Shown here: piece after piece, positions 1-49,615 of the stretch
Layout: each line of letters begins with the position of its first letter
How positions within the stretch are numbered: position 1 is the first letter of the stretch
Assembly: GCA_020429185.1 (NCBI GenBank)
Contig: JAGQLO010000004.1
Span: forward strand, 1 to 49,615
DNA length: 49,615 bases
DNA from: Candidatus Doudnabacteria bacterium
GTDB lineage: Bacteria; Patescibacteriota; JABMPQ01; JAGQLO01
Reading direction: 5' to 3'
Program-made: the position numbers and the translations under genes
Notes under the pieces: generated by a model
The model's database searches: none
The model's input: the letters and a program-made list of their open reading frames with translations, nothing else
Told to the model about the DNA's origin: nothing

Positions 1-2836
1 TCGCTGCAAGACCAAGGTGAATCTCCAAGATCTGCCCGATGTTCATACGGGACGCAATACCAAGCGGGTTCAACAAAATGTCGACTGGTGTTCCATCTTC
101 GAGATGTGGCATGTCTTCCACCGAAACAACACGTGAAACCACACCCTTGTTTCCATGGCGTCCAGCCATCTTGTCACCCACCTGAATCTTACGCATCTGA
201 GCAACAGAGATCTGAACCGTCTTGATTACTCCCATCGAAAGCTTGTCACCTTGTTCTCGGGTGAAGATCTTCACGTCCACAACCTTTCCGTGTTCACCAT
301 GTCGGAGGTAGAGGGAAGAATCCTTCACATCCTTTGCCTTCTCACCAAAGATGGCACGAAGCAATCGTTCTTCAGCCGTCAACTCTGTTTCACCCTTTGG
401 CGTAATCTTTCCAACAAGGATGTCTCCGGAGCCAACTTCAGCACCAATACGGATAATTCCTTCTTCATCCAAGTCCTTCAGTTTCTCTTCACCAACGTTT
501 GGAATATCGCGAGTGAGCACCTCAGGACCAAGCTTGGTGTCACGCACATCGATCGTAAATTCTTCAATGTGTACAGAAGTATAGTAGTCACCCTGTACCA
601 CACGGTCAGAAATCAGAATCGAGTCTTCAAATGTTCCACCATCCAACGAAAGGAAGGCCACCAACATGTTCTGACCAATCGCAAGCTCACCACCTTGAGT
701 CGCAGCACCATCAGCAATCAACTGACCTTCTTTTAACTCATCACCAACATCTACAACAGGAATCTGGTTGATTGAAGTAGAGGTGTTCGAGCGCTCAAAC
801 GTCTTTAAGAAGTAGGATCGCTCTTCGCCCCCCTTTTCCTTCACGACAACTTCACCACCATTTACTTTTGTCACTGTTCCCGGCTTTTCAGCCACAATCA
901 CAGCAAACGAGTCACGAGCCACACGTCCCTCGACACCCGTTCCCACCATAGGAGAATCAGGACGAATACATGGTACAGCCTGTCGTTGCATGTTCGTTCC
1001 CATCAACGCACGGTTCGCGTCATCATGTTCCAAAAATGGAATCAGCGAGGTTGTAATAGAAACAACCTGGCGTGGAGACACGTCCATGTACTCAATCTCT
1101 CCAGTTGCAGCAATCTGCGGCTCACCATGAATACGACATTCTGCACGCTTCTCAGTAAAGTAGCCCTTTTCATCTGTTGGGGTTGTTGCAGGTGTCGTCA
1201 CCGAAAGCTCTTCTGCAAACGCATCCAAATACACAACATCATCAGATACACGAGAACGTACACGAATACGATCAAGGCCCGCCTTCTTAGCGGCTTCTAC
1301 ATGCGCCTTCGTAATTTCCGTTTCTGCGGGAATCACAATCTTTCCCTTTTCATCTGACTGATCACTCTTATAAGAGATCTCCCCCACAGCCTTATCGAAT
1401 TCGGCTGACAAGAATTCGCGAATCACCTTGCGGTAAGGCGTTTCAATAAACCCAAGATCGTTGATACGCGAGAAGCTCGCCAAGTGACCCACCAAACCAA
1501 TGTTTGGACCTTCTGGCGTTGCAATCGGACAGATACGTCCATAGTGCGTTCGGTGCACGTCACGCACATCGAATCCAGCGCGCTCACGCGACAAACCACC
1601 AGGACCCATCGCGGAGAAGCGTCGCTTGTGTGCCAATTCTGAAAGTGGGTTCGTCTGATCCATGAACTGCGACAACTGCGAGCTCATAAAGAACTCACGA
1701 ATCGACGCAATAACAGGACGCGCATTGATCAACGCTGAAGGTGTAAGCGTGTGCATGTCCATCGTAGACATACGGTCCTTCACAATACGCTCCATACGCA
1801 TCAGACCCACACGCATCTTGTTCTGAATCAGCTCACCAACCGAACGCACACGGCGGTTTCCAAGGTGGTCGATATCATCTGGCTCACCCTGCGTTGCATT
1901 CAATCGGATAATTTCTCGAATGGTTGCAATCAAGTCTTCTGGGTGCAACACGCGACCTTCTTTGGTGTTTGGAATGTTCAATCCCAAGCGCTGGTTTGCC
2001 TTAAAACGACCAACACGACCTAAGTCATAGCGATCGAAGTTGTAGAACATCGATTCAATCAGCGACTTTGCGTTATCAGCGGTAGCAAGATCACCTGGAC
2101 GAATACGCTTATACACCTCTTTGAATCCCTCTTCTTCAGAGTCAGCCACGTCCTTCGCCAACGTTGCCTCAACGTAGCTTCGGGACGGATCTGTATCGAC
2201 ATCCTTCAAGGCTTCAATAATCTGCTGGTTCGAACCATACCCAAACGCACGCAACAAGGACGTTGCAGCCACCTTTCGTTTTCGGTCTACCTTTACAAAG
2301 ATAGCTCCAGAGTTGTCGGTTTCGAATTCCAACCATGCTCCACGGTTTGGAATAATCTTGGCACCAAAATTCTTCTTCCCCTTCGAGAGTTCAGCCACAA
2401 AAAACGCACCAGGTGAGCGAATCAACTGGGAAACAACAACACGCTCAACACCGTTAATGATGAACGTTCCACGATCCGTCATGACTGGGAATTCTCCCAA
2501 GTAGACTTCCTGCTCCTTAATTTCACCCGTAATTTTGTTCGTCAAACGAACTTTTACGCGCAACGCAGCTTCAAATGTTGAGTTACGAGAACGCGCCATT
2601 ACCTCATCAACCTTTGGAGGATCAAGCTCGTAGGTATCGAGTGTGAGCTCATAGCTCTTTCCAGTCCAGTCCTCAATAGGAGAAATTTCCTCCATGAGTT
2701 CTTTGAGTCCTTGTTCAAAGAACCATTCGTACGACTCGAGCTGAACACGAACCAAATCAGGAAGTTCCATAGCATCCCGTGGTTCGGAGAAGAACACACG
2801 GTCAGACAGTTGGGAGCGGGTAGGAGTCGTTGCCAT
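1..2836 (-). CDS. rpoB: RNA polymerase beta subunit (5' part, runs off left edge)
   Basis: Catalytic beta subunit of RNA polymerase. About 945 codons are visible from the ATG at 2836; the C-terminal part lies beyond position 1 (family length is usually 1,100-1,350). The protein begins MATTPTRSQLSDRVFF. The rifampicin-pocket region (about residues 385-410) reads SSQLSQFMDQTNPLSE, then HKRRFSAMGPGGLSRERAG, so the Asp, His and Ser positions usually changed in resistant strains are the sensitive type. TPEGPNIGL follows, and near the left edge KMAGRHGNKGVVSR carries the active-site lysines. No Shine-Dalgarno is visible before the ATG, which is the first Met giving the family N-terminus. The gene has its own promoter at 3058-3085 and a leader of about 215 nt. 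rpoC would be expected next, outside the window. Confidence 0.98.
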   Translation of the reverse strand, partial: MATTPTRSQLSDRVFFSEPRDAMELPDLVRVQLESYEWFFEQGLKELMEEISPIEDWTGKSYELTLDTYELDPPKVDEVMARSRNSTFEAALRVKVRLTNKITGEIKEQEVYLGEFPVMTDRGTFIINGVERVVVSQLIRSPGAFFVAELSKGKKNFGAKIIPNRGAWLEFETDNSGAIFVKVDRKRKVAATSLLRAFGYGSNQQIIEALKDVDTDPSRSYVEATLAKDVADSEEEGFKEVYKRIRPGDLATADNAKSLIESMFYNFDRYDLGRVGRFKANQRLGLNIPNTKEGRVLHPEDLIATIREIIRLNATQGEPDDIDHLGNRRVRSVGELIQNKMRVGLMRMERIVKDRMSTMDMHTLTPSALINARPVIASIREFFMSSQLSQFMDQTNPLSELAHKRRFSAMGPGGLSRERAGFDVRDVHRTHYGRICPIATPEGPNIGLVGHLASFSRINDLGFIETPYRKVIREFLSAEFDKAVGEISYKSDQSDEKGKIVIPAETEITKAHVEAAKKAGLDRIRVRSRVSDDVVYLDAFAEELSVTTPATTPTDEKGYFTEKRAECRIHGEPQIAATGEIEYMDVSPRQVVSITTSLIPFLEHDDANRALMGTNMQRQAVPCIRPDSPMVGTGVEGRVARDSFAVIVAEKPGTVTKVNGGEVVVKEKGGEERSYFLKTFERSNTSTSINQIPVVDVGDELKEGQLIADGAATQGGELAIGQNMLVAFLSLDGGTFEDSILISDRVVQGDYYTSVHIEEFTIDVRDTKLGPEVLTRDIPNVGEEKLKDLDEEGIIRIGAEVGSGDILVGKITPKGETELTAEERLLRAIFGEKAKDVKDSSLYLRHGEHGKVVDVKIFTREQGDKLSMGVIKTVQISVAQMRKIQVGDKMAGRHGNKGVVSRVVSVEDMPHLEDGTPVDILLNPLGIASRMNIGQILEIHLGLAA

Positions 2837-2883
2837 AGGCAGTGGAAACGAAAAAAAGAAAGAAAAAGTTTCGCTAAGACAAG

Positions 2884-3004
2884 GCGCGAAACGCGCACTT
2901 CAGAGGGATAAGTCGGCACGAGACAATGAGGGGGCACCGTAGCATCCTCACGACAACAGGGACGTTGTCCTTACATACAGAAAGATAGCGCCCAAAAGGG
3001 CACT
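2884..3004 (-). other. Structured leader of rpoB: three hairpins
   Basis: The untranslated leader holds three inverted repeats. They are AGTGCCC/GGGCGCT with a UUUU loop (2987-3004), GACAAC/GTTGTC (2952-2969), and GCGCG/CGCGC with a three-base loop (2884-2896). A pyrimidine-rich tract (about 2847-2870) follows before the start codon. The arrangement could serve attenuation or protein-mediated autoregulation, but no known rpoB or L10 leader motif was recognised, so the role is inferred only. Confidence 0.45.
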
Positions 3005-3057
3005 CCGTGCTCAGTTCAGAATTAAAATCCCGATCCGAAGATGAAGATCATGCGGAG

Positions 3058-3085
3058 AGTGTACTCTTTACCACAAATATGTCAA
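3058..3085 (-). promoter_or_regulatory. Predicted sigma70-type promoter of rpoB
   Basis: Read on the minus strand, TTGACA (3080-3085) and TACACT (3058-3063) are separated by 16 nt. The -35 box is a perfect consensus match. Transcription would begin near 3051, leaving a leader of roughly 215 nt before the rpoB ATG. No other comparable promoter lies between the preceding gene and rpoB. Confidence 0.75.
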
Positions 3086-3127
3086 GAAGTGCAGTCGTTT
3101 GACCACACAACCAGAAAATCCCTAAAA

Positions 3128-3481
3128 CTAAAGGTTTTCTAGCTCTTTTCGTGCTTCATCCACATCGTCTTGCTGCTGCTGTTTCTGTTCAAACAATGCT
3201 TCCGCATCAGACAATTTTGTCGCAACAGCCACGTCCCGTTCAAACTGTGCATTCACCTCTTCAAAACGCTCATCGACTTTCTGCTCAAACGCGTCTCGAA
3301 GAGCAAGTGCGCCAAATTCCGCTTCAAGTTCATTCTCAAGCGCATCAAACAACTCCTTTAAGCGAGCCGTCTCTTCCGATGTTCTGGAGTCATTCCCAAC
3401 AAGATCGAGCAGTTCTTCCTTCACGCCTGGTTGTAACGCAAGCGAAGAGAGAATGTCTTCGAGTTTTTGTGTAGATGCCAT
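3128..3481 (-). CDS. Small helical hypothetical protein (117 aa)
   Basis: Unrecognised. The protein is very acidic, rich in Glu, Leu, Ala and Gln, has no Cys, and its heptad-like spacing suggests a mostly alpha-helical, possibly coiled-coil protein; a QQQQ run lies near residue 100. It has no signal peptide or membrane segment, so it is probably cytoplasmic. It begins at the ATG at 3481, 29 nt after the stop of the large upstream hypothetical gene, and probably shares its transcript. It ends about 40 nt before the predicted rpoB promoter. Codon use resembles the neighbours. The complete frame, strong composition bias and operon position support a real gene; no function can be assigned. Confidence 0.7.
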   Translation of the reverse strand: MASTQKLEDILSSLALQPGVKEELLDLVGNDSRTSEETARLKELFDALENELEAEFGALALRDAFEQKVDERFEEVNAQFERDVAVATKLSDAEALFEQKQQQQDDVDEARKELENL

Positions 3482-3510
3482 ACCACTATAAAGCTAAGAA
3501 ACAGAGAGAC

Positions 3511-5439
3511 CTAGACCCCAATTTCACCGCGGAACTCACGGAAAGCACCAAGTGCTTCCGCCACCCCGCGCTTCTTCTCATTTCGACGCTCAACGCGCTC
3601 ACGAACATGTTCAGCACGTCGTTGACGGAATGCCGCACGACGCTCAGCACGCTGCTTCGCCTTAAACTCAGCATCGACCTCTGCAGGCAGTGGTGGCGGA
3701 GAAACGCGACCATCAACGACCGTCACATCCTCCGCTGCCCCTGTATCAGCCAAGACGCGTGGAGCATCGGCTCCATAACGTCCCTCATAGTACGCCTTTC
3801 GCATGCTTTCCCAAGTTGTACCCGCGAATACAACGGCCTCTGAATATCCCTTTGCAAGACGCTGAAGCTTAGGCGACAAGTACTTCCAGGCACGATTGTT
3901 CGCACGATCTTCCCACCGACGTGAAACAACGCCCTTTGCCAAGTCCACACCACGGCGCAACCCCCGGCCTGCACGATCAAGAGCGTATGCCATCAACTCC
4001 CCGCGCTCGAGTGGTTCTCCATCAAGATCAACTTCTCCTTCCAACTCGGCACTCATATCTTCAAGAAGGACGGATCGAGCTTCCGCAAGTTGCTGACCAA
4101 GACGACGCATATCCCTCTCTACCAACAGTGGGAATTGACGACGCTCGCCTTCAGGCGTCACAAACTCGTGTCGCTTTACAAGCGCCTCACGGAACGCTGG
4201 AGACACGTACTCGCCCACAGCTCGCAACAATGCATTTCTCTGTTCTGCATCAGACGCATTATCATCCAGCTCCGCAAGATTCGAATGGAACGCGTTCTCC
4301 AGACCATCAAAACGCGCCTCCATTTCATTGAAATCTTGTTGTGTCGCCTCACGACGCGAAACCTTTCCTAAAAACTCATATACAGATGCCTCCAATTCCC
4401 CCTCCGACTCCGCAAGACGCTCCAAAGCAAGTTCTTGCACTCCCTTCGGTTCTGGCACTGGTTCACTTTTGAGAAGCGTGGCTACCTTTACCATTTCAGC
4501 ACGAATTCCTGCCACCTCAGACTGATCCGGAGCAAACACTCCTTCTGCAATACGATGAACACGTGCAATCTTCACGGCGTCATCTTCCGGAGATGCCTGG
4601 CCGGTTGTGTAACGCTCGAATGCCTCTTGCCATCGAGCTTCAATTTCTGCATCTGAAAGCGTGCTTATCAGCTGTTGAGCTTCGTGCAACGCCTGCTCAC
4701 GCGCTTCAGCCGTAGCAGGCTTTTCACCATCCGCCGCATCAAATTCAATAGCCGCTGCCTCCGCTTCGGAGATTTCAATAACATCCTCGTCATTCAGATC
4801 TTCGAACCCAATATCCTCCAACGCGATTTCCGACGTCTCAATAAGATTTGCCACAACTGTTTCAGGCTCTCCTCCTGCTTGCTCCGCAGCAGGACGCGCA
4901 ATACGTGTCTCAGAAGATCGATCAAACATCTGCCCACCCATATCAACTTGCTGGGTAACATCACGTGTATCCATAACACGTGTCACAGGAAGCTCCTCAG
5001 CGTCCCGAGCCAAACGTGCAACTTCAAGAATGACAGTTTCGTTCAACTGATCCGGCGTCATGCCCCCGGGAAGCGTTTCACCTGGAAAGGCGGCAAGATC
5101 AGCCTCGACAGCAGTTCGAACAGATGCAGCAAGTTCAGCGTTCAATCGCTCAATTTCCATTTTGAACGGAATATGTTCGTCCTGTACATCACCATCATGA
5201 AGCACAAAGTCTTCAGAAAACATGCCATCGAGGGTGAGACTCTCTACATACGCCGCCGCTTCTTGTTCCACACCCCGAAGCAGGGCGCGCGTTTCGTCAT
5301 CCAAATTCGGATCGGTCTCAAAATTGTACGGCTCAACACCCGCTACATTCTCCATTTGTGCCTCAACTCCCTTGAACGCTTCGTAGTCAGCACCTGATTC
5401 AATTTCTGGTCGATTGCCTGGCATTGGATCTCCATCCAT
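3511..5439 (-). CDS. Large acidic hypothetical protein (642 aa)
   Basis: Unrecognised. An acidic, Glu- and Ala-rich protein without membrane segments and apparently mostly helical. The last 150 residues become basic, with RRGVDLAKGVVSRRWEDRANN followed by an Arg/Glu-rich helix (RAERRAAFRQRRAEHVRERVE). The frame can be extended to a TTG at 5463, but the ATG at 5439 (MDGDPMPGNRPEIES) is preferred because TTG gains only eight residues. No Shine-Dalgarno is seen at either. A TATAGT box lies about 24 nt upstream of the ATG and could be a local -10 element. It sits between two other hypothetical genes on the same strand (221 aa and 117 aa), which suggests a joint role. The acidic body with a basic tail could fit a scaffold or nucleic-acid-associated protein; this is speculation. 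Confidence 0.75.
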   Translation of the reverse strand: MDGDPMPGNRPEIESGADYEAFKGVEAQMENVAGVEPYNFETDPNLDDETRALLRGVEQEAAAYVESLTLDGMFSEDFVLHDGDVQDEHIPFKMEIERLNAELAASVRTAVEADLAAFPGETLPGGMTPDQLNETVILEVARLARDAEELPVTRVMDTRDVTQQVDMGGQMFDRSSETRIARPAAEQAGGEPETVVANLIETSEIALEDIGFEDLNDEDVIEISEAEAAAIEFDAADGEKPATAEAREQALHEAQQLISTLSDAEIEARWQEAFERYTTGQASPEDDAVKIARVHRIAEGVFAPDQSEVAGIRAEMVKVATLLKSEPVPEPKGVQELALERLAESEGELEASVYEFLGKVSRREATQQDFNEMEARFDGLENAFHSNLAELDDNASDAEQRNALLRAVGEYVSPAFREALVKRHEFVTPEGERRQFPLLVERDMRRLGQQLAEARSVLLEDMSAELEGEVDLDGEPLERGELMAYALDRAGRGLRRGVDLAKGVVSRRWEDRANNRAWKYLSPKLQRLAKGYSEAVVFAGTTWESMRKAYYEGRYGADAPRVLADTGAAEDVTVVDGRVSPPPLPAEVDAEFKAKQRAERRAAFRQRRAEHVRERVERRNEKKRGVAEALGAFREFRGEIGV

Positions 5440-5498
5440 ACGTAAGTGATTAAATCTAGACAACTATAGCACTGAAAACGATATGTTCGACGAACCCC

Positions 5499-6164
5499 TT
5501 AAAAACGAGGGCGCGAAGAGGAAGATCGCAGACCAGACCCTCCACTCATTCCGCCGCCACGGCGAGATGAACCTGAGCCCATGCCGCGATCGGCACCGTA
5601 CGAAATACGGTTCCCATCGCGATCTGTTCCCGTCTGCATTGATCGTGCCGCCTTTGTACCAGCTGCAATCGTCTTATTCTGAGACTTCTCAATATTCGAC
5701 TGTGTATCATGCACACCCGCACCAGCAAGCGCCGAAAACAAACCAGTTTTAGGACCAATTTTGCTTTTTCGAGAACGTGCAGACCCTTTTCCAACCGATG
5801 CATCTGCAACACGTGCATCCGTAAACCTTCCTCCTTCTCCCCAAAGCGCGTCGACATCTTTCATGTACTTTGCCACGAGCTTGCGCCGCTCCGCAGGAGA
5901 TAGATTCTTTGTATCTTCCATCTTCGCAAGACTCTTACGAGCAGAGCGCTTCAAACGATACTTCGCCCCCTGTGAAAGACCCCCAGACTCCGCATGTACC
6001 TTACCGCCTCGCGATGTAAGTTCCTGTTTGAGTTTTCTCTGTGTTCGAGTATCCATCTCAATTTGACCACCCACTTTCTGATACGTGGAGGTCGAAGCCG
6101 TTCGGTCATCACGACGCTTTCGCTTCAAACTTTTCTGAAAATTGCCAATGTCTTTGTGGGACAT
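5499..6164 (-). CDS. Basic, Ser/Gly/Arg-rich hypothetical protein (221 aa)
   Basis: Unrecognised. It starts at the ATG at 6164 with MSHKDIGNFQKSLKRKRRDD. Basic clusters lie at residues 13-20 and about 60-80 (KYRLKRSARKSLAK), and the C-terminal 35 residues are low-complexity Gly/Ser/Arg ending in SSSSRPRF. A conserved-looking helical segment, SPAERRKLVAKYMKDVDALW, lies near residue 95. No signal peptide or membrane segment is seen. The composition fits an RNA- or DNA-binding or ribosome-associated protein, by inference only. A strong promoter (6191-6218) gives a leader of only about 20 nt. Two further hypothetical genes follow on the same strand towards rpoB. Confidence 0.75.
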   Translation of the reverse strand: MSHKDIGNFQKSLKRKRRDDRTASTSTYQKVGGQIEMDTRTQRKLKQELTSRGGKVHAESGGLSQGAKYRLKRSARKSLAKMEDTKNLSPAERRKLVAKYMKDVDALWGEGGRFTDARVADASVGKGSARSRKSKIGPKTGLFSALAGAGVHDTQSNIEKSQNKTIAAGTKAARSMQTGTDRDGNRISYGADRGMGSGSSRRGGGMSGGSGLRSSSSRPRF

Positions 6165-6190
6165 GATGGAAGAATGAATTCAGTTGTTTA

Positions 6191-6218
6191 ATTATAACAG
6201 AGAAATACAATAAGTCAA
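6191..6218 (-). promoter_or_regulatory. Strong predicted promoter of the hypothetical gene trio
   Basis: TTGACT (6213-6218) and a perfect TATAAT (6191-6196) are 16 nt apart on the minus strand. Transcription would start near 6184, 20 nt before the ATG at 6164. The -35 box overlaps the stop codon of tsaB, so the trio can be expressed independently of tsaB. Confidence 0.8.
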
Positions 6219-6856
6219 CCTTTTGGCTGAAGAGAGCCAATATTTGGGTCTACAATGTAACGAGGCTCAATATCCTCATTCGAAAATGGCAACTGGATCA
6301 ATTGAGGGATGAGCAGCTCAAGTTCTTCCATGCTCGTAGCAGAAAACGTGTACGATGCACTCTGGTGATGATCCGCCACCAAGACAGCGCCAGAAGCACG
6401 CTTTTCGAGCTCAGATGCAGAAACGCGTTCATATACAAGCTCTGGAAGACCCACTGAGCCCACAACCCCCTCTCCAATGAACCAAGAATCATGCATTGTG
6501 GAGAGTGCAGATACCACACGAGCAGAAGCAGCAACTCCCCTTACGCGCGCAAGTAGAACACCCCACTGTAAACAATCGAGGCCCACAGCTGACACACCCT
6601 GAGCAAAACGAAACGTGTTTGCAGCGACCACGCCCGTACGAGAAAAAGAAAACGATCCCGGCCCGGTCAAAACAACAAGACCTTGCAGTTCAGCGGCATC
6701 AACACGCTCAGTATCCAACAACACACCAACGCGTTCTACTAAGTCCGTCTGAGCACCTTTTGGGACATTCCAAGACAGATGCGAAACAAGCCCATGTTCA
6801 GATGAGAACAACGCCGCAACATGTTCAGACGAAGGACTTCCGAGTAATAGATACAT
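6215..6856 (-). CDS. tsaB: tRNA t6A synthesis protein TsaB (divergent)
   Basis: ASKHA-fold partner of TsaD in N6-threonylcarbamoyladenosine formation on tRNAs that read ANN codons. 213 aa, a normal length. The N-terminus MYLLLGSPSSEH fits the first beta strand, but the usual I-D-T-S motif is changed. The family signature GPGSFTGLRxG appears as GPGSFSFSRTGVVAAN (about residues 65-80). The C-terminus ends EPRYIVDPNIGSLQPKG. TsaB itself lacks catalysis and acts as a dimer scaffold, which tolerates divergence. tsaD is also in the window, at 37549-38580, but not adjacent. The start at 6856 faces the divergent DUF212 gene. Confidence 0.85.
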   Translation of the reverse strand: MYLLLGSPSSEHVAALFSSEHGLVSHLSWNVPKGAQTDLVERVGVLLDTERVDAAELQGLVVLTGPGSFSFSRTGVVAANTFRFAQGVSAVGLDCLQWGVLLARVRGVAASARVVSALSTMHDSWFIGEGVVGSVGLPELVYERVSASELEKRASGAVLVADHHQSASYTFSATSMEELELLIPQLIQLPFSNEDIEPRYIVDPNIGSLQPKG

Positions 6857-6863
6857 AGACTTC

Positions 6864-6892
6864 TTGTGAAGACACTCCGAACCCGATACAGT
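6864..6892 (+). promoter_or_regulatory. Predicted promoter of the DUF212 gene
   Basis: TTGTGA (6864-6869), a 17-nt spacer and TACAGT (6887-6892). The -10 box overlaps a possible GTG start at 6891, so a transcript from this promoter could not use that GTG. This favours the ATG at 6927 for the downstream gene. Confidence 0.5.
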
Positions 6893-6926
6893 GCCTCAGA
6901 CTTATGAAGTGTACCAGATACGAACC

Positions 6927-7376
6927 ATGATCTTCCCTTTCGTCCTCATCTCCTCATTTGCATCCGGGATCATTGCGCAAGCAATTAAGATCCTGTTAAA
7001 GATGCGCAAATCGAAATTCGAGCCAGAACTACTCGATTCGTACGGCGGCATGCCCTCGGCACACTCTGCCTTTTTGTTCGGACTCCTCACCAGTGTGGCC
7101 ATTGCAGAGGGATTTGACTCTACAGCTTTCGGCATTTCCGCCATTATGGCGGCAATCATGATCCGTGACGCACTCGGATTCCGTATGATTCTAGAAGAGC
7201 ATGGCGTCACACTTTCCAAGTTGGCAAAAGCCGTAAAGAAGCAACATCCGAAAATCAAGGACGGAAAACGTTATCAGATTGGACATCGTGTAGGGCACAC
7301 GGTGCCAGAAGTCATCGTTGGCTCTGCTATTGGAATCATCACAGCAACATTCACCTGGTGGATCTTTGTGATGTAG
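6927..7376 (+). CDS. DUF212 / YuiD-like integral membrane protein
   Basis: Divergent PAP2-like family (DUF212), small integral membrane proteins of unknown reaction. 149 aa from the ATG at 6927. Features are MIFPFVLISSFASGIIAQAIK as the first membrane helix, the family hallmark GGMPSAHSAF (Ser-Ala-His, about residues 41-50), then AIMAAIMIRDALGFR and a final GHTVPEVIVGSAIGI helix. A GTG at 6891 would add 12 residues but overlaps the predicted -10 box. The PSAHS motif recalls the PAP2 phosphatase site, yet the family lacks the full catalytic set, so a phosphatase role is not assumed. It is monocistronic, divergent from tsaB, and ends at a strong terminator. Confidence 0.88.
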   Translation: MIFPFVLISSFASGIIAQAIKILLKMRKSKFEPELLDSYGGMPSAHSAFLFGLLTSVAIAEGFDSTAFGISAIMAAIMIRDALGFRMILEEHGVTLSKLAKAVKKQHPKIKDGKRYQIGHRVGHTVPEVIVGSAIGIITATFTWWIFVM

Positions 7377-7395
7377 TCACATTGACACAACACAT

Positions 7396-7423
7396 AAACG
7401 GCGACGCAGTGGCGTCGCCGTTT
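7396..7423. terminator. Bidirectional Rho-independent terminator
   Basis: Perfect 12-bp stem AAACGGCGACGC / GCGTCGCCGTTT around the loop AGTG, with A-rich and T-rich flanks on the two sides. It lies between the convergent DUF212 gene and the MurE-like gene, whose stop codon overlaps the right arm, and serves both. Confidence 0.88.
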
Positions 7424-8754
7424 TATGAACTTCCCAAAAGCTCCAAAACCGTCTCTTTATCGCTCCACGGTATATGACGACCGTCCGCAACTGCCATCAC
7501 CGTCTCACTTCCTTTTCCCAACAAAATGACAACATCACCTGGTGTAGCAAGCTCAAGCACTTTTTGAATTGCGTCACGGCGCTCCGAAATACGAAACGCA
7601 TCAACTCCTTCTTTCATGGTTCCTGACTGCTCCACTCCAGAAAAAATCTGATCAATAATCGCCTGCGGATCTTCATCGTAAGGATCTTCATTGGTCACGA
7701 CAACAACATCAACCAACTCAGCTGCAATCTTTCCAAACTCAGGACGACGAGCCACATCTCGCCCACCACCTGTGGCACCAATGACTGCGAGCACCCGCCC
7801 AGCAGATCCGCTCATCATTCGTGCAGCTGTTAGCGCACCACGATACGACACAGGCTCATGCGCATAATCTACGATTACCAAAAACGGATCCAGAACAACA
7901 CGCTCCATCCGACCCGGCAACCCACGGAACGCATTGAGTGCTTGCGCAATAACCTGCGGAGAACTGCCCAGCCCAACGGAAATACCAGCAGCCACAAGCG
8001 CGTTCGACACATAAAACATTCCAGGCGTTTCAAGCCTCACATCACATGACTCGTCTTCCACCACAAGACGAAACGAAGAGCGTGTTGGTGTCGTTTGCAC
8101 ATTCTCTGCCCGTACCGTTGCGCCCCCCTCCATTCCAACCGTAATCGTCTCTGGAAACGATGGCGTAAGAAACACTTCAAGATCCTCAGGATGCTCGAGC
8201 ACTTCTGGCACGACCCGCACACGCGGAACAACTACTGAAGAACCGTGCAATTTCTTCGCCGGCAATGCAGCGGTAACTTCGAATAAGCGAGCTTTCGCAG
8301 CTCGATATGCTTCATACGAACCATGCGATTCAATATGTTCCGGCATCAAATTCACGAGCGCCACGACATCAAACGCGATTCCAAGATGTCGAAATTGAGC
8401 AATTCCCTCCGACGACATTTCAAGGACAACATGTGTACACCCTTCACGCACCATCTGACGCATGAGTTTTTGAACAAGTCCACGACCAGGCGTCGTCATC
8501 TTGTTTACAGAATCTAACTCGGTATCACCAATACGATAGGCCACTGAAGAAAGAAGTCCCGTCTTCGCCCCAGAACGTTGCAAGATCTGATACACCAAGT
8601 TCGCCGTTGTCGACTTCCCCTTGGTACCAGTAATACCAATCACCACCATCTCATTTGAAGGATGTCGATACCACAGAGCAGAGCCAACAGCCCACGCCCA
8701 GTGATACAAAGAGATAAATCCACGCGGAATGAGACGACGAAGAAGACGCTTCAT
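7423..8754 (-). CDS. murE: MurE-like muropeptide ligase, N-terminally short
   Basis: Mur ligase family, cytoplasmic peptidoglycan precursor synthesis: ATP-dependent addition of the third amino acid to UDP-MurNAc-dipeptide. 443 aa from the ATG at 8754, 4 nt after the upstream permease stop. A longer frame to 8823 would overlap that gene. P-loop GITGTKGKSTT is at residues 40-50, against about 110 in E. coli MurE, so the N-terminal UDP-binding domain is replaced by a short hydrophobic helix (SLYHWAWAVGSALW). The central domain has NLMPEHIESHGS, and the C-terminal domain has VIVDYAHEP and GKGSE. At the site that selects the amino acid, the usual DNPR/DNPA motif appears as NEDPYDEDP, so the residue added cannot be predicted. 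Last gene of the ruvA operon. Confidence 0.88.
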   Translation of the reverse strand: MKRLLRRLIPRGFISLYHWAWAVGSALWYRHPSNEMVVIGITGTKGKSTTANLVYQILQRSGAKTGLLSSVAYRIGDTELDSVNKMTTPGRGLVQKLMRQMVREGCTHVVLEMSSEGIAQFRHLGIAFDVVALVNLMPEHIESHGSYEAYRAAKARLFEVTAALPAKKLHGSSVVVPRVRVVPEVLEHPEDLEVFLTPSFPETITVGMEGGATVRAENVQTTPTRSSFRLVVEDESCDVRLETPGMFYVSNALVAAGISVGLGSSPQVIAQALNAFRGLPGRMERVVLDPFLVIVDYAHEPVSYRGALTAARMMSGSAGRVLAVIGATGGGRDVARRPEFGKIAAELVDVVVVTNEDPYDEDPQAIIDQIFSGVEQSGTMKEGVDAFRISERRDAIQKVLELATPGDVVILLGKGSETVMAVADGRHIPWSDKETVLELLGSS

Positions 8755-8758
8755 AGAA

Positions 8759-9913
8759 CTAAGCCAAAGACGGAATAAGGAGGGAAACAATCTGATACAC
8801 AATACCGGCCCCAAACACGCCATACATCATCCATCGAAGCCAAGCAGGAAGTGTAAGTGAGTACGCGGGTGTTTCATCGCCCTTTTCTTTTGACTTCGCA
8901 TGCATCGCCAAGATCAAGATGATCGTCAGACCAACGACAATCGAACCTACAACCTCAACCACAAGTGAGAAATCTGTTACACCGAGCAAGAAGATAAGAA
9001 ATGGCGGCGCCACAGCAAGAGCCCATGCACCAACCTTGGGCATTTTAAAATCGAACTCAAAGATTTCACGAATGACGAGACCACTAATCAAAAAGGAGCT
9101 CGCCATCGCCAGAGTGCCAAACACTGCACCGATAGCCAAAATCCCCGACCCCAAAAATGGAACAAGTCCCTCAATAGCCTGAGGACTTGTCGCACCACCT
9201 GACACACCTACCACCAACAGCGAAAAGGCAATATATACAAACGAGATCACAATAAACGCCACCAAAATCGCCGGTCGCATGCGTCCCTTGTCCCGCGCCA
9301 ATACACGCTCCATATCAACCAATGCACTTGTGCCAACAAACGCAAACAACAACATGCCATACAGTGCCATCACCCCTCCAAATGTTGGTTCAACAGAAAG
9401 TAGTGTTGGCAACTCGAACGATGGCAGTCCAAACAGCAAAAACAACACCAGCACAACGAGCAACAACACAAACATGTAGCGCTGTGCCACTGTTACAACA
9501 TGAAGTCCAAACAACACAGCAACAGAAGCAATCAAGAAGAAGAGCGTTCCATAGCCGAATGCCGTACCGCCAAACAAATTACCAAACAGCAGTTCTAAAA
9601 ACGTACCAATACCAATCAGGTACGCGAGCATCGCTCCATATCCACCAAACAACGCTGTACAAAGCGCAACCCAACGCCCAGCTTTCCCAAGATATTTCTC
9701 CGCCAGACCCGGAAGTTGCTTTACACGACGTGTTCGCAACACCACCTCACCGTAAGCCGAGTGCAACAGATAGGAAAACCAGGCAACGACAGCGGTAAGC
9801 AGAAGCCCAACTACAACACCAGCTCGAGAAAATCCTCCAGGCAACGCAAAGATACCCGCTCCCACCACAGTTCCTACAAGCAATGCAATAGCTGAAAAGA
9901 AAGGTGTGTTCAT
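8759..9913 (-). CDS. Amino-acid permease of the aromatic/neutral APC-type family
   Basis: Integral membrane transporter, 384 aa with about 11 hydrophobic segments. It opens with the helix-1 motif GTVVGAGIFALPGGF, the substrate- and ion-binding unwound region of the LeuT-fold amino-acid permeases (tyrosine/tryptophan permease-like). Cytoplasmic loops are basic (RTRRVKQLPG; ARDKGRMR). The substrate is not deducible. The start at 9913 overlaps the stop of the upstream AI-2E-family gene by 4 nt, which indicates translational coupling; the next gene begins 4 nt after its stop. An amino-acid importer beside a Mur ligase suits an organism that scavenges amino acids, though this is inference. Confidence 0.85.
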   Translation of the reverse strand: MNTPFFSAIALLVGTVVGAGIFALPGGFSRAGVVVGLLLTAVVAWFSYLLHSAYGEVVLRTRRVKQLPGLAEKYLGKAGRWVALCTALFGGYGAMLAYLIGIGTFLELLFGNLFGGTAFGYGTLFFLIASVAVLFGLHVVTVAQRYMFVLLLVVLVLFLLFGLPSFELPTLLSVEPTFGGVMALYGMLLFAFVGTSALVDMERVLARDKGRMRPAILVAFIVISFVYIAFSLLVVGVSGGATSPQAIEGLVPFLGSGILAIGAVFGTLAMASSFLISGLVIREIFEFDFKMPKVGAWALAVAPPFLIFLLGVTDFSLVVEVVGSIVVGLTIILILAMHAKSKEKGDETPAYSLTLPAWLRWMMYGVFGAGIVYQIVSLLIPSLA

Positions 9914-11124
9914 CCAAGGTATCTATCGTCTGACGTACCCTCTACAAAAGATACTTCTGCTGCAGAAGAAAGTTGAGGATCACGAAAATCTCGTTTATAG
10001 ATTTCGATCAACGCTAAGAAAATGGTCATGATGATCGGCCCATACAACAATCCGAGCATCCCAAACGCCGAAAGCCCACCAATAATCGAGAAAAACACCA
10101 AAAGCGGATGCGCGCGTAAGCGTTTTTCGATCAACTTCGGCTTTAACCAGTTATCAAGCACATTGCTCGCCACAATATTGAACACAAGGAATCCAATCGC
10201 AATGCCCCACCTACCTTGCACCATCAAAATGATCGTAGCTGGAATATAGACGATGAGCGTCCCCAAAAGTGGAATCAGTGCCAAAATCCCCATCACAGAA
10301 CCCCACAAGAACGCGCCAGGCAAACCGAATATCAGGAAACCAAGTCCGCCGAAGATTCCTTGTAACACGGAAGACACAATGTTTCCGTAAAACACGGCGC
10401 CTCCCACATCGCGAAATCGACGCATCACCTGTTTTTCCTGCGCATCTGGCAATGGAGACAAGTCCATCAAATACACCACAAGCGCATCACCATCTCGCAA
10501 CAAGTAATACAAGGTAAAGATCATCAACAAGAATTGAACGATCGCACCAAAAATACCGCTCGCAATCGCACTACCAGAACTCGCAATCGTGGTGCCCGCA
10601 TTCTTTGCAGCCGTTAAGAACGACTCACGCACCTGTACAGGATCTACTTCCACTCCGTAGTTCTCTGCAAGCCATCCATAAAAATCACCTGCAATCCCCT
10701 CGCCTGCAATAATCTCATTCACATCATCAACAGAAACTGTCTCGCTTAACGTACCAGCGAAATCAGCCGCCTCTTTTGCCAATAGCCCCAAGAACCCAAC
10801 AAGTGGCAGAACTACAATAAGCACCACAAGAAAAGAGGTCACTGCAGCAGCAACGGTCTTGCTCCCACGAAAGCGAGCCTGCAGCCAGCTATAGAGCGGA
10901 CGGAAGACCGACGCCAACACCACTGCCAAAATAATCGCGGTCAAATATGGCAAGAACAGCTTTACAAACAACCATCCCGTTCCAATCAACACAACAAGAA
11001 AGAACGCACGAACGAGTTTATTGTTCACGGTACTAGGCCGACGTAGTAACCGTCGCCGATCCTGTACACCATCACGAGAAGCAGGATTCGAAGTGGGATC
11101 AGAACCTGCAGAAGAAGTCTCCAT
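9910..11124 (-). CDS. AI-2E / PerM-family membrane protein
   Basis: 404 aa, about eight membrane helices arranged as in the AI-2E family (YdiK/PerM). A soluble 45-residue cytoplasmic N-terminus leads to helices from residue 36. An amphipathic ectodomain follows (about 130-190, DVNEIIAGEGIAGDFYGWL). The C-terminal core has the family-typical segments FGLPGAFLWGSVMGILALIPLLG, then IASNVLDNWLKPKLI and LGLLYGPIIMTIF. Family members export small solutes or act as ion antiporters; the AI-2 link is known for few, so no substrate is assigned. It starts 2 nt after the stop of the preceding gene, within the ruvA-murE operon. Confidence 0.88.
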   Translation of the reverse strand: METSSAGSDPTSNPASRDGVQDRRRLLRRPSTVNNKLVRAFFLVVLIGTGWLFVKLFLPYLTAIILAVVLASVFRPLYSWLQARFRGSKTVAAAVTSFLVVLIVVLPLVGFLGLLAKEAADFAGTLSETVSVDDVNEIIAGEGIAGDFYGWLAENYGVEVDPVQVRESFLTAAKNAGTTIASSGSAIASGIFGAIVQFLLMIFTLYYLLRDGDALVVYLMDLSPLPDAQEKQVMRRFRDVGGAVFYGNIVSSVLQGIFGGLGFLIFGLPGAFLWGSVMGILALIPLLGTLIVYIPATIILMVQGRWGIAIGFLVFNIVASNVLDNWLKPKLIEKRLRAHPLLVFFSIIGGLSAFGMLGLLYGPIIMTIFLALIEIYKRDFRDPQLSSAAEVSFVEGTSDDRYLG

Positions 11125-11126
11125 AT

Positions 11127-11888
11127 TTACAGAACAAAGCTTTCTAGAACACCGTTCACTTCGGCCGCGTCTGCCTGAGTATCACGCCCCGTAAAGGTAA
11201 GCGTAAACACATCAAGATCCCGAACAGCCACTACCAACACGGAACGGCCAGACGGAAGATCAGCCTCAATACGCCGCGCCTCGTACTCACCCAACGTCAT
11301 AGTTGTTTCACTATGCACCGCGGTTGCCAACAGCTTTGTATCCGCCGCAAGCTCATCGAGCGAGAGTCCTTCCGTATTTTCCTGAACGACAACTTCTAAT
11401 TTTGTTCCCGGCAACTCGTTCACATTTGAAGTCGCATCAGAACGATACGTCGTATAGGTCGCAACCCAGGCCGTAGGTGTTGTCTCGGGACCACGATTCC
11501 ACTCAGAAGGCACATCAAATGCGTAGTCGTACAAGGTATTGTTGTATTCCGTCCATCCCTCTCGAGAGGCAGCTGTAACATCACTCGTGGTGCCATCACC
11601 CGAAGCAGCTTCAGCATCTCCAGACGACTCTTCTTCTGCCTCTTGAAGTGCTTGTTCAACTGCAGCATCCAACTGATCTTCTAACTCCTCTTCATCGGAG
11701 CGCACTTCAAGCGATGGAGCGTCGAGATCACGAGGTTCAGATGGAGGAGGCAACAACGCAGTAGACGCAGAATCTTGTTCGTCCACATCAGAAGACTGCT
11801 CATCATCGAGAAGAAAAAATAACAGAAATGCTCCCACAACAAGAACAAGGAGCGAGACCAATGCAATCATCATCTTCTTAGAGCCCAT
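11127..11888 (-). CDS. Membrane-anchored extracellular protein, PsbP-like C-terminal domain
   Basis: 253 aa. A basic start (MGSKKMM) and one transmembrane helix (residues 7-26) put the rest outside the membrane. Residues 28-105 are an acidic, low-complexity stalk rich in Glu, Asp and Ser. The C-terminal 145 residues form a compact domain beginning YNNTLYDYAFDVPSEW and ending TFTGRDTQADAAEVNGVLESF, which resembles the PsbP/DUF1795-type alpha/beta domain. No enzymatic motif is visible. It starts 26 nt after rsmG. An extended -10 (TGATACGCT, about 20 nt upstream of the ATG) could give internal transcription. Confidence 0.75.
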   Translation of the reverse strand: MGSKKMMIALVSLLVLVVGAFLLFFLLDDEQSSDVDEQDSASTALLPPPSEPRDLDAPSLEVRSDEEELEDQLDAAVEQALQEAEEESSGDAEAASGDGTTSDVTAASREGWTEYNNTLYDYAFDVPSEWNRGPETTPTAWVATYTTYRSDATSNVNELPGTKLEVVVQENTEGLSLDELAADTKLLATAVHSETTMTLGEYEARRIEADLPSGRSVLVVAVRDLDVFTLTFTGRDTQADAAEVNGVLESFVL

Positions 11889-11914
11889 AGAACATCATTA
11901 CAATACAAAGCGTA

Positions 11915-12586
11915 TCACAACAGCGGCGATTTTTTTGGAAGGCCATCACGACGAGGATAGCGATCAGAAAGAGATCCTGTTCTTCGAAAGAACAGCAGAG
12001 AACGAGGTTCTGTTTCTTGCCCTAACGTATACGCATGCACCTCAGTAAGTTCTACACCAAGTTCAGATTGAGCCGTTCGTGATTGCAAAAGCTCCTCTTC
12101 ATACCGAGGACCTTTATAGGCAACAAGCACACCCTCTCGAGCCAGAAATGGCACGGTCAATTCCAGCAACGTTGGCAACGCAGCAACAGCTTTTGCGACA
12201 ACAACATCAAATTGCTCACGTAGATCTTCCTGATGTGCCAACGTCTCAGCACGACCACAACACACCTGAACATTTGTCCTATTCAATGCAGTGGCCAGTC
12301 GCCCAACCGCCGAACATTTCTTTTGCACAGCATCCAACAATGTCACCGACAATCCCGGTATCGCCTGTGCCAACACAAGTCCTGGAAACCCACCACCCGT
12401 TCCCACATCTAACAACGACTGACCTTCACGCAGTTCCAAAAGACCCGCTACAGCAAGACTATCTTCTACAAGCGCTCCCACAGCTTCAGACGTACGAGCT
12501 GCAGACAGGTTATGAACCGCATTCTCTTCGAGAAACAGTGCAATAAACTTCTCGCGATCTTCTTGACGTAACAGCACCTCAGACAT
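11915..12586 (-). CDS. rsmG: 16S rRNA 7-methylguanosine methyltransferase RsmG
   Basis: SAM-dependent methylation of a guanine in the 530 loop of 16S rRNA. 223 aa, normal for the family, from the ATG at 12586 (MSEVLLRQEDREKF), 2 nt after the upstream stop; a longer frame to 12682 runs into the lipoprotein gene and is rejected. The family region appears as NLSAARTSEAVGALVEDSL, the SAM-binding motif I as LLDVGTGGGFPGLVLA (about residues 55-72), and VVVAKAVAALPTLLELTVPFL corresponds to the conserved A-R-A segment, here A-K-A. KGPRYEEEL matches the family KG motif. Loss of RsmG confers low-level streptomycin resistance in well-studied bacteria. Confidence 0.95.
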   Translation of the reverse strand: MSEVLLRQEDREKFIALFLEENAVHNLSAARTSEAVGALVEDSLAVAGLLELREGQSLLDVGTGGGFPGLVLAQAIPGLSVTLLDAVQKKCSAVGRLATALNRTNVQVCCGRAETLAHQEDLREQFDVVVAKAVAALPTLLELTVPFLAREGVLVAYKGPRYEEELLQSRTAQSELGVELTEVHAYTLGQETEPRSLLFFRRTGSLSDRYPRRDGLPKKSPLL

Positions 12587-12588
12587 AC

Positions 12589-14022
12589 TTACCGAACAAC
12601 CCAACCTTCCTGATGACTCGTTCGATCTTCTTCTGTTGTCATACGGACTGCCTCCTCCTCTCCAGAAACCGACACCGTCCACACAGTAGCGTAACCAGCT
12701 GGCAACCCATCCTTGATTGCCTGTTCACTTTTCTCGAGCGTTTCATAGGCAACCAACTCTCCATCCGGAGAAATACGCGGCGAAAATGCATCTTCAACAA
12801 GCGTTCGAACGAATTCTTTCCCGAAATCAATCACAGCAACATCTCCCGGACGAGGCGCACTTCCTGTGGTCGCACCAGTCGTAAACAACAGGCTCAAGCG
12901 CTCACCATCTTCCGAAAACGAAAGATGCGTCGGACGCTTTGGAAGAGTCTCTCCATCACTAAAGGACGAAGCTGTTGTAAGCACTTCCTCTTTGTTCAAA
13001 TCATACAGAGACACATCAAACCCCTCACGAACTACCCCAGTCGCATAGGCCACACGCTTCCGATCTGGAGTAACAGCAAACGCCGAAGCGGTCGTCACAA
13101 ACGATACTGGCTCGCCACCCAACAACGAAACGGTCTGAAGCGGCTCGTTTGCAGTACGTGGATCTGGGGTGCGCCAAACCAAAAGCGTCTCTGCATCAAT
13201 CCATTCAAACGCATGAACATGCTCGAGCAAAAGCGTGTCTTTTCCAGACGCGAGATCATACACATGCAACTCCCCTTCTTTGATGGCGGTACTTTCCTCT
13301 AAACCAGCGAGATCTGCATCAACGCGACGATACGCAATCGCCGCTCCATCTGGAGAAAAGGCAGGCTCAACATCGGCATCTCCCTCAGAGCGTGGTGTAA
13401 GAAGCTGCTCGCCCGTTCCATCAAAGTGGAACAGAAGAAGCGAACGACTCGGAGTGAGGCCGTGTGTTCGTGAAGCAACAAACCGTGTAGAAGCGGGGTT
13501 CCACGCCACAGCACTGTCATCCCCCGTGTAGATAGCATCCTCAACTAACGCAGCCTCAAGACTGTCGAGATCAACAAGTCCAACATCTTGGCGCGTCTTT
13601 CGCAATGCAATATAAGAAAGAGTTGACCCATCTTCAGATACAACGGTCTGCGGAACAAATAACGCATCTTCTGCAACCGTGTCGCGCGTATCCGCATCTG
13701 CGCCAGGACGCTGCAAGTGTAAAGAGGCTGTTTCTGCATTCTCCGTCGTCAACAGAACGTGTTGCGTTTGTGACAACTCGGCAATGCCCGCTGAAGAAGT
13801 GGGTTTTGTTTTCTCTGGCGCGGCAGGTTTACCCGGAACCTGTTCAGACGGCTCAGAAACAATCTCGGCTTCAGGCAGTCCAGAATCAGTCGTTTCTGAC
13901 AGTGCATCAGGAGAGGCATCTGAATCATCAGCAGAACGCCCAAACGAACATCCAGCACCCATAAACACGAGCAACGCAATAACCGCAAGACTTGTTAGCC
14001 ACCAAGAAGAAGATGTCTTCAT
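12589..14022 (-). CDS. Beta-propeller lipoprotein (TolB/PD40-like)
   Basis: 477 aa. The signal peptide MKTSSSWWLTSLAVIALLVF ends in MGAGC, a lipobox with Cys25, so a lipid-anchored surface protein is predicted. A Ser/Pro/Glu-rich linker (26-80) precedes a repeated-blade region. It carries WD40-like PD40 signatures: VVSEDGSTLSYIALRK, AFSPDGAAIAYRRVD, AVTPDRKRVAYATG, SFSEDGERLSLLFT and RISPDGELVAYETL. Such propellers usually bind protein or peptidoglycan partners; no enzyme motif is seen. It lies 3 nt after the FemAB-like gene and 2 nt before rsmG, in the ruvA operon. Confidence 0.85.
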   Translation of the reverse strand: MKTSSSWWLTSLAVIALLVFMGAGCSFGRSADDSDASPDALSETTDSGLPEAEIVSEPSEQVPGKPAAPEKTKPTSSAGIAELSQTQHVLLTTENAETASLHLQRPGADADTRDTVAEDALFVPQTVVSEDGSTLSYIALRKTRQDVGLVDLDSLEAALVEDAIYTGDDSAVAWNPASTRFVASRTHGLTPSRSLLLFHFDGTGEQLLTPRSEGDADVEPAFSPDGAAIAYRRVDADLAGLEESTAIKEGELHVYDLASGKDTLLLEHVHAFEWIDAETLLVWRTPDPRTANEPLQTVSLLGGEPVSFVTTASAFAVTPDRKRVAYATGVVREGFDVSLYDLNKEEVLTTASSFSDGETLPKRPTHLSFSEDGERLSLLFTTGATTGSAPRPGDVAVIDFGKEFVRTLVEDAFSPRISPDGELVAYETLEKSEQAIKDGLPAGYATVWTVSVSGEEEAVRMTTEEDRTSHQEGWVVR

Positions 14023-14025
14023 ATG

Positions 14026-15057
14026 CTATTTACCAAGAAGATGAACAAGTTGTGTAAGCAATGGCCGCAATGGCACATCATACGCCGGAAGATAGGAAAC
14101 GTCACGACCACCAAACCCGCGTTTAAATCGAGAAACGCCCGCCCATGGGTGCTCTGGTCCAGCATCAGGAGGCGCCACTCCCCAAAAATCGTACTCACTG
14201 CACCCTCGCTCACGAGCCGCCCGAATAATGTCTATGTGCAATGCGTGCGGAGCCATAAGCTTTCGTTTTTCAGACGTAGATGCACCATGCAAATACGTCG
14301 CACGTGTGGGAGTAAACGCAACAAGCGCACCCGCAAGTGCCTGGCCCTCATGTTCCGCAACAAACAACTCAAGCATTCCAGATGGAGCAAGCGTGTCGCG
14401 CATCGTTCGATAATACGCGTCGTGATGACCCGAGAACCCTTGTCGAGAAGTCGTTTCGTGATGCAATAACAAGAATCGTTCCAATGCCTCTGGAGACGTA
14501 TCGCACTTCACCACCACGCCTTTCTTCAAAGACAACCGGATGTTGTACCGCGTCTTTGGATGCATATCCTTCATCAACTCTTCATCAGACAACGAGCAAT
14601 CAACGATGTGGGTGTGTTGTGGCGAAGGATTCCGAGAAGCAGGCTTTGCCCCCAATCGTTCCAACACGCGCGTATACATCAGAGCATTCTGCGTTCCCTG
14701 TTCGACACCCGGCTCTACCCGTACAAACGCGTCTGTTGAAGCCGCATGTGAACGAACCGACTGCAACCAAGAACGAAACAACTCTTCAAACAACGCTTCA
14801 TTCTTAAAGACATCCGGATGAAACCACGGCGAAAACGTGGCACGGAGCTGACTCAATCCAAAGCGCATCCGCAAACGAAAGACCCACGAAGCAAGCTGTA
14901 CCTCGTCATCCTGTAAACCAAATGTTGGGATGCCAGCATTCCCAGCCGCCACCTGAAACCCCGCCCAATCAGAAGAAACAGAAAAGGGGGGCTTTGCCTC
15001 TTGTACAAATCGTTCCCAGGCAGCAGCAGATGCCTTTGAAGTAATGCGAATGCTCAT
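14026..15057 (-). CDS. FemAB-like peptidoglycan bridge aminoacyltransferase
   Basis: 343 aa, GNAT-fold FemABX family, which transfers amino acids from aminoacyl-tRNA to peptidoglycan precursors, or an uncharacterised relative. The first GNAT-like half spans about 20-150. The second carries the hallmark MHPKTRYNIRLSLKKGVVV (about 165-183), LLHHETTSRQGFSGHHDAYY, AGALVAFTPTRATYLHGAST and EYDFWGVAPPDAGPEHPWAGVSRFKRGFGG near the C-terminus. The last segment matches the family pattern D-x-W-G. It starts 4 nt after ruvA and shares an operon with the MurE-like ligase, consistent with wall synthesis. The identity of the transferred residue cannot be read from the sequence. Confidence 0.9.
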   Translation of the reverse strand: MSIRITSKASAAAWERFVQEAKPPFSVSSDWAGFQVAAGNAGIPTFGLQDDEVQLASWVFRLRMRFGLSQLRATFSPWFHPDVFKNEALFEELFRSWLQSVRSHAASTDAFVRVEPGVEQGTQNALMYTRVLERLGAKPASRNPSPQHTHIVDCSLSDEELMKDMHPKTRYNIRLSLKKGVVVKCDTSPEALERFLLLHHETTSRQGFSGHHDAYYRTMRDTLAPSGMLELFVAEHEGQALAGALVAFTPTRATYLHGASTSEKRKLMAPHALHIDIIRAARERGCSEYDFWGVAPPDAGPEHPWAGVSRFKRGFGGRDVSYLPAYDVPLRPLLTQLVHLLGK

Positions 15058-15061
15058 ATGA

Positions 15062-15670
15062 CTAGGTCACCACCCGTGCAAGTTCTCGCAACGCAGCGCG
15101 CACCAACGCCTCGGTTGTCTGTTCCGTATCTGCAGGCACCGAGTGAACCGCATGTTCCGCTTCGCGTGAGGTGTATCCCAATTGCGTAAGCGCCTGAACT
15201 GCGTCTGAATGCTGTGTACCAACCCCCGCTTTCGCAGAAGCAGCTTCACTAGCTCCAATAGAAGCAAATCCTTCAATCACACCTGTAAGTTCCATCAACA
15301 AACGCTCCGCCGTCTTTTTTCCAATACCCGAAGCAGACGTAAAGTAACTGACCTGTTCGGTAAGGACGGCATTTGCCAGCTCTGCCGGAGATCCCTGCGA
15401 AAGTACAGCAAGTGCAGCTTTCGGACCGACACCAGAAATCTTCAACAACGTCGTAAACACCTCACGCTCTGCCGGAATGAGAAATCCAAAGAGCACCATC
15501 GCATCTTCTCGCACATGCATATGTGTATGCACTGTCACTTGCGACCCGACCATTGGGAGCTCTTCAAGGACACGCTTCGACACAAACAACTCATAGCCAA
15601 CACCCTGAACATCAAGTGTTATCGAATTTTCGCGTCGCTCTGTAAGTACGCCGGTAAGAAAAGCAATCAT
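15062..15670 (-). CDS. ruvA: Holliday junction DNA helicase subunit RuvA
   Basis: Tetrameric junction-binding subunit of RuvAB. 202 aa from the ATG at 15670 (MIAFLTGVLTERREN), the canonical family N-terminus; an upstream in-frame extension to 15691 is rejected. The OB-fold domain I has QGVGYELFVS, and domain II has two helix-hairpin-helix motifs, LLKISGVGPKAALAVLS and FTSASGIGKKTAERLLMEL. Domain III, the RuvB-contacting three-helix bundle, is AVQALTQLGYTSREAEHAV. ruvB and ruvC are not in the window. First gene of a long minus-strand operon. Confidence 0.97.
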   Translation of the reverse strand: MIAFLTGVLTERRENSITLDVQGVGYELFVSKRVLEELPMVGSQVTVHTHMHVREDAMVLFGFLIPAEREVFTTLLKISGVGPKAALAVLSQGSPAELANAVLTEQVSYFTSASGIGKKTAERLLMELTGVIEGFASIGASEAASAKAGVGTQHSDAVQALTQLGYTSREAEHAVHSVPADTEQTTEALVRAALRELARVVT

Positions 15671-15679
15671 AGTGAAAAG

Positions 15680-15685
15680 AGTATA
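15680..15685 (-). promoter_or_regulatory. Predicted -10 element of the ruvA operon
   Basis: TATACT on the minus strand with nine nucleotides between it and the ruvA ATG, so the transcript would have a leader of only about 3 nt. No convincing -35 box lies at the right distance. It is back to back with the promoter of the divergent gene at 15805. Confidence 0.5.
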
Positions 15686-15728
15686 CACCACTCATAACAC
15701 GCCTGCGCCCGAACATTGACTTTTAACG

Positions 15729-15737
15729 TGATATATT
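15729..15737 (+). promoter_or_regulatory. Extended -10 promoter of the orphan gene at 15805
   Basis: TGATATATT is an extended -10 (TGnTATATT). A TTGACT at 15716-15721 lies too close to be its -35; it would pair at 17 nt with the poorer TTCTAT at 15739. The transcript would carry a leader of about 60 nt with two small hairpins (GCTCT/AGAGC and GGCCG/CGGCC). The second lies just before the Shine-Dalgarno sequence. Confidence 0.5.
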
Positions 15738-15804
15738 GTTCTATGCGCAGCTCTCAAGAGCATTCGCGGACAAGGCCGTGCAGAAGCGGCCTGAGGGGAG
15801 ATAC

Positions 15805-16185
15805 ATGCGAATCGTCCTTTCGGCGGGCCTTATTCAGGCCCAGGAACCTGAAGTCGTGTACAGCGGAGAAGAAAGGGGGCTCGGTGCCCTCGTGCTCGCC
15901 GCTCTCGGCTACGGGGAAGAAATCAACGAGCCACACAAGATCGACATGCCCCGCCTGCTCGCGGCAGCACGAGAGGAACGCTTGCTCACGTCGGGCGAAC
16001 TCGTCTGCTCGGACGGCGGAGGTTTGAACTGGGGCATCCGTCACGCAGAACTTCCTCGTGCACGACGTTTCGCGATGATCTGGCGCGACGGCTGCTGGCA
16101 GGTGTGGTTTGTCGATTCAGCCACGCGAGCCGCATTCCAGCGCTTCGCGGTCAACAACGGCCTCGTGCACATCCAACCCTCGTAA
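15805..16185 (+). CDS. GC-rich orphan hypothetical protein (126 aa)
   Basis: Unrecognised. The start is the ATG at 15805 (MRIVLSAGLIQAQEPEV) because AGGGGAG, a strong Shine-Dalgarno, stands five bases before it. An in-frame ATG at 15736 would put the start inside the promoter. The protein is soluble, with segments GLGALVLAALGYGEEI, MPRLLAAAREERLLTSGELVCSD and RRFAMIWRDGCWQVWFVD; it has two Cys and four Trp and no known catalytic motif. G+C content and use of C- or G-ending codons are clearly higher than in ruvA or uvrB on either side. Own promoter and own terminator: a monocistronic cassette, one of four alike in this window. Confidence 0.75.
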   Translation: MRIVLSAGLIQAQEPEVVYSGEERGLGALVLAALGYGEEINEPHKIDMPRLLAAAREERLLTSGELVCSDGGGLNWGIRHAELPRARRFAMIWRDGCWQVWFVDSATRAAFQRFAVNNGLVHIQPS

Positions 16186-16213
16186 GCCAACGACTTCCGA
16201 GGATTTTTCTTTT
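16178..16213 (+). terminator. Terminator overlapping the end of the orphan gene
   Basis: CCTCG (16178-16182) pairs with CGAGG (16198-16202), enclosing the stop codon in a 15-nt loop, followed by a T-rich run (16204-16213). The stem is short but the T-run is good. It isolates the 126-aa gene from uvrB. Confidence 0.5.
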
Positions 16214-16263
16214 GCGCGCAGGACCATTTCAAAAGTCAGCAGAACACGCTACGCTTTCCTCTT

Positions 16264-18270
16264 ATGTCAAACACCTCCCCCTTCAATCTTGTCTCTGAAT
16301 TTGAACCCACTGGCGATCAACCAGGGGTCATTGAAAAACTCACGACGTGGCTCCAAGAAGACAATCAACACCAAACGCTTCTTGGCGTCACCGGCTCTGG
16401 AAAAACATTCACCATGGCCAACGTGATTGCCAACATCGGCAAGCCCACACTCGTCATGGCACACAACAAAACACTCGCGGCGCAGCTCGCGAGTGAGTTT
16501 CGACAGTTTTTCCCAGACAACGCCGTCTCTTATTTTGTGAGCTACTACGACTACTACCTGCCCGAGTCCTACAACCCAAAGGCCGACCAATACATTGCCA
16601 AGGAAACACAGATCAACGAAGAGATTGAACGTCTCCGCCATGCCGCAACGCGCTCACTCTTTGAACGAGACGACGTCATTGTTGTCGCATCCGTTTCAGC
16701 CATTTATGGACTTGGAAATCCAAATGAGTATTTCCAGATGCGAACACAACTCAAAAAGGGCAGCGACTATGCGCTCGACAAACTCTTTAGTGATCTAATT
16801 AGTCTGCAGTACACCCGCAACGACATCGACTTTAAACGTGGCACGTTCCGCGTACGAGGAGACACGGTCGAAATCTTCCCGATCTATGAAGAAGAGGTAG
16901 TGCGCCTCAGCTTCTTTGGGAACACGCTCGAAGACATCACACGTATCGACTCACTCACGGGAGAAATCTTAGGAAAACTCGACGCACTCAACGTGTATCC
17001 CGCATCTCACTATGCTGCAGAACGAGACCACGTCGCAAAAATCGTTCCGAACATCAAAAAAGAACTACAGGAACGTGTGAAGTGGTTTAAGGATCGAAAT
17101 CTTTTACTCGAAGCGCAGCGCATTGAAGAGCGCGTCAAATACGATATCGAAATGCTCGAGAGTATTGGCATGGTGTCTGGAATCGAAAACTACTCAGTGT
17201 ATACCGACGGCCGCAAACCAGGCGAAGCACCATTTACACTCGTCGACTATTTCCCGGACGACTTCGTCCTGATGGTCGACGAATCACATATGACCATTCC
17301 GCAAATCGGAGGCATGTATGCCGGCGACCGCGCCCGTAAAGAAAATCTTGTACAACACGGATTTCGACTTCCCTCCGCCTTCGACAACCGACCACTTACC
17401 TTTGAAGAATTCGAAAAGCGCGCCGGACGTACCCTCTACGTTTCTGCTACACCAAAAGACTACGAACTCAAAAAGTCCAAGGAACATGTTGCCGAGCAGA
17501 TTATTCGCCCAACCGGCCTTCTCGACCCAGAAGTCGAAATTCGCCCAACAGAACATCAAATCGACGATGTCCTCGAAGAAGTAAAGAAACGCATAGCAAA
17601 AGAACAGCGCGTGTTGATCACCACACTCACAAAGCGCATGTCAGAGGAGCTCACAGAATACCTTGACGAACTTGGCATCAAAGTGGCCTATATTCACTCC
17701 GACGTCGATACACTCGAGCGCCTCGAGATTCTTCAAGATCTACGCAAGGGAGAATACGACGTACTTGTAGGAATCAACCTCTTGCGAGAAGGACTCGACC
17801 TTCCGGAAGTGACACTGGTGTTGATTCTCGATGCCGACAAAGAAGGATTCCTTCGCTCGGACACAGCCCTCATTCAGACGATGGGCCGCGCCGCCCGACA
17901 CGCAGAAGGACACGTCATTCTGTATGCCGACAACACAACAGACTCCATGAAGCGCGCGCTCCGCGAAACAACGCGACGTCGCAAGATACAGATGGAATAC
18001 AACAAAGCACACGGCATCACACCAACGAGCGTGAAAAAGGAAATTCGCGAAGATCGCCTGTCTGGAGAAAAACGACCGGACACCGTATCACCATTGATCT
18101 TGCGTCCTGGTATGACAGACGAAGAGCTTCACGAACACATCGAAGCACTCGAAGGACAGATGGAACTTGCAGCTCAAAATCTCGAGTTCGAAGAAGCAGC
18201 GCGACTACGTGACGAAATTGCCGCACTCAAAAACGCAGACGCTTCAACAGGAAAAACAGCCTCTCGCTAA
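16264..18270 (+). CDS. uvrB: Excinuclease ABC subunit UvrB
   Basis: DNA damage-verifying helicase of nucleotide excision repair, 668 aa, full length. Walker A is GVTGSGKTFT (41-50). The beta-hairpin that inserts between DNA strands shows as YYDYYLPESYNPKADQYIAKE, and the Walker B region as LMVDESHMT. Helicase motifs V and VI are GINLLREGLDLPEV and QTMGRAARHAEGHVILYAD. The C-terminal UVR motif (LEFEEAARLRDEIAALK) contacts UvrC. A TACGCT box (16250-16255) with eight bases to the ATG suggests an almost leaderless transcript. No Shine-Dalgarno is visible. truB follows after 9 nt. uvrA and uvrC are not in the window. Confidence 0.98.
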   Translation: MSNTSPFNLVSEFEPTGDQPGVIEKLTTWLQEDNQHQTLLGVTGSGKTFTMANVIANIGKPTLVMAHNKTLAAQLASEFRQFFPDNAVSYFVSYYDYYLPESYNPKADQYIAKETQINEEIERLRHAATRSLFERDDVIVVASVSAIYGLGNPNEYFQMRTQLKKGSDYALDKLFSDLISLQYTRNDIDFKRGTFRVRGDTVEIFPIYEEEVVRLSFFGNTLEDITRIDSLTGEILGKLDALNVYPASHYAAERDHVAKIVPNIKKELQERVKWFKDRNLLLEAQRIEERVKYDIEMLESIGMVSGIENYSVYTDGRKPGEAPFTLVDYFPDDFVLMVDESHMTIPQIGGMYAGDRARKENLVQHGFRLPSAFDNRPLTFEEFEKRAGRTLYVSATPKDYELKKSKEHVAEQIIRPTGLLDPEVEIRPTEHQIDDVLEEVKKRIAKEQRVLITTLTKRMSEELTEYLDELGIKVAYIHSDVDTLERLEILQDLRKGEYDVLVGINLLREGLDLPEVTLVLILDADKEGFLRSDTALIQTMGRAARHAEGHVILYADNTTDSMKRALRETTRRRKIQMEYNKAHGITPTSVKKEIREDRLSGEKRPDTVSPLILRPGMTDEELHEHIEALEGQMELAAQNLEFEEAARLRDEIAALKNADASTGKTASR

Positions 18271-18279
18271 AGACAGACC

Positions 18280-19173
18280 ATGCTTGGAATTCTCCCAATT
18301 CATAAGCCTGCTGGAATAACGTCTCACGATGTCGTAAACACCGTGAAATTCGCGTTAAACCCAAAAGGAACCCCAAAATCAGAACGCATCAAGGTGGGTC
18401 ATGCCGGCACGCTCGATCCATTTGCCACAGGAGTACTCCTCGTAATGATCGGAAAAGCAACCCGTCTCGAACAATTTCTACACGCACATTCCAAAACATA
18501 CGAAGCCACCATCCAACTTGGTTCCTCTACAACAACCGATGACACCGAAGGAGAGATCTTAGAAACTCAACCCGTTCCAGAGCTTCCAAACCGCACCACA
18601 TTAGAAGTACAACTTCGGAACACGTTCACCGGAACACTTCAACAACTGCCGCCCACATACGCCGCCATTAAGCAAAACGGTAAAAAGCAGTACGAACTAG
18701 CCCGCGAAGGAAAAGCAGTACACAAGAAACCTCGCGAAGTTGAAATACATGCAATCGAGGTTCTCGAGTGTCGAGCAGAAACAAACGAGATTGAGATTCG
18801 TGTAGAGGTTGGGACTGGTACGTACGTACGAGCACTCGGACGAGATATTGGTGAATTCCTCAACACAAAAGCTCACCTGACACGTCTCGTCCGCACACGC
18901 ATTGGACCCGTCGTACTTGAGAGCTGCATCGATCCAGAAATACGCTCACTTGAGCATATCGCGCAGCACCTCCTTCCAGTTTCTGGTCCTCTTCTAGGAA
19001 TGCAAGAAGTTTCTCTTTCAACAGAACAGCGAATAGCATTCGAACAAGGCCAGCCTGTCGAGAACCTTCATGTAGAACCCGGCCACTACGCACTCGCACT
19101 CGATCAAGCGCAACCGATCGCTATCATCGAAACACGAGAACACCAGACCTGGCCAAAGATTGTTCTCACATAA
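18280..19173 (+). CDS. truB: tRNA pseudouridine-55 synthase TruB
   Basis: Forms pseudouridine 55 in the T-loop of tRNAs. 297 aa, usual length. N-terminal signature GILPIHKPAGITSHDVV; catalytic Asp46 in GHAGTLDPFATGVLLV; the conserved tyrosine region appears as SKTYEATIQLGSSTTTDDTEGE; motif III is QLPPTYAAIKQNGKKQYELAREG; and GTGTYVRALGRDIGE is close to the family GTYIRsLarDiG. The C-terminal 60 residues form a PUA-like domain. It follows uvrB by 9 nt, an operon of two. No obvious terminator lies between it and the convergent orphan gene at 19187. Confidence 0.97.
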   Translation: MLGILPIHKPAGITSHDVVNTVKFALNPKGTPKSERIKVGHAGTLDPFATGVLLVMIGKATRLEQFLHAHSKTYEATIQLGSSTTTDDTEGEILETQPVPELPNRTTLEVQLRNTFTGTLQQLPPTYAAIKQNGKKQYELAREGKAVHKKPREVEIHAIEVLECRAETNEIEIRVEVGTGTYVRALGRDIGEFLNTKAHLTRLVRTRIGPVVLESCIDPEIRSLEHIAQHLLPVSGPLLGMQEVSLSTEQRIAFEQGQPVENLHVEPGHYALALDQAQPIAIIETREHQTWPKIVLT

Positions 19174-19186
19174 AAAAAGAAGGCCG

Positions 19187-20134
19187 TCACTCGACGCTCG
19201 GAAGCGACCAGTGCGGCTTTCGCTGAAGAAGCAACGCAGTGAAGAAGGCGATGAACTCACGCGCGCGACGCTCGCTCTCCACCACCCCATGCTTCCACCC
19301 AAAATGACGAGCCTCCCAACCCGGAAAGAACCAGGCGGGGGCGGTCTGAGCGCGAATCGAAGCAATGAGAGGTGGACGCTCACACGCGCGAATCACCTTT
19401 CGCCAGCGTGTATAGATGTCGACACCAAAGCAGTCGGGCATGTCTTCGTCGACGAGAATGACGTCAGCATCGAAGAGTACCTCGGGCGGCTCAACCTCTT
19501 CGCCTCGCGGAGGACACAACAATCGAGCCGTTTCTGGACCGTCGTTGATCACTACCTCAAGATCCACGCCCGGCCACGCTTCCAACAAGCAGATCAGTCC
19601 GACAATGTCGTCGGGATGATCATCGATCAGCGTGACACGCAGTCGATCCGTTTCGTCTTTCGGAGAAGGCGCGCGCATCAACTGCATGAGATCCAGCAAC
19701 GCATCCTCCAGCCGAAAACGTTCAGACGCGTCGGGATCAAGTTGCGTTCGCGCAAACAGCGATGACCACAACTGTCCAAGCCGACGAGCAAGCTGCAACG
19801 GCCGACGTGGATCCCACGCCTCAACCTGAACACGGGCTCCGCTCGCTCGCAGGGCCGTGAACCGCGACTCGAGCGCACTCAATTCAGTCGCCGAATGAGC
19901 CGATCGCACACGCACCAGCACCACTCGACGCACGCGTCCTTGCCGAATCTCCTCTTCCAGATCCGACAGTTGATCGCGCGAGTACACGCGCGCTGCCGTG
20001 TCGGAAGGCAAGAAATGACGCGCAACGACCACCGCATCACGAATCGCCACTGCATCACTTCCGAGCAACACGGCCACGTATGGACCGTCCTTCGGATGTT
20101 TGCCCGCATCAACCCGAAAACGCAGAGAGCCCAT
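19187..20134 (-). CDS. GC-rich orphan receiver-domain protein (315 aa)
   Basis: Response-regulator-like. The start at 20134 is fixed by AAAGGAGG six bases upstream, the strongest Shine-Dalgarno in the window. The C-terminal half (about 165-305) has the receiver pattern: acidic pair Asp171-Asp172 (TLIDDHPDD), phospho-acceptor candidate Asp229 in DVILVDEDMP, Ser259 or Thr264 after the fourth strand, and Lys281 in FGWKHGVVES. The N-terminal half (about 15-130) is another alpha/beta region (YVAVLLGSDAVAIRDAVVVARH; VRRVVLVRVRS) of unknown family. No DNA-binding or output domain follows the receiver, and no kinase is nearby. G+C-rich and Arg-rich compared with truB and rpsT. It ends in a weak hairpin (CGTC/GACG) plus T7 run just past the stop codon. 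Confidence 0.8.
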   Translation of the reverse strand: MGSLRFRVDAGKHPKDGPYVAVLLGSDAVAIRDAVVVARHFLPSDTAARVYSRDQLSDLEEEIRQGRVRRVVLVRVRSAHSATELSALESRFTALRASGARVQVEAWDPRRPLQLARRLGQLWSSLFARTQLDPDASERFRLEDALLDLMQLMRAPSPKDETDRLRVTLIDDHPDDIVGLICLLEAWPGVDLEVVINDGPETARLLCPPRGEEVEPPEVLFDADVILVDEDMPDCFGVDIYTRWRKVIRACERPPLIASIRAQTAPAWFFPGWEARHFGWKHGVVESERRAREFIAFFTALLLQRKPHWSLPSVE

Positions 20135-20229
20135 CTGCGCCTCCTTTCCACGCATCTCTAGGGTTTTGAAATTGCTATCTTGCCTGAGAACATCCCAGTA
20201 CACACCTGCCACGCCAAGAAGGCAACCCC

Positions 20230-20258
20230 TTGTCAATCATGAAAACGCATGATACCTT
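20230..20258 (+). promoter_or_regulatory. rpsT promoter with palindrome in the spacer
   Basis: TTGTCA (20230-20235), a 17-nt spacer, TACCTT (20253-20258). The spacer is almost entirely a perfect inverted repeat, ATCATG-aaaacg-CATGAT (20236-20253), placed exactly where a repressor would block the polymerase. The transcript would start near 20265 and have a leader of about 28 nt. Confidence 0.55.
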
Positions 20259-20292
20259 CTGGCGGTCAGATTGATTACCGAAATTCGATCCC

Positions 20293-20562
20293 ATGCCGAT
20301 CAAAGACGCTGGAAAAAAGGACGTTCGTCAGAACGAACGACGCCAAGTGCGCAACCTTCGCAAGAAGCGTGAACTTCACGACCTCATTCAGGACTTCGAC
20401 AACGCGATCAAGGACGAAAAGTTTGCTGAAGCAGAACAGATGCTCCCAACCATTCAAAAGAAGTTGGACAAAGCATCAAACTCATTCCTCAAGCGAGGAC
20501 GCGCACAGCGAAAGGTCTCTCGCCTCAACAAGCGATTGAACACAGCAAAGGCTTCCGCCTAA
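20293..20562 (+). CDS. rpsT: 30S ribosomal protein S20
   Basis: Primary 16S rRNA-binding protein, three-helix bundle. 89 aa, usual length. MPIKDAGKKDVRQNERRQVRNLRKKRELHDL is the basic first helix, and the centre has the family-typical alternation of Asp/Glu with Lys. The C-terminus FLKRGRAQRKVSRLNKRLN is close to the family NxAARxKSRL ending. The start is the ATG at 20293; no Shine-Dalgarno is visible. It is monocistronic between its own promoter and a strong terminator. Confidence 0.93.
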   Translation: MPIKDAGKKDVRQNERRQVRNLRKKRELHDLIQDFDNAIKDEKFAEAEQMLPTIQKKLDKASNSFLKRGRAQRKVSRLNKRLNTAKASA

Positions 20563-20569
20563 GCACACA

Positions 20570-20595
20570 AAAACACGCGGGATACCGCGTGTTTT
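20570..20595. terminator. Bidirectional terminator between rpsT and holA
   Basis: Perfect 11-bp stem AAAACACGCGG / CCGCGTGTTTT with GATA loop, A-tract on one side and T-tract on the other. It serves rpsT on plus and holA on minus. Confidence 0.88.
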
Positions 20596-20596
20596 G

Positions 20597-21556
20597 TTAT
20601 GCCGCCACACTCGTTACAAACAGATCGAGCGCCAACACCGGATCAACTTGAGACGTCTTAAAACTGCGGTCCATGCGGGCCAACGCACCATGAATAGCCT
20701 CGAGTTGACCCTCCTTAAACTTCTTCGCAACTTGCGCGGTCTTTTTCACAACATACGGGTGCAACCCCGCCTCCTTTGCAATTGCTTGCTCCGACAACCC
20801 ACGCGACAACCCATCGGAAATCAGCAGCAAGTTCCGAATCTGAAACACAAACATAGAATGCAGGTAGTGAGCACTCGCTCCCTTTTCAAGTTGACGATGA
20901 AGCAATTGCAACGCAGCCGTTCTATCTCGACGTGCAAGTGCATCAGTCAGCAAGAAAATCTCATCATGTACCTCACCCACCACTAACACCTCCACATCTG
21001 CCTTTGTAATCTGAGTGCGACCTTCTGCCGTGACATACAACATGAGCTTTTCGAGCTCATTGCGTAACCGAACACTATTGTCACCCACACGCGACACAAG
21101 TTCGGCAGCAGCATCACGTACAAGTTCGAATCCCTCAGAGCCCAGTAACTGAGAAGCAAAGGCAATCGCATCTCCACCTTCAGGAGCTTTGTACTCCTGC
21201 ACAGTTGTATTTTTCGAAATCCACTTAAATGCTTTTGTTCGTTTATCTGGGGCTCCCGGCTCAGCGAAGACCAGCACCGTTGTTTCAGGCAACTTGTCTT
21301 CCTGAAGCCATTCCAAAAGCGTTTCTTGCTGCTCCTTCGAAGCTTCCTGCAAAAAGCGCTTCACCACCACAAGTCGCGAAGACGCCAAAAACGGCATCGC
21401 CTCAGACGCATCTCGCAGAGCTTTCACAGTTGTTGTGTCTCCATCAAGCTCTGCCAAGTTGAGCCCTTGAGGATCTTTTTCTTTGAACTTCTCAATAAGC
21501 GCACGTGTTTTTGTGCGCACCGCATCAACATCGGTTCCATAGAGAAAGAGGATCAT
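20597..21556 (-). CDS. holA: DNA polymerase III delta subunit
   Basis: Clamp-loader subunit that opens the sliding clamp. 319 aa, normal. MILFLYGTDVDAVRTKTRAL is the typical N-terminal strand and helix of HolA. AMPFLASSRLVVVKRF matches the family pattern (F-x-x-x-R-L-V-V-V). The segment EKLMLYVTAEGRTQITKADVEVLVVG marks the end of the AAA+ core, and DEIFLLTDALARRDRTAALQLLHRQLEKG begins the collar domain. Starts 10 nt after polA on the same strand and is probably cotranscribed with it. Confidence 0.93.
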   Translation of the reverse strand: MILFLYGTDVDAVRTKTRALIEKFKEKDPQGLNLAELDGDTTTVKALRDASEAMPFLASSRLVVVKRFLQEASKEQQETLLEWLQEDKLPETTVLVFAEPGAPDKRTKAFKWISKNTTVQEYKAPEGGDAIAFASQLLGSEGFELVRDAAAELVSRVGDNSVRLRNELEKLMLYVTAEGRTQITKADVEVLVVGEVHDEIFLLTDALARRDRTAALQLLHRQLEKGASAHYLHSMFVFQIRNLLLISDGLSRGLSEQAIAKEAGLHPYVVKKTAQVAKKFKEGQLEAIHGALARMDRSFKTSQVDPVLALDLFVTSVAA

Positions 21557-21565
21557 GACAGTAGA

Positions 21566-24418
21566 CTACAGCGTCTCCAGCTGATTCCAACTCTGCCCCG
21601 CAGCCACATCAACCGTAAGCGGAACATCTAGTTTGGCAGCGCCCTCCATTTCTTCTCTCACCAACGCGGCAATCGTAGAAACCTGCTTCTCTGGAACCTC
21701 CAAAACGAGTTCATCATGAACCTGTAACAACATGCGCACTCCAGACGCATCGCGCAGCTGTTCGGCAAGATTCACCATTGCCACCTTAATAATGTCAGCG
21801 GTCGTTCCTTGAATCGGATGATTCCCAGCAATACGTTCTGCTGCTGCCTGCACAACCGGACTTCCCGACTGCAAGTCAGGCAAATTGCGACGACGTCCAA
21901 AAATAGTTTCAACGTATCCCTCTTCATACGCAAACTCGATCACCGCTTCACGCCACTGTCCAACACCTTTGTACGTCTCCAAATACCGAGCGATGAAGTC
22001 TGTTGCTTCCGTGCGCGAAATGCCAAGAATGCGCGAAAGAGCCGTCGCACCCATGCCATACACAATGCCGAAGTTAATTTCCTTCGCAGCACGTCGCTCG
22101 TCTTTCGTCACATCATCAAGCTCCTTTCCAAACATCAGCGCCGCTGTTGAAGCATGAATGTCACGTCCTTCCTTGAACACCTGACACATCGCCGCATCAC
22201 CAGACATATGCGCCAACACACGCAGGTCGATCTGCGAGTAGTCCGCCGACAACAACACGCTTCCCTTTTCGGCAACAAACGCATCACGCACGGTCTTTCC
22301 GGTTTCCGATCGAATCGGAATGTTCTGGAGATTTGGATCGTTCGAAGACAAGCGCCCTGTTGCCGCTACCGCCTGGTTGAAGTCGGTATGAATACGACCC
22401 GTATCTGCGCGCACCATCTCCGGAAGGGCACTAATATACGTCGAACGAAGCTTCTCGAGCTCTCGATACTCTTCAATCAGTTCGATAATCGGATGCTCCG
22501 ATCGCAACTTTTCTAGTTCTGAAGCGGCAGTCGAGAACCCAGACTTCGTCCGCTTGATCCGTTTTGTAGAAAGCCCCAAGTCATCAAACAGCACTTGTGC
22601 AAGCTGCTGCGTAGAGTTGATATTAAAATCACTCCGACCAGCTTGTTTGTAAATACCTTGCTCAAGCTCTTCCAGGCGCTTTGTAACTTTGTCTCCAACA
22701 CGCTTGAGACGCGCCGTGTCGAGCGTAATGCCAGCAAGCTCCATATCTGCCAGCACATCAACCAATGGAAGTTCGACACCATCAAACAACGCCTGCAGAT
22801 TCCATCCCGCACGAGCCTCGCCACCCACCAATGCTGCCGGCACAGATTCCTGCGAATCCACGACTTCTTCGATGCGCTTTTTAAACACCGTATACAGACG
22901 CCACGTATAGTCCGCGTCCTCACAGGCGTAAAACGTCAGCCGATCGGGATCAACATCAGTAATCGGAATCGCGGTCTTTCCCTTTCCAACCAGCTGCTCA
23001 AACGACATCATTTCGTACCCAAATTCTGAGAGCGCCAAATCGTCTAAATTATGACGACGCGTTCCAGATGCCAACAAATAAGAAGCGAGCATCGTATCGA
23101 ACGCCAAACCACGTACGCGTACGCCCAAACCCCGCAACACCTTCACATCGTACTTTGCATTTTGGAGAACCTTCTTTCGATCCGCATCTTCAAAGATCGA
23201 AACAAGACCCGCATGTAGCATGCCATTCTGCACACAGACAAACGCTGGAACATACCAAGCCTCGCCCTCCTGCCAACAAAACGACAACCCAACTAACTCG
23301 GCATCCATCGGATTCTGACTGGTTGTCTCTGTATCAAACGCAAACACAGCATGACGCTTCACACGTTCAACAAACTTATCCAAACCTTTTTCATCAACCG
23401 ACTGATACACCACACCTCGTTTGTTGGTGGCAGCCTTCAATGTAAACTCCTCATCTTCTTCTGTGTCATTCGAAGAGAGAGCGATATCCACGTCCGCAAA
23501 CAATCCCACTCCTCGAGACGTTTCAGGAAGACGACGTAACAAACTCTTAAACTGAAACTCTCCAAATAGCTGCACCGCTTCTTCACGGTCGTAATCATGA
23601 ATGATCGAATTCTCAATCGTAAACGGTAAATCCTTGATATCCGTGACAATCGTGCCAAGTTCACGACTCCGCAACGCATCTTCTTTGTGCGCTTTCAAAT
23701 TCTCAAGCACCTTCGGACGCATCACCTTTTCCTTCAAAATCTTCTCATCATCGGTCGCATCGATGTAGTCGTAAATCCCCTCGATCGTTTCAAACTTTTG
23801 CAGCAAATCAACAGCCGTCTTGTCACCAACACCCGGAACGCCAGGAATATTGTCTGAAGTATCACCAGCAAGCCCCTTATAATTGGTGAGCTGATCAGGA
23901 CGAAGACCATATTTTGCCAAAACCGCCTGGTCGTCGTACAACACAGACTCCTTCATGCCACGCTTAAAGGTAAACACCTTTGTATCATCATCAACTAACT
24001 GCAGCGCATCATTATCACCCGTCAAAATGACATTCGGAATGCCAACTGTTTTTGAAAGTGTTCCAATGACATCATCTGCCTCATACCCAGGAATCTCCAA
24101 CATCGGCAGATTCAACGCCTTCACTACGCGCTTCACGCGCGGAAATTGTTCGTACAGTTCATCTTCTCCCTTTGGACGATTCGCCTTGTAGGTTTCATCG
24201 AGCTGATTTCGAAACGAACCGCCCGGCGCATCAAACATCACCGCAACATGTGTGGGCTTCAACTGCTCAAACGCTGAAAACAACGTAGAGGTAAATCCGT
24301 ACACCGCATTCACTAAGTCACCCGAAGCAGTCGTCATTGGAGGAAGCGCATGATACGAGCGATGCATCAACGCATTTCCATCAACCAAAAGCAGTTTTTG
24401 TGAGTCATTCTTTCCCAT
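21566..24418 (-). CDS. polA: DNA polymerase I, three-domain, proofreading intact
   Basis: 950 aa. The 5' nuclease domain (1-300) has LLLVDGNALMHRSYHA, PGYEADDVIGT, GDNDALQLV and GLAGDTSDNIPGVPGVG. The 3'-5' exonuclease domain has all three motifs: FDTETT, QNAKYDVKVL and YACEDADYT, so proofreading should work. The polymerase domain has motif A DYSQIDLRVLAHMSGD, O-helix RRAAKEINFGIVYGMGA (Phe, as in E. coli, so discrimination against dideoxynucleotides is expected) and motif C VHDELVLEVP. In motif A, the Glu that acts as steric gate against ribonucleotides in E. coli (Glu710) is Asp. The start is the ATG at 24418, seven bases below a TATACT box, so the mRNA is probably leaderless. Confidence 0.97.
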   Translation of the reverse strand: MGKNDSQKLLLVDGNALMHRSYHALPPMTTASGDLVNAVYGFTSTLFSAFEQLKPTHVAVMFDAPGGSFRNQLDETYKANRPKGEDELYEQFPRVKRVVKALNLPMLEIPGYEADDVIGTLSKTVGIPNVILTGDNDALQLVDDDTKVFTFKRGMKESVLYDDQAVLAKYGLRPDQLTNYKGLAGDTSDNIPGVPGVGDKTAVDLLQKFETIEGIYDYIDATDDEKILKEKVMRPKVLENLKAHKEDALRSRELGTIVTDIKDLPFTIENSIIHDYDREEAVQLFGEFQFKSLLRRLPETSRGVGLFADVDIALSSNDTEEDEEFTLKAATNKRGVVYQSVDEKGLDKFVERVKRHAVFAFDTETTSQNPMDAELVGLSFCWQEGEAWYVPAFVCVQNGMLHAGLVSIFEDADRKKVLQNAKYDVKVLRGLGVRVRGLAFDTMLASYLLASGTRRHNLDDLALSEFGYEMMSFEQLVGKGKTAIPITDVDPDRLTFYACEDADYTWRLYTVFKKRIEEVVDSQESVPAALVGGEARAGWNLQALFDGVELPLVDVLADMELAGITLDTARLKRVGDKVTKRLEELEQGIYKQAGRSDFNINSTQQLAQVLFDDLGLSTKRIKRTKSGFSTAASELEKLRSEHPIIELIEEYRELEKLRSTYISALPEMVRADTGRIHTDFNQAVAATGRLSSNDPNLQNIPIRSETGKTVRDAFVAEKGSVLLSADYSQIDLRVLAHMSGDAAMCQVFKEGRDIHASTAALMFGKELDDVTKDERRAAKEINFGIVYGMGATALSRILGISRTEATDFIARYLETYKGVGQWREAVIEFAYEEGYVETIFGRRRNLPDLQSGSPVVQAAAERIAGNHPIQGTTADIIKVAMVNLAEQLRDASGVRMLLQVHDELVLEVPEKQVSTIAALVREEMEGAAKLDVPLTVDVAAGQSWNQLETL

Positions 24419-24424
24419 GTGGCC

Positions 24425-24451
24425 AGTATAGCGGGTTTTCAGGGATGTCTA
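24425..24451 (-). promoter_or_regulatory. Predicted leaderless promoter of polA-holA
   Basis: TATACT (24425-24430) with exactly six bases before the ATG, so the expected start of transcription is the A of the start codon. TAGACA (24446-24451) is a fair -35 match but with a short 15-nt spacer. Confidence 0.6.
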
Positions 24452-26182
24452 GCCTGCACCAGATCCACCGCCTCCACCACCACCTCCGCCACCACCTCCG
24501 CCAGAGCCGCCTGAAGAAAACCCAGATGAATAGCTCGAAGCACTCGCAGCAAAACTCGACATCGAAGAAGCAAATGTAGAGGCGGTCGCAGCAAGACTCT
24601 GTCCAGCAGGAGTGCCAGCACTAACAGCTGCGTACGACGAGACGTACCAGTCAGGATCCTTCAATTTAATATCTGCAAATCGCTTCGCCCAGGCTTCTTC
24701 CACACCCATCGCAACTGCGTAAGGCAAAAACGTTTCAAACTGATCTGGAGACACATCTTCCAAACGAAACCGTTCAGCTGTACTTAAGTAATCCTTAAAT
24801 CCAAGCAACGCCTCTTTCGCTTGCAATCCCTCTTCTGAATAACGACGAAGCGCGCGAGTCATGACAATCGCGACAACGGAAAACAACAAGATAGATGCGA
24901 GCGGCGCAACCGCCCACGTCAGTGCAAGATTGAAGGCTAACACCATTCCGGCTACCGAAAAGACTAAGCAGAGCACAGCCACAACACCCACACGACGCGA
25001 AACACGCTCTGATGCTCGTTCAAAAAATCCTCGCTCTACCGCTTCTTTCATCAACAATGAAGGGAGCTGCTGCATGAATTGCCCATACACCCGCCGAACA
25101 TCCCGAGAAGGCATACGAACAGGAGCGCCGTCAGCAAACAACGCAGCCGCAAATCTACGCTGCATGGCACTTATAGCTTCAGAGCCACCGCTACGCGGAC
25201 GCAATTCAAACTCAGGGGTTGTCACTGCCTTGCGAATCCACTGCACTACGCCCGCTTGCTCAGGATTTCGTAGATCCTCTATCTCGAGCTGACCCTCTCG
25301 AGCCAACACAATCATCATCGATGCCGCATCAGTCTTTTTAGAAGTCATCCCCAACACCACAGTACAAAGTTCTGGGTCAACTCCTTCAGGAGGTTCGTAA
25401 CGAGCATAAATCGACCCCAATGGTCTCAACTCTTTTCCATATCTTCGCCACAACACGAGAAGAACACTCAGTCCTACTAAGAAGATTCCGATTGCTACGA
25501 CGATCGACGACCAAAATGTCACAACATGCAGACGAATAGGTCGATCGGTAATCCCAACAGGCCAACCCGCCACAATTGTGAAGTGATCGCCTGGAGAAAG
25601 ATACGTCCCCTCAAAAACAATCGTCTCGTCATCTAAGACCTCAGAACGAGCATCACGTAATGACCGAGGACGATACTGAACAGCATGTTGCAACTGTGAT
25701 GCCGTCGCACCCTCAGGAAGATGGACAGTCACCGTCACATTCTGAATCGTGACATCACGACCTTCTGCAGATACCGCATTCCAATACAACTCATCATGAT
25801 CTGCAAAATATCCAAGTCCGCCTGTCACGTCATACGCAACAGTCCACGTTCGGGTTTCATCTTGTGCCGAATAGTTCCAAGTAATCTTCTTCGCCAAACC
25901 AACGCGTTCGATCTCAACATCAGACACCTCAACTCCCATTTCATCAAACACATGAAGATTTTGAATATCGTCTAACTTACGACCCTCAATCTCTCGAAAT
26001 GCAAATGAAAACGACCCATCAAAGGTATGGGTGATCTGCTCTTCTACAGAAAACGTTCCATCTTCATGTACGGTAATGTCCACCGTCCAGTCGGGATACG
26101 TATAAGACTTCGCCTGTGCAACACGTACAGGCACCACAACTGAAGTCGCCAAGACCAACGCGACCAGTACACGAGTGAACAT
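24449..26182 (-). CDS. DUF2207 membrane protein with poly-glycine tail
   Basis: 577 aa from the ATG at 26182. MFTRVLVALVLATSVVV is a signal peptide with likely cleavage after AQA. An ATG at 26209 would overlap htpX by 14 nt. The extracellular DUF2207 beta domain (about 25-230) begins with YPDWTVDITVHEDGTFSVEEQITHTF. Membrane helix VVTFWSSIVVAIGIFLVGLSVLLVLW follows, then a cytoplasmic region with a winged-helix-like stretch (ASMMIVLAREGQLEIEDL) and two more helices (about 395-440). It ends FADIKLKDPDWYVSS and a Ser-rich tail with a run of 13 Gly. The architecture, tail included, is typical of this widespread uncharacterised family. It lies 13 nt after htpX and is probably cotranscribed. Confidence 0.88.
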   Translation of the reverse strand: MFTRVLVALVLATSVVVPVRVAQAKSYTYPDWTVDITVHEDGTFSVEEQITHTFDGSFSFAFREIEGRKLDDIQNLHVFDEMGVEVSDVEIERVGLAKKITWNYSAQDETRTWTVAYDVTGGLGYFADHDELYWNAVSAEGRDVTIQNVTVTVHLPEGATASQLQHAVQYRPRSLRDARSEVLDDETIVFEGTYLSPGDHFTIVAGWPVGITDRPIRLHVVTFWSSIVVAIGIFLVGLSVLLVLWRRYGKELRPLGSIYARYEPPEGVDPELCTVVLGMTSKKTDAASMMIVLAREGQLEIEDLRNPEQAGVVQWIRKAVTTPEFELRPRSGGSEAISAMQRRFAAALFADGAPVRMPSRDVRRVYGQFMQQLPSLLMKEAVERGFFERASERVSRRVGVVAVLCLVFSVAGMVLAFNLALTWAVAPLASILLFSVVAIVMTRALRRYSEEGLQAKEALLGFKDYLSTAERFRLEDVSPDQFETFLPYAVAMGVEEAWAKRFADIKLKDPDWYVSSYAAVSAGTPAGQSLAATASTFASSMSSFAASASSYSSGFSSGGSGGGGGGGGGGGGGSGAG

Positions 26183-26195
26183 ACTGCGTAGCCAA

Positions 26196-27086
26196 TTAGT
26201 GTTGAACATTCCCGCCTTCGAGTAACACTTGTACTCGCTCTTCAATAGGAGGATGTGTCGAAAATAACTTGGCAAACGAACGCTTCTTAAATGGCGAAGC
26301 AAAGAAAAGATGTGCCGTTGATTTACTTGCCTTTGCGACCGAAGCATTTGCAGAAATCTTCTGGAGGGCACTGGCCAATCCCTCTGGATAGCGTGTCAGC
26401 AACGCGCCTGCAGAATCCGCTAAGAATTCACGTTTTCGAGAAATCGCGAGCTGAATCATGGTTGCAGCAATCGGGGCCAAGATAAGCAGGACAAGCCCAA
26501 CAAGCGCCAACGCTCCTCCCGCATTATTGTTATTGCGATTACCACCCCCAAAGAAACGAAACCGAAAGAACAAATCGGAAACAAGTGCAATCGTTCCAGC
26601 CATAATCACCACCATTGTCGAGAGAAGAATGTCGCGATTTCCAATATGCGACAGCTCATGTGCCAGTACGCCCTCGAGTTCCGAACGATCGAGCGTATTC
26701 AATAATCCCGTCGTCACAGCAATCGCTGCATGCTCCGGATTACGACCCGTCGCAAAAGCATTCATGCCAGATTCCTGCAGAATGTAGACACGGGGCGTTG
26801 GCAATCCAGCCGTGATAGCCAAGTTCTCAACGATCTGTACCAATTCAGGAGACGTCTCTTTAGTCACCTGCTTCGCACCCGTCATTGCCAAAACAATCTT
26901 GTCAGACCACCAATACGAAGCGAAAGAAGAAAACACAGAGTACACAACCGCAAGAGGCAAGATGGCCGGCTCATCAAACACTACCGCGACCACATACCCT
27001 AAAAAGATAATGCCTACGAAAAAAATCGACATCCAAAACCACGTCTTTCGAATATTCTTGTCTTTGTGCGTGTAGAGCGTTGCCAT
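26196..27086 (-). CDS. htpX: Membrane zinc protease HtpX
   Basis: M48 metalloprotease for membrane-protein quality control. 296 aa. Two N-terminal helices (18-36, 41-58). Zinc site LAHELSHIGNRD with His143 and His147, and third ligand Glu in KREFLADSAGALLTRYPEGL. A further helix pair lies between (MVVIMAGTIALVSDLFF; ALALVGLVLLILAPIAATMI). FFASPFKKRSFAKLFSTHPPIEERVQVLL is the usual end. GGAG six bases before the ATG is a moderate Shine-Dalgarno. It precedes the DUF2207 gene; a link between them is plausible but not shown. Confidence 0.96.
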   Translation of the reverse strand: MATLYTHKDKNIRKTWFWMSIFFVGIIFLGYVVAVVFDEPAILPLAVVYSVFSSFASYWWSDKIVLAMTGAKQVTKETSPELVQIVENLAITAGLPTPRVYILQESGMNAFATGRNPEHAAIAVTTGLLNTLDRSELEGVLAHELSHIGNRDILLSTMVVIMAGTIALVSDLFFRFRFFGGGNRNNNNAGGALALVGLVLLILAPIAATMIQLAISRKREFLADSAGALLTRYPEGLASALQKISANASVAKASKSTAHLFFASPFKKRSFAKLFSTHPPIEERVQVLLEGGNVQH

Positions 27087-27183
27087 AAAAACTCCATCGA
27101 TTACAAATCAGAATAACTCACTCAATGAGAGAGATAAAGGATTGCTATACAAACAATCTGTTAACCATGGGATGTTTCAACAC

Positions 27184-27209
27184 AAAAGCGACTCGATTGA
27201 GTCGCTTTT
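27184..27209 (-). terminator. Terminator of the fibre-like gene
   Basis: Perfect 11-bp stem AAAAGCGACTC / GAGTCGCTTTT with a 4-nt loop. On the minus strand it ends in TTTT, 19 nt after the stop codon at 27228. On the plus strand nothing precedes it. Confidence 0.85.
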
Positions 27210-27227
27210 GAAACAGAGACAATGAGA

Positions 27228-28331
27228 TTAATTTGTTCCTCCAGACATGCCCGTAATAACAAACTCTCCGTCATTATTTGTTGCCGTGATTGCAATATTA
27301 CCAGCTGTTCCAGTCGCTGTATTTGTGAGATCAACAACTGGATCAGAAATTGGCACAGATGAACCCATGCTGCTGTAAAACGTAAGATTACGAGGGGCCG
27401 CGTCAATTGCAAGATCGCCAGCGAGACGAGACAAGCTAATCGCGTAGGCGAGCTCTCCAGCCACCCGACGACCATCATCTCCAATACCGCCCCCAAGATC
27501 GAGGTTAACGTTATTTGCATCAACGCGCGTCGTGAACCCACCCGCAAAGTTCACAACAGTATACGTTACATCACCTCCTACACCATCTTGAATACGAATC
27601 GTTTCATCGTATCCAATGAAATTTGTTGTCCCCACACCATCCAACTCAATCACTCCAGTTGCAGCTGTCGCAGAAGTCCCAACCGCAGCAGCTATTTCTG
27701 CGTCTACCTGAGACTGTGTGTAATACCGCGCATCCGCAGCTGTCTTTGTGTAATACCGAGCATCTGCGTCTGTTTGAGTAAAAGCGCTGCTCGAATCAAG
27801 CTTGTCAGCCAAAGACGCATCTAATACAGACTTCGTGTAATACCGAGCATCTGCCTCAGTTTTCGTGTAATACCCAGATAGATCCGTCTCGCTCCCGTCT
27901 ACATCCCCTATAAGTGCATCTACTTCTGATTTTGAATACAGGTTTGAAGCTGTGACAGAACCCGTTACTTTCAAATCATCATTCACCCGAACAGGCTTTT
28001 CGGCGTTATCTGCACTGATTGCAGAGTTTACAAATTCACCCTGTACATCCACCACAGGCGCACCTATATCAAGAGTACCCGTCTCGGATGTAAGCGTTCC
28101 ATTTGCAAACAACACTCCTCCACCAGTTGCAGTTCCAACCACAAGAGAAGGAGTTTCGATCCAACCACCATCCACCGTAATTACCGTACTCGCCGGAAGC
28201 CCAAGCGCTGAAGCAAGATCAATTGAATAACTCGCTGCCTGAGCAGCAAAGACCGTAACCCCAACAACGAAAAGCGAGGAGAACGCCACAAGGACATGAC
28301 GAAAATAACGACGAAACGAAACAGGTTTCAT
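27228..28331 (-). CDS. Secreted fibre-like protein with short YYTK repeats
   Basis: 367 aa from the ATG at 28331 (MKPVSFRRYFRHVLVAFSS); an upstream in-frame start at 28361 would move the signal peptide inward. Signal peptide with likely cleavage after AAQAAS. The body is beta-rich and Gly/Thr/Asp-rich. Residues about 135-230 contain six 10-12 residue units of the type YYTKTEADAR, a pattern familiar from trimeric phage tail fibres and tail-needle shafts. The C-terminal third has TTNFIGYDETIRIQDGVGGD and ends in GEFVITGMSGGTN. No anchor is visible, so it is either released or assembled on the surface. Neighbours are lemA and htpX; no phage gene is nearby. Function unknown. Confidence 0.75.
   Translation of the reverse strand: MKPVSFRRYFRHVLVAFSSLFVVGVTVFAAQAASYSIDLASALGLPASTVITVDGGWIETPSLVVGTATGGGVLFANGTLTSETGTLDIGAPVVDVQGEFVNSAISADNAEKPVRVNDDLKVTGSVTASNLYSKSEVDALIGDVDGSETDLSGYYTKTEADARYYTKSVLDASLADKLDSSSAFTQTDADARYYTKTAADARYYTQSQVDAEIAAAVGTSATAATGVIELDGVGTTNFIGYDETIRIQDGVGGDVTYTVVNFAGGFTTRVDANNVNLDLGGGIGDDGRRVAGELAYAISLSRLAGDLAIDAAPRNLTFYSSMGSSVPISDPVVDLTNTATGTAGNIAITATNNDGEFVITGMSGGTN
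27696..27944 (-). repeat. Tandem ~10-12 residue coding repeats (YYTK-type)
   Basis: Six units in the translated minus strand: NLYSKSEVDAL, YYTKTEADAR, YYTKSVLDAS, AFTQTDADAR, YYTKTAADAR and YYTQSQVDAE, some separated by short spacers. At DNA level the piece GTAATACCG(A/C)GCATC recurs. Such arrays can change copy number by slippage. Confidence 0.8.
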
Positions 28332-28383
28332 ATGAATATTGCTATCGACAACAAAGATCAAAGGTGAAGAAAGTCGTGTTCAC

Positions 28384-28959
28384 CTACGCCTGAGAGGAAA
28401 AGTCCACTTCAGGTACCGCACGCTGCGCCTCATCTTCTACCTCAAAGAACTCAGCTGCTTCAAATCCGAACATGCCAGCAACAAGGTTCGCTGGGAACAC
28501 TTCTTGCTTCGTATTGAAATCACGCACGTTTCCATTGTAGAAACGACGAGCCGCCTGAATTTTGTTCTCTGTATCAGTCAACTGAGCCTGGAGGTCCAAG
28601 AAGTTCTGGTTCGCCTTCAAGTCTGGGTATGCCTCTGCAACTGCGAACAAAGACTTCAACGCACCAGACAGCATGTTTTCTGCTCGAGCTGCTCCAGCAA
28701 CGTCTCCAGCCTGCTCAGCCTGCACAGCCATGTTGCGAGCCTTCGTCACGTTTTCAAATACGTCCTTTTCGTGTGATGCATATCCCTTAACCGCATTCAC
28801 CAAGTTAGGAATGAGGTCATAACGACGCTTCAACTGCACGTCGATATCTGACCACGCTTCCTTCACGCGGTTACGTAGCTTCACAAGGCCGTTGTACACG
28901 CCAATCGCCCACATCACGAGCGCAGCGAGTACAACCAATACAATAATGAGAACAATCAT
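28384..28959 (-). CDS. lemA: LemA family membrane protein
   Basis: 191 aa from the ATG at 28959 ([23 protein letters not shown]); a GTG at 28983 would put polar residues ahead of the helix. One N-terminal membrane helix, then the family coiled core: [51 protein letters not shown], followed by [53 protein letters not shown]. The match to LemA is close over the whole length. Biochemical role unknown; in many genomes LemA lies near HtpX or DUF2207 genes, and both are 1-4 kb away here. Confidence 0.96.
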
Positions 28960-29118
28960 AGTATTCGTACTAATAGTGACCACAGTCTATCACAGTTATT
29001 GCCAATTCGCTAGAAACGTATACAGCTAGATCGAATTTCTCCTCCCGAAATGCAATGTTCTGCAACAACAGGAGCGATCGCAATTACACAAACACCCCGT
29101 TCTCCAGATTTGGGGCGC

Positions 29119-29661
29119 TCATTCAATGGATTCAATGCCATCGATCACAATCTCATACCCTTGCGCCTCCAACTCTTCCAACGAACCAGAAATCTCAGCA
29201 TCAGACACATCACCAATCGCGCTGCCCGTATCTACAACAAAATGGCGCACAATAGTCTGCGAAAACACAGGCTGATCTCCCACTCCTAATGGAGTGGCTG
29301 TCATCGTATACGTCCCATCGGGAAGATTCGGATACGACACAATCGATTGCCCTCCAAGCACGGACACAACGCGATCCGACTCAAACGCATCCCCAGACAA
29401 ACGAACTTGAATACGCTCTTGCTGGGCACGCATCCCAGAAACAAGCGTTGCATATACCTGTGGCCGAGGAATGCGCTGACCTTCAGCAGGTTCCACAATG
29501 CGCAACAACGGATCTTCTACGACATTCTCCTCCATATCCGTTACTTCAGAGGTTGTCGTGAGAGATGATTGCGCCCACCACCCAACACCCACAGCACAAA
29601 ACACCAGCACAAGCGCGCTCCCAACAAGCCAGTAGCGAGAAGACGTACGAACCATAGTCAT
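29119..29661 (-). CDS. Single-pass anchored extracellular protein (180 aa)
   Basis: Unrecognised family. MTMVRTSSRY, then one membrane helix (about 11-29), an acidic spacer, and an Ig-like beta domain (about 50-145). The domain has PLLRIVEPAEGQRIPRPQVYATLVSG, followed by VRLSGDAFESDRVVSV and LPDGTYTMTATPLG, the strand pattern of small bacterial Ig-like modules. The last 25 residues are acidic. It begins 1 nt after the LCP-family gene and is the last gene of the DsbA-MauE-LCP operon. An ATG two codons downstream (29655) is an equal choice of start. The gap from 29037 to 29118 has a possible weak GCCCC/GGGGT hairpin. Confidence 0.7.
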   Translation of the reverse strand: MTMVRTSSRYWLVGSALVLVFCAVGVGWWAQSSLTTTSEVTDMEENVVEDPLLRIVEPAEGQRIPRPQVYATLVSGMRAQQERIQVRLSGDAFESDRVVSVLGGQSIVSYPNLPDGTYTMTATPLGVGDQPVFSQTIVRHFVVDTGSAIGDVSDAEISGSLEELEAQGYEIVIDGIESIE

Positions 29662-29662
29662 A

Positions 29663-30478
29663 TTAGCGAAGATGCATCTCTACCAACTCCGCGGTTTTCT
29701 GTTCATCCAACACCCAGAAATACAAGTTCTGACCGAACGCAGGGGCAAACAACGTTTCGCCCTTTCCTGGCAACGCCTCATCATAGACTTCACCTAGTGA
29801 AAGTTTGCCACCGTGCGCAATAAAGAATCCGTACCCAAACCACAAAAACTTCTGCTCCGGAATATCAACGCGAATTTGAGGATCTTCTTGTGACAATCGA
29901 TACAGCATTTGCGGATTTCCTCCACTTCGAACCTTCGTTAACAACGCCCGAAACAATTCACGCTGATCTGAAGTGCGTGCAAAGTCACCGCCGGGCCGAT
30001 ATCGATCACGCACCTGAGCCAGAGCCGCCTCACCATCCAAATGACCTTCCGTAGAATGATCAACTCCTCCAAGCGCATCAACGATGGACACAAAACTGTC
30101 GAATGTCACTTCAATAGTTCCGTCAATCTGAATGTCTAACACATTCTCGATCGACACTGTTGTAAGATCCTTGTTCCCCAACACAGATCCTTCCTCTACC
30201 TCGCCATATGCATACGCATGCGTCAGCTTGTCGATCCCATGCCCCGGAATATCGACACGCGAATCACGAGGAATCGTAATCAAGGACGTTCGATCAGATG
30301 GCCACTTCGCCAAAGAAAAAATGAACATCACATCAGAACGTGCGCGCTCAGTTCCTCGCTGATCAGAGCCAATCACCAATACGTTAAAACGGTTTGGCGC
30401 GAACAAAAACAAGACAACTGCCCCCACCAACAGAACGAGCACGAGAACGCCAAGAATCTTCAGTAGGAGCTTAAACAT
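29663..30478 (-). CDS. LytR-CpsA-Psr (LCP) family transferase
   Basis: LCP proteins transfer lipid-linked glycopolymers to peptidoglycan outside the membrane. 271 aa from the ATG at 30478; a TTG at 30487 touches the previous stop and is rejected. Membrane helix at about 3-27. Signature residues for pyrophosphate-lipid binding: FNVLVIGSDQR, RSDVMFIFSL, SLITIPRDSRVDIPGHG, KLTHAYAYG and ALAQVRDRYRPGGDFARTSDQRELF. The Arg and Asp residues known to be needed are all present. It lies between a MauE-like and an Ig-like gene. It implies that some anionic or other glycopolymer is attached to the wall. Confidence 0.93.
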   Translation of the reverse strand: MFKLLLKILGVLVLVLLVGAVVLFLFAPNRFNVLVIGSDQRGTERARSDVMFIFSLAKWPSDRTSLITIPRDSRVDIPGHGIDKLTHAYAYGEVEEGSVLGNKDLTTVSIENVLDIQIDGTIEVTFDSFVSIVDALGGVDHSTEGHLDGEAALAQVRDRYRPGGDFARTSDQRELFRALLTKVRSGGNPQMLYRLSQEDPQIRVDIPEQKFLWFGYGFFIAHGGKLSLGEVYDEALPGKGETLFAPAFGQNLYFWVLDEQKTAELVEMHLR

Positions 30479-30487
30479 ACTCACCAA

Positions 30488-30994
30488 CTACGTCGCACGA
30501 TCACCCTTCGCAAACCAACGATCGATACTACACAAGGAAGAGTTCCAACGCAGAAGAACAGCACCTACTCCCATAAGAACGAGGTCACGAATCAGCGTTT
30601 GCCAGGGAGTCGTGTCACCAGAACCAAAGCACCCACAGTCAATATCTAACCCGCGCAACATTCCCTGTGCAATCAACACCACGAACACTCCAAGCAACAC
30701 AAGGTGTGCCCAGACTATTACCTGTGTAAACGCTCCAACGATCAGCAACGCACCCACTCCGAGCTCAATCCAAGGCAACGCAGCCGCCACAAGTTCAACA
30801 GCCCATTCCCACGGCAAGACTTCATACGTACGAATAGCAGCCTCAAACTGCTCCACAGGAGCCGTAAGTTTTTTGTACGCCGCCACAACAAATGTCCCCC
30901 CAAGAACAACACGAAAAAGAACAAGGAGGTATCCCCGCCACCCACGACTATTCTTCAACGGCTGCGCCACTTGTTTCACTTGTTGAGTCGTCAT
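30488..30994 (-). CDS. MauE/DoxX-like membrane redox protein
   Basis: 168 aa, four membrane helices. Helix 1 LLVLFRVVLGGTFVVAAYKK is typical of the MauE/DoxX fold. The MauE motif LDIDCGCFGSGDTTPW (about 115-130) has a close Cys pair that could exchange electrons with a thioredoxin-fold partner. The start at 30994 lies 47 nt inside the end of the DsbA-like gene, so the two are translationally coupled. No DsbB or VKOR is in the window, so this protein is a candidate re-oxidant or electron conduit for the DsbA-like protein; that is inference from context. Confidence 0.85.
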   Translation of the reverse strand: MTTQQVKQVAQPLKNSRGWRGYLLVLFRVVLGGTFVVAAYKKLTAPVEQFEAAIRTYEVLPWEWAVELVAAALPWIELGVGALLIVGAFTQVIVWAHLVLLGVFVVLIAQGMLRGLDIDCGCFGSGDTTPWQTLIRDLVLMGVGAVLLRWNSSLCSIDRWFAKGDRAT

Positions 30995-31724
30995 TCTGTT
31001 CCGATACTAATTCCCCTTCTTCAGAACCATCAGATGTTTCTACGTCTTCACTAGAAACAGGCAACAATGCTTCTTGTCCATATGCCTCTGAAACTGCCGC
31101 GCTCACCATATCGAACAAAATCGCGTAAGAATCTCCCACGAATCGCTCTCCGTTCACGAAAATCGTGGGTGTTCCACTAATGTTGAGACTCTCTCCCTCA
31201 CGAATATCCTCATCTACGAGATCTACCGTGTCATTGCCCTTCACACACTCACCAAATACATCAACATCAAGGCCTGCCGAAGCCGCATAGCTTGTGAAGG
31301 CACCTGTAGGATCCTGCACAGTAGACCAGTCGTCCTGTGCAGCAAAGGTAAAGTCATGCCACGCCCAGAATCCGTCTTGCGCATCAGCACACTGACCAGC
31401 AACAGCGGCAGCATACGCATGACGATGTGTGCGTGTAAGCGGAAAGTCGTTGTACACCACCTTTACCTGCTCGGGAAACTGCTTCGCAATATCCGACAAG
31501 ACAGGAGCGGCACCTGCACAGGCCGGGCACTGAAAATCGGAATACTCCTCTACCACCACCTTAGCATCCTCTGGACCCTTAAACGGATCGGCGGATTGAT
31601 TCTGAATGGAATCTTGTTGTTTTCCTACACGCACCACAACAACAAGTGCAACAACAATGGCAAGAACCCCCAGTACAAGAATCCATTTCTGCCAATTCGG
31701 AGCAGCGGAAGACTGATCAGACAT
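30948..31724 (-). CDS. Membrane-anchored DsbA-like thiol oxidoreductase
   Basis: 258 aa from the ATG at 31724; a TTG two codons upstream is less likely. A single membrane anchor (14-33) is followed by a thioredoxin-fold domain. The active site is DFQCPACAGAAP with Cys66 and Cys69. VVYNDFPL(T)RTHRHAYAAAVAGQCADAQ belongs to the DSBA-type insert, and ISGTPTIFVNGERFVGD holds the cis-proline loop. Two further Cys (in GQCAD and GECVK) could form a structural disulfide. The C-terminal 40 residues are an acidic Ser/Glu tail. It forms disulfides in exported proteins, probably with the overlapping MauE-like gene as redox partner. Confidence 0.92.
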   Translation of the reverse strand: MSDQSSAAPNWQKWILVLGVLAIVVALVVVVRVGKQQDSIQNQSADPFKGPEDAKVVVEEYSDFQCPACAGAAPVLSDIAKQFPEQVKVVYNDFPLTRTHRHAYAAAVAGQCADAQDGFWAWHDFTFAAQDDWSTVQDPTGAFTSYAASAGLDVDVFGECVKGNDTVDLVDEDIREGESLNISGTPTIFVNGERFVGDSYAILFDMVSAAVSEAYGQEALLPVSSEDVETSDGSEEGELVSEQNDDSTSETSGAAVEE

Positions 31725-31799
31725 ACACAAAAGTTACAACACAACCTTAGAATTACTACGCAAACCTATAGTAAAACCTTTCAAACAATCCGACCAGAT

Positions 31800-33788
31800 T
31801 TACTGGACAAGACGAAAGTCTCCCATGGAAGGATCTCGGAAGTCTTGAATTAAATCTCTTGAAATCACATTTCCCCAAAGAACAGGACCAGGCCCATCTG
31901 GCAGTTCTTGGGTAAAAAAATCAACATTCAAGAAATTTCGTGAGACGGTCACAGCATTTGATCCTGTCACGTAGAACCCATATTCCGCCCCCGCATCTGG
32001 CCCATCAAACAACACAACGTTACGAGAGAGCTCCGCATCGCGAGCATTAATCCACTCGTCATCTTCGAAACTAGGACCATACAAATCTACCCCAATAGCC
32101 CAATCTGACTCATCGGTATAGACACCATTGTACGAGAACTCAAACTCCGATCCATGAGAAGACGTGACCGCCGTCTCATTGTAAAGGAAGATGTTTTTAG
32201 TGACTGTTAATCGCTCAACAAGCCTTGGAATTTCGCCAACACCGGAGAAATCGCCAACAACCTCAATAGCAGAGGCAAATTTTTGACCTGCCGGATCTTC
32301 ATCGTGATGCGCACCGTACAGCACATTTCCCTCAATCAACCAGTCGTTAGCACCTGAGACGAATTGTAGTGCTGCAAACGAATTAGAAGCAGGAGGCGAA
32401 AGATAGTCGATCAGTGAACACGAAATAGTTCCGTTCGTTGCAGCTCCATCGTCTCGACCAGAATAGATGGCATGATATCCACCATTCATGACACGAGCGT
32501 TGTGCATGTAAAACCCATTGCTTGCGTCTCCGAAATCAATCGTGCTCCAGGGAACATTTCCAACAGTGACCCCATCCAGAACAAAATTATCTCCAAGAAC
32601 AATAAATACCGCCCGCGGAACATTATTCGCATTACGCTGTCCATATCCAAAAATACGCACATCGTTCCAATCTCCTGTTGAACTTTCGATGCGCACGTTA
32701 TCTCCATACACGAAGATCGTACCCTCCTCACTACTTTCAAGAGGATATAATCCCGGATACATCAACAAGGTCAGGTTACTATCACCAAATTCTATTCGCT
32801 CCACAGCATCATAGAACTGGGCAAGCGTACGTATCTCTAGAGTCTCTTGTATGGCAGGATCAGCCACCGGAGGTCTCAACCGTTCTGCATTCTCAATACA
32901 ATGAGTCCAGGCATATTCAGACAACACAGGAGCAGCAAACGGATCGATTGGAGGCAGGCCCACCTCAGGATCTGGCTCAGGATCTGGCTCTGGCTCAACG
33001 TCTGGCACTGGATCAACGACAGGAGACTCTTCTTCCTCGTCCTCTTCGACCACAGGATCCGGTCGAGGACGCCGTTCAGGAATCACATCTTCCTCTGGAA
33101 CCTCAACAAGCTGCTCATTGTCTTCCGCGGCGTCTTCATCGTCCGCAAATCCTTCACCTGCAGCAGGAGGGAGCAAACTATCTGGATGAATAGCAATAGT
33201 ATTCAAGCTTGCTGTGGCTATTCCAAGCCCAAGGCCACGCATGAGCGCAAATGCATCTGCGGGTCGACCCATATAGTATCGCTCTTTCGTTTCGGGGTGC
33301 ACGTACCACGCCTCTCCATTGTCCTCGACCTGCAACAAAATACGGCCAGCAAGGCGATTGCGCGTTTGCTCATCCGCAACCCCAGCATGAGGATCAACTC
33401 CACCAAGCGGCGGAGCACTCTCGGCAGCAATCGGCACACGCGAAAGATCTGCGTTCGTAATACCAAGTCCCAGATTGCGCATAAGAGCAAACGCATGGCG
33501 CGGACGCCCCATAAAGAACCGGCCTCGACTCACAGGATCAAGCAACCAAGACTCTCCATTCTCTTCAACCTGAAGCAATATACGGCCCGACAATCGGTTC
33601 GCAAGTTGCTCATCAAGACCAGAATCAGCAAAATTGGCGCGCCAATCTCGGTGCTGAAAGTCATAAGAAAAGGCAAATGCGGTCATGCCTAACATAAAGG
33701 CTGCCGCAGCAAGCGTACCAATCGTACGCCCCACACGAACACGAGAACCAGTGCGTGTTTGTGTTGGAGGTATTACAGTGTCAGTCAT
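31800..33788 (-). CDS. Surface protein: twin RILLQVE repeats, acidic Pro linker, beta-helix
   Basis: 662 aa. Cytoplasmic N-terminus of 20 residues, then one hydrophobic helix (22-40, a signal anchor). Two copies of a 45-residue module (66-110 and 146-190) spaced exactly 80 residues apart: RLSGRILLQVEENGESW..MGRPRHAFALMRNLGLGI. This module recurs in Patescibacteria surface proteins and has no known function. Residues about 210-290 are an acidic Pro/Glu/Asp linker (VEPEPDPEPDPEVG). The rest (about 310-660) is a right-handed parallel beta-helix of pectin-lyase type, with short strands such as NVRIESSTGDWNDVRIFGYG and DNFVLDGVTVGNV. No lyase catalytic set is apparent. It is monocistronic, divergent from the tRNA-Glu gene. 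Confidence 0.85.
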   Translation of the reverse strand: MTDTVIPPTQTRTGSRVRVGRTIGTLAAAAFMLGMTAFAFSYDFQHRDWRANFADSGLDEQLANRLSGRILLQVEENGESWLLDPVSRGRFFMGRPRHAFALMRNLGLGITNADLSRVPIAAESAPPLGGVDPHAGVADEQTRNRLAGRILLQVEDNGEAWYVHPETKERYYMGRPADAFALMRGLGLGIATASLNTIAIHPDSLLPPAAGEGFADDEDAAEDNEQLVEVPEEDVIPERRPRPDPVVEEDEEEESPVVDPVPDVEPEPDPEPDPEVGLPPIDPFAAPVLSEYAWTHCIENAERLRPPVADPAIQETLEIRTLAQFYDAVERIEFGDSNLTLLMYPGLYPLESSEEGTIFVYGDNVRIESSTGDWNDVRIFGYGQRNANNVPRAVFIVLGDNFVLDGVTVGNVPWSTIDFGDASNGFYMHNARVMNGGYHAIYSGRDDGAATNGTISCSLIDYLSPPASNSFAALQFVSGANDWLIEGNVLYGAHHDEDPAGQKFASAIEVVGDFSGVGEIPRLVERLTVTKNIFLYNETAVTSSHGSEFEFSYNGVYTDESDWAIGVDLYGPSFEDDEWINARDAELSRNVVLFDGPDAGAEYGFYVTGSNAVTVSRNFLNVDFFTQELPDGPGPVLWGNVISRDLIQDFRDPSMGDFRLVQ
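33219..33593 (-). repeat. Two 45-residue RILLQVE modules, 80-residue period
   Basis: Residues 66-110 and 146-190 of the beta-helix protein share RL(S/A)GRILLQVE(E/D)NGE(S/A)W, followed by GRPxxAFALMRxLGLGI. About three quarters of positions are identical by eye, which indicates an internal duplication. Confidence 0.88.
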
Positions 33789-33851
33789 GTCGATATAAGC
33801 TATCTTGTTGTAACCCAGTGTAGCACCACTGAGACAGAAAAAAGAGGACCG

Positions 33852-33879
33852 TTGACGAAGTCGTCAGAAATGATACTGT
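33852..33879 (+). promoter_or_regulatory. Predicted promoter of tRNA-Glu
   Basis: TTGACG (33852-33857), 16-nt spacer, TACTGT (33874-33879). Transcription would start near 33886, about 20 nt before the tRNA. The -35 box is part of an inverted repeat TGACG-aagt-CGTCA (33853-33866). Confidence 0.6.
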
Positions 33880-33904
33880 CTGCGCCGACAACAACGCCTA
33901 ACAA

Positions 33905-33979
33905 GGCCCTATCGTCTAGTGGTTAGGACGCGAGGTTTTCATCCTTGAAACCGGGGTTCAATTCCCCGTAGGGCCGCCA
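33905..33979 (+). tRNA. tRNA-Glu (anticodon TTC), CCA encoded
   Basis: 75 nt. Acceptor stem GGCCCTA / TAGGGCC, D-arm GTCTAGTGGTTAGGAC, anticodon stem CGAGG / CCTTG (one G-T pair) with loop TTTTCAT giving UUC, T-arm CGGGG-TTCAATT-CCCCG, discriminator G and genomically encoded CCA. All arms pair. It is a single-gene unit with its own promoter and terminator. Confidence 0.97.
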
Positions 33980-33984
33980 TACAG

Positions 33985-34010
33985 AAACACCACCCAACGG
34001 TGGTGTTTTT
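33985..34010 (+). terminator. Terminator after tRNA-Glu
   Basis: AAACACCACC / GGTGGTGTTT stem (10 bp) with CAAC loop, followed by more T residues, starting 6 nt after the CCA end. Confidence 0.88.
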
Positions 34011-34049
34011 GGTGCATATCTGAAGTACCGAAGCACACAAGCAGTGAGC

Positions 34050-34055
34050 TATACT
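34050..34055 (+). promoter_or_regulatory. Predicted leaderless -10 element of the PaaK-like gene
   Basis: TATACT with exactly six bases before the ATG at 34062. The -35 region is poor. The spacing is the same as at polA, ydjM and pilB. Confidence 0.5.
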
Positions 34056-34061
34056 CCCGCC

Positions 34062-35216
34062 ATGCAAACCAGAACAGAAGCGCCGAATAGAACATGGCAA
34101 CTACAACAGCTCCAAGAAGTTCTTGTAGCCGCTTACCAACACCCGATCTATCGCACAGCATGGGAACAACAAGGATATTCTGGAGCGCGCATCGCCACAT
34201 CGGGACTCGGCGATGTACCAGGCACTCCGTACACACCAGAACTTGGAATTCGATTCTCGCTTCCAACATCAAGACGAGAACAAACAGCGCTCCAAAAACA
34301 ACTACTCCCCCTACTTCTAGGACCATCGCACACGCGGTTTACACAACTCTCCATCGCCCTGTTTCATGGCATCGATCCATACAAAACAGGCGCTACGCTG
34401 ACACACCTTCTCCAAGGACGAAGGCGGATCACCCGAACATATCATCCAGGAGCTGATCGAGCGGCCCTCGTCCACCAACTCAACGAACAACAACCAACTC
34501 TTCTCATTGGCTACCCATCTGTCATTGAACGTTTAGCACAAGAACAAATTGCAGGACGTTTAAGTATCGTCCCAAAGCGAGTGATCGTATTTGAAGAGCC
34601 TGCGTCAAACAGAACACTGCGATTGAGCGAAGCGGCCTGGTCGGTTCCGACACACTACCTTCTTCAATGCGGATCACTCCCAATCGCATTTTCAGAAGAA
34701 CAAACTCCAGACCAACTCATTCCATTACAGAACTGCACCATTTCCGAACGCACGACGAATGAATTTATCCCAGTGGCAGAAACCGCCATCGGAAGGCTTG
34801 TCGTAACGAGCCTGCTACATCTCGAACGCCCGATTGTACGTCTCGCAACAAACCTTCTCATTAGAGAACAAGAACTCGGAACGTGGCAACTTCCACTGGG
34901 ACAGCCCCACGAAGTTCTGTGGTTTCAAACGTTCGCTGGAGGAAACACCTATCTCGATCCCGTCTCACTCGGGGACATCGACGCACCAGGACTCAAGCAA
35001 TTTCAATATGTACGACACGGCATCCGAAGTCTCACAATGCGTGCAGAATTTTCTGGAAGTCCCGACGCAACCTTTCCAAAAATTCACAAACGTATTGAAG
35101 TGCTTCTTGCTGAACGACAGCTTACAGGTGCGGTCGACTTCCGCATTGAACCTGTAGAAGAATTACCGCCTGATCCAAACACAGGAATCTTCCACAGAAT
35201 TCTTCACGCGTCATAA
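34062..35216 (+). CDS. PaaK/CapK-like protein, probably without adenylation motif
   Basis: 384 aa from the ATG at 34062; a GTG at 34044 overlaps the predicted -10 box. The layout follows phenylacetate-CoA ligase/CapK adenylate-forming proteins. It has VAAYQHPIYRTAWEQQGYSG, then TLLIGYPSVIERLAQEQIAG, RVIVFEEPASNRTLRLSEAAW, and GRLVVTSLLHLERPIVRLATNLLI (the GDxxxx strand region is changed). LLAERQLTGAVDFRIEPV follows near the C-terminus. The Ser/Thr/Gly-rich ATP loop (usually SSGTTGxPT) cannot be found in its expected place, so the protein may not adenylate anything. Weak similarity, moderate confidence. Surroundings give no pathway. It ends about 20 nt before the next gene's promoter. Confidence 0.6.
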   Translation: MQTRTEAPNRTWQLQQLQEVLVAAYQHPIYRTAWEQQGYSGARIATSGLGDVPGTPYTPELGIRFSLPTSRREQTALQKQLLPLLLGPSHTRFTQLSIALFHGIDPYKTGATLTHLLQGRRRITRTYHPGADRAALVHQLNEQQPTLLIGYPSVIERLAQEQIAGRLSIVPKRVIVFEEPASNRTLRLSEAAWSVPTHYLLQCGSLPIAFSEEQTPDQLIPLQNCTISERTTNEFIPVAETAIGRLVVTSLLHLERPIVRLATNLLIREQELGTWQLPLGQPHEVLWFQTFAGGNTYLDPVSLGDIDAPGLKQFQYVRHGIRSLTMRAEFSGSPDATFPKIHKRIEVLLAERQLTGAVDFRIEPVEELPPDPNTGIFHRILHAS

Positions 35217-35236
35217 AAAGAGAGCTCATAAAAGCC

Positions 35237-35265
35237 TTGAAATTGAATTGAATACGTGTTATAAT
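35237..35265 (+). promoter_or_regulatory. Strong promoter of the M23 peptidase gene
   Basis: TTGAAA (35237-35242), 17-nt spacer, perfect TATAAT (35260-35265) with an extended TG element before it. Start of transcription near 35272; leader about 44 nt. It excludes the upstream TTG at 35268 as translation start. Confidence 0.85.
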
Positions 35266-35315
35266 GCTTGCGTATTCAGAACGGAATACATCAATACAAA
35301 ACACAACTTGTTCCG

Positions 35316-37004
35316 ATGTACCGACGATCTCTCATTTTGCGTCGATTGTTCATGGCCACCACGACCGTGGCGCTTGTATTTGCACTCACTCCCCTCGCAA
35401 TCATCACGCCCACAACAGGATTTACAGTGCCAAGCGCCTACGCAGCTTCCTATCCTGTCGCGGAAGACTTTACGTATGCCATGGACTACTGGAAGGTCAT
35501 TCGAGGTGGCGGTGAGTTTGCAAACGTTCGTGGCGATAATGTGTACCATCTTGGTGTGGACACAGTAGGGAGTGCTGGAGACGCCGTATACAGCATTGGA
35601 AATGGAATCGTGAAGCACATTGGTATTCACTCTCGCTTTGGCACCCTTGTTCTGATTGAACACACGACAACTGATGGCGGACGGTTCGTATCTCAATACG
35701 GACACCTTCGTACCACTGACAACATGCCTGCCGTCGGAGAAGTTGTTTCAAAAGGACAATACATTGGAGAGCTGGGAGAAGAAGGAGAAGAAAATGGTTA
35801 CTGGCCAGAACACCTTCACTTCGGAATTCGACCAGGCGCGTTCGTTCCCCTAGCACAAGGCTGGGTGTACTGGGGTATGGGAAACAGTGATGTGCTCAAA
35901 GAATGGATTGACGGAGATATCTTCATCACTGAAAACCTCTCACCAGACGCGGATCCAAATAGACTTGCCAAGTTTGTCGTCGTGCCTGCCGTAAAGAGTA
36001 GTGTGTCGTTGCAATCGTATGCACTCCAAGCAGCAACAGGAACTGCGCGTGAGCTCGAAGACGCTTCCTTCCTTGGCTTCAGCAAATCAGAAGAAATCGG
36101 TGCTGATATCGCCGTAGGAGATGTCACAGGAGACGGAGAAAAGGAACTAATTGTCGGTGCAGGTTCAGGTGCAGCCCCTACCGTTCGTATCTTTGATCGA
36201 CAACGTAAAACGCTCCTCGGCGAATTCCTTGCCTATGCAGACTCGTTTAAAGGTGGCGTACGCGTAGCATCGGCCGACCTCAACGGAGACGGAAAAGACG
36301 AAATCATCACGGGAACAGGTGTAGGTGGTGGACCCCATGTCCGAGTCTTCTCTGGCACAGAAGGAACAGTCCTCTTTGGACGGATCTTCCCATTCGACCC
36401 ATCGCTCCGCACAGGTGTTGACGTTGCTGCCGGAAACGTAGACAACGACGCACAACCAGAGATCATCGTGGCAACAGGCGCTGGCACACAAACACAGGTG
36501 CGCATTCTCAGTCACACAGCACAACTCGTTCAAACGCCACCCGCCACTCAAGAAGCAGGAGTAGCGACCACCTACCCCACAGAGCGTCCAGTATCAGAAG
36601 ATCCAGAAACAACACCGGAAGACCGAGACACGGCCCTCACAATCACACCATACGGAGCATTTACAGGTGGAGCACGTGTTGCCGTCGGAGATATTGATGC
36701 AGATGGAATCGGGGAACTTCTGATCGGTGCTGGCCCGGGCGGAGGCCCTCACCTACGTGTCTTCGAGTCCGATGGAACCCCTCGCGGCATTCAGTTCTTC
36801 CCATTCCACAAAGACTTCCGAGGAGGAATCGATGTTGCTTCTGTTGACTGGAACGAAGACGGAAAAGACGACCTCATCGTTTCACAAACATCAAAAGGAC
36901 AGGCGTGGGTGAAGGTCTATCGCTACAATGACGCACACACAATTCTGGCTGAATTCAACGCCTTTGGAGATCCAGAAGTAGGAGCGAACGTCGCAGGATT
37001 CTAG
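35316..37004 (+). CDS. Secreted M23 peptidase with FG-GAP repeat region
   Basis: 562 aa from the ATG at 35316. Signal peptide (about 1-44, cleavage near SAYAAS). Lysostaphin-type M23 domain (about 50-175) with zinc ligands His78 and Asp82 (HLGVD), catalytic His130 (QYGH) and zinc His168 in EHLHFG, so it should be an active cell-wall endopeptidase. From about residue 250 there are five or so FG-GAP/VCBS-type units with Asp-rich calcium loops (GDVTGDGEKELIVGAG, ADLNGDGKDEIITGTG, GNVDNDAQPEIIVATG, GDIDADGIGELLIGAG, VDWNEDGKDDLIVS), separated by GGGPHVRVF strands. An acidic Pro/Thr insert lies at about 420-450. It would form a beta-propeller. Confidence 0.92.
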   Translation: MYRRSLILRRLFMATTTVALVFALTPLAIITPTTGFTVPSAYAASYPVAEDFTYAMDYWKVIRGGGEFANVRGDNVYHLGVDTVGSAGDAVYSIGNGIVKHIGIHSRFGTLVLIEHTTTDGGRFVSQYGHLRTTDNMPAVGEVVSKGQYIGELGEEGEENGYWPEHLHFGIRPGAFVPLAQGWVYWGMGNSDVLKEWIDGDIFITENLSPDADPNRLAKFVVVPAVKSSVSLQSYALQAATGTARELEDASFLGFSKSEEIGADIAVGDVTGDGEKELIVGAGSGAAPTVRIFDRQRKTLLGEFLAYADSFKGGVRVASADLNGDGKDEIITGTGVGGGPHVRVFSGTEGTVLFGRIFPFDPSLRTGVDVAAGNVDNDAQPEIIVATGAGTQTQVRILSHTAQLVQTPPATQEAGVATTYPTERPVSEDPETTPEDRDTALTITPYGAFTGGARVAVGDIDADGIGELLIGAGPGGGPHLRVFESDGTPRGIQFFPFHKDFRGGIDVASVDWNEDGKDDLIVSQTSKGQAWVKVYRYNDAHTILAEFNAFGDPEVGANVAGF

Positions 37005-37007
37005 GGC

Positions 37008-37036
37008 TCGACAACCGTACGTACGATGCGTACTGT
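37008..37036 (+). promoter_or_regulatory. Predicted leaderless promoter of ydjM-tsaD
   Basis: TCGACA (37008-37013), 17-nt spacer, TACTGT (37031-37036), then exactly six bases to the ATG at 37043. The start point expected from the -10 box is the A of the start codon. The spacer holds the palindrome GTACGTAC. Confidence 0.65.
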
Positions 37037-37042
37037 GAAGAC

Positions 37043-37552
37043 ATGACAGGAAAAACACACATGGCCGTTGGAGCAAGCACGGCCTGGATTGGCGCCATGG
37101 CAGCAGGCGCGGCAGGAGTTGAGCTCACCACAGGTGACGCAGCGCTTCTTGTTGCTCTTGGAGCGCTAGGGGCGCTCCTTCCAGATTTAGATGCGCCGAA
37201 GTCTCGAATACACAATGTATTCAAAGGACTCACGACTCCCATTGGATACATCGCCAAACACAGAAACTTCTTTCACTCGCTCCTTGCTGTCGCGATCGTG
37301 TTTGGAGCAAGCTGGTGGTTTGGTGCAAACGAACTCGTTCCAGGAGCAGCATTTGTACTTGCGGCCGGATACATCAGCCACATTGTCATCGACATGCTCA
37401 CCCCCGCAGGAGTACGCGTGTTGTTCCCTCTAAAAGCAAAGCTCCATTGGCTCCCCCGCAAGCTTTCCCCTAAAACAGGTGGAATTGTAGACAATCTTCT
37501 CTTTCTTCTTGCTTCCGGAGCCACAGGATTGTTTCTGATTTCCATGATATGA
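37043..37552 (+). CDS. YdjM/DUF457 family membrane metal-dependent hydrolase
   Basis: 169 aa integral membrane protein. MTGKTHMAVGASTAW is the family N-terminus with the first conserved His. LGALLPDLDAPKSRIHN carries the Asp pair, AKHRNFFHSLLAVAIV the HR..HS motif, and ISHIVIDMLTPAGVRVLFP the final SHxxxD motif. These His and Asp residues are the presumed metal ligands. The reaction is unknown; E. coli YdjM belongs to the LexA regulon, but no LexA box was noticed here. Its last four bases (ATGA) overlap the tsaD start, which couples their translation. Confidence 0.92.
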   Translation: MTGKTHMAVGASTAWIGAMAAGAAGVELTTGDAALLVALGALGALLPDLDAPKSRIHNVFKGLTTPIGYIAKHRNFFHSLLAVAIVFGASWWFGANELVPGAAFVLAAGYISHIVIDMLTPAGVRVLFPLKAKLHWLPRKLSPKTGGIVDNLLFLLASGATGLFLISMI

Positions 37553-38580
37553 CCAAACGTATTCTTGCCATTGAATCATCGTGTGATGAAACCTCTGCTG
37601 CCATCGTAGACGAACAAGGCACCATTCTTTCTAATGTTGTCGCTTCACAAGCAGGAGAACATGCTTCAACTATGGGCGTCGTGCCGGAAGTCGCCGCCCG
37701 AAGACACGCCTCAGCAATCGTGCCTACAATTGAACTAGCGTTACAGGAGTCAACACAAACACGCGAGGACATCACACACATCGCCGTCACAGCAACGCCC
37801 GGACTTCTCCCAGCATTACAAGTTGGTGTAGTAGCAGCAAAAGCGCTTGCCACAGCATGGAAACTTCCGCTGATTCCCGTGAATCATTTAGACGCGCACA
37901 TCGCGACGACATTCGTACAAGATCCAGAACCTCAATTTCCTGTGGTGTCTCTTCTTGTATCTGGCGGCCACACAGAACTCTCGTTTCATCCCGACAAAAC
38001 AACTCGAACCATTCTTGGTCGCACACGTGACGACGCAGGCGGAGAAGCCTTCGACAAAGTCGCGCGCATGATGGGACTCCCCTATCCTGGCGGACCACAA
38101 ATCGCAAAACTACTTCCCGAGGGAGACAAGCAACGATTCCCGTTTCCTCGGCCCATGCTGAACGACCCATCAGACGATTTTTCTTTCTCGGGAATCAAAA
38201 CAGACGTAAAGCGTATAATCGACACACTACCCCAGCCTCTTTCTCATCAAGACAAGGCGGATGTTGCTGCATCGTTCGCGGAAGCAATGACAGAAACACT
38301 TGTTGGAAAAACTGTTCGTGCAGCTCTTCGTGAAGGCGCAGCGTCTGTCATTCTTTCTGGTGGTGTTGCGGCGGACAAATATCTCCGACAGGTTCTCACC
38401 GACACGCTCAAACAAAACGGACTCGAGCTATACGTGCCGCCCATCTCCCTATGTGGAGACAACGCAGCCATGATTGGCATTGCTGCACTCTGGGCAGATG
38501 AGCGTCCAATTCACGATGTCCACGCCACACCAACAAGCCGCACGCACAAGCGTGGCACAACGGAGAAATACTCAAACTAA
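37549..38580 (+). CDS. tsaD: tRNA N6-threonylcarbamoyladenosine transferase TsaD
   Basis: Catalytic subunit that transfers threonylcarbamoyl from its adenylate to A37 of tRNA. 343 aa. N-terminal ILAIESSCDETSAAIVD; VVPEVAARRHASAIVP; metal-binding His113 and His117 in NHLDAHIATT; LLVSGGHTEL; GEAFDKVARMMGLPYPGGP; FSFSGIKTDVKR; and ILSGGVAADKYLR. All are standard. The usual H-x-x-Y-G-G-V-V-P-E stretch reads HASTMGVVPE, so Tyr and one Gly are replaced. It overlaps ydjM by 4 nt. tsaB is at 6215-6856; tsaC and tsaE are not in the window. Confidence 0.97.
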   Translation: MTKRILAIESSCDETSAAIVDEQGTILSNVVASQAGEHASTMGVVPEVAARRHASAIVPTIELALQESTQTREDITHIAVTATPGLLPALQVGVVAAKALATAWKLPLIPVNHLDAHIATTFVQDPEPQFPVVSLLVSGGHTELSFHPDKTTRTILGRTRDDAGGEAFDKVARMMGLPYPGGPQIAKLLPEGDKQRFPFPRPMLNDPSDDFSFSGIKTDVKRIIDTLPQPLSHQDKADVAASFAEAMTETLVGKTVRAALREGAASVILSGGVAADKYLRQVLTDTLKQNGLELYVPPISLCGDNAAMIGIAALWADERPIHDVHATPTSRTHKRGTTEKYSN

Positions 38581-38591
38581 AAGACAAAAAG

Positions 38592-38618
38592 AAAAAGGCG
38601 CGCTACGGCAAGCGCGCC
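38592..38618 (-). terminator. Terminator of the 274-aa orphan gene
   Basis: GGCGCGCT / AGCGCGCC (8 bp, loop of 6), followed on the minus strand by TTTTTCTTTTT, 13 nt after the stop codon at 38631. It also lies just after tsaD on the plus strand, where it lacks a T-run. Confidence 0.8.
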
Positions 38619-38630
38619 AGCAAAGAACGA

Positions 38631-39455
38631 CTACTCAGCACTATCCTCGTTAAGCTCGGGCACGAACATTCCCTGAACGGGAGCATCTTCATTGCCTCGA
38701 TCCAAACGCCAAGGACTATCCTCCGGACGAAGCGATTCGCCCGGGAAGTATTCGTCCCAAAAGGCCTTGAGCTGGGCGAAGTTACCACCCAGCAAGGCCT
38801 CCTCGAGAATCTGGGAACATTCACGACGCAGAACCGTGAGTTCCGGCCCCAACGGCGCATCAGAGCCCAGAAGCCCCTGCACCGCATTGGCCAACCGAGT
38901 AGCACTGAACTGCGAACGCGGCGTCGGATACAACGCCTCGTTCACAAGACGCTTTGCATACGCAGTGCTCACGGCACCCAGAATGCGATCCTTCACCGTT
39001 CCAACCCACTCAAGACGCCCGCGAACGAACGTCCCTTCGGAAAAGGAATCGATGATATGCACCACGTGCCACGACGGACGACCAGCGCCCTCGGGAAGCT
39101 CATGCAGAACCTCCCAGAGATCGTCATCCACACGGGTCGCAACCGTGGTTGCCCCCGTCGACAACGACCGCCAGAGCACGCGATTCAGGGCGCGAACGGG
39201 CCAGCCCTTCCAGCTGGTCCCACTTTCCCAGAAGATATCCGGGAGGATATGAACGGGATCGCAAGACCCGTCCATAAAGGAAACCTCGCGCAAATACAGG
39301 CGGGTGCCGTCCCACTCGATCCACGCATCAACGTTGGCATAGACCAGCTCCTCTCGAAGCTGATCTTCGTCCCGAATGCTTTGGGAATAGACCTTCCCAA
39401 TCAAGATCGCAAGCTCGCAGAGCTCGCGATCACTCACCTGCACAGAAATAGCCAT
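38631..39455 (-). CDS. GC-rich orphan hypothetical protein (274 aa)
   Basis: Unrecognised. The ATG at 39455 (MAISVQVSDRELCELAIL) is chosen because TTGGAGG stands six bases upstream; an in-frame ATG at 39479 lies before that site. Soluble, with many Trp (EWDGTRLYLREVSF, DIFWESGTSWKGWPVRALNRVLW, RPSWHVVHIIDSFSEG) and an acidic C-terminus (PELNEDSAE). No catalytic motif, signal or membrane segment is identified. G+C and codon choice (GCG, CGC, GGC, GAG) differ from tsaD and pilB. Its own promoter (39573-39601), a structured leader of about 110 nt and its own terminator make it a self-contained unit. It lies in tandem with another orphan at 39660-40208. Confidence 0.75.
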   Translation of the reverse strand: MAISVQVSDRELCELAILIGKVYSQSIRDEDQLREELVYANVDAWIEWDGTRLYLREVSFMDGSCDPVHILPDIFWESGTSWKGWPVRALNRVLWRSLSTGATTVATRVDDDLWEVLHELPEGAGRPSWHVVHIIDSFSEGTFVRGRLEWVGTVKDRILGAVSTAYAKRLVNEALYPTPRSQFSATRLANAVQGLLGSDAPLGPELTVLRRECSQILEEALLGGNFAQLKAFWDEYFPGESLRPEDSPWRLDRGNEDAPVQGMFVPELNEDSAE

Positions 39456-39460
39456 CACTG

Positions 39461-39546
39461 CCTCCAAATGCCGCAACATGCGGCGCAGTCCCTCGAAACT
39501 CCTCTACAGGAGCGCGAGAGCGAAGCCCCAGGAGGGGGCTTGGAGG
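39461..39546 (-). promoter_or_regulatory. Structured leader with element complementary to the Shine-Dalgarno
   Basis: On the minus-strand RNA, CCUCCAA (39540-39546) is perfectly complementary to the Shine-Dalgarno UUGGAGG (39461-39467). Between them lie three hairpins: AAGCCCC/GGGGCUU (about 39524-39541, competing with the first element), CUCCU/AGGAG (about 39499-39512) and GCCGCA/UGCGGC (39470-39484). The set allows alternative folds that hide or expose the ribosome site. No known riboswitch class is recognised. Confidence 0.5.
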
Positions 39547-39572
39547 TCTTATATGCCAACGAAGACAAATTC

Positions 39573-39601
39573 ATAAAAACACACAAATAAAAAAAAGTCA
39601 A
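39573..39601 (-). promoter_or_regulatory. Predicted promoter of the 274-aa orphan gene
   Basis: TTGACT (39596-39601), 17-nt spacer with a T8 run, TTTTAT (39573-39578), read on the minus strand. Transcription would start near 39566, about 110 nt before the start codon. Confidence 0.55.
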
Positions 39602-39611
39602 TAGATTGAGT

Positions 39612-39640
39612 AAAAAAAAGAGATGCGACATGCCCGTATC
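39612..39640 (-). terminator. Likely terminator of the 182-aa orphan gene
   Basis: On the minus strand, GATACG / CGCATC (one mismatch, 7-nt loop; 39622-39640) is followed by TCTTTTTTTT, 20 nt after the stop codon at 39660. The stem is imperfect but the T-run is long. Confidence 0.45.
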
Positions 39641-39659
39641 GAAACAGACAGAGATCACA

Positions 39660-40208
39660 TCAACAGTTGCGTTGCGTACGACGTCGTCGCGATCCAACCA
39701 CGGAGCAACGAAACATGTGAGAACGAAAACGGGCCGAATGCCGCCACGGTTCACGACGCCGATTCCGCAGATCGGCAAGCGAAGAGACAAGCTGCAGATG
39801 CGCCTGCTTCAGCAATGCCAAACTTCTGCGCTCACCAACTCGCGTCGACGCCGCAACTTCCACAACGTGAACGGGCTTTACAACAGGCTCGGGAAATGGA
39901 GACGTTGTACGCTCAAGGAGTCCCGTCAACCAGATAAACCCGGGTACAGTCGGGTACCCGTCGCGCTGCAGCAATGCTTGCCACGCGGCAATTTCACGGC
40001 GTACGTCGTGCAGATCACGTGCCCGAAAATCGAATTGCAGTGCACCATACTTCAGCAATCCATACGCCTTCTCGTATCGAGGCGGCGCCTCCGAAGAACT
40101 ATGCGCCGATTCCGGATCCCGCAACAGAAGAAACAGGCGGCACTCACGAAGTGCCGGAAACCCAATAACCCCGAACCGAATAGGGCCACCGCGCCACTTC
40201 GTGCTCAT
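39660..40208 (-). CDS. GC-rich orphan hypothetical protein (182 aa)
   Basis: Unrecognised. The ATG at 40208 (MSTKWRGGPIRFGVIGF) is preferred to an upstream in-frame start at 40241 because a G7 run, usable as Shine-Dalgarno, lies four bases before it. The N-terminal 130 residues look like a folded alpha/beta domain (GVIGFPALRECRLFLLLRD, ALQFDFRARDLHDVRREIAAWQALL, VPGFIWLTGLLER). The last 50 are very basic (LRNRRREPWRHSARFRSHMFR, GSRRRRTQRNC), which could bind nucleic acid. Its composition is richer in G+C than its surroundings. Own promoter, leader hairpin and terminator. It is tandem with the 274-aa orphan and divergent from valS. Confidence 0.65.
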   Translation of the reverse strand: MSTKWRGGPIRFGVIGFPALRECRLFLLLRDPESAHSSSEAPPRYEKAYGLLKYGALQFDFRARDLHDVRREIAAWQALLQRDGYPTVPGFIWLTGLLERTTSPFPEPVVKPVHVVEVAASTRVGERRSLALLKQAHLQLVSSLADLRNRRREPWRHSARFRSHMFRCSVVGSRRRRTQRNC

Positions 40209-40230
40209 AAATCCCCCCCAAAACGCGAAA

Positions 40231-40256
40231 CGGAAGCTCACCTCCGTGAGCTTCCG
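40231..40256 (-). promoter_or_regulatory. Strong hairpin in the leader of the 182-aa orphan gene
   Basis: A perfect 11-bp stem, CGGAAGCTCAC / GTGAGCTTCCG, with loop GGAG, is followed on the minus strand by TTTCGCGTTTT and then the ribosome site and ATG. It could be an attenuator, or a structural element; as a terminator its T-run is interrupted. Confidence 0.6.
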
Positions 40257-40299
40257 TCTATGTTGGTGTTAGGTTGCCCTCTAGGCATTCAATACATGC

Positions 40300-40308
40300 A
40301 GCGTAACA
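40300..40308 (-). promoter_or_regulatory. Extended -10 promoter of the 182-aa orphan gene
   Basis: TGTTACGCT on the minus strand (TGn plus TACGCT). No good -35 box. It would give a leader of about 85 nt containing the 11-bp hairpin. It is back to back with the valS promoter. Confidence 0.45.
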
Positions 40309-40316
40309 CAACGAGA

Positions 40317-40344
40317 TTGACGACCTGTCCACACATGATACGCT
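40317..40344 (+). promoter_or_regulatory. Predicted promoter of the valS T-box transcript
   Basis: TTGACG (40317-40322), 16-nt spacer, TACGCT (40339-40344). Start of transcription about 40348-40351, just at the base of the T-box stem I. Confidence 0.6.
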
Positions 40345-40347
40345 CAC

Positions 40348-40542
40348 GCCACAACTGAGTAGGTCGTACGCGGGAACTGTGTCGCCCCGCTGCCGGAACA
40401 CTGGCCGACCGGAACGGAAAAGTTCTCACGAACAGAACGTTCCCGCTTCAGCCGCGCATACGCTGTGAACGAAGTGGTCTTGGCCCGCGCAAGACAACGG
40501 AGGTGGTACCACTCCACCACGAGTCCTCCGAAGAGGGCTTTT
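40348..40542 (+). promoter_or_regulatory. T-box riboswitch controlling valS (valine tRNA sensor)
   Basis: This leader fills the 351-nt gap before valS together with the divergent promoter. Seen: AGTA (40358-40361), the S-turn strand of stem I; helix CGTACGCGG / CCGCGcaTACG above it; and on the returning strand GAA followed by GTG and a purine (40471-40477), the arrangement of a specifier loop, with GUG as a valine codon. The T-box core GGAGGTGGTACCAC is at 40499-40512. Its bulge UGGU (40504-40507) would pair with the ACCA end of uncharged tRNA-Val, whose discriminator is A. CCTC at 40525-40528 pairs either with GAGG of the T-box (antiterminator) or with GAGG of the following terminator. Uncharged tRNA-Val should therefore switch valS on. 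Confidence 0.88.
40523..40542 (+). terminator. T-box regulated terminator
   Basis: GTCCTC / GAGGGC stem with a CGAA tetraloop, then TTTT. It is followed by 17 nt to the valS ATG. Mutually exclusive with the antiterminator formed by the T-box core. Confidence 0.8.
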
Positions 40543-40559
40543 ATTGTGTTCATATTCCT

Positions 40560-43202
40560 ATGTCGACATCACTTCCAACCCGCTATGACTTCGCCGCTTC
40601 TGAAGAAGCGCTTTATGCCATGTGGGAAGACGGCAAATACTTCCAGCCAGAAACAACAACAGATACAGACGGCGTTTCGTTCATGAGTAAACCACGAGAA
40701 GAACGGCCCGATCCCTTTTGTGTGATGATGCCACCACCAAACGCAACAGGAATTCTTCATCTCGGGCACGCAGCCCGCATGACCACGGAAGATATCATGA
40801 CGCGCTACCACCGCATGACTGGCAAACCAACACTCTTCCTGCCCGGTACGGACCATGCGGGAATCGCAACGCAATCAAAGGTGGAACACATCTTATTAGA
40901 AGAAGAGGGAAAAACACGACACGATCTCGGACGTGAAGCATTTTTGGAACGCGTTGAGGCATTTGTACAAGATTCACAAGACACCATTCGCAATCAGGTG
41001 CGCCGCACCGGAGCTTCGTGCGACTGGTCACGCGAGGCCTACACCTTCTCCCCTAAACTCAATAAAGGCGTGAACGAAATCTTCGCACGCATGTTTAAAG
41101 ATGGACTGATTTACCGCGGTGCTCGTAGCATCAACTGGGACCCAAAACTCAAAACAAATGTTTCTGACGACGAAGTAGAGTACAAAGAGGAGAAGTCTCC
41201 GTTCTACACCTTCCAATATGGCCCATTCCAAATTGGAACGGTACGTCCCGAAACGAAATTCGGCGACAAATACGTGGTTGTTCATCCAGAAGACGAGCGC
41301 TACGCCCAATACACGCACGGCGACACCTTCGAGTGTGAATGGATCAACGGACCCATCACCGCCACCATCATTAAAGATGAAGCTGCCGATCCAGAAGCCG
41401 GAACGGGCGCAATGACCATTACCCCCTGGCACTCTCAGGTCGACTTTGAAATTGCACAACGCCACAACCTCGACATCGAACAAGTGATCGATCTGGAAGG
41501 AAAGCTTCTTCCAATCGCACAAGAATTCGCAGGCATGCCAATTGAAGAAGCACGCCAAAGAATCGTTGAGAAGCTTGAACAAAAAGGGCTGATCGTCAGC
41601 ATCGACGAAGACTACACGCACAACGTCGCGACCAACTATCGCGGCGGCGGCGTGATCGAGCCACAGGTTATGAAACAGTGGTTTGTAGACGTCAACAAAC
41701 CAGCCGTTCAAGTGAATTGGAAGCCAGGTGAAATGCTTTCCATAAAAGAAGCGTTACAGTCAGCCGTTCGTGACGAGCAAATCCAAATCCTTCCGGAACG
41801 TTTTAACAAAACGTACTTCTCTTGGATCGATAATCTTCGTGACTGGAACATCTCACGTCAGCTTTGGTGGGGTCACCGAATCCCCATCTGGTATCCAGAA
41901 GGCGCCGTCGGTGACGAAACACAGGCCGTTCTTGAAGAAGACAAACAAGACGGAGTGACATACGTCCAAGACGAAGACACACTCGACACATGGTTCTCTT
42001 CCATGCTTTGGACGTTTAGTGCACACGGATGGCCAGAAGAAACGGACGACTTGGAATACTTCCACCCGACAAGCGTTCTCGAAACGGCCTACGACATTCT
42101 CTTTTTCTGGGTTGCACGCATGATCTTGGCCTCGACCTACGCACGCCACGAAGTGCCGTTCAAGACTGTCTATCTGTCTGGACTCATTCGAGATCGCTCG
42201 GGCGCAAAAATGAGTAAGTCAAAAGGAAACGGAATTGACCCACTTGAGATGATCGACAAATACGGCGCAGATGCAGTACGTCTTTCACTCATCGTGGGCA
42301 CAACCCCCGGAAACGACTCACGACTCTACGAAGAAAAGATTAAGGGCTACCGCAACTTCTCAACCAAACTCTGGAACATTGCCCGATTCATTCTGAATAA
42401 GTTCCCAGATGTAACGGCGGCCCCAACTCCTGTCACCCTGGCAGACAATTGGATCCTGTCACGACTCGCAGCTGTTCGCGACGACGTTACAACGGGACTG
42501 GACACCTACAACCTTGGGGTGGGAGGCGAAACACTCTACGCCTTCGCCTGGCATGAAGTGGCTGACTGGTACATCGAGCTTCTGAAAGACGAATCACAAA
42601 ACGACAGTGGTCCTGTTGCACGATTTGTCCTCGAAGAACTTCTAAAACTCCTACATCCGTACACACCATTCATCACGGAAGAAATTTGGAAGCATCTCGA
42701 AAAGCCAGAAGCATTGATTGTGACAGCATGGCCCACCCCCCTCGAACAAGACAAAGAAGTAGAAGCAGCGTTCAACGTTGTCACAGACATGATCGAAGCA
42801 ACGCGCAGTATTCGTGGAACGCTTCGGATCCCTGCCGAAAAGGAGCTCACAGCTTCAACAACGGCTGATCTATCAGAAGAACAACGTCGTGCCATCGCTC
42901 AACTTGCCCGCATCCAGTTCGAAGAAACGCCTCGGGAAGGAGCAAGTGTTATTGCGCACGGGCGTTTGAATGCGTTAACACTCTCCATCGAAGGTGCAGT
43001 CGATCTTGAAGCGGAACGATCACGCCTCACAGAAGAACTGCAGAACGAAGAATCGCACTCGGAACGAATTCAAAAGAAGCTCAGCAACACGAAGTTTGTT
43101 GAGGGGGCTCCAACAGAAATTGTTCAAAAGGAGCGCGAAAAGCTCGAACGAGCCGAACACAAGATTGGCTTACTAAAGGGACAATTGGAGCAACTAGGGT
43201 AG
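40560..43202 (+). CDS. valS: Valyl-tRNA synthetase
   Basis: Class I aminoacyl-tRNA synthetase, 880 aa. The ATG at 40560 (MSTSLPTRYDFAASEEALY) is chosen; the frame opens at a GTG (40503) that lies inside the T-box. HIGH motif as HLGH (67-70) in PPPNATGILHLGHA; editing domain TGAMTITPWHSQVDFE; LRDWNISRQLWWGHRIPIWY; KMSKSKGNGIDPLEM (about 549). The anticodon-binding domain follows. The C-terminal tRNA-binding coiled coil (LEAERSRLTEELQNEES to ERAEHKIGLLKGQLEQL) distinguishes ValRS from IleRS and LeuRS. Expression is governed by the upstream T-box. It is followed by a probable terminator; no gene is cotranscribed with it. Confidence 0.98.
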   Translation: MSTSLPTRYDFAASEEALYAMWEDGKYFQPETTTDTDGVSFMSKPREERPDPFCVMMPPPNATGILHLGHAARMTTEDIMTRYHRMTGKPTLFLPGTDHAGIATQSKVEHILLEEEGKTRHDLGREAFLERVEAFVQDSQDTIRNQVRRTGASCDWSREAYTFSPKLNKGVNEIFARMFKDGLIYRGARSINWDPKLKTNVSDDEVEYKEEKSPFYTFQYGPFQIGTVRPETKFGDKYVVVHPEDERYAQYTHGDTFECEWINGPITATIIKDEAADPEAGTGAMTITPWHSQVDFEIAQRHNLDIEQVIDLEGKLLPIAQEFAGMPIEEARQRIVEKLEQKGLIVSIDEDYTHNVATNYRGGGVIEPQVMKQWFVDVNKPAVQVNWKPGEMLSIKEALQSAVRDEQIQILPERFNKTYFSWIDNLRDWNISRQLWWGHRIPIWYPEGAVGDETQAVLEEDKQDGVTYVQDEDTLDTWFSSMLWTFSAHGWPEETDDLEYFHPTSVLETAYDILFFWVARMILASTYARHEVPFKTVYLSGLIRDRSGAKMSKSKGNGIDPLEMIDKYGADAVRLSLIVGTTPGNDSRLYEEKIKGYRNFSTKLWNIARFILNKFPDVTAAPTPVTLADNWILSRLAAVRDDVTTGLDTYNLGVGGETLYAFAWHEVADWYIELLKDESQNDSGPVARFVLEELLKLLHPYTPFITEEIWKHLEKPEALIVTAWPTPLEQDKEVEAAFNVVTDMIEATRSIRGTLRIPAEKELTASTTADLSEEQRRAIAQLARIQFEETPREGASVIAHGRLNALTLSIEGAVDLEAERSRLTEELQNEESHSERIQKKLSNTKFVEGAPTEIVQKEREKLERAEHKIGLLKGQLEQLG

Positions 43203-43232
43203 GCCCAGAGCTCCTACCCCCAGTCCTTTTTT
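43197..43232 (+). terminator. Probable terminator of valS
   Basis: GGGTAGG / CCTACCC (7 bp, 9-nt loop) overlaps the valS stop codon; T6 follows 7 nt later at 43227-43232. The gap between stem and T-run lowers confidence. Confidence 0.5.
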
Positions 43233-43246
43233 AGTTCCAAACATCG

Positions 43247-44944
43247 CTATTCTTTTGTGACGCGATCAACCTCTTCAAGTGAGGTCACGCCTTCAAGCGC
43301 CTTGAGTAATCCATCCTGACGCATTGTAATCATTCCCTGTGCAATAGCTGCTTCGCGAATCTCACTCGCAGTCGCTCGCGATTCAATCAATGCTTTCATT
43401 GGGTCATTCACTCGAAAAATCTCGTACACACCCATTCGCCCCTTATATCCCAACCCACCACACGCTTCACACCCACCTTCTTTCGCAACATGCGACACAA
43501 GTTGTTTCGGTAACAGTTCACCGAGTTCTTCTGTAAGTAACGCTTTCCATTCTTCAGAAAGAGATTCTGTTGTCGCGCACTCCTTACAAAGTTTACGGAC
43601 CAATCGTTGAGCCATAATTGCCGTAAGTGCTGGCCCGATTGCCTGAGGTCGCACACCCATTCCAAGAAGTCGCGGAATAGCTCCAGCCGCATCGTTTGCG
43701 TGCAATGTAGAAAGCACCAAATGTCCTGTTTGTGCTGCTTGAGCAGCAGTCTCAGCTGTCTCCGCATCACGGATCTCCCCCACCAAAACAATGTCTGGGT
43801 CCTGTCGCAACACCGATCGAAGCGCCGTTACGAACGTTAAGCCATCTTCTTCAGCAATATTGACCTGCTGCAACCCAGGAACCTTCACCTCAACAGGATT
43901 TTCCAACGTAATGATTTTCACGTCAGGACTCATCCTGTCTCGTAGCGCGGCATAAAGGGCGGTTGTCTTTCCAGAACCCGTCGGACCCGTTGTAAGCACA
44001 AGCCCGAGTGAAGCAGAGATAGCATCCTTGAGTGTTGCAAGTGCCTCTTCGCGAAGCCCAAGCTGGTCCAACGACAACTCTGGCCCAAGACCCAAAAAAC
44101 GAATGACGATCGACTCCCCAAACGCCGTTGGAAGAGACGAAAAACGCAAATCGATCGAATCCTCGCCAGCCTTTAATGAGAACCGACCATCTTGAGGTTC
44201 ATCGCGCACATTCACCTTTACGTTCGCCAGCAACTTCAATCGCGTTACAAGAGCATCGTAGGTTGCCGAAGGAAGCTGAGCGACATCTTGCAACACGCCG
44301 TCCAAACGAAATCGTAAAACTGCATCTGTAGGAGTTGCCTCTAAGTGCAAGTCACTCGCCCCAGCGGAAGCAGCCGCTCGAAGCACAGTCGTCACAAGCT
44401 CAGACGGAGACACAGCGACTAAGCGTCCGCCCAACGAAGACAACTCTTGTAATGCAGCCACTGCCTTTGTTGAATCAAATGCCCCGAGATCCAACACATC
44501 ATCTGAAGACGTATCCATTGCAACCAAAATCTGACGATACACCTTCATCACACGATCGAAACTCGCCTGCGAAGTGACATACAATTTCACGGAATACTGT
44601 TCATTCACTAGCCGCTCAATAAGCTCAACAAGTTGCCCGTTCAGCGGATCTACGGTTGCCAACCGCAAGTTCCCATCTTGCAAAAAGAACGCCACAGCGC
44701 CTGCAGCTCTCGCGTCTTGTTCGGGAATAAGAGCCAAAATCTCCTTATTGATCGGAAACGCAGTTAGGTCAATGTAGGGCAACCCAAGGGCCATCCCGAT
44801 TGCCTCCGATTCCCGAGCCTGTCCTTGCAGTCGTAGCGCATCAAGTTTTTTTGAAAGCTGCTCGTCTTTCACAAGCTGCTCACGACTCGCAAGAAAATGC
44901 TGCGTACTATCTATGACTGAATTGGTGTCTTGTGTATCTGGCAT
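43247..44944 (-). CDS. pilB: Type IV pilus / type II secretion assembly ATPase (PilB/GspE)
   Basis: 565 aa. The N-terminal GspE_N/MshE-like domain (about 40-140) has LGLPYIDLTAFPINKEILALIPE. The ATPase core has Walker A GPTGSGKTT (320-328), the Asp box LENPVEVKVPGLQQVNI, Walker B DPDIVLVGEIRD (382-393) and the His box TGHLVLSTLHANDA. A tetracysteine zinc motif Cys453-x2-Cys456 and Cys492-x2-Cys495 marks extension ATPases (PilB/GspE) rather than retraction ATPases. It powers pilin assembly on the cytoplasmic face. No other pilus genes are in the window. The ATG at 44944 lies six bases below an extended -10 box, so translation is probably leaderless. Confidence 0.95.
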   Translation of the reverse strand: MPDTQDTNSVIDSTQHFLASREQLVKDEQLSKKLDALRLQGQARESEAIGMALGLPYIDLTAFPINKEILALIPEQDARAAGAVAFFLQDGNLRLATVDPLNGQLVELIERLVNEQYSVKLYVTSQASFDRVMKVYRQILVAMDTSSDDVLDLGAFDSTKAVAALQELSSLGGRLVAVSPSELVTTVLRAAASAGASDLHLEATPTDAVLRFRLDGVLQDVAQLPSATYDALVTRLKLLANVKVNVRDEPQDGRFSLKAGEDSIDLRFSSLPTAFGESIVIRFLGLGPELSLDQLGLREEALATLKDAISASLGLVLTTGPTGSGKTTALYAALRDRMSPDVKIITLENPVEVKVPGLQQVNIAEEDGLTFVTALRSVLRQDPDIVLVGEIRDAETAETAAQAAQTGHLVLSTLHANDAAGAIPRLLGMGVRPQAIGPALTAIMAQRLVRKLCKECATTESLSEEWKALLTEELGELLPKQLVSHVAKEGGCEACGGLGYKGRMGVYEIFRVNDPMKALIESRATASEIREAAIAQGMITMRQDGLLKALEGVTSLEEVDRVTKE

Positions 44945-44950
44945 ACGCGG

Positions 44951-44959
44951 ATTGTATCA
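44951..44959 (-). promoter_or_regulatory. Extended -10, leaderless promoter of pilB
   Basis: TGATACAAT on the minus strand (TGn plus TACAAT). Exactly six bases separate it from the ATG, so the start point falls on the A of the start codon. No -35 box is needed or seen. Confidence 0.65.
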
Positions 44960-44971
44960 CGCCCAGAACAA

Positions 44972-45001
44972 AGAACACCGCCGCCGCAAGGGCGATGTTC
45001 T
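44972..45001 (-). terminator. Hairpin after glutamate dehydrogenase gene
   Basis: AGAACATCGCC / GGCGGTGTTCT on the minus strand (11 bp with one mismatch), then TTTG. It lies 27 nt after the stop at 45028. On the plus strand it ends in TTTT, but no gene precedes it there. Confidence 0.6.
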
Positions 45002-45027
45002 TTTCTCAAGAGATCGAATGGAGCGAA

Positions 45028-46290
45028 CTACGCCACTTTCTCTGCAGCCTTGAGACCAAATCGTTCGCGCATGGCATCCTGCACACGCTCAAGTGCCAGA
45101 ATATCTGCACCAGTACGCAAATCAACGCCATGTTCGTCAGCTCGTTTTGCGGTCTCGGCAAAGGAATCTTTCATGATTGGCGAAAGCTTTGCGTCCACCT
45201 CCTCTTCCGTCCACTTCTCATTTTTGAGGTTCTGGTCCCACTCGAAGTAACTCACGGTTACACCACCCGCATTTGCCAAAATGTCTGGCACAACAGGAAT
45301 GCCCTTTTCGAATAGAATCTTGTCAGCCTTCGGTGTTGTCGGACCATTCGCAAGTTCCAACACCAGTTTCGCCTGCACACGACTCGCGTTCTCTTCTGTA
45401 ATCTGGTTCTCCAACGCTGCTGGCACCAACACATCTACCGGCAACTCAAGAAGTGCTTCGTTCTCAATACACTTCTCCTCGTATTCTGGCAGATCACAGA
45501 TTTTCTTACCCTTTTCCATCTCCAACAGCGCTGGAACATCGAGACCATTCTCGTCATAGACACCCCCAGAAGAGTCAGAGACTGCTACAACTTTGTATCC
45601 ATGTTCATGACAAATGCGCGCCATGTTTCCACCCGCATTTCCAAACCCCTGAATCGCAACTGTTGGCGCGTCTCCAACATCAATACGCTTGATCGCCTCT
45701 TCCAAGACAAAGTAACCACCCTGAGCCGTTGCTTTTCCACGACCTTCCGACCCACCATTTTCAACCGTCTTTCCCGTAATCACGGCAGGCTGATGCTCAC
45801 CCGTCAGCTTGGCAAATTCATCAACAAACCAGTCCATCTCGCGACCACTTGTGTTCACATCTGGGGCCGGCACGTCAATGAGCGGACCAAAAATGCCACC
45901 GCCCGCTCGAACATACGCGCGCGTTAATCGCTCCAACTCCCCTTCCGAAAGCTCGTCCGGATCAACAATCACTCCACCCTTTCCACCACCCATCGGAATC
46001 CCTACAACAGCGGTCTTCAACAACATCCAAAATGAAAGTGCCTTTACTTCATCAAGAGACACATCGCGGTGATAACGGATGCCCCCCTTAAACGGACCAC
46101 GCGAGTCATCATATTGCACACGGTATGCCTCAAACACACGCACCTCACCTGAATCCATCACGACAGGCAAAGCGAATTCATGAATGCGTTGCGGCTGCTG
46201 CAGCACATTCAATACGTTCGCATCGAGGTTCATAATCTTTGCCGCATGCTGCAACTGCTCCTGAGCGAACACAAACGGATTCTTCTCCAT
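45028..46290 (-). CDS. gdhA: Glutamate dehydrogenase (Glu/Leu/Phe/Val dehydrogenase family)
   Basis: Reversible oxidative deamination of glutamate to 2-oxoglutarate. 420 aa, the hexameric class size. FKGGIRYHRDVSLDEVKALSFWMLLKTAVVGIPMGGGKGGVIVDP holds the substrate- and catalysis-related lysines, and PAPDVNTSGREMDWFVDEF carries the conserved catalytic-region Asp. The NAD(P) domain begins TVAIQGFGNAGGNMARICHEHGYKVVAVSDSSGGV (GxGNxG). VPDILANAGGVTVSYFEW is the usual C-terminal signature. Cofactor preference is not clear. The leader is about 40 nt with a TACACT -10 box (46340-46345). Such a gene suggests amino-acid catabolism or ammonia assimilation. Confidence 0.96.
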   Translation of the reverse strand: MEKNPFVFAQEQLQHAAKIMNLDANVLNVLQQPQRIHEFALPVVMDSGEVRVFEAYRVQYDDSRGPFKGGIRYHRDVSLDEVKALSFWMLLKTAVVGIPMGGGKGGVIVDPDELSEGELERLTRAYVRAGGGIFGPLIDVPAPDVNTSGREMDWFVDEFAKLTGEHQPAVITGKTVENGGSEGRGKATAQGGYFVLEEAIKRIDVGDAPTVAIQGFGNAGGNMARICHEHGYKVVAVSDSSGGVYDENGLDVPALLEMEKGKKICDLPEYEEKCIENEALLELPVDVLVPAALENQITEENASRVQAKLVLELANGPTTPKADKILFEKGIPVVPDILANAGGVTVSYFEWDQNLKNEKWTEEEVDAKLSPIMKDSFAETAKRADEHGVDLRTGADILALERVQDAMRERFGLKAAEKVA

Positions 46291-46387
46291 ACGAGTCGAT
46301 TAAGACAGAAAATAGCTATCTGTATGACAGTGTACTACGCAGCGTTTTTTCACAGCAACTCACACCAACACACATCGATCTTGACAA

Positions 46388-47557
46388 TCACACAACGCCA
46401 ACTGTGTCGATTGTTTCGTACGGAACAGTTCGCAATGTATTGAGAACAGCCTCCTGAATTTCCTGGAGAGTTGCCTGACTTTGTTGCACATCTACTCGCG
46501 CACCATAGACGGGTGCACCAAATGCACGCGATACCGCAAGTGGATCACCTTCGAAACAGGTGATGCGTGCACGAATCTGACCATCTTCCTCTTCTGCAAA
46601 CAACACAGTGCGCCCAACATTCGGCAGCGACATCGCAAGTTCCTCATCCATACCTTCTAAATCTGCAGGTGACGCTCCAGAGTGTTCCAGATCGCTCCGC
46701 GTTGCAGCGGTCCATGCGATTCGCGAAGTCTCGTCATATTCAACACGCGCAAACACGCGTCCCCACAACTTCATGCCCACTAGAGAACGATTTTTAAACA
46801 ACGAACGAACGACACGCTGCTGATCTGCCCCCTTCGCCACAAGCTGTGCTGCAATCGTAAACGCGCGCGAAGACGTCACCTCTCGCTGGAAGCTACGTGT
46901 TCCTGCCACAATGCCCGCAAGCAATGCGGTCGCCACATTCGAATCAATCAACTCTTCACCAAGGGACTCCAAGAGCGGAACCAATACTTCTGCGGTTGAA
47001 GTTGCCCCAACATCTACAACATTCACCTCACCATACAGCGCATTACTTCGATGTGCATCAATGTTCACCACTGGAACCGACACAAACAATTCTCGAGAAG
47101 ACTCGTATGCCGGACCCAAACTCTCAAAATCTGGCGTATCAAGAACAATCACCAAATCATGTGTACCAGCACGCATCGAACAACGCACGTGCTCCTCGCT
47201 GTATCCCATCTCTTCTTCCGGCGTCACACAAATTCGCAGATACTTTCCATCGTTCGTGAAGTCATAGGACACATCCGCCACGTTTGCTGCAGACGTATCG
47301 AGAGAAATAACAAACTGATTTCGACGCTCCACCGTAGGAAGAATCTGATTGTGTCCCGAAACAAACGAAAGCGTAGATGTAATAGGCCCATGTGTAACAA
47401 GTGTGACCTCTTTTCCTAGTCGCTCCAATACAAGTCCCATCGCGAGAAGCGAACCAATCGAATCATCTGTTGGATGTTCACGCGTAACCACAAGAACGTC
47501 TTGAGACTGCGCAAGCAGATCACGAAACGCAGCAGAAGATTCTTGGAGTGACAGCAT
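46388..47557 (-). CDS. DHH-family (NrnA-like) protein with degenerate active site
   Basis: 389 aa from the ATG at 47557, with AAGGG seven bases upstream; the frame extends further to 47644 but lacks the family fold there. The layout is DHH plus DHHA1 as in NrnA oligoribonuclease/pAp phosphatases. Several metal ligands are lost by my alignment. Motif I (HxNPDGDAIGS) reads REHPTDDSIGS, keeping only the last Asp (32). The DHH triplet is Asp167-Ala168-His169 (VNIDAHRSN), and the usual DTG..F motif is AGTRSF (218-223). The Asp in VIVLDTPDF is kept. The fold is preserved (VNVVDVGATSTAEVL), so it may bind nucleotides without cleaving them. It is divergent from uppP. Confidence 0.82.
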   Translation of the reverse strand: MLSLQESSAAFRDLLAQSQDVLVVTREHPTDDSIGSLLAMGLVLERLGKEVTLVTHGPITSTLSFVSGHNQILPTVERRNQFVISLDTSAANVADVSYDFTNDGKYLRICVTPEEEMGYSEEHVRCSMRAGTHDLVIVLDTPDFESLGPAYESSRELFVSVPVVNIDAHRSNALYGEVNVVDVGATSTAEVLVPLLESLGEELIDSNVATALLAGIVAGTRSFQREVTSSRAFTIAAQLVAKGADQQRVVRSLFKNRSLVGMKLWGRVFARVEYDETSRIAWTAATRSDLEHSGASPADLEGMDEELAMSLPNVGRTVLFAEEEDGQIRARITCFEGDPLAVSRAFGAPVYGARVDVQQSQATLQEIQEAVLNTLRTVPYETIDTVGVV

Positions 47558-47657
47558 GATGTCCCTTAAGCGTGATAACGAACAATCATACGATCGACAC
47601 ACGCTCTCTGCAACGCCGAATATACAAAATGCGGGGATAACCACACGCGAGCAGCCA

Positions 47658-47666
47658 TGCTACGCT
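47658..47666 (+). promoter_or_regulatory. Extended -10, leaderless promoter of uppP
   Basis: TGCTACGCT (TGn plus TACGCT), seven bases before the ATG at 47674. No -35 box. Confidence 0.55.
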
Positions 47667-47673
47667 GCGCCAT

Positions 47674-48495
47674 ATGCGACAACTCATCGAAAGCGCCATC
47701 CTTGGGGCCGTCCAAGGCATTACAGAGTTTCTCCCCGTCTCTAGTTCTGGACACCTGGCGATCTTGGAACACCTATTACAAGTGAACTATGTGAGCCTAG
47801 CGTTCATTGCCATTGTGCATCTGGGAACACTGGCTGCCATTTTGGTCTACTTTTGGAAAGACCTTTGGGAAATCATCAAAACACTTAACACCTCACAAGC
47901 ACTTGGCTGGAAAATTCTCGTGGGAACACTTCCTGCCGCAGTTGCAGGACTTGTATTTGGAAGCCTAATCGAAGAAGCAATCCAAGGCCTTGTGTTTATC
48001 GGAGGAGCACTCTTCTTTACTGGCATCATTCTGATTGCATCTGAACTTGGCGCAAAAACCAGCACAAAAAAGAAGTACTCTGACTCAAAAACAACATCAC
48101 CATCTTGGAAAACACTCTCCTATAGCGACGCGCTGCTGATTGGACTTGCACAGGTTATTGCCCTCATTCCAGGCATCTCACGCTCTGGAGTAACAATGGC
48201 TGCCGGTCTACTTAGAGGTCTACCACGAGAAGACGCAGTTCGATTTTCCTTTCTACTCAGCACTCCAGTTGTTGCAGGAGCAGGACTCCTTAGTGTCCTA
48301 CAGTTGGTACAAGATGGAACAAACGGAATATCAATGGGAGCAATCGCAATCGGATTCAGTGCATCATTCGTATTTGGAATTGGAACCATCCACTTTTTCT
48401 TACGTCTCATTCGCCAGCACTCGTTTATTGGATACGGGATCTACACAGCAATAGCCGCAATCGCTGTCATCATCTGGGGACTACTTGCCTCATAA
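47674..48495 (+). CDS. uppP: Undecaprenyl-diphosphatase UppP (BacA)
   Basis: Recycles the lipid carrier of wall synthesis by removing a phosphate from undecaprenyl diphosphate. 273 aa, about eight membrane segments. ILGAVQGITEFLPVSSSGHLAI carries the catalytic Glu and the SSSGH motif; the second motif is IALIPGISRSGVTMAAGLLRGL with the Arg. FSFLLSTPVVAGAGLL follows. The loop KTSTKKKYSDSKTTS is a basic cytoplasmic insert. Its role links with the MurE-like, FemAB-like and LCP proteins elsewhere in the window. Resistance to bacitracin is a known effect of extra copies in other bacteria. Confidence 0.97.
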   Translation: MRQLIESAILGAVQGITEFLPVSSSGHLAILEHLLQVNYVSLAFIAIVHLGTLAAILVYFWKDLWEIIKTLNTSQALGWKILVGTLPAAVAGLVFGSLIEEAIQGLVFIGGALFFTGIILIASELGAKTSTKKKYSDSKTTSPSWKTLSYSDALLIGLAQVIALIPGISRSGVTMAAGLLRGLPREDAVRFSFLLSTPVVAGAGLLSVLQLVQDGTNGISMGAIAIGFSASFVFGIGTIHFFLRLIRQHSFIGYGIYTAIAAIAVIIWGLLAS

Positions 48496-48502
48496 CGCTC
48501 CG

Positions 48503-48531
48503 TTGAATCGAGCAGGTGAACGCGATATACT
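48503..48531 (+). promoter_or_regulatory. Promoter of trxA
   Basis: TTGAAT (48503-48508), 17-nt spacer, TATACT (48526-48531). Leader of about 41 nt with a small GGGAC/GTCCC hairpin (48539-48555). Confidence 0.75.
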
Positions 48532-48578
48532 CCTGCTCCGGGACTACAACCGTCCCCTCATTTCTTTGAACGATACGT

Positions 48579-48893
48579 ATGAGTGACCACATCGTCGACA
48601 CAACTTCCGCAAACTTTGAGCAAGACGTCCTTCAGTCAGACAAACCAGTTGTCGTAGATTTTTGGGCAGAATGGTGCCAGCCTTGCAAAATGATCGCCCC
48701 CGTTCTTGAAGAGCTTGCAGGCGAAAACGACAGCGTAAAGATCGTGAAGGTCAATATTGAAGAACACGGAGACCTCGCACAACAACACGGAGTGATGAGC
48801 ATTCCAACTCTGATGGTGTTCAAAAACGGAGAAAAGACCAACCAACTCGTGGGAGTACAGAGCAAGGAACAAATCCTTGCGGCAGTCGCCTAA
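48579..48893 (+). CDS. trxA: Thioredoxin
   Basis: 104-aa cytoplasmic dithiol reductant. VVVDFWAEWCQPCKMIAPVLEELA has the active site WCQPC, where Gly of the common WCGPC is Gln, a change that should shift the redox potential somewhat. The cis-proline is in MSIPTLMVFKNGEK. The start is the ATG at 48579. It has its own promoter and is followed after 20 nt by a CoA-binding-like gene, possibly on the same transcript. Confidence 0.95.
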   Translation: MSDHIVDTTSANFEQDVLQSDKPVVVDFWAEWCQPCKMIAPVLEELAGENDSVKIVKVNIEEHGDLAQQHGVMSIPTLMVFKNGEKTNQLVGVQSKEQILAAVA

Positions 48894-48913
48894 CCAATAA
48901 AGATTTACTCCGT

Positions 48914-49354
48914 ATGGACTACAGCTCGCTGCTCCCAAGCTTCGAGAATATCCTTCCGGAGTTGCTCAACAAGCAAAATCGACTTCTTCTTATTGTTTCG
49001 AAAGAAGAACAATCCACAAAAGATCTCGAATCTGCACTCAAGAAAGACGGATACGACGTGGAGATTCTCTCGGCAACTCATAAAAAAAGTGAGTTCGAGA
49101 AACAAAAGAAAGAATGTGAAGGAAATTGTGTTGCGGTAGTCATGACTCCTCCAACCGAAAGCCTTGAGGTCGTTCAGGAAGCGATCGGAGCAGGCATTGA
49201 AAAAGTGTGGCTCGACACCGGAAGCGAATCAACCGATGCCATTCAGTTCTTAAGTGGCGTTTCAGTTCAATTCGTACACAGCGTTCCACTTGTCCGAGAA
49301 GCGCTGAACCCTACTTCAAGCGAAACAACCAAGTTTCAGCGAAAAGATAGCTAG
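48914..49354 (+). CDS. CoA-binding-like Rossmann protein (YccU-type), divergent
   Basis: 146 aa. The C-terminal two-thirds resemble the CoA_binding_2 fold: RLLLIVSKEEQSTKDLESALKKDGYDVEILS, then VAVVMTPPTESLEVVQEAIGAGIEKVWLDTGSESTDAIQFLSGVSVQFVHSVPLV. This matches the family pattern of Pro-Pro, a helix, and V-W-x-x-x-G-S. The usual N-terminal CoA-pocket motif (VGxSxxPxR) is replaced by IVSKEEQSTK, so CoA binding is uncertain. It follows trxA by 20 nt and precedes a PrsW-like gene by 23 nt. Two Cys in KKECEGNC could be redox-active, which would suit the thioredoxin neighbour; that is speculation. Confidence 0.65.
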   Translation: MDYSSLLPSFENILPELLNKQNRLLLIVSKEEQSTKDLESALKKDGYDVEILSATHKKSEFEKQKKECEGNCVAVVMTPPTESLEVVQEAIGAGIEKVWLDTGSESTDAIQFLSGVSVQFVHSVPLVREALNPTSSETTKFQRKDS

Positions 49355-49362
49355 TAGCTATC
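49346..49362 (+). repeat. Inverted repeat across the stop codon
   Basis: GATAGCT-agt-AGCTATC, 7-bp perfect arms, spanning the stop codon of the CoA-binding-like gene. No T-run follows, so it is not a standard terminator; it may stabilise the transcript or bind a protein. Confidence 0.5.
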
Positions 49363-49377
49363 ACGCAACTCGACAAC

Positions 49378-49615
49378 ATGAGTCTCTTCTTTTCCATTCT
49401 ACTTGCCCTTGTTCCAGGTTTTTTCTGGACGTGGTACTACCTCCGCGCCGACAAGGCACGACCAGAACCGCTCCGTCTCATTGGAGCGGTCTTCTTGTGG
49501 GGAGCCCTCTCAACAATTCCTGCCATAGCCATTGAATTTGGGCTCGATAATTTTCTGAACTACTCCTCTTCAAGTGAGTTCAGCGTGATTGTTGCGTCTA
49601 CCCTCTTCATTATTG
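49378..49615 (+). CDS. PrsW-family intramembrane protease (5' end only)
   Basis: The first 79 codons are visible before the right edge. The ATG at 49378 opens a hydrophobic helix (MSLFFSILLALVPGFFWTWYYL), then the family segment RADKARPEPLRLIGAVFLWGA, close to the D-x-x-x-P-E-P-L pattern of PrsW proteases, and a second helix. The catalytic Glu pair and later His lie beyond the edge. In Bacillus PrsW cleaves an anti-sigma factor; the target here is unknown. It starts 23 nt after the previous gene. Confidence 0.8.
   Translation, partial: MSLFFSILLALVPGFFWTWYYLRADKARPEPLRLIGAVFLWGALSTIPAIAIEFGLDNFLNYSSSSEFSVIVASTLFII

Follow-up and report, generated by a model that had tools for sequence, protein, structure and literature searches.

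Positions 40351-40543 of the window (the whole 49,615-nt stretch of DNA that we analysed, from an ultrasmall Candidatus Doudnabacteria bacterium) very likely form a real but divergent valine T-box that would terminate transcription ahead of valS. T-boxes are leader switches that permit transcription to continue when uncharged tRNA builds up. The element in the window is a divergent member of this known family. The main interest is a set of T-boxes across the phylum that join an apical-loop specifier to a terminator. We lean towards the view that Patescibacteria have such a phylum-wide class of transcription-terminating T-boxes, in which a very short Stem I presents the codon in its apical loop and the arm that binds the tRNA elbow is missing, and that the valS leader in the window is a divergent member which also lacks a recognizable K-turn or S-turn. 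The features of the leader are listed in Table 1.

Table 1. Features of the valS leader and its gene, in window positions.
Feature	Position	Strand	Evidence
Possible promoter: TTGACG (40317-40322), 16-nt spacer, TACGCT (40339-40344)	40317-40344	+	By eye; presumed position
Short Stem I hairpin GCGGG-AACUGUGUCGC-CCCGC (5 bp, apical loop of 11 nt)	40370-40390	+	Pair probability 0.96-0.97 (unconstrained ensemble); in MFE and centroid
Probable specifier GUC (valine), then purine G40384	40381-40383	+	Loop position; comparison; unpaired probability 0.86-0.94 (ensemble)
Stem II-like hairpin GGAACG-GAAAA-GUUC-UCAC-GAAC-AGAA-CGUUCC	40411-40443	+	Outer pair probability 0.98-0.99
GAACGAAGUG, F-box / RRRxG purine motif 5' of Stem III	40467-40476	+	Comparison with other valS T-boxes; motif per PMC7583486
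Stem III GUCUUG-GCCCGCG-CAAGAC (40477-40495), then AA (40496-40497)	40477-40497	+	Pair probability 0.85-0.98
Complete T-box expression platform, upstream of valS	40498-40543	+	
Antiterminator: A1 CGGAGG (40498-40503) with CCTCCG (40525-40530), bulge TGGTACC (40504-40510), A2 ACTC (40511-40514) with GAGT (40521-40524), loop 40515-40520	40498-40530	+	R2 match; shuffle control
UGGU, predicted to pair with 3' ACCA of uncharged tRNA-Val	40504-40507	+	tRNA-Val-GAC sequence of the genome
Intrinsic terminator GAGUCCUC-CGAA-GAGGGCUU (hairpin 40521-40540), then U-run (UU)	40521-40543	+	Terminator scans
valS, valyl-tRNA synthetase, 880 aa, the regulated gene (ATG at 40560)	40560-43202	+	NF004349 960.8 bits and TIGR00422 864.8 bits, both above cut-off; Pfam domains

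All six A1 pairs of the antiterminator are formed, and the 7-nt UGGNACC bulge lies between A1 and A2. When both strands of the window were scanned with a descriptor, this was the top-scoring antiterminator-like element. In dinucleotide shuffles, antiterminators that score as well occurred 0.05 times per 49.6 kb (both strands), which by our arithmetic corresponds to a chance of about 1e-4 in a 250-nt leader. The 5' arm of the terminator is the 3' strand of the antiterminator (40521-40530), and the terminator was the sole one found in a separate scan of 40150-40620. The energies are -10.2 kcal/mol for the terminator alone and -10.8 kcal/mol for the antiterminator with the bulge forced open; the stability of the whole leader fold is not unusual (z -1.0). 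The original prediction had a T-box core at 40499-40512 and a terminator at 40523-40542 whose left arm had an alternative partner. The core and the other letters are where it put them, the core belongs to the complete antiterminator, and the terminator, at the bounds given by our scan, does share its arm. Searching the genome for the core pattern AGGTGGNACCRC with one mismatch gave 35 matches against 33 in a reversed control, so the pattern is uninformative alone.

We searched for the element with three models. RF00230 had no match in the window at the gathering score, none locally at E<=10, and none genome-wide. R1 is a covariance model of 127 positions from alignment A5 (12 Patescibacteria leaders), and R2 is an antiterminator model from a gapless 36-nt seed (A7) of 12 other Patescibacteria T-boxes; the window was excluded from both. 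MAFFT alignments of full leaders (A1, A2, and A4) misaligned the 3' arm of the antiterminator and the stems of differing loop length, and the trimmed seed (A5) and the gapless seed remedied this. R2 matched 40495-40530 at 33.4 bits (E 5.7e-7 for the window and 1e-5 for the genome). R1 recognized the core alone (10.6 bits). Among the models, R2 alone was applied to 23 negative control genomes (proteobacteria, Planctomycetota, and other non-Patescibacteria lineages) and matched none of them, and it matched all five Clostridia-type genomes. Because R2 recognizes the window and R1 only its core, we take the element to be a T-box with a divergent sensing domain. So the expectation that a T-box covariance model would match the leader failed for RF00230 but held for the phylum-specific R2. 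With the complete antiterminator and a TIGR00422/NF004349 valS downstream, the central claim of the original prediction, that valS in this Patescibacteria genome is preceded by a valine T-box, is supported.

The bulge also fits the tRNA. The tRNA-Val-GAC gene of the source genome (G000:C21:3768-3841) ends in GGGCCC-A-CCA, in agreement with the predicted contact between UGGU and an A discriminator. R2 has a second match in this genome (G000:C42:43274-43319; 27.3 bits, E 5.5e-4), about 67 nt before thrS. The thrS leader has a promoter-like TTGCTG-17-TATACT, a Stem III between AAGCG and AA, and a long terminator whose last letters are UUUU. Here the bulge reads UGGA, and the two tRNA-Thr genes that we saw end in U-CCA. 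Together, UGGU with the A of tRNA-Val and UGGA with the U of tRNA-Thr provide independent support for the acceptor contact.

Within the order of the window, G115 has a match directly before valS (RF00230 E 7.9e-9; the adjoining gene is a valS fragment), G100 has one before ileS, and the match in G086 is longer. R1 gives 26 bits to the valS leader of G115 and 56 bits to the ileS leader of G100. The valS T-box of G115 (G115:C23:395-548) resembles that of the window in its UGUGUCG loop, its UGGUACC bulge, and its overlapping terminator, but RF00230 and R1 both recognize it, and in the window neither gives a score outside the core. G072 and G115 are from one family and have a similar TTGCCA...TAAGAT / TAAAAT stretch before valS. 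After this stretch, G072 runs straight to the ATG and G115 has an entire T-box. This pair of sequences suggests that the valS leader comes or goes in one piece.

We considered whether the window might hold a plain constitutive terminator, or another kind of attenuator, with a T-box-like motif that arose by chance and does not sense tRNA. The upstream domain is not recognized by RF00230 or R1, and the valS of G072, in the same order, lacks any leader, as this explanation would allow. However, the full competition between antiterminator and terminator, the R2 match (genome E 1e-5, 0/23 controls), the second T-box before thrS with its fitting discriminator, and the T-box before valS in G115 make it extremely unlikely.

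To see how common such leaders are, we used a survey sample of 380 Patescibacteria genomes, evenly drawn from the phylum. In rough counts (fast filters lose weak matches), RF00230 matched 127 of the 380 genomes at E<=0.001, R1 matched 146, and R2 matched 151 (40%); the union of the three models was 193 genomes, and 147 were matched by at least two models. Just 13 of the 380 genomes pass the Rfam cut-off for RF00230, so that most T-boxes in this very large group of bacteria are missed at that cut-off. RF00230 is a search model and not a biological feature; most matches in Patescibacteria are also under its cut-off. For 60 of the shorter RF00230 matches, we retrieved the sequences and used NCBIfam to identify the genes that follow. 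Most of these leaders lie 10-150 nt before genes for aminoacyl-tRNA synthetases (ileS, valS, aspS, tyrS, trpS, proS, thrS, and glyS). Among our set of valS loci from Patescibacteria, the antiterminator descriptor found no strong T-box at loci other than L046.

In many of the relatives, a small hairpin comes first, and its apical loop closes with a triplet and 1-2 more bases, as in CCAG-CU-AUC-A-CUGG (ileS), GCGAGG-AUUAAU-GUC-A-CCUCGC (valS), or GCGG-UC-GAC-A-CCGC (aspS). Using a fixed rule (the specifier is the triplet separated by 1-2 nt from the 3' arm that follows) and genes that were assigned independently of the loops, the triplet encodes the amino acid of the downstream enzyme in 37 of 47 leaders, although this count is not blind, as the rule was formed after viewing some leaders. 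With permuted genes, the mean was 11.3 and the maximum was 21 in 20,000 permutations. If ileS is left out, the rule holds for 20 of 28 leaders (permuted mean 5.6, maximum 14). In the 12 trimmed leaders of A5, the covarying helices are the basal Stem I, the specifier hairpin, a Stem II of five pairs (formed in 12/12), and IIA; 43 cells are changed on both sides, as compared to 13.3 in shuffles, and 0 of 500 shuffles reach 43. An intrinsic terminator overlaps the antiterminator in 49 of 61 leaders, including the window; in 305 trials with shuffled downstream sequence, the observed score of the terminator stem was reached 14 times. There are 29 leaders, again including the window, that follow the specifier rule and also pass the terminator test. 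The exceptions include proS leaders, some of which have AGUA/GAA-CCC-G as an internal loop, and some leaders of tyrS, glyS, and aspS that lie outside the specifier rule.

In the window, the specifier is probably the GUC in the apical loop of Stem I, as judged by sequence comparison. It is complementary to the anticodon of the genome's tRNA-Val-GAC, and its position in the loop is that of the gene-matching triplets in the 37 of 47 other leaders. Also, the loop AACUGUGUCGC and the loop of the G115 valS T-box, AAUGUGUCGG, share UGUGUCG, which we calculate would happen by chance for about 0.1% of pairs of such-sized loops. That a 5-bp hairpin bears some valine codon has an appreciable chance by itself. 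The nearest alternative specifier in the same loop is GUG (40379-40381), which likewise encodes valine.

The original prediction had placed the specifier elsewhere, at GUG 40474-40476 within GAA-GUG-G (40471-40477) and opposite AGTA. This would be a class I T-box with a long Stem I and the specifier in an internal loop. These letters do occur in the window, and AGUA/GAA-NNN-R internal loops do occur in some T-boxes of Patescibacteria (the proS leaders L187 and L196). But we found no helix around AGTA/GAAGUGG, and in the ensemble the bases of this GUG are 97-99% paired. Stem III begins at G40477, and the distal double T-loop sequence was not seen. Directly before Stem III, five related valS T-boxes have UGAAGUG (L195 and L224) or UGAAGCG (L215, L222, and L227). 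Because the supposed valine codon is GCG in three of these five, this purine motif does not track valine, and we abandoned GUG 40474-40476 as the specifier. A change away from GUN codons in relatives is the outcome that the original prediction had itself named as refuting. The same letters fit a conserved T-box arrangement, namely a RRRxG purine stretch, Stem III, and AA (PMC7583486), which in the window is AAGUG-[40477-40495]-AA. Reading the leader by eye, we did not find a class I long Stem I with a distal double T-loop; RF00230 has no match, and the ensemble has short hairpins alone. A long Stem I formed by pairing GCGGGAAC with GUUCCCGC has an ensemble probability of 0. We consider a class I T-box here to be very improbable. 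We dropped the tRNA census as an argument against a reader of GUG; no tRNA for Gly or Ile was among those scanned either, so a missing tRNA says little.

The Stem I/II domain of the window is divergent and only partly resolved, and we infer its geometry. R1 did not confirm that the hairpin at 40411-40443 is homologous to Stem II; it possibly contains a degenerate S-turn. The K-turn, the S-turn, and the IIA/B pseudoknot are not recognizable in this leader, where R1 found the core alone, while the S-turn and K-turn are clearer in most other Patescibacteria members. This divergence from all of the models could indicate a decayed T-box, which kept its antiterminator and terminator while the upstream part that reads the tRNA degenerated, leaving little or no regulation. 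Whole leaders do come and go within the order (G072 and G115 have similar promoter regions, and only G115 has the T-box). Yet the short Stem I, the RRRxG-Stem III-AA arrangement, A1 (6/6 pairs), A2, and the terminator are all intact, and decay seems quite unlikely to us. We favor a T-box that is divergent but real.

The transcriptional T-boxes described by RF00230, such as that of Bacillus subtilis tyrS, share with the window the UGGNACC bulge between A1 and A2, the competing terminator, the synthetase gene downstream, and RRRxG-Stem III-AA. Unlike them, the window lacks an RF00230 score, a recognizable long Stem I, the double T-loop, and the conserved motifs of Stem II and IIA/B. The current scheme has four classes of T-boxes, and class III, with a short Stem I and an apical specifier, is mostly translational (PMC10482949). 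The window resembles the class III T-boxes of Nocardia farcinica and Mycobacterium tuberculosis ileS (PMC10482949, PMC7583486) in its short Stem I and in its probable apical specifier followed by a purine, and in both the elbow-binding motif is not seen. However, its Stem I loop has 11 nt instead of the 5-6 of known class III members, and it ends in an intrinsic terminator instead of hiding the ribosome site.

Thus, many Patescibacteria leaders join the Stem I type of the mainly translational class III to a transcriptional output. A review regards a long Stem I that carries the elbow-binding motif as a general requirement for T-boxes that act on transcription (PMC7583486). A 2008 survey found T-boxes to be abundant in Firmicutes only (PMC2494555), and the truncated-Stem-I model of TBDB was applied only to Actinobacteria and to class I matches with a truncated Stem I (PMC7778990). 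In the open-access literature, we found no papers linking T-boxes with Patescibacteria or CPR, and no published report of terminator-coupled T-boxes with short Stem I in Patescibacteria. Priority for the phylum-wide set of terminator-coupled, apical-specifier T-boxes is unproven. The set raises the testable question of how a T-box that acts on transcription could catch its tRNA quickly enough without elbow contact. It also raises the question, likewise testable, of starvation sensing in host-dependent bacteria that lack amino acid synthesis.

For the window, we propose the following mechanism. The leader would be transcribed first, from a predicted RNA start near 40351. As for the promoter in the original prediction, TTGACG is present at 40317, but no sigma-70 site at the candidate promoter passed our scan, so this promoter is plausible only. 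The GUC in the short Stem I would then be met by the anticodon of tRNA-Val-GAC. An uncharged tRNA would pair its 3' ACCA with the UGGU of the bulge, the antiterminator would be held, and valS would be transcribed. If the tRNA is charged with valine, its 3' end would be unable to dock, 40521-40530 would join the terminator, and transcription would stop before valS. The alternative antiterminator and terminator, the fit of the bulge to tRNA-Val, and the valS target can be read from the DNA itself; we infer the anticodon contact and the tRNA-dependent switching. Because the leader ends in a terminator, and we saw no Shine-Dalgarno sequence between the terminator and the ATG of valS, we have no evidence for translational control.

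Such a switch would suit the metabolism of the cell. The source genome lacks ilvD (PF00920) and ketol-acid reductoisomerase (PF01450), which are present in all 14 of 14 control genomes. Because both are absent, the cell probably imports valine from outside, and a sensor of tRNA charging on valS makes sense. This fits the suggestion that an amino-acid-scavenging cell senses valine starvation in this way.

The genome that carries the window has a second T-box, which precedes thrS (L301). Its bulge, UGGA, fits the discriminator base U of tRNA-Thr. Because the candidate specifier ACC is followed by an A and a GAAG/CUUC helix, Stem I of this T-box may be long, in contrast to that of the valS leader.

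Within one family, L143 (from G072) and L174 (from G115) form a natural presence/absence pair: a similar promoter-like stretch precedes valS in both, with the T-box in L174 and without it in L143. In the window itself, a perfect hairpin lies upstream of the valS leader; it is perhaps a terminator that lacks a clear U-run.

The closest relatives of the window's ValS include proteins from SAR324 and deltaproteobacterial MAGs (48–49% identity; loci L013, L018, L019, L023–L025, and L027–L029), which suggests gene transfer.

In T-boxes upstream of non-discriminating aspS, the apical-loop triplet is either AAC for Asn (L189 and L228) or GAC for Asp (L194, L199, and L233), as if an enzyme that charges both tRNAs could be tuned via either one. 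One locus (L193) has a tandem pair of T-boxes. Non-synthetase genes lie downstream of the T-box matches L202, L211, L177, and L179: RelA/SpoT-like, shikimate dehydrogenase, amino acid dehydrogenase, and VorB.

Between tRNA-Phe and tRNA-Arg, the window's genome also has a tRNA-like gene (L262) whose anticodon loop is enlarged and for which ARAGORN called a four-base anticodon (cgta).

Locations of the features discussed
Feature	Location	Sequence	Context
Perfect hairpin	window 40230-40257	ACGGAAGCUCAC-CUCC-GUGAGCUUCCGU	between upstream genes and valS leader
T-box L301	G000:C42:43129-43364		before thrS
Segment of L301 that holds the candidate specifier ACC	43210-43221	GGACACCACTTC	
tRNA-like gene L262	G000:C40:49173-49247		
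Tandem T-boxes L193	G177:C3:25376-25700
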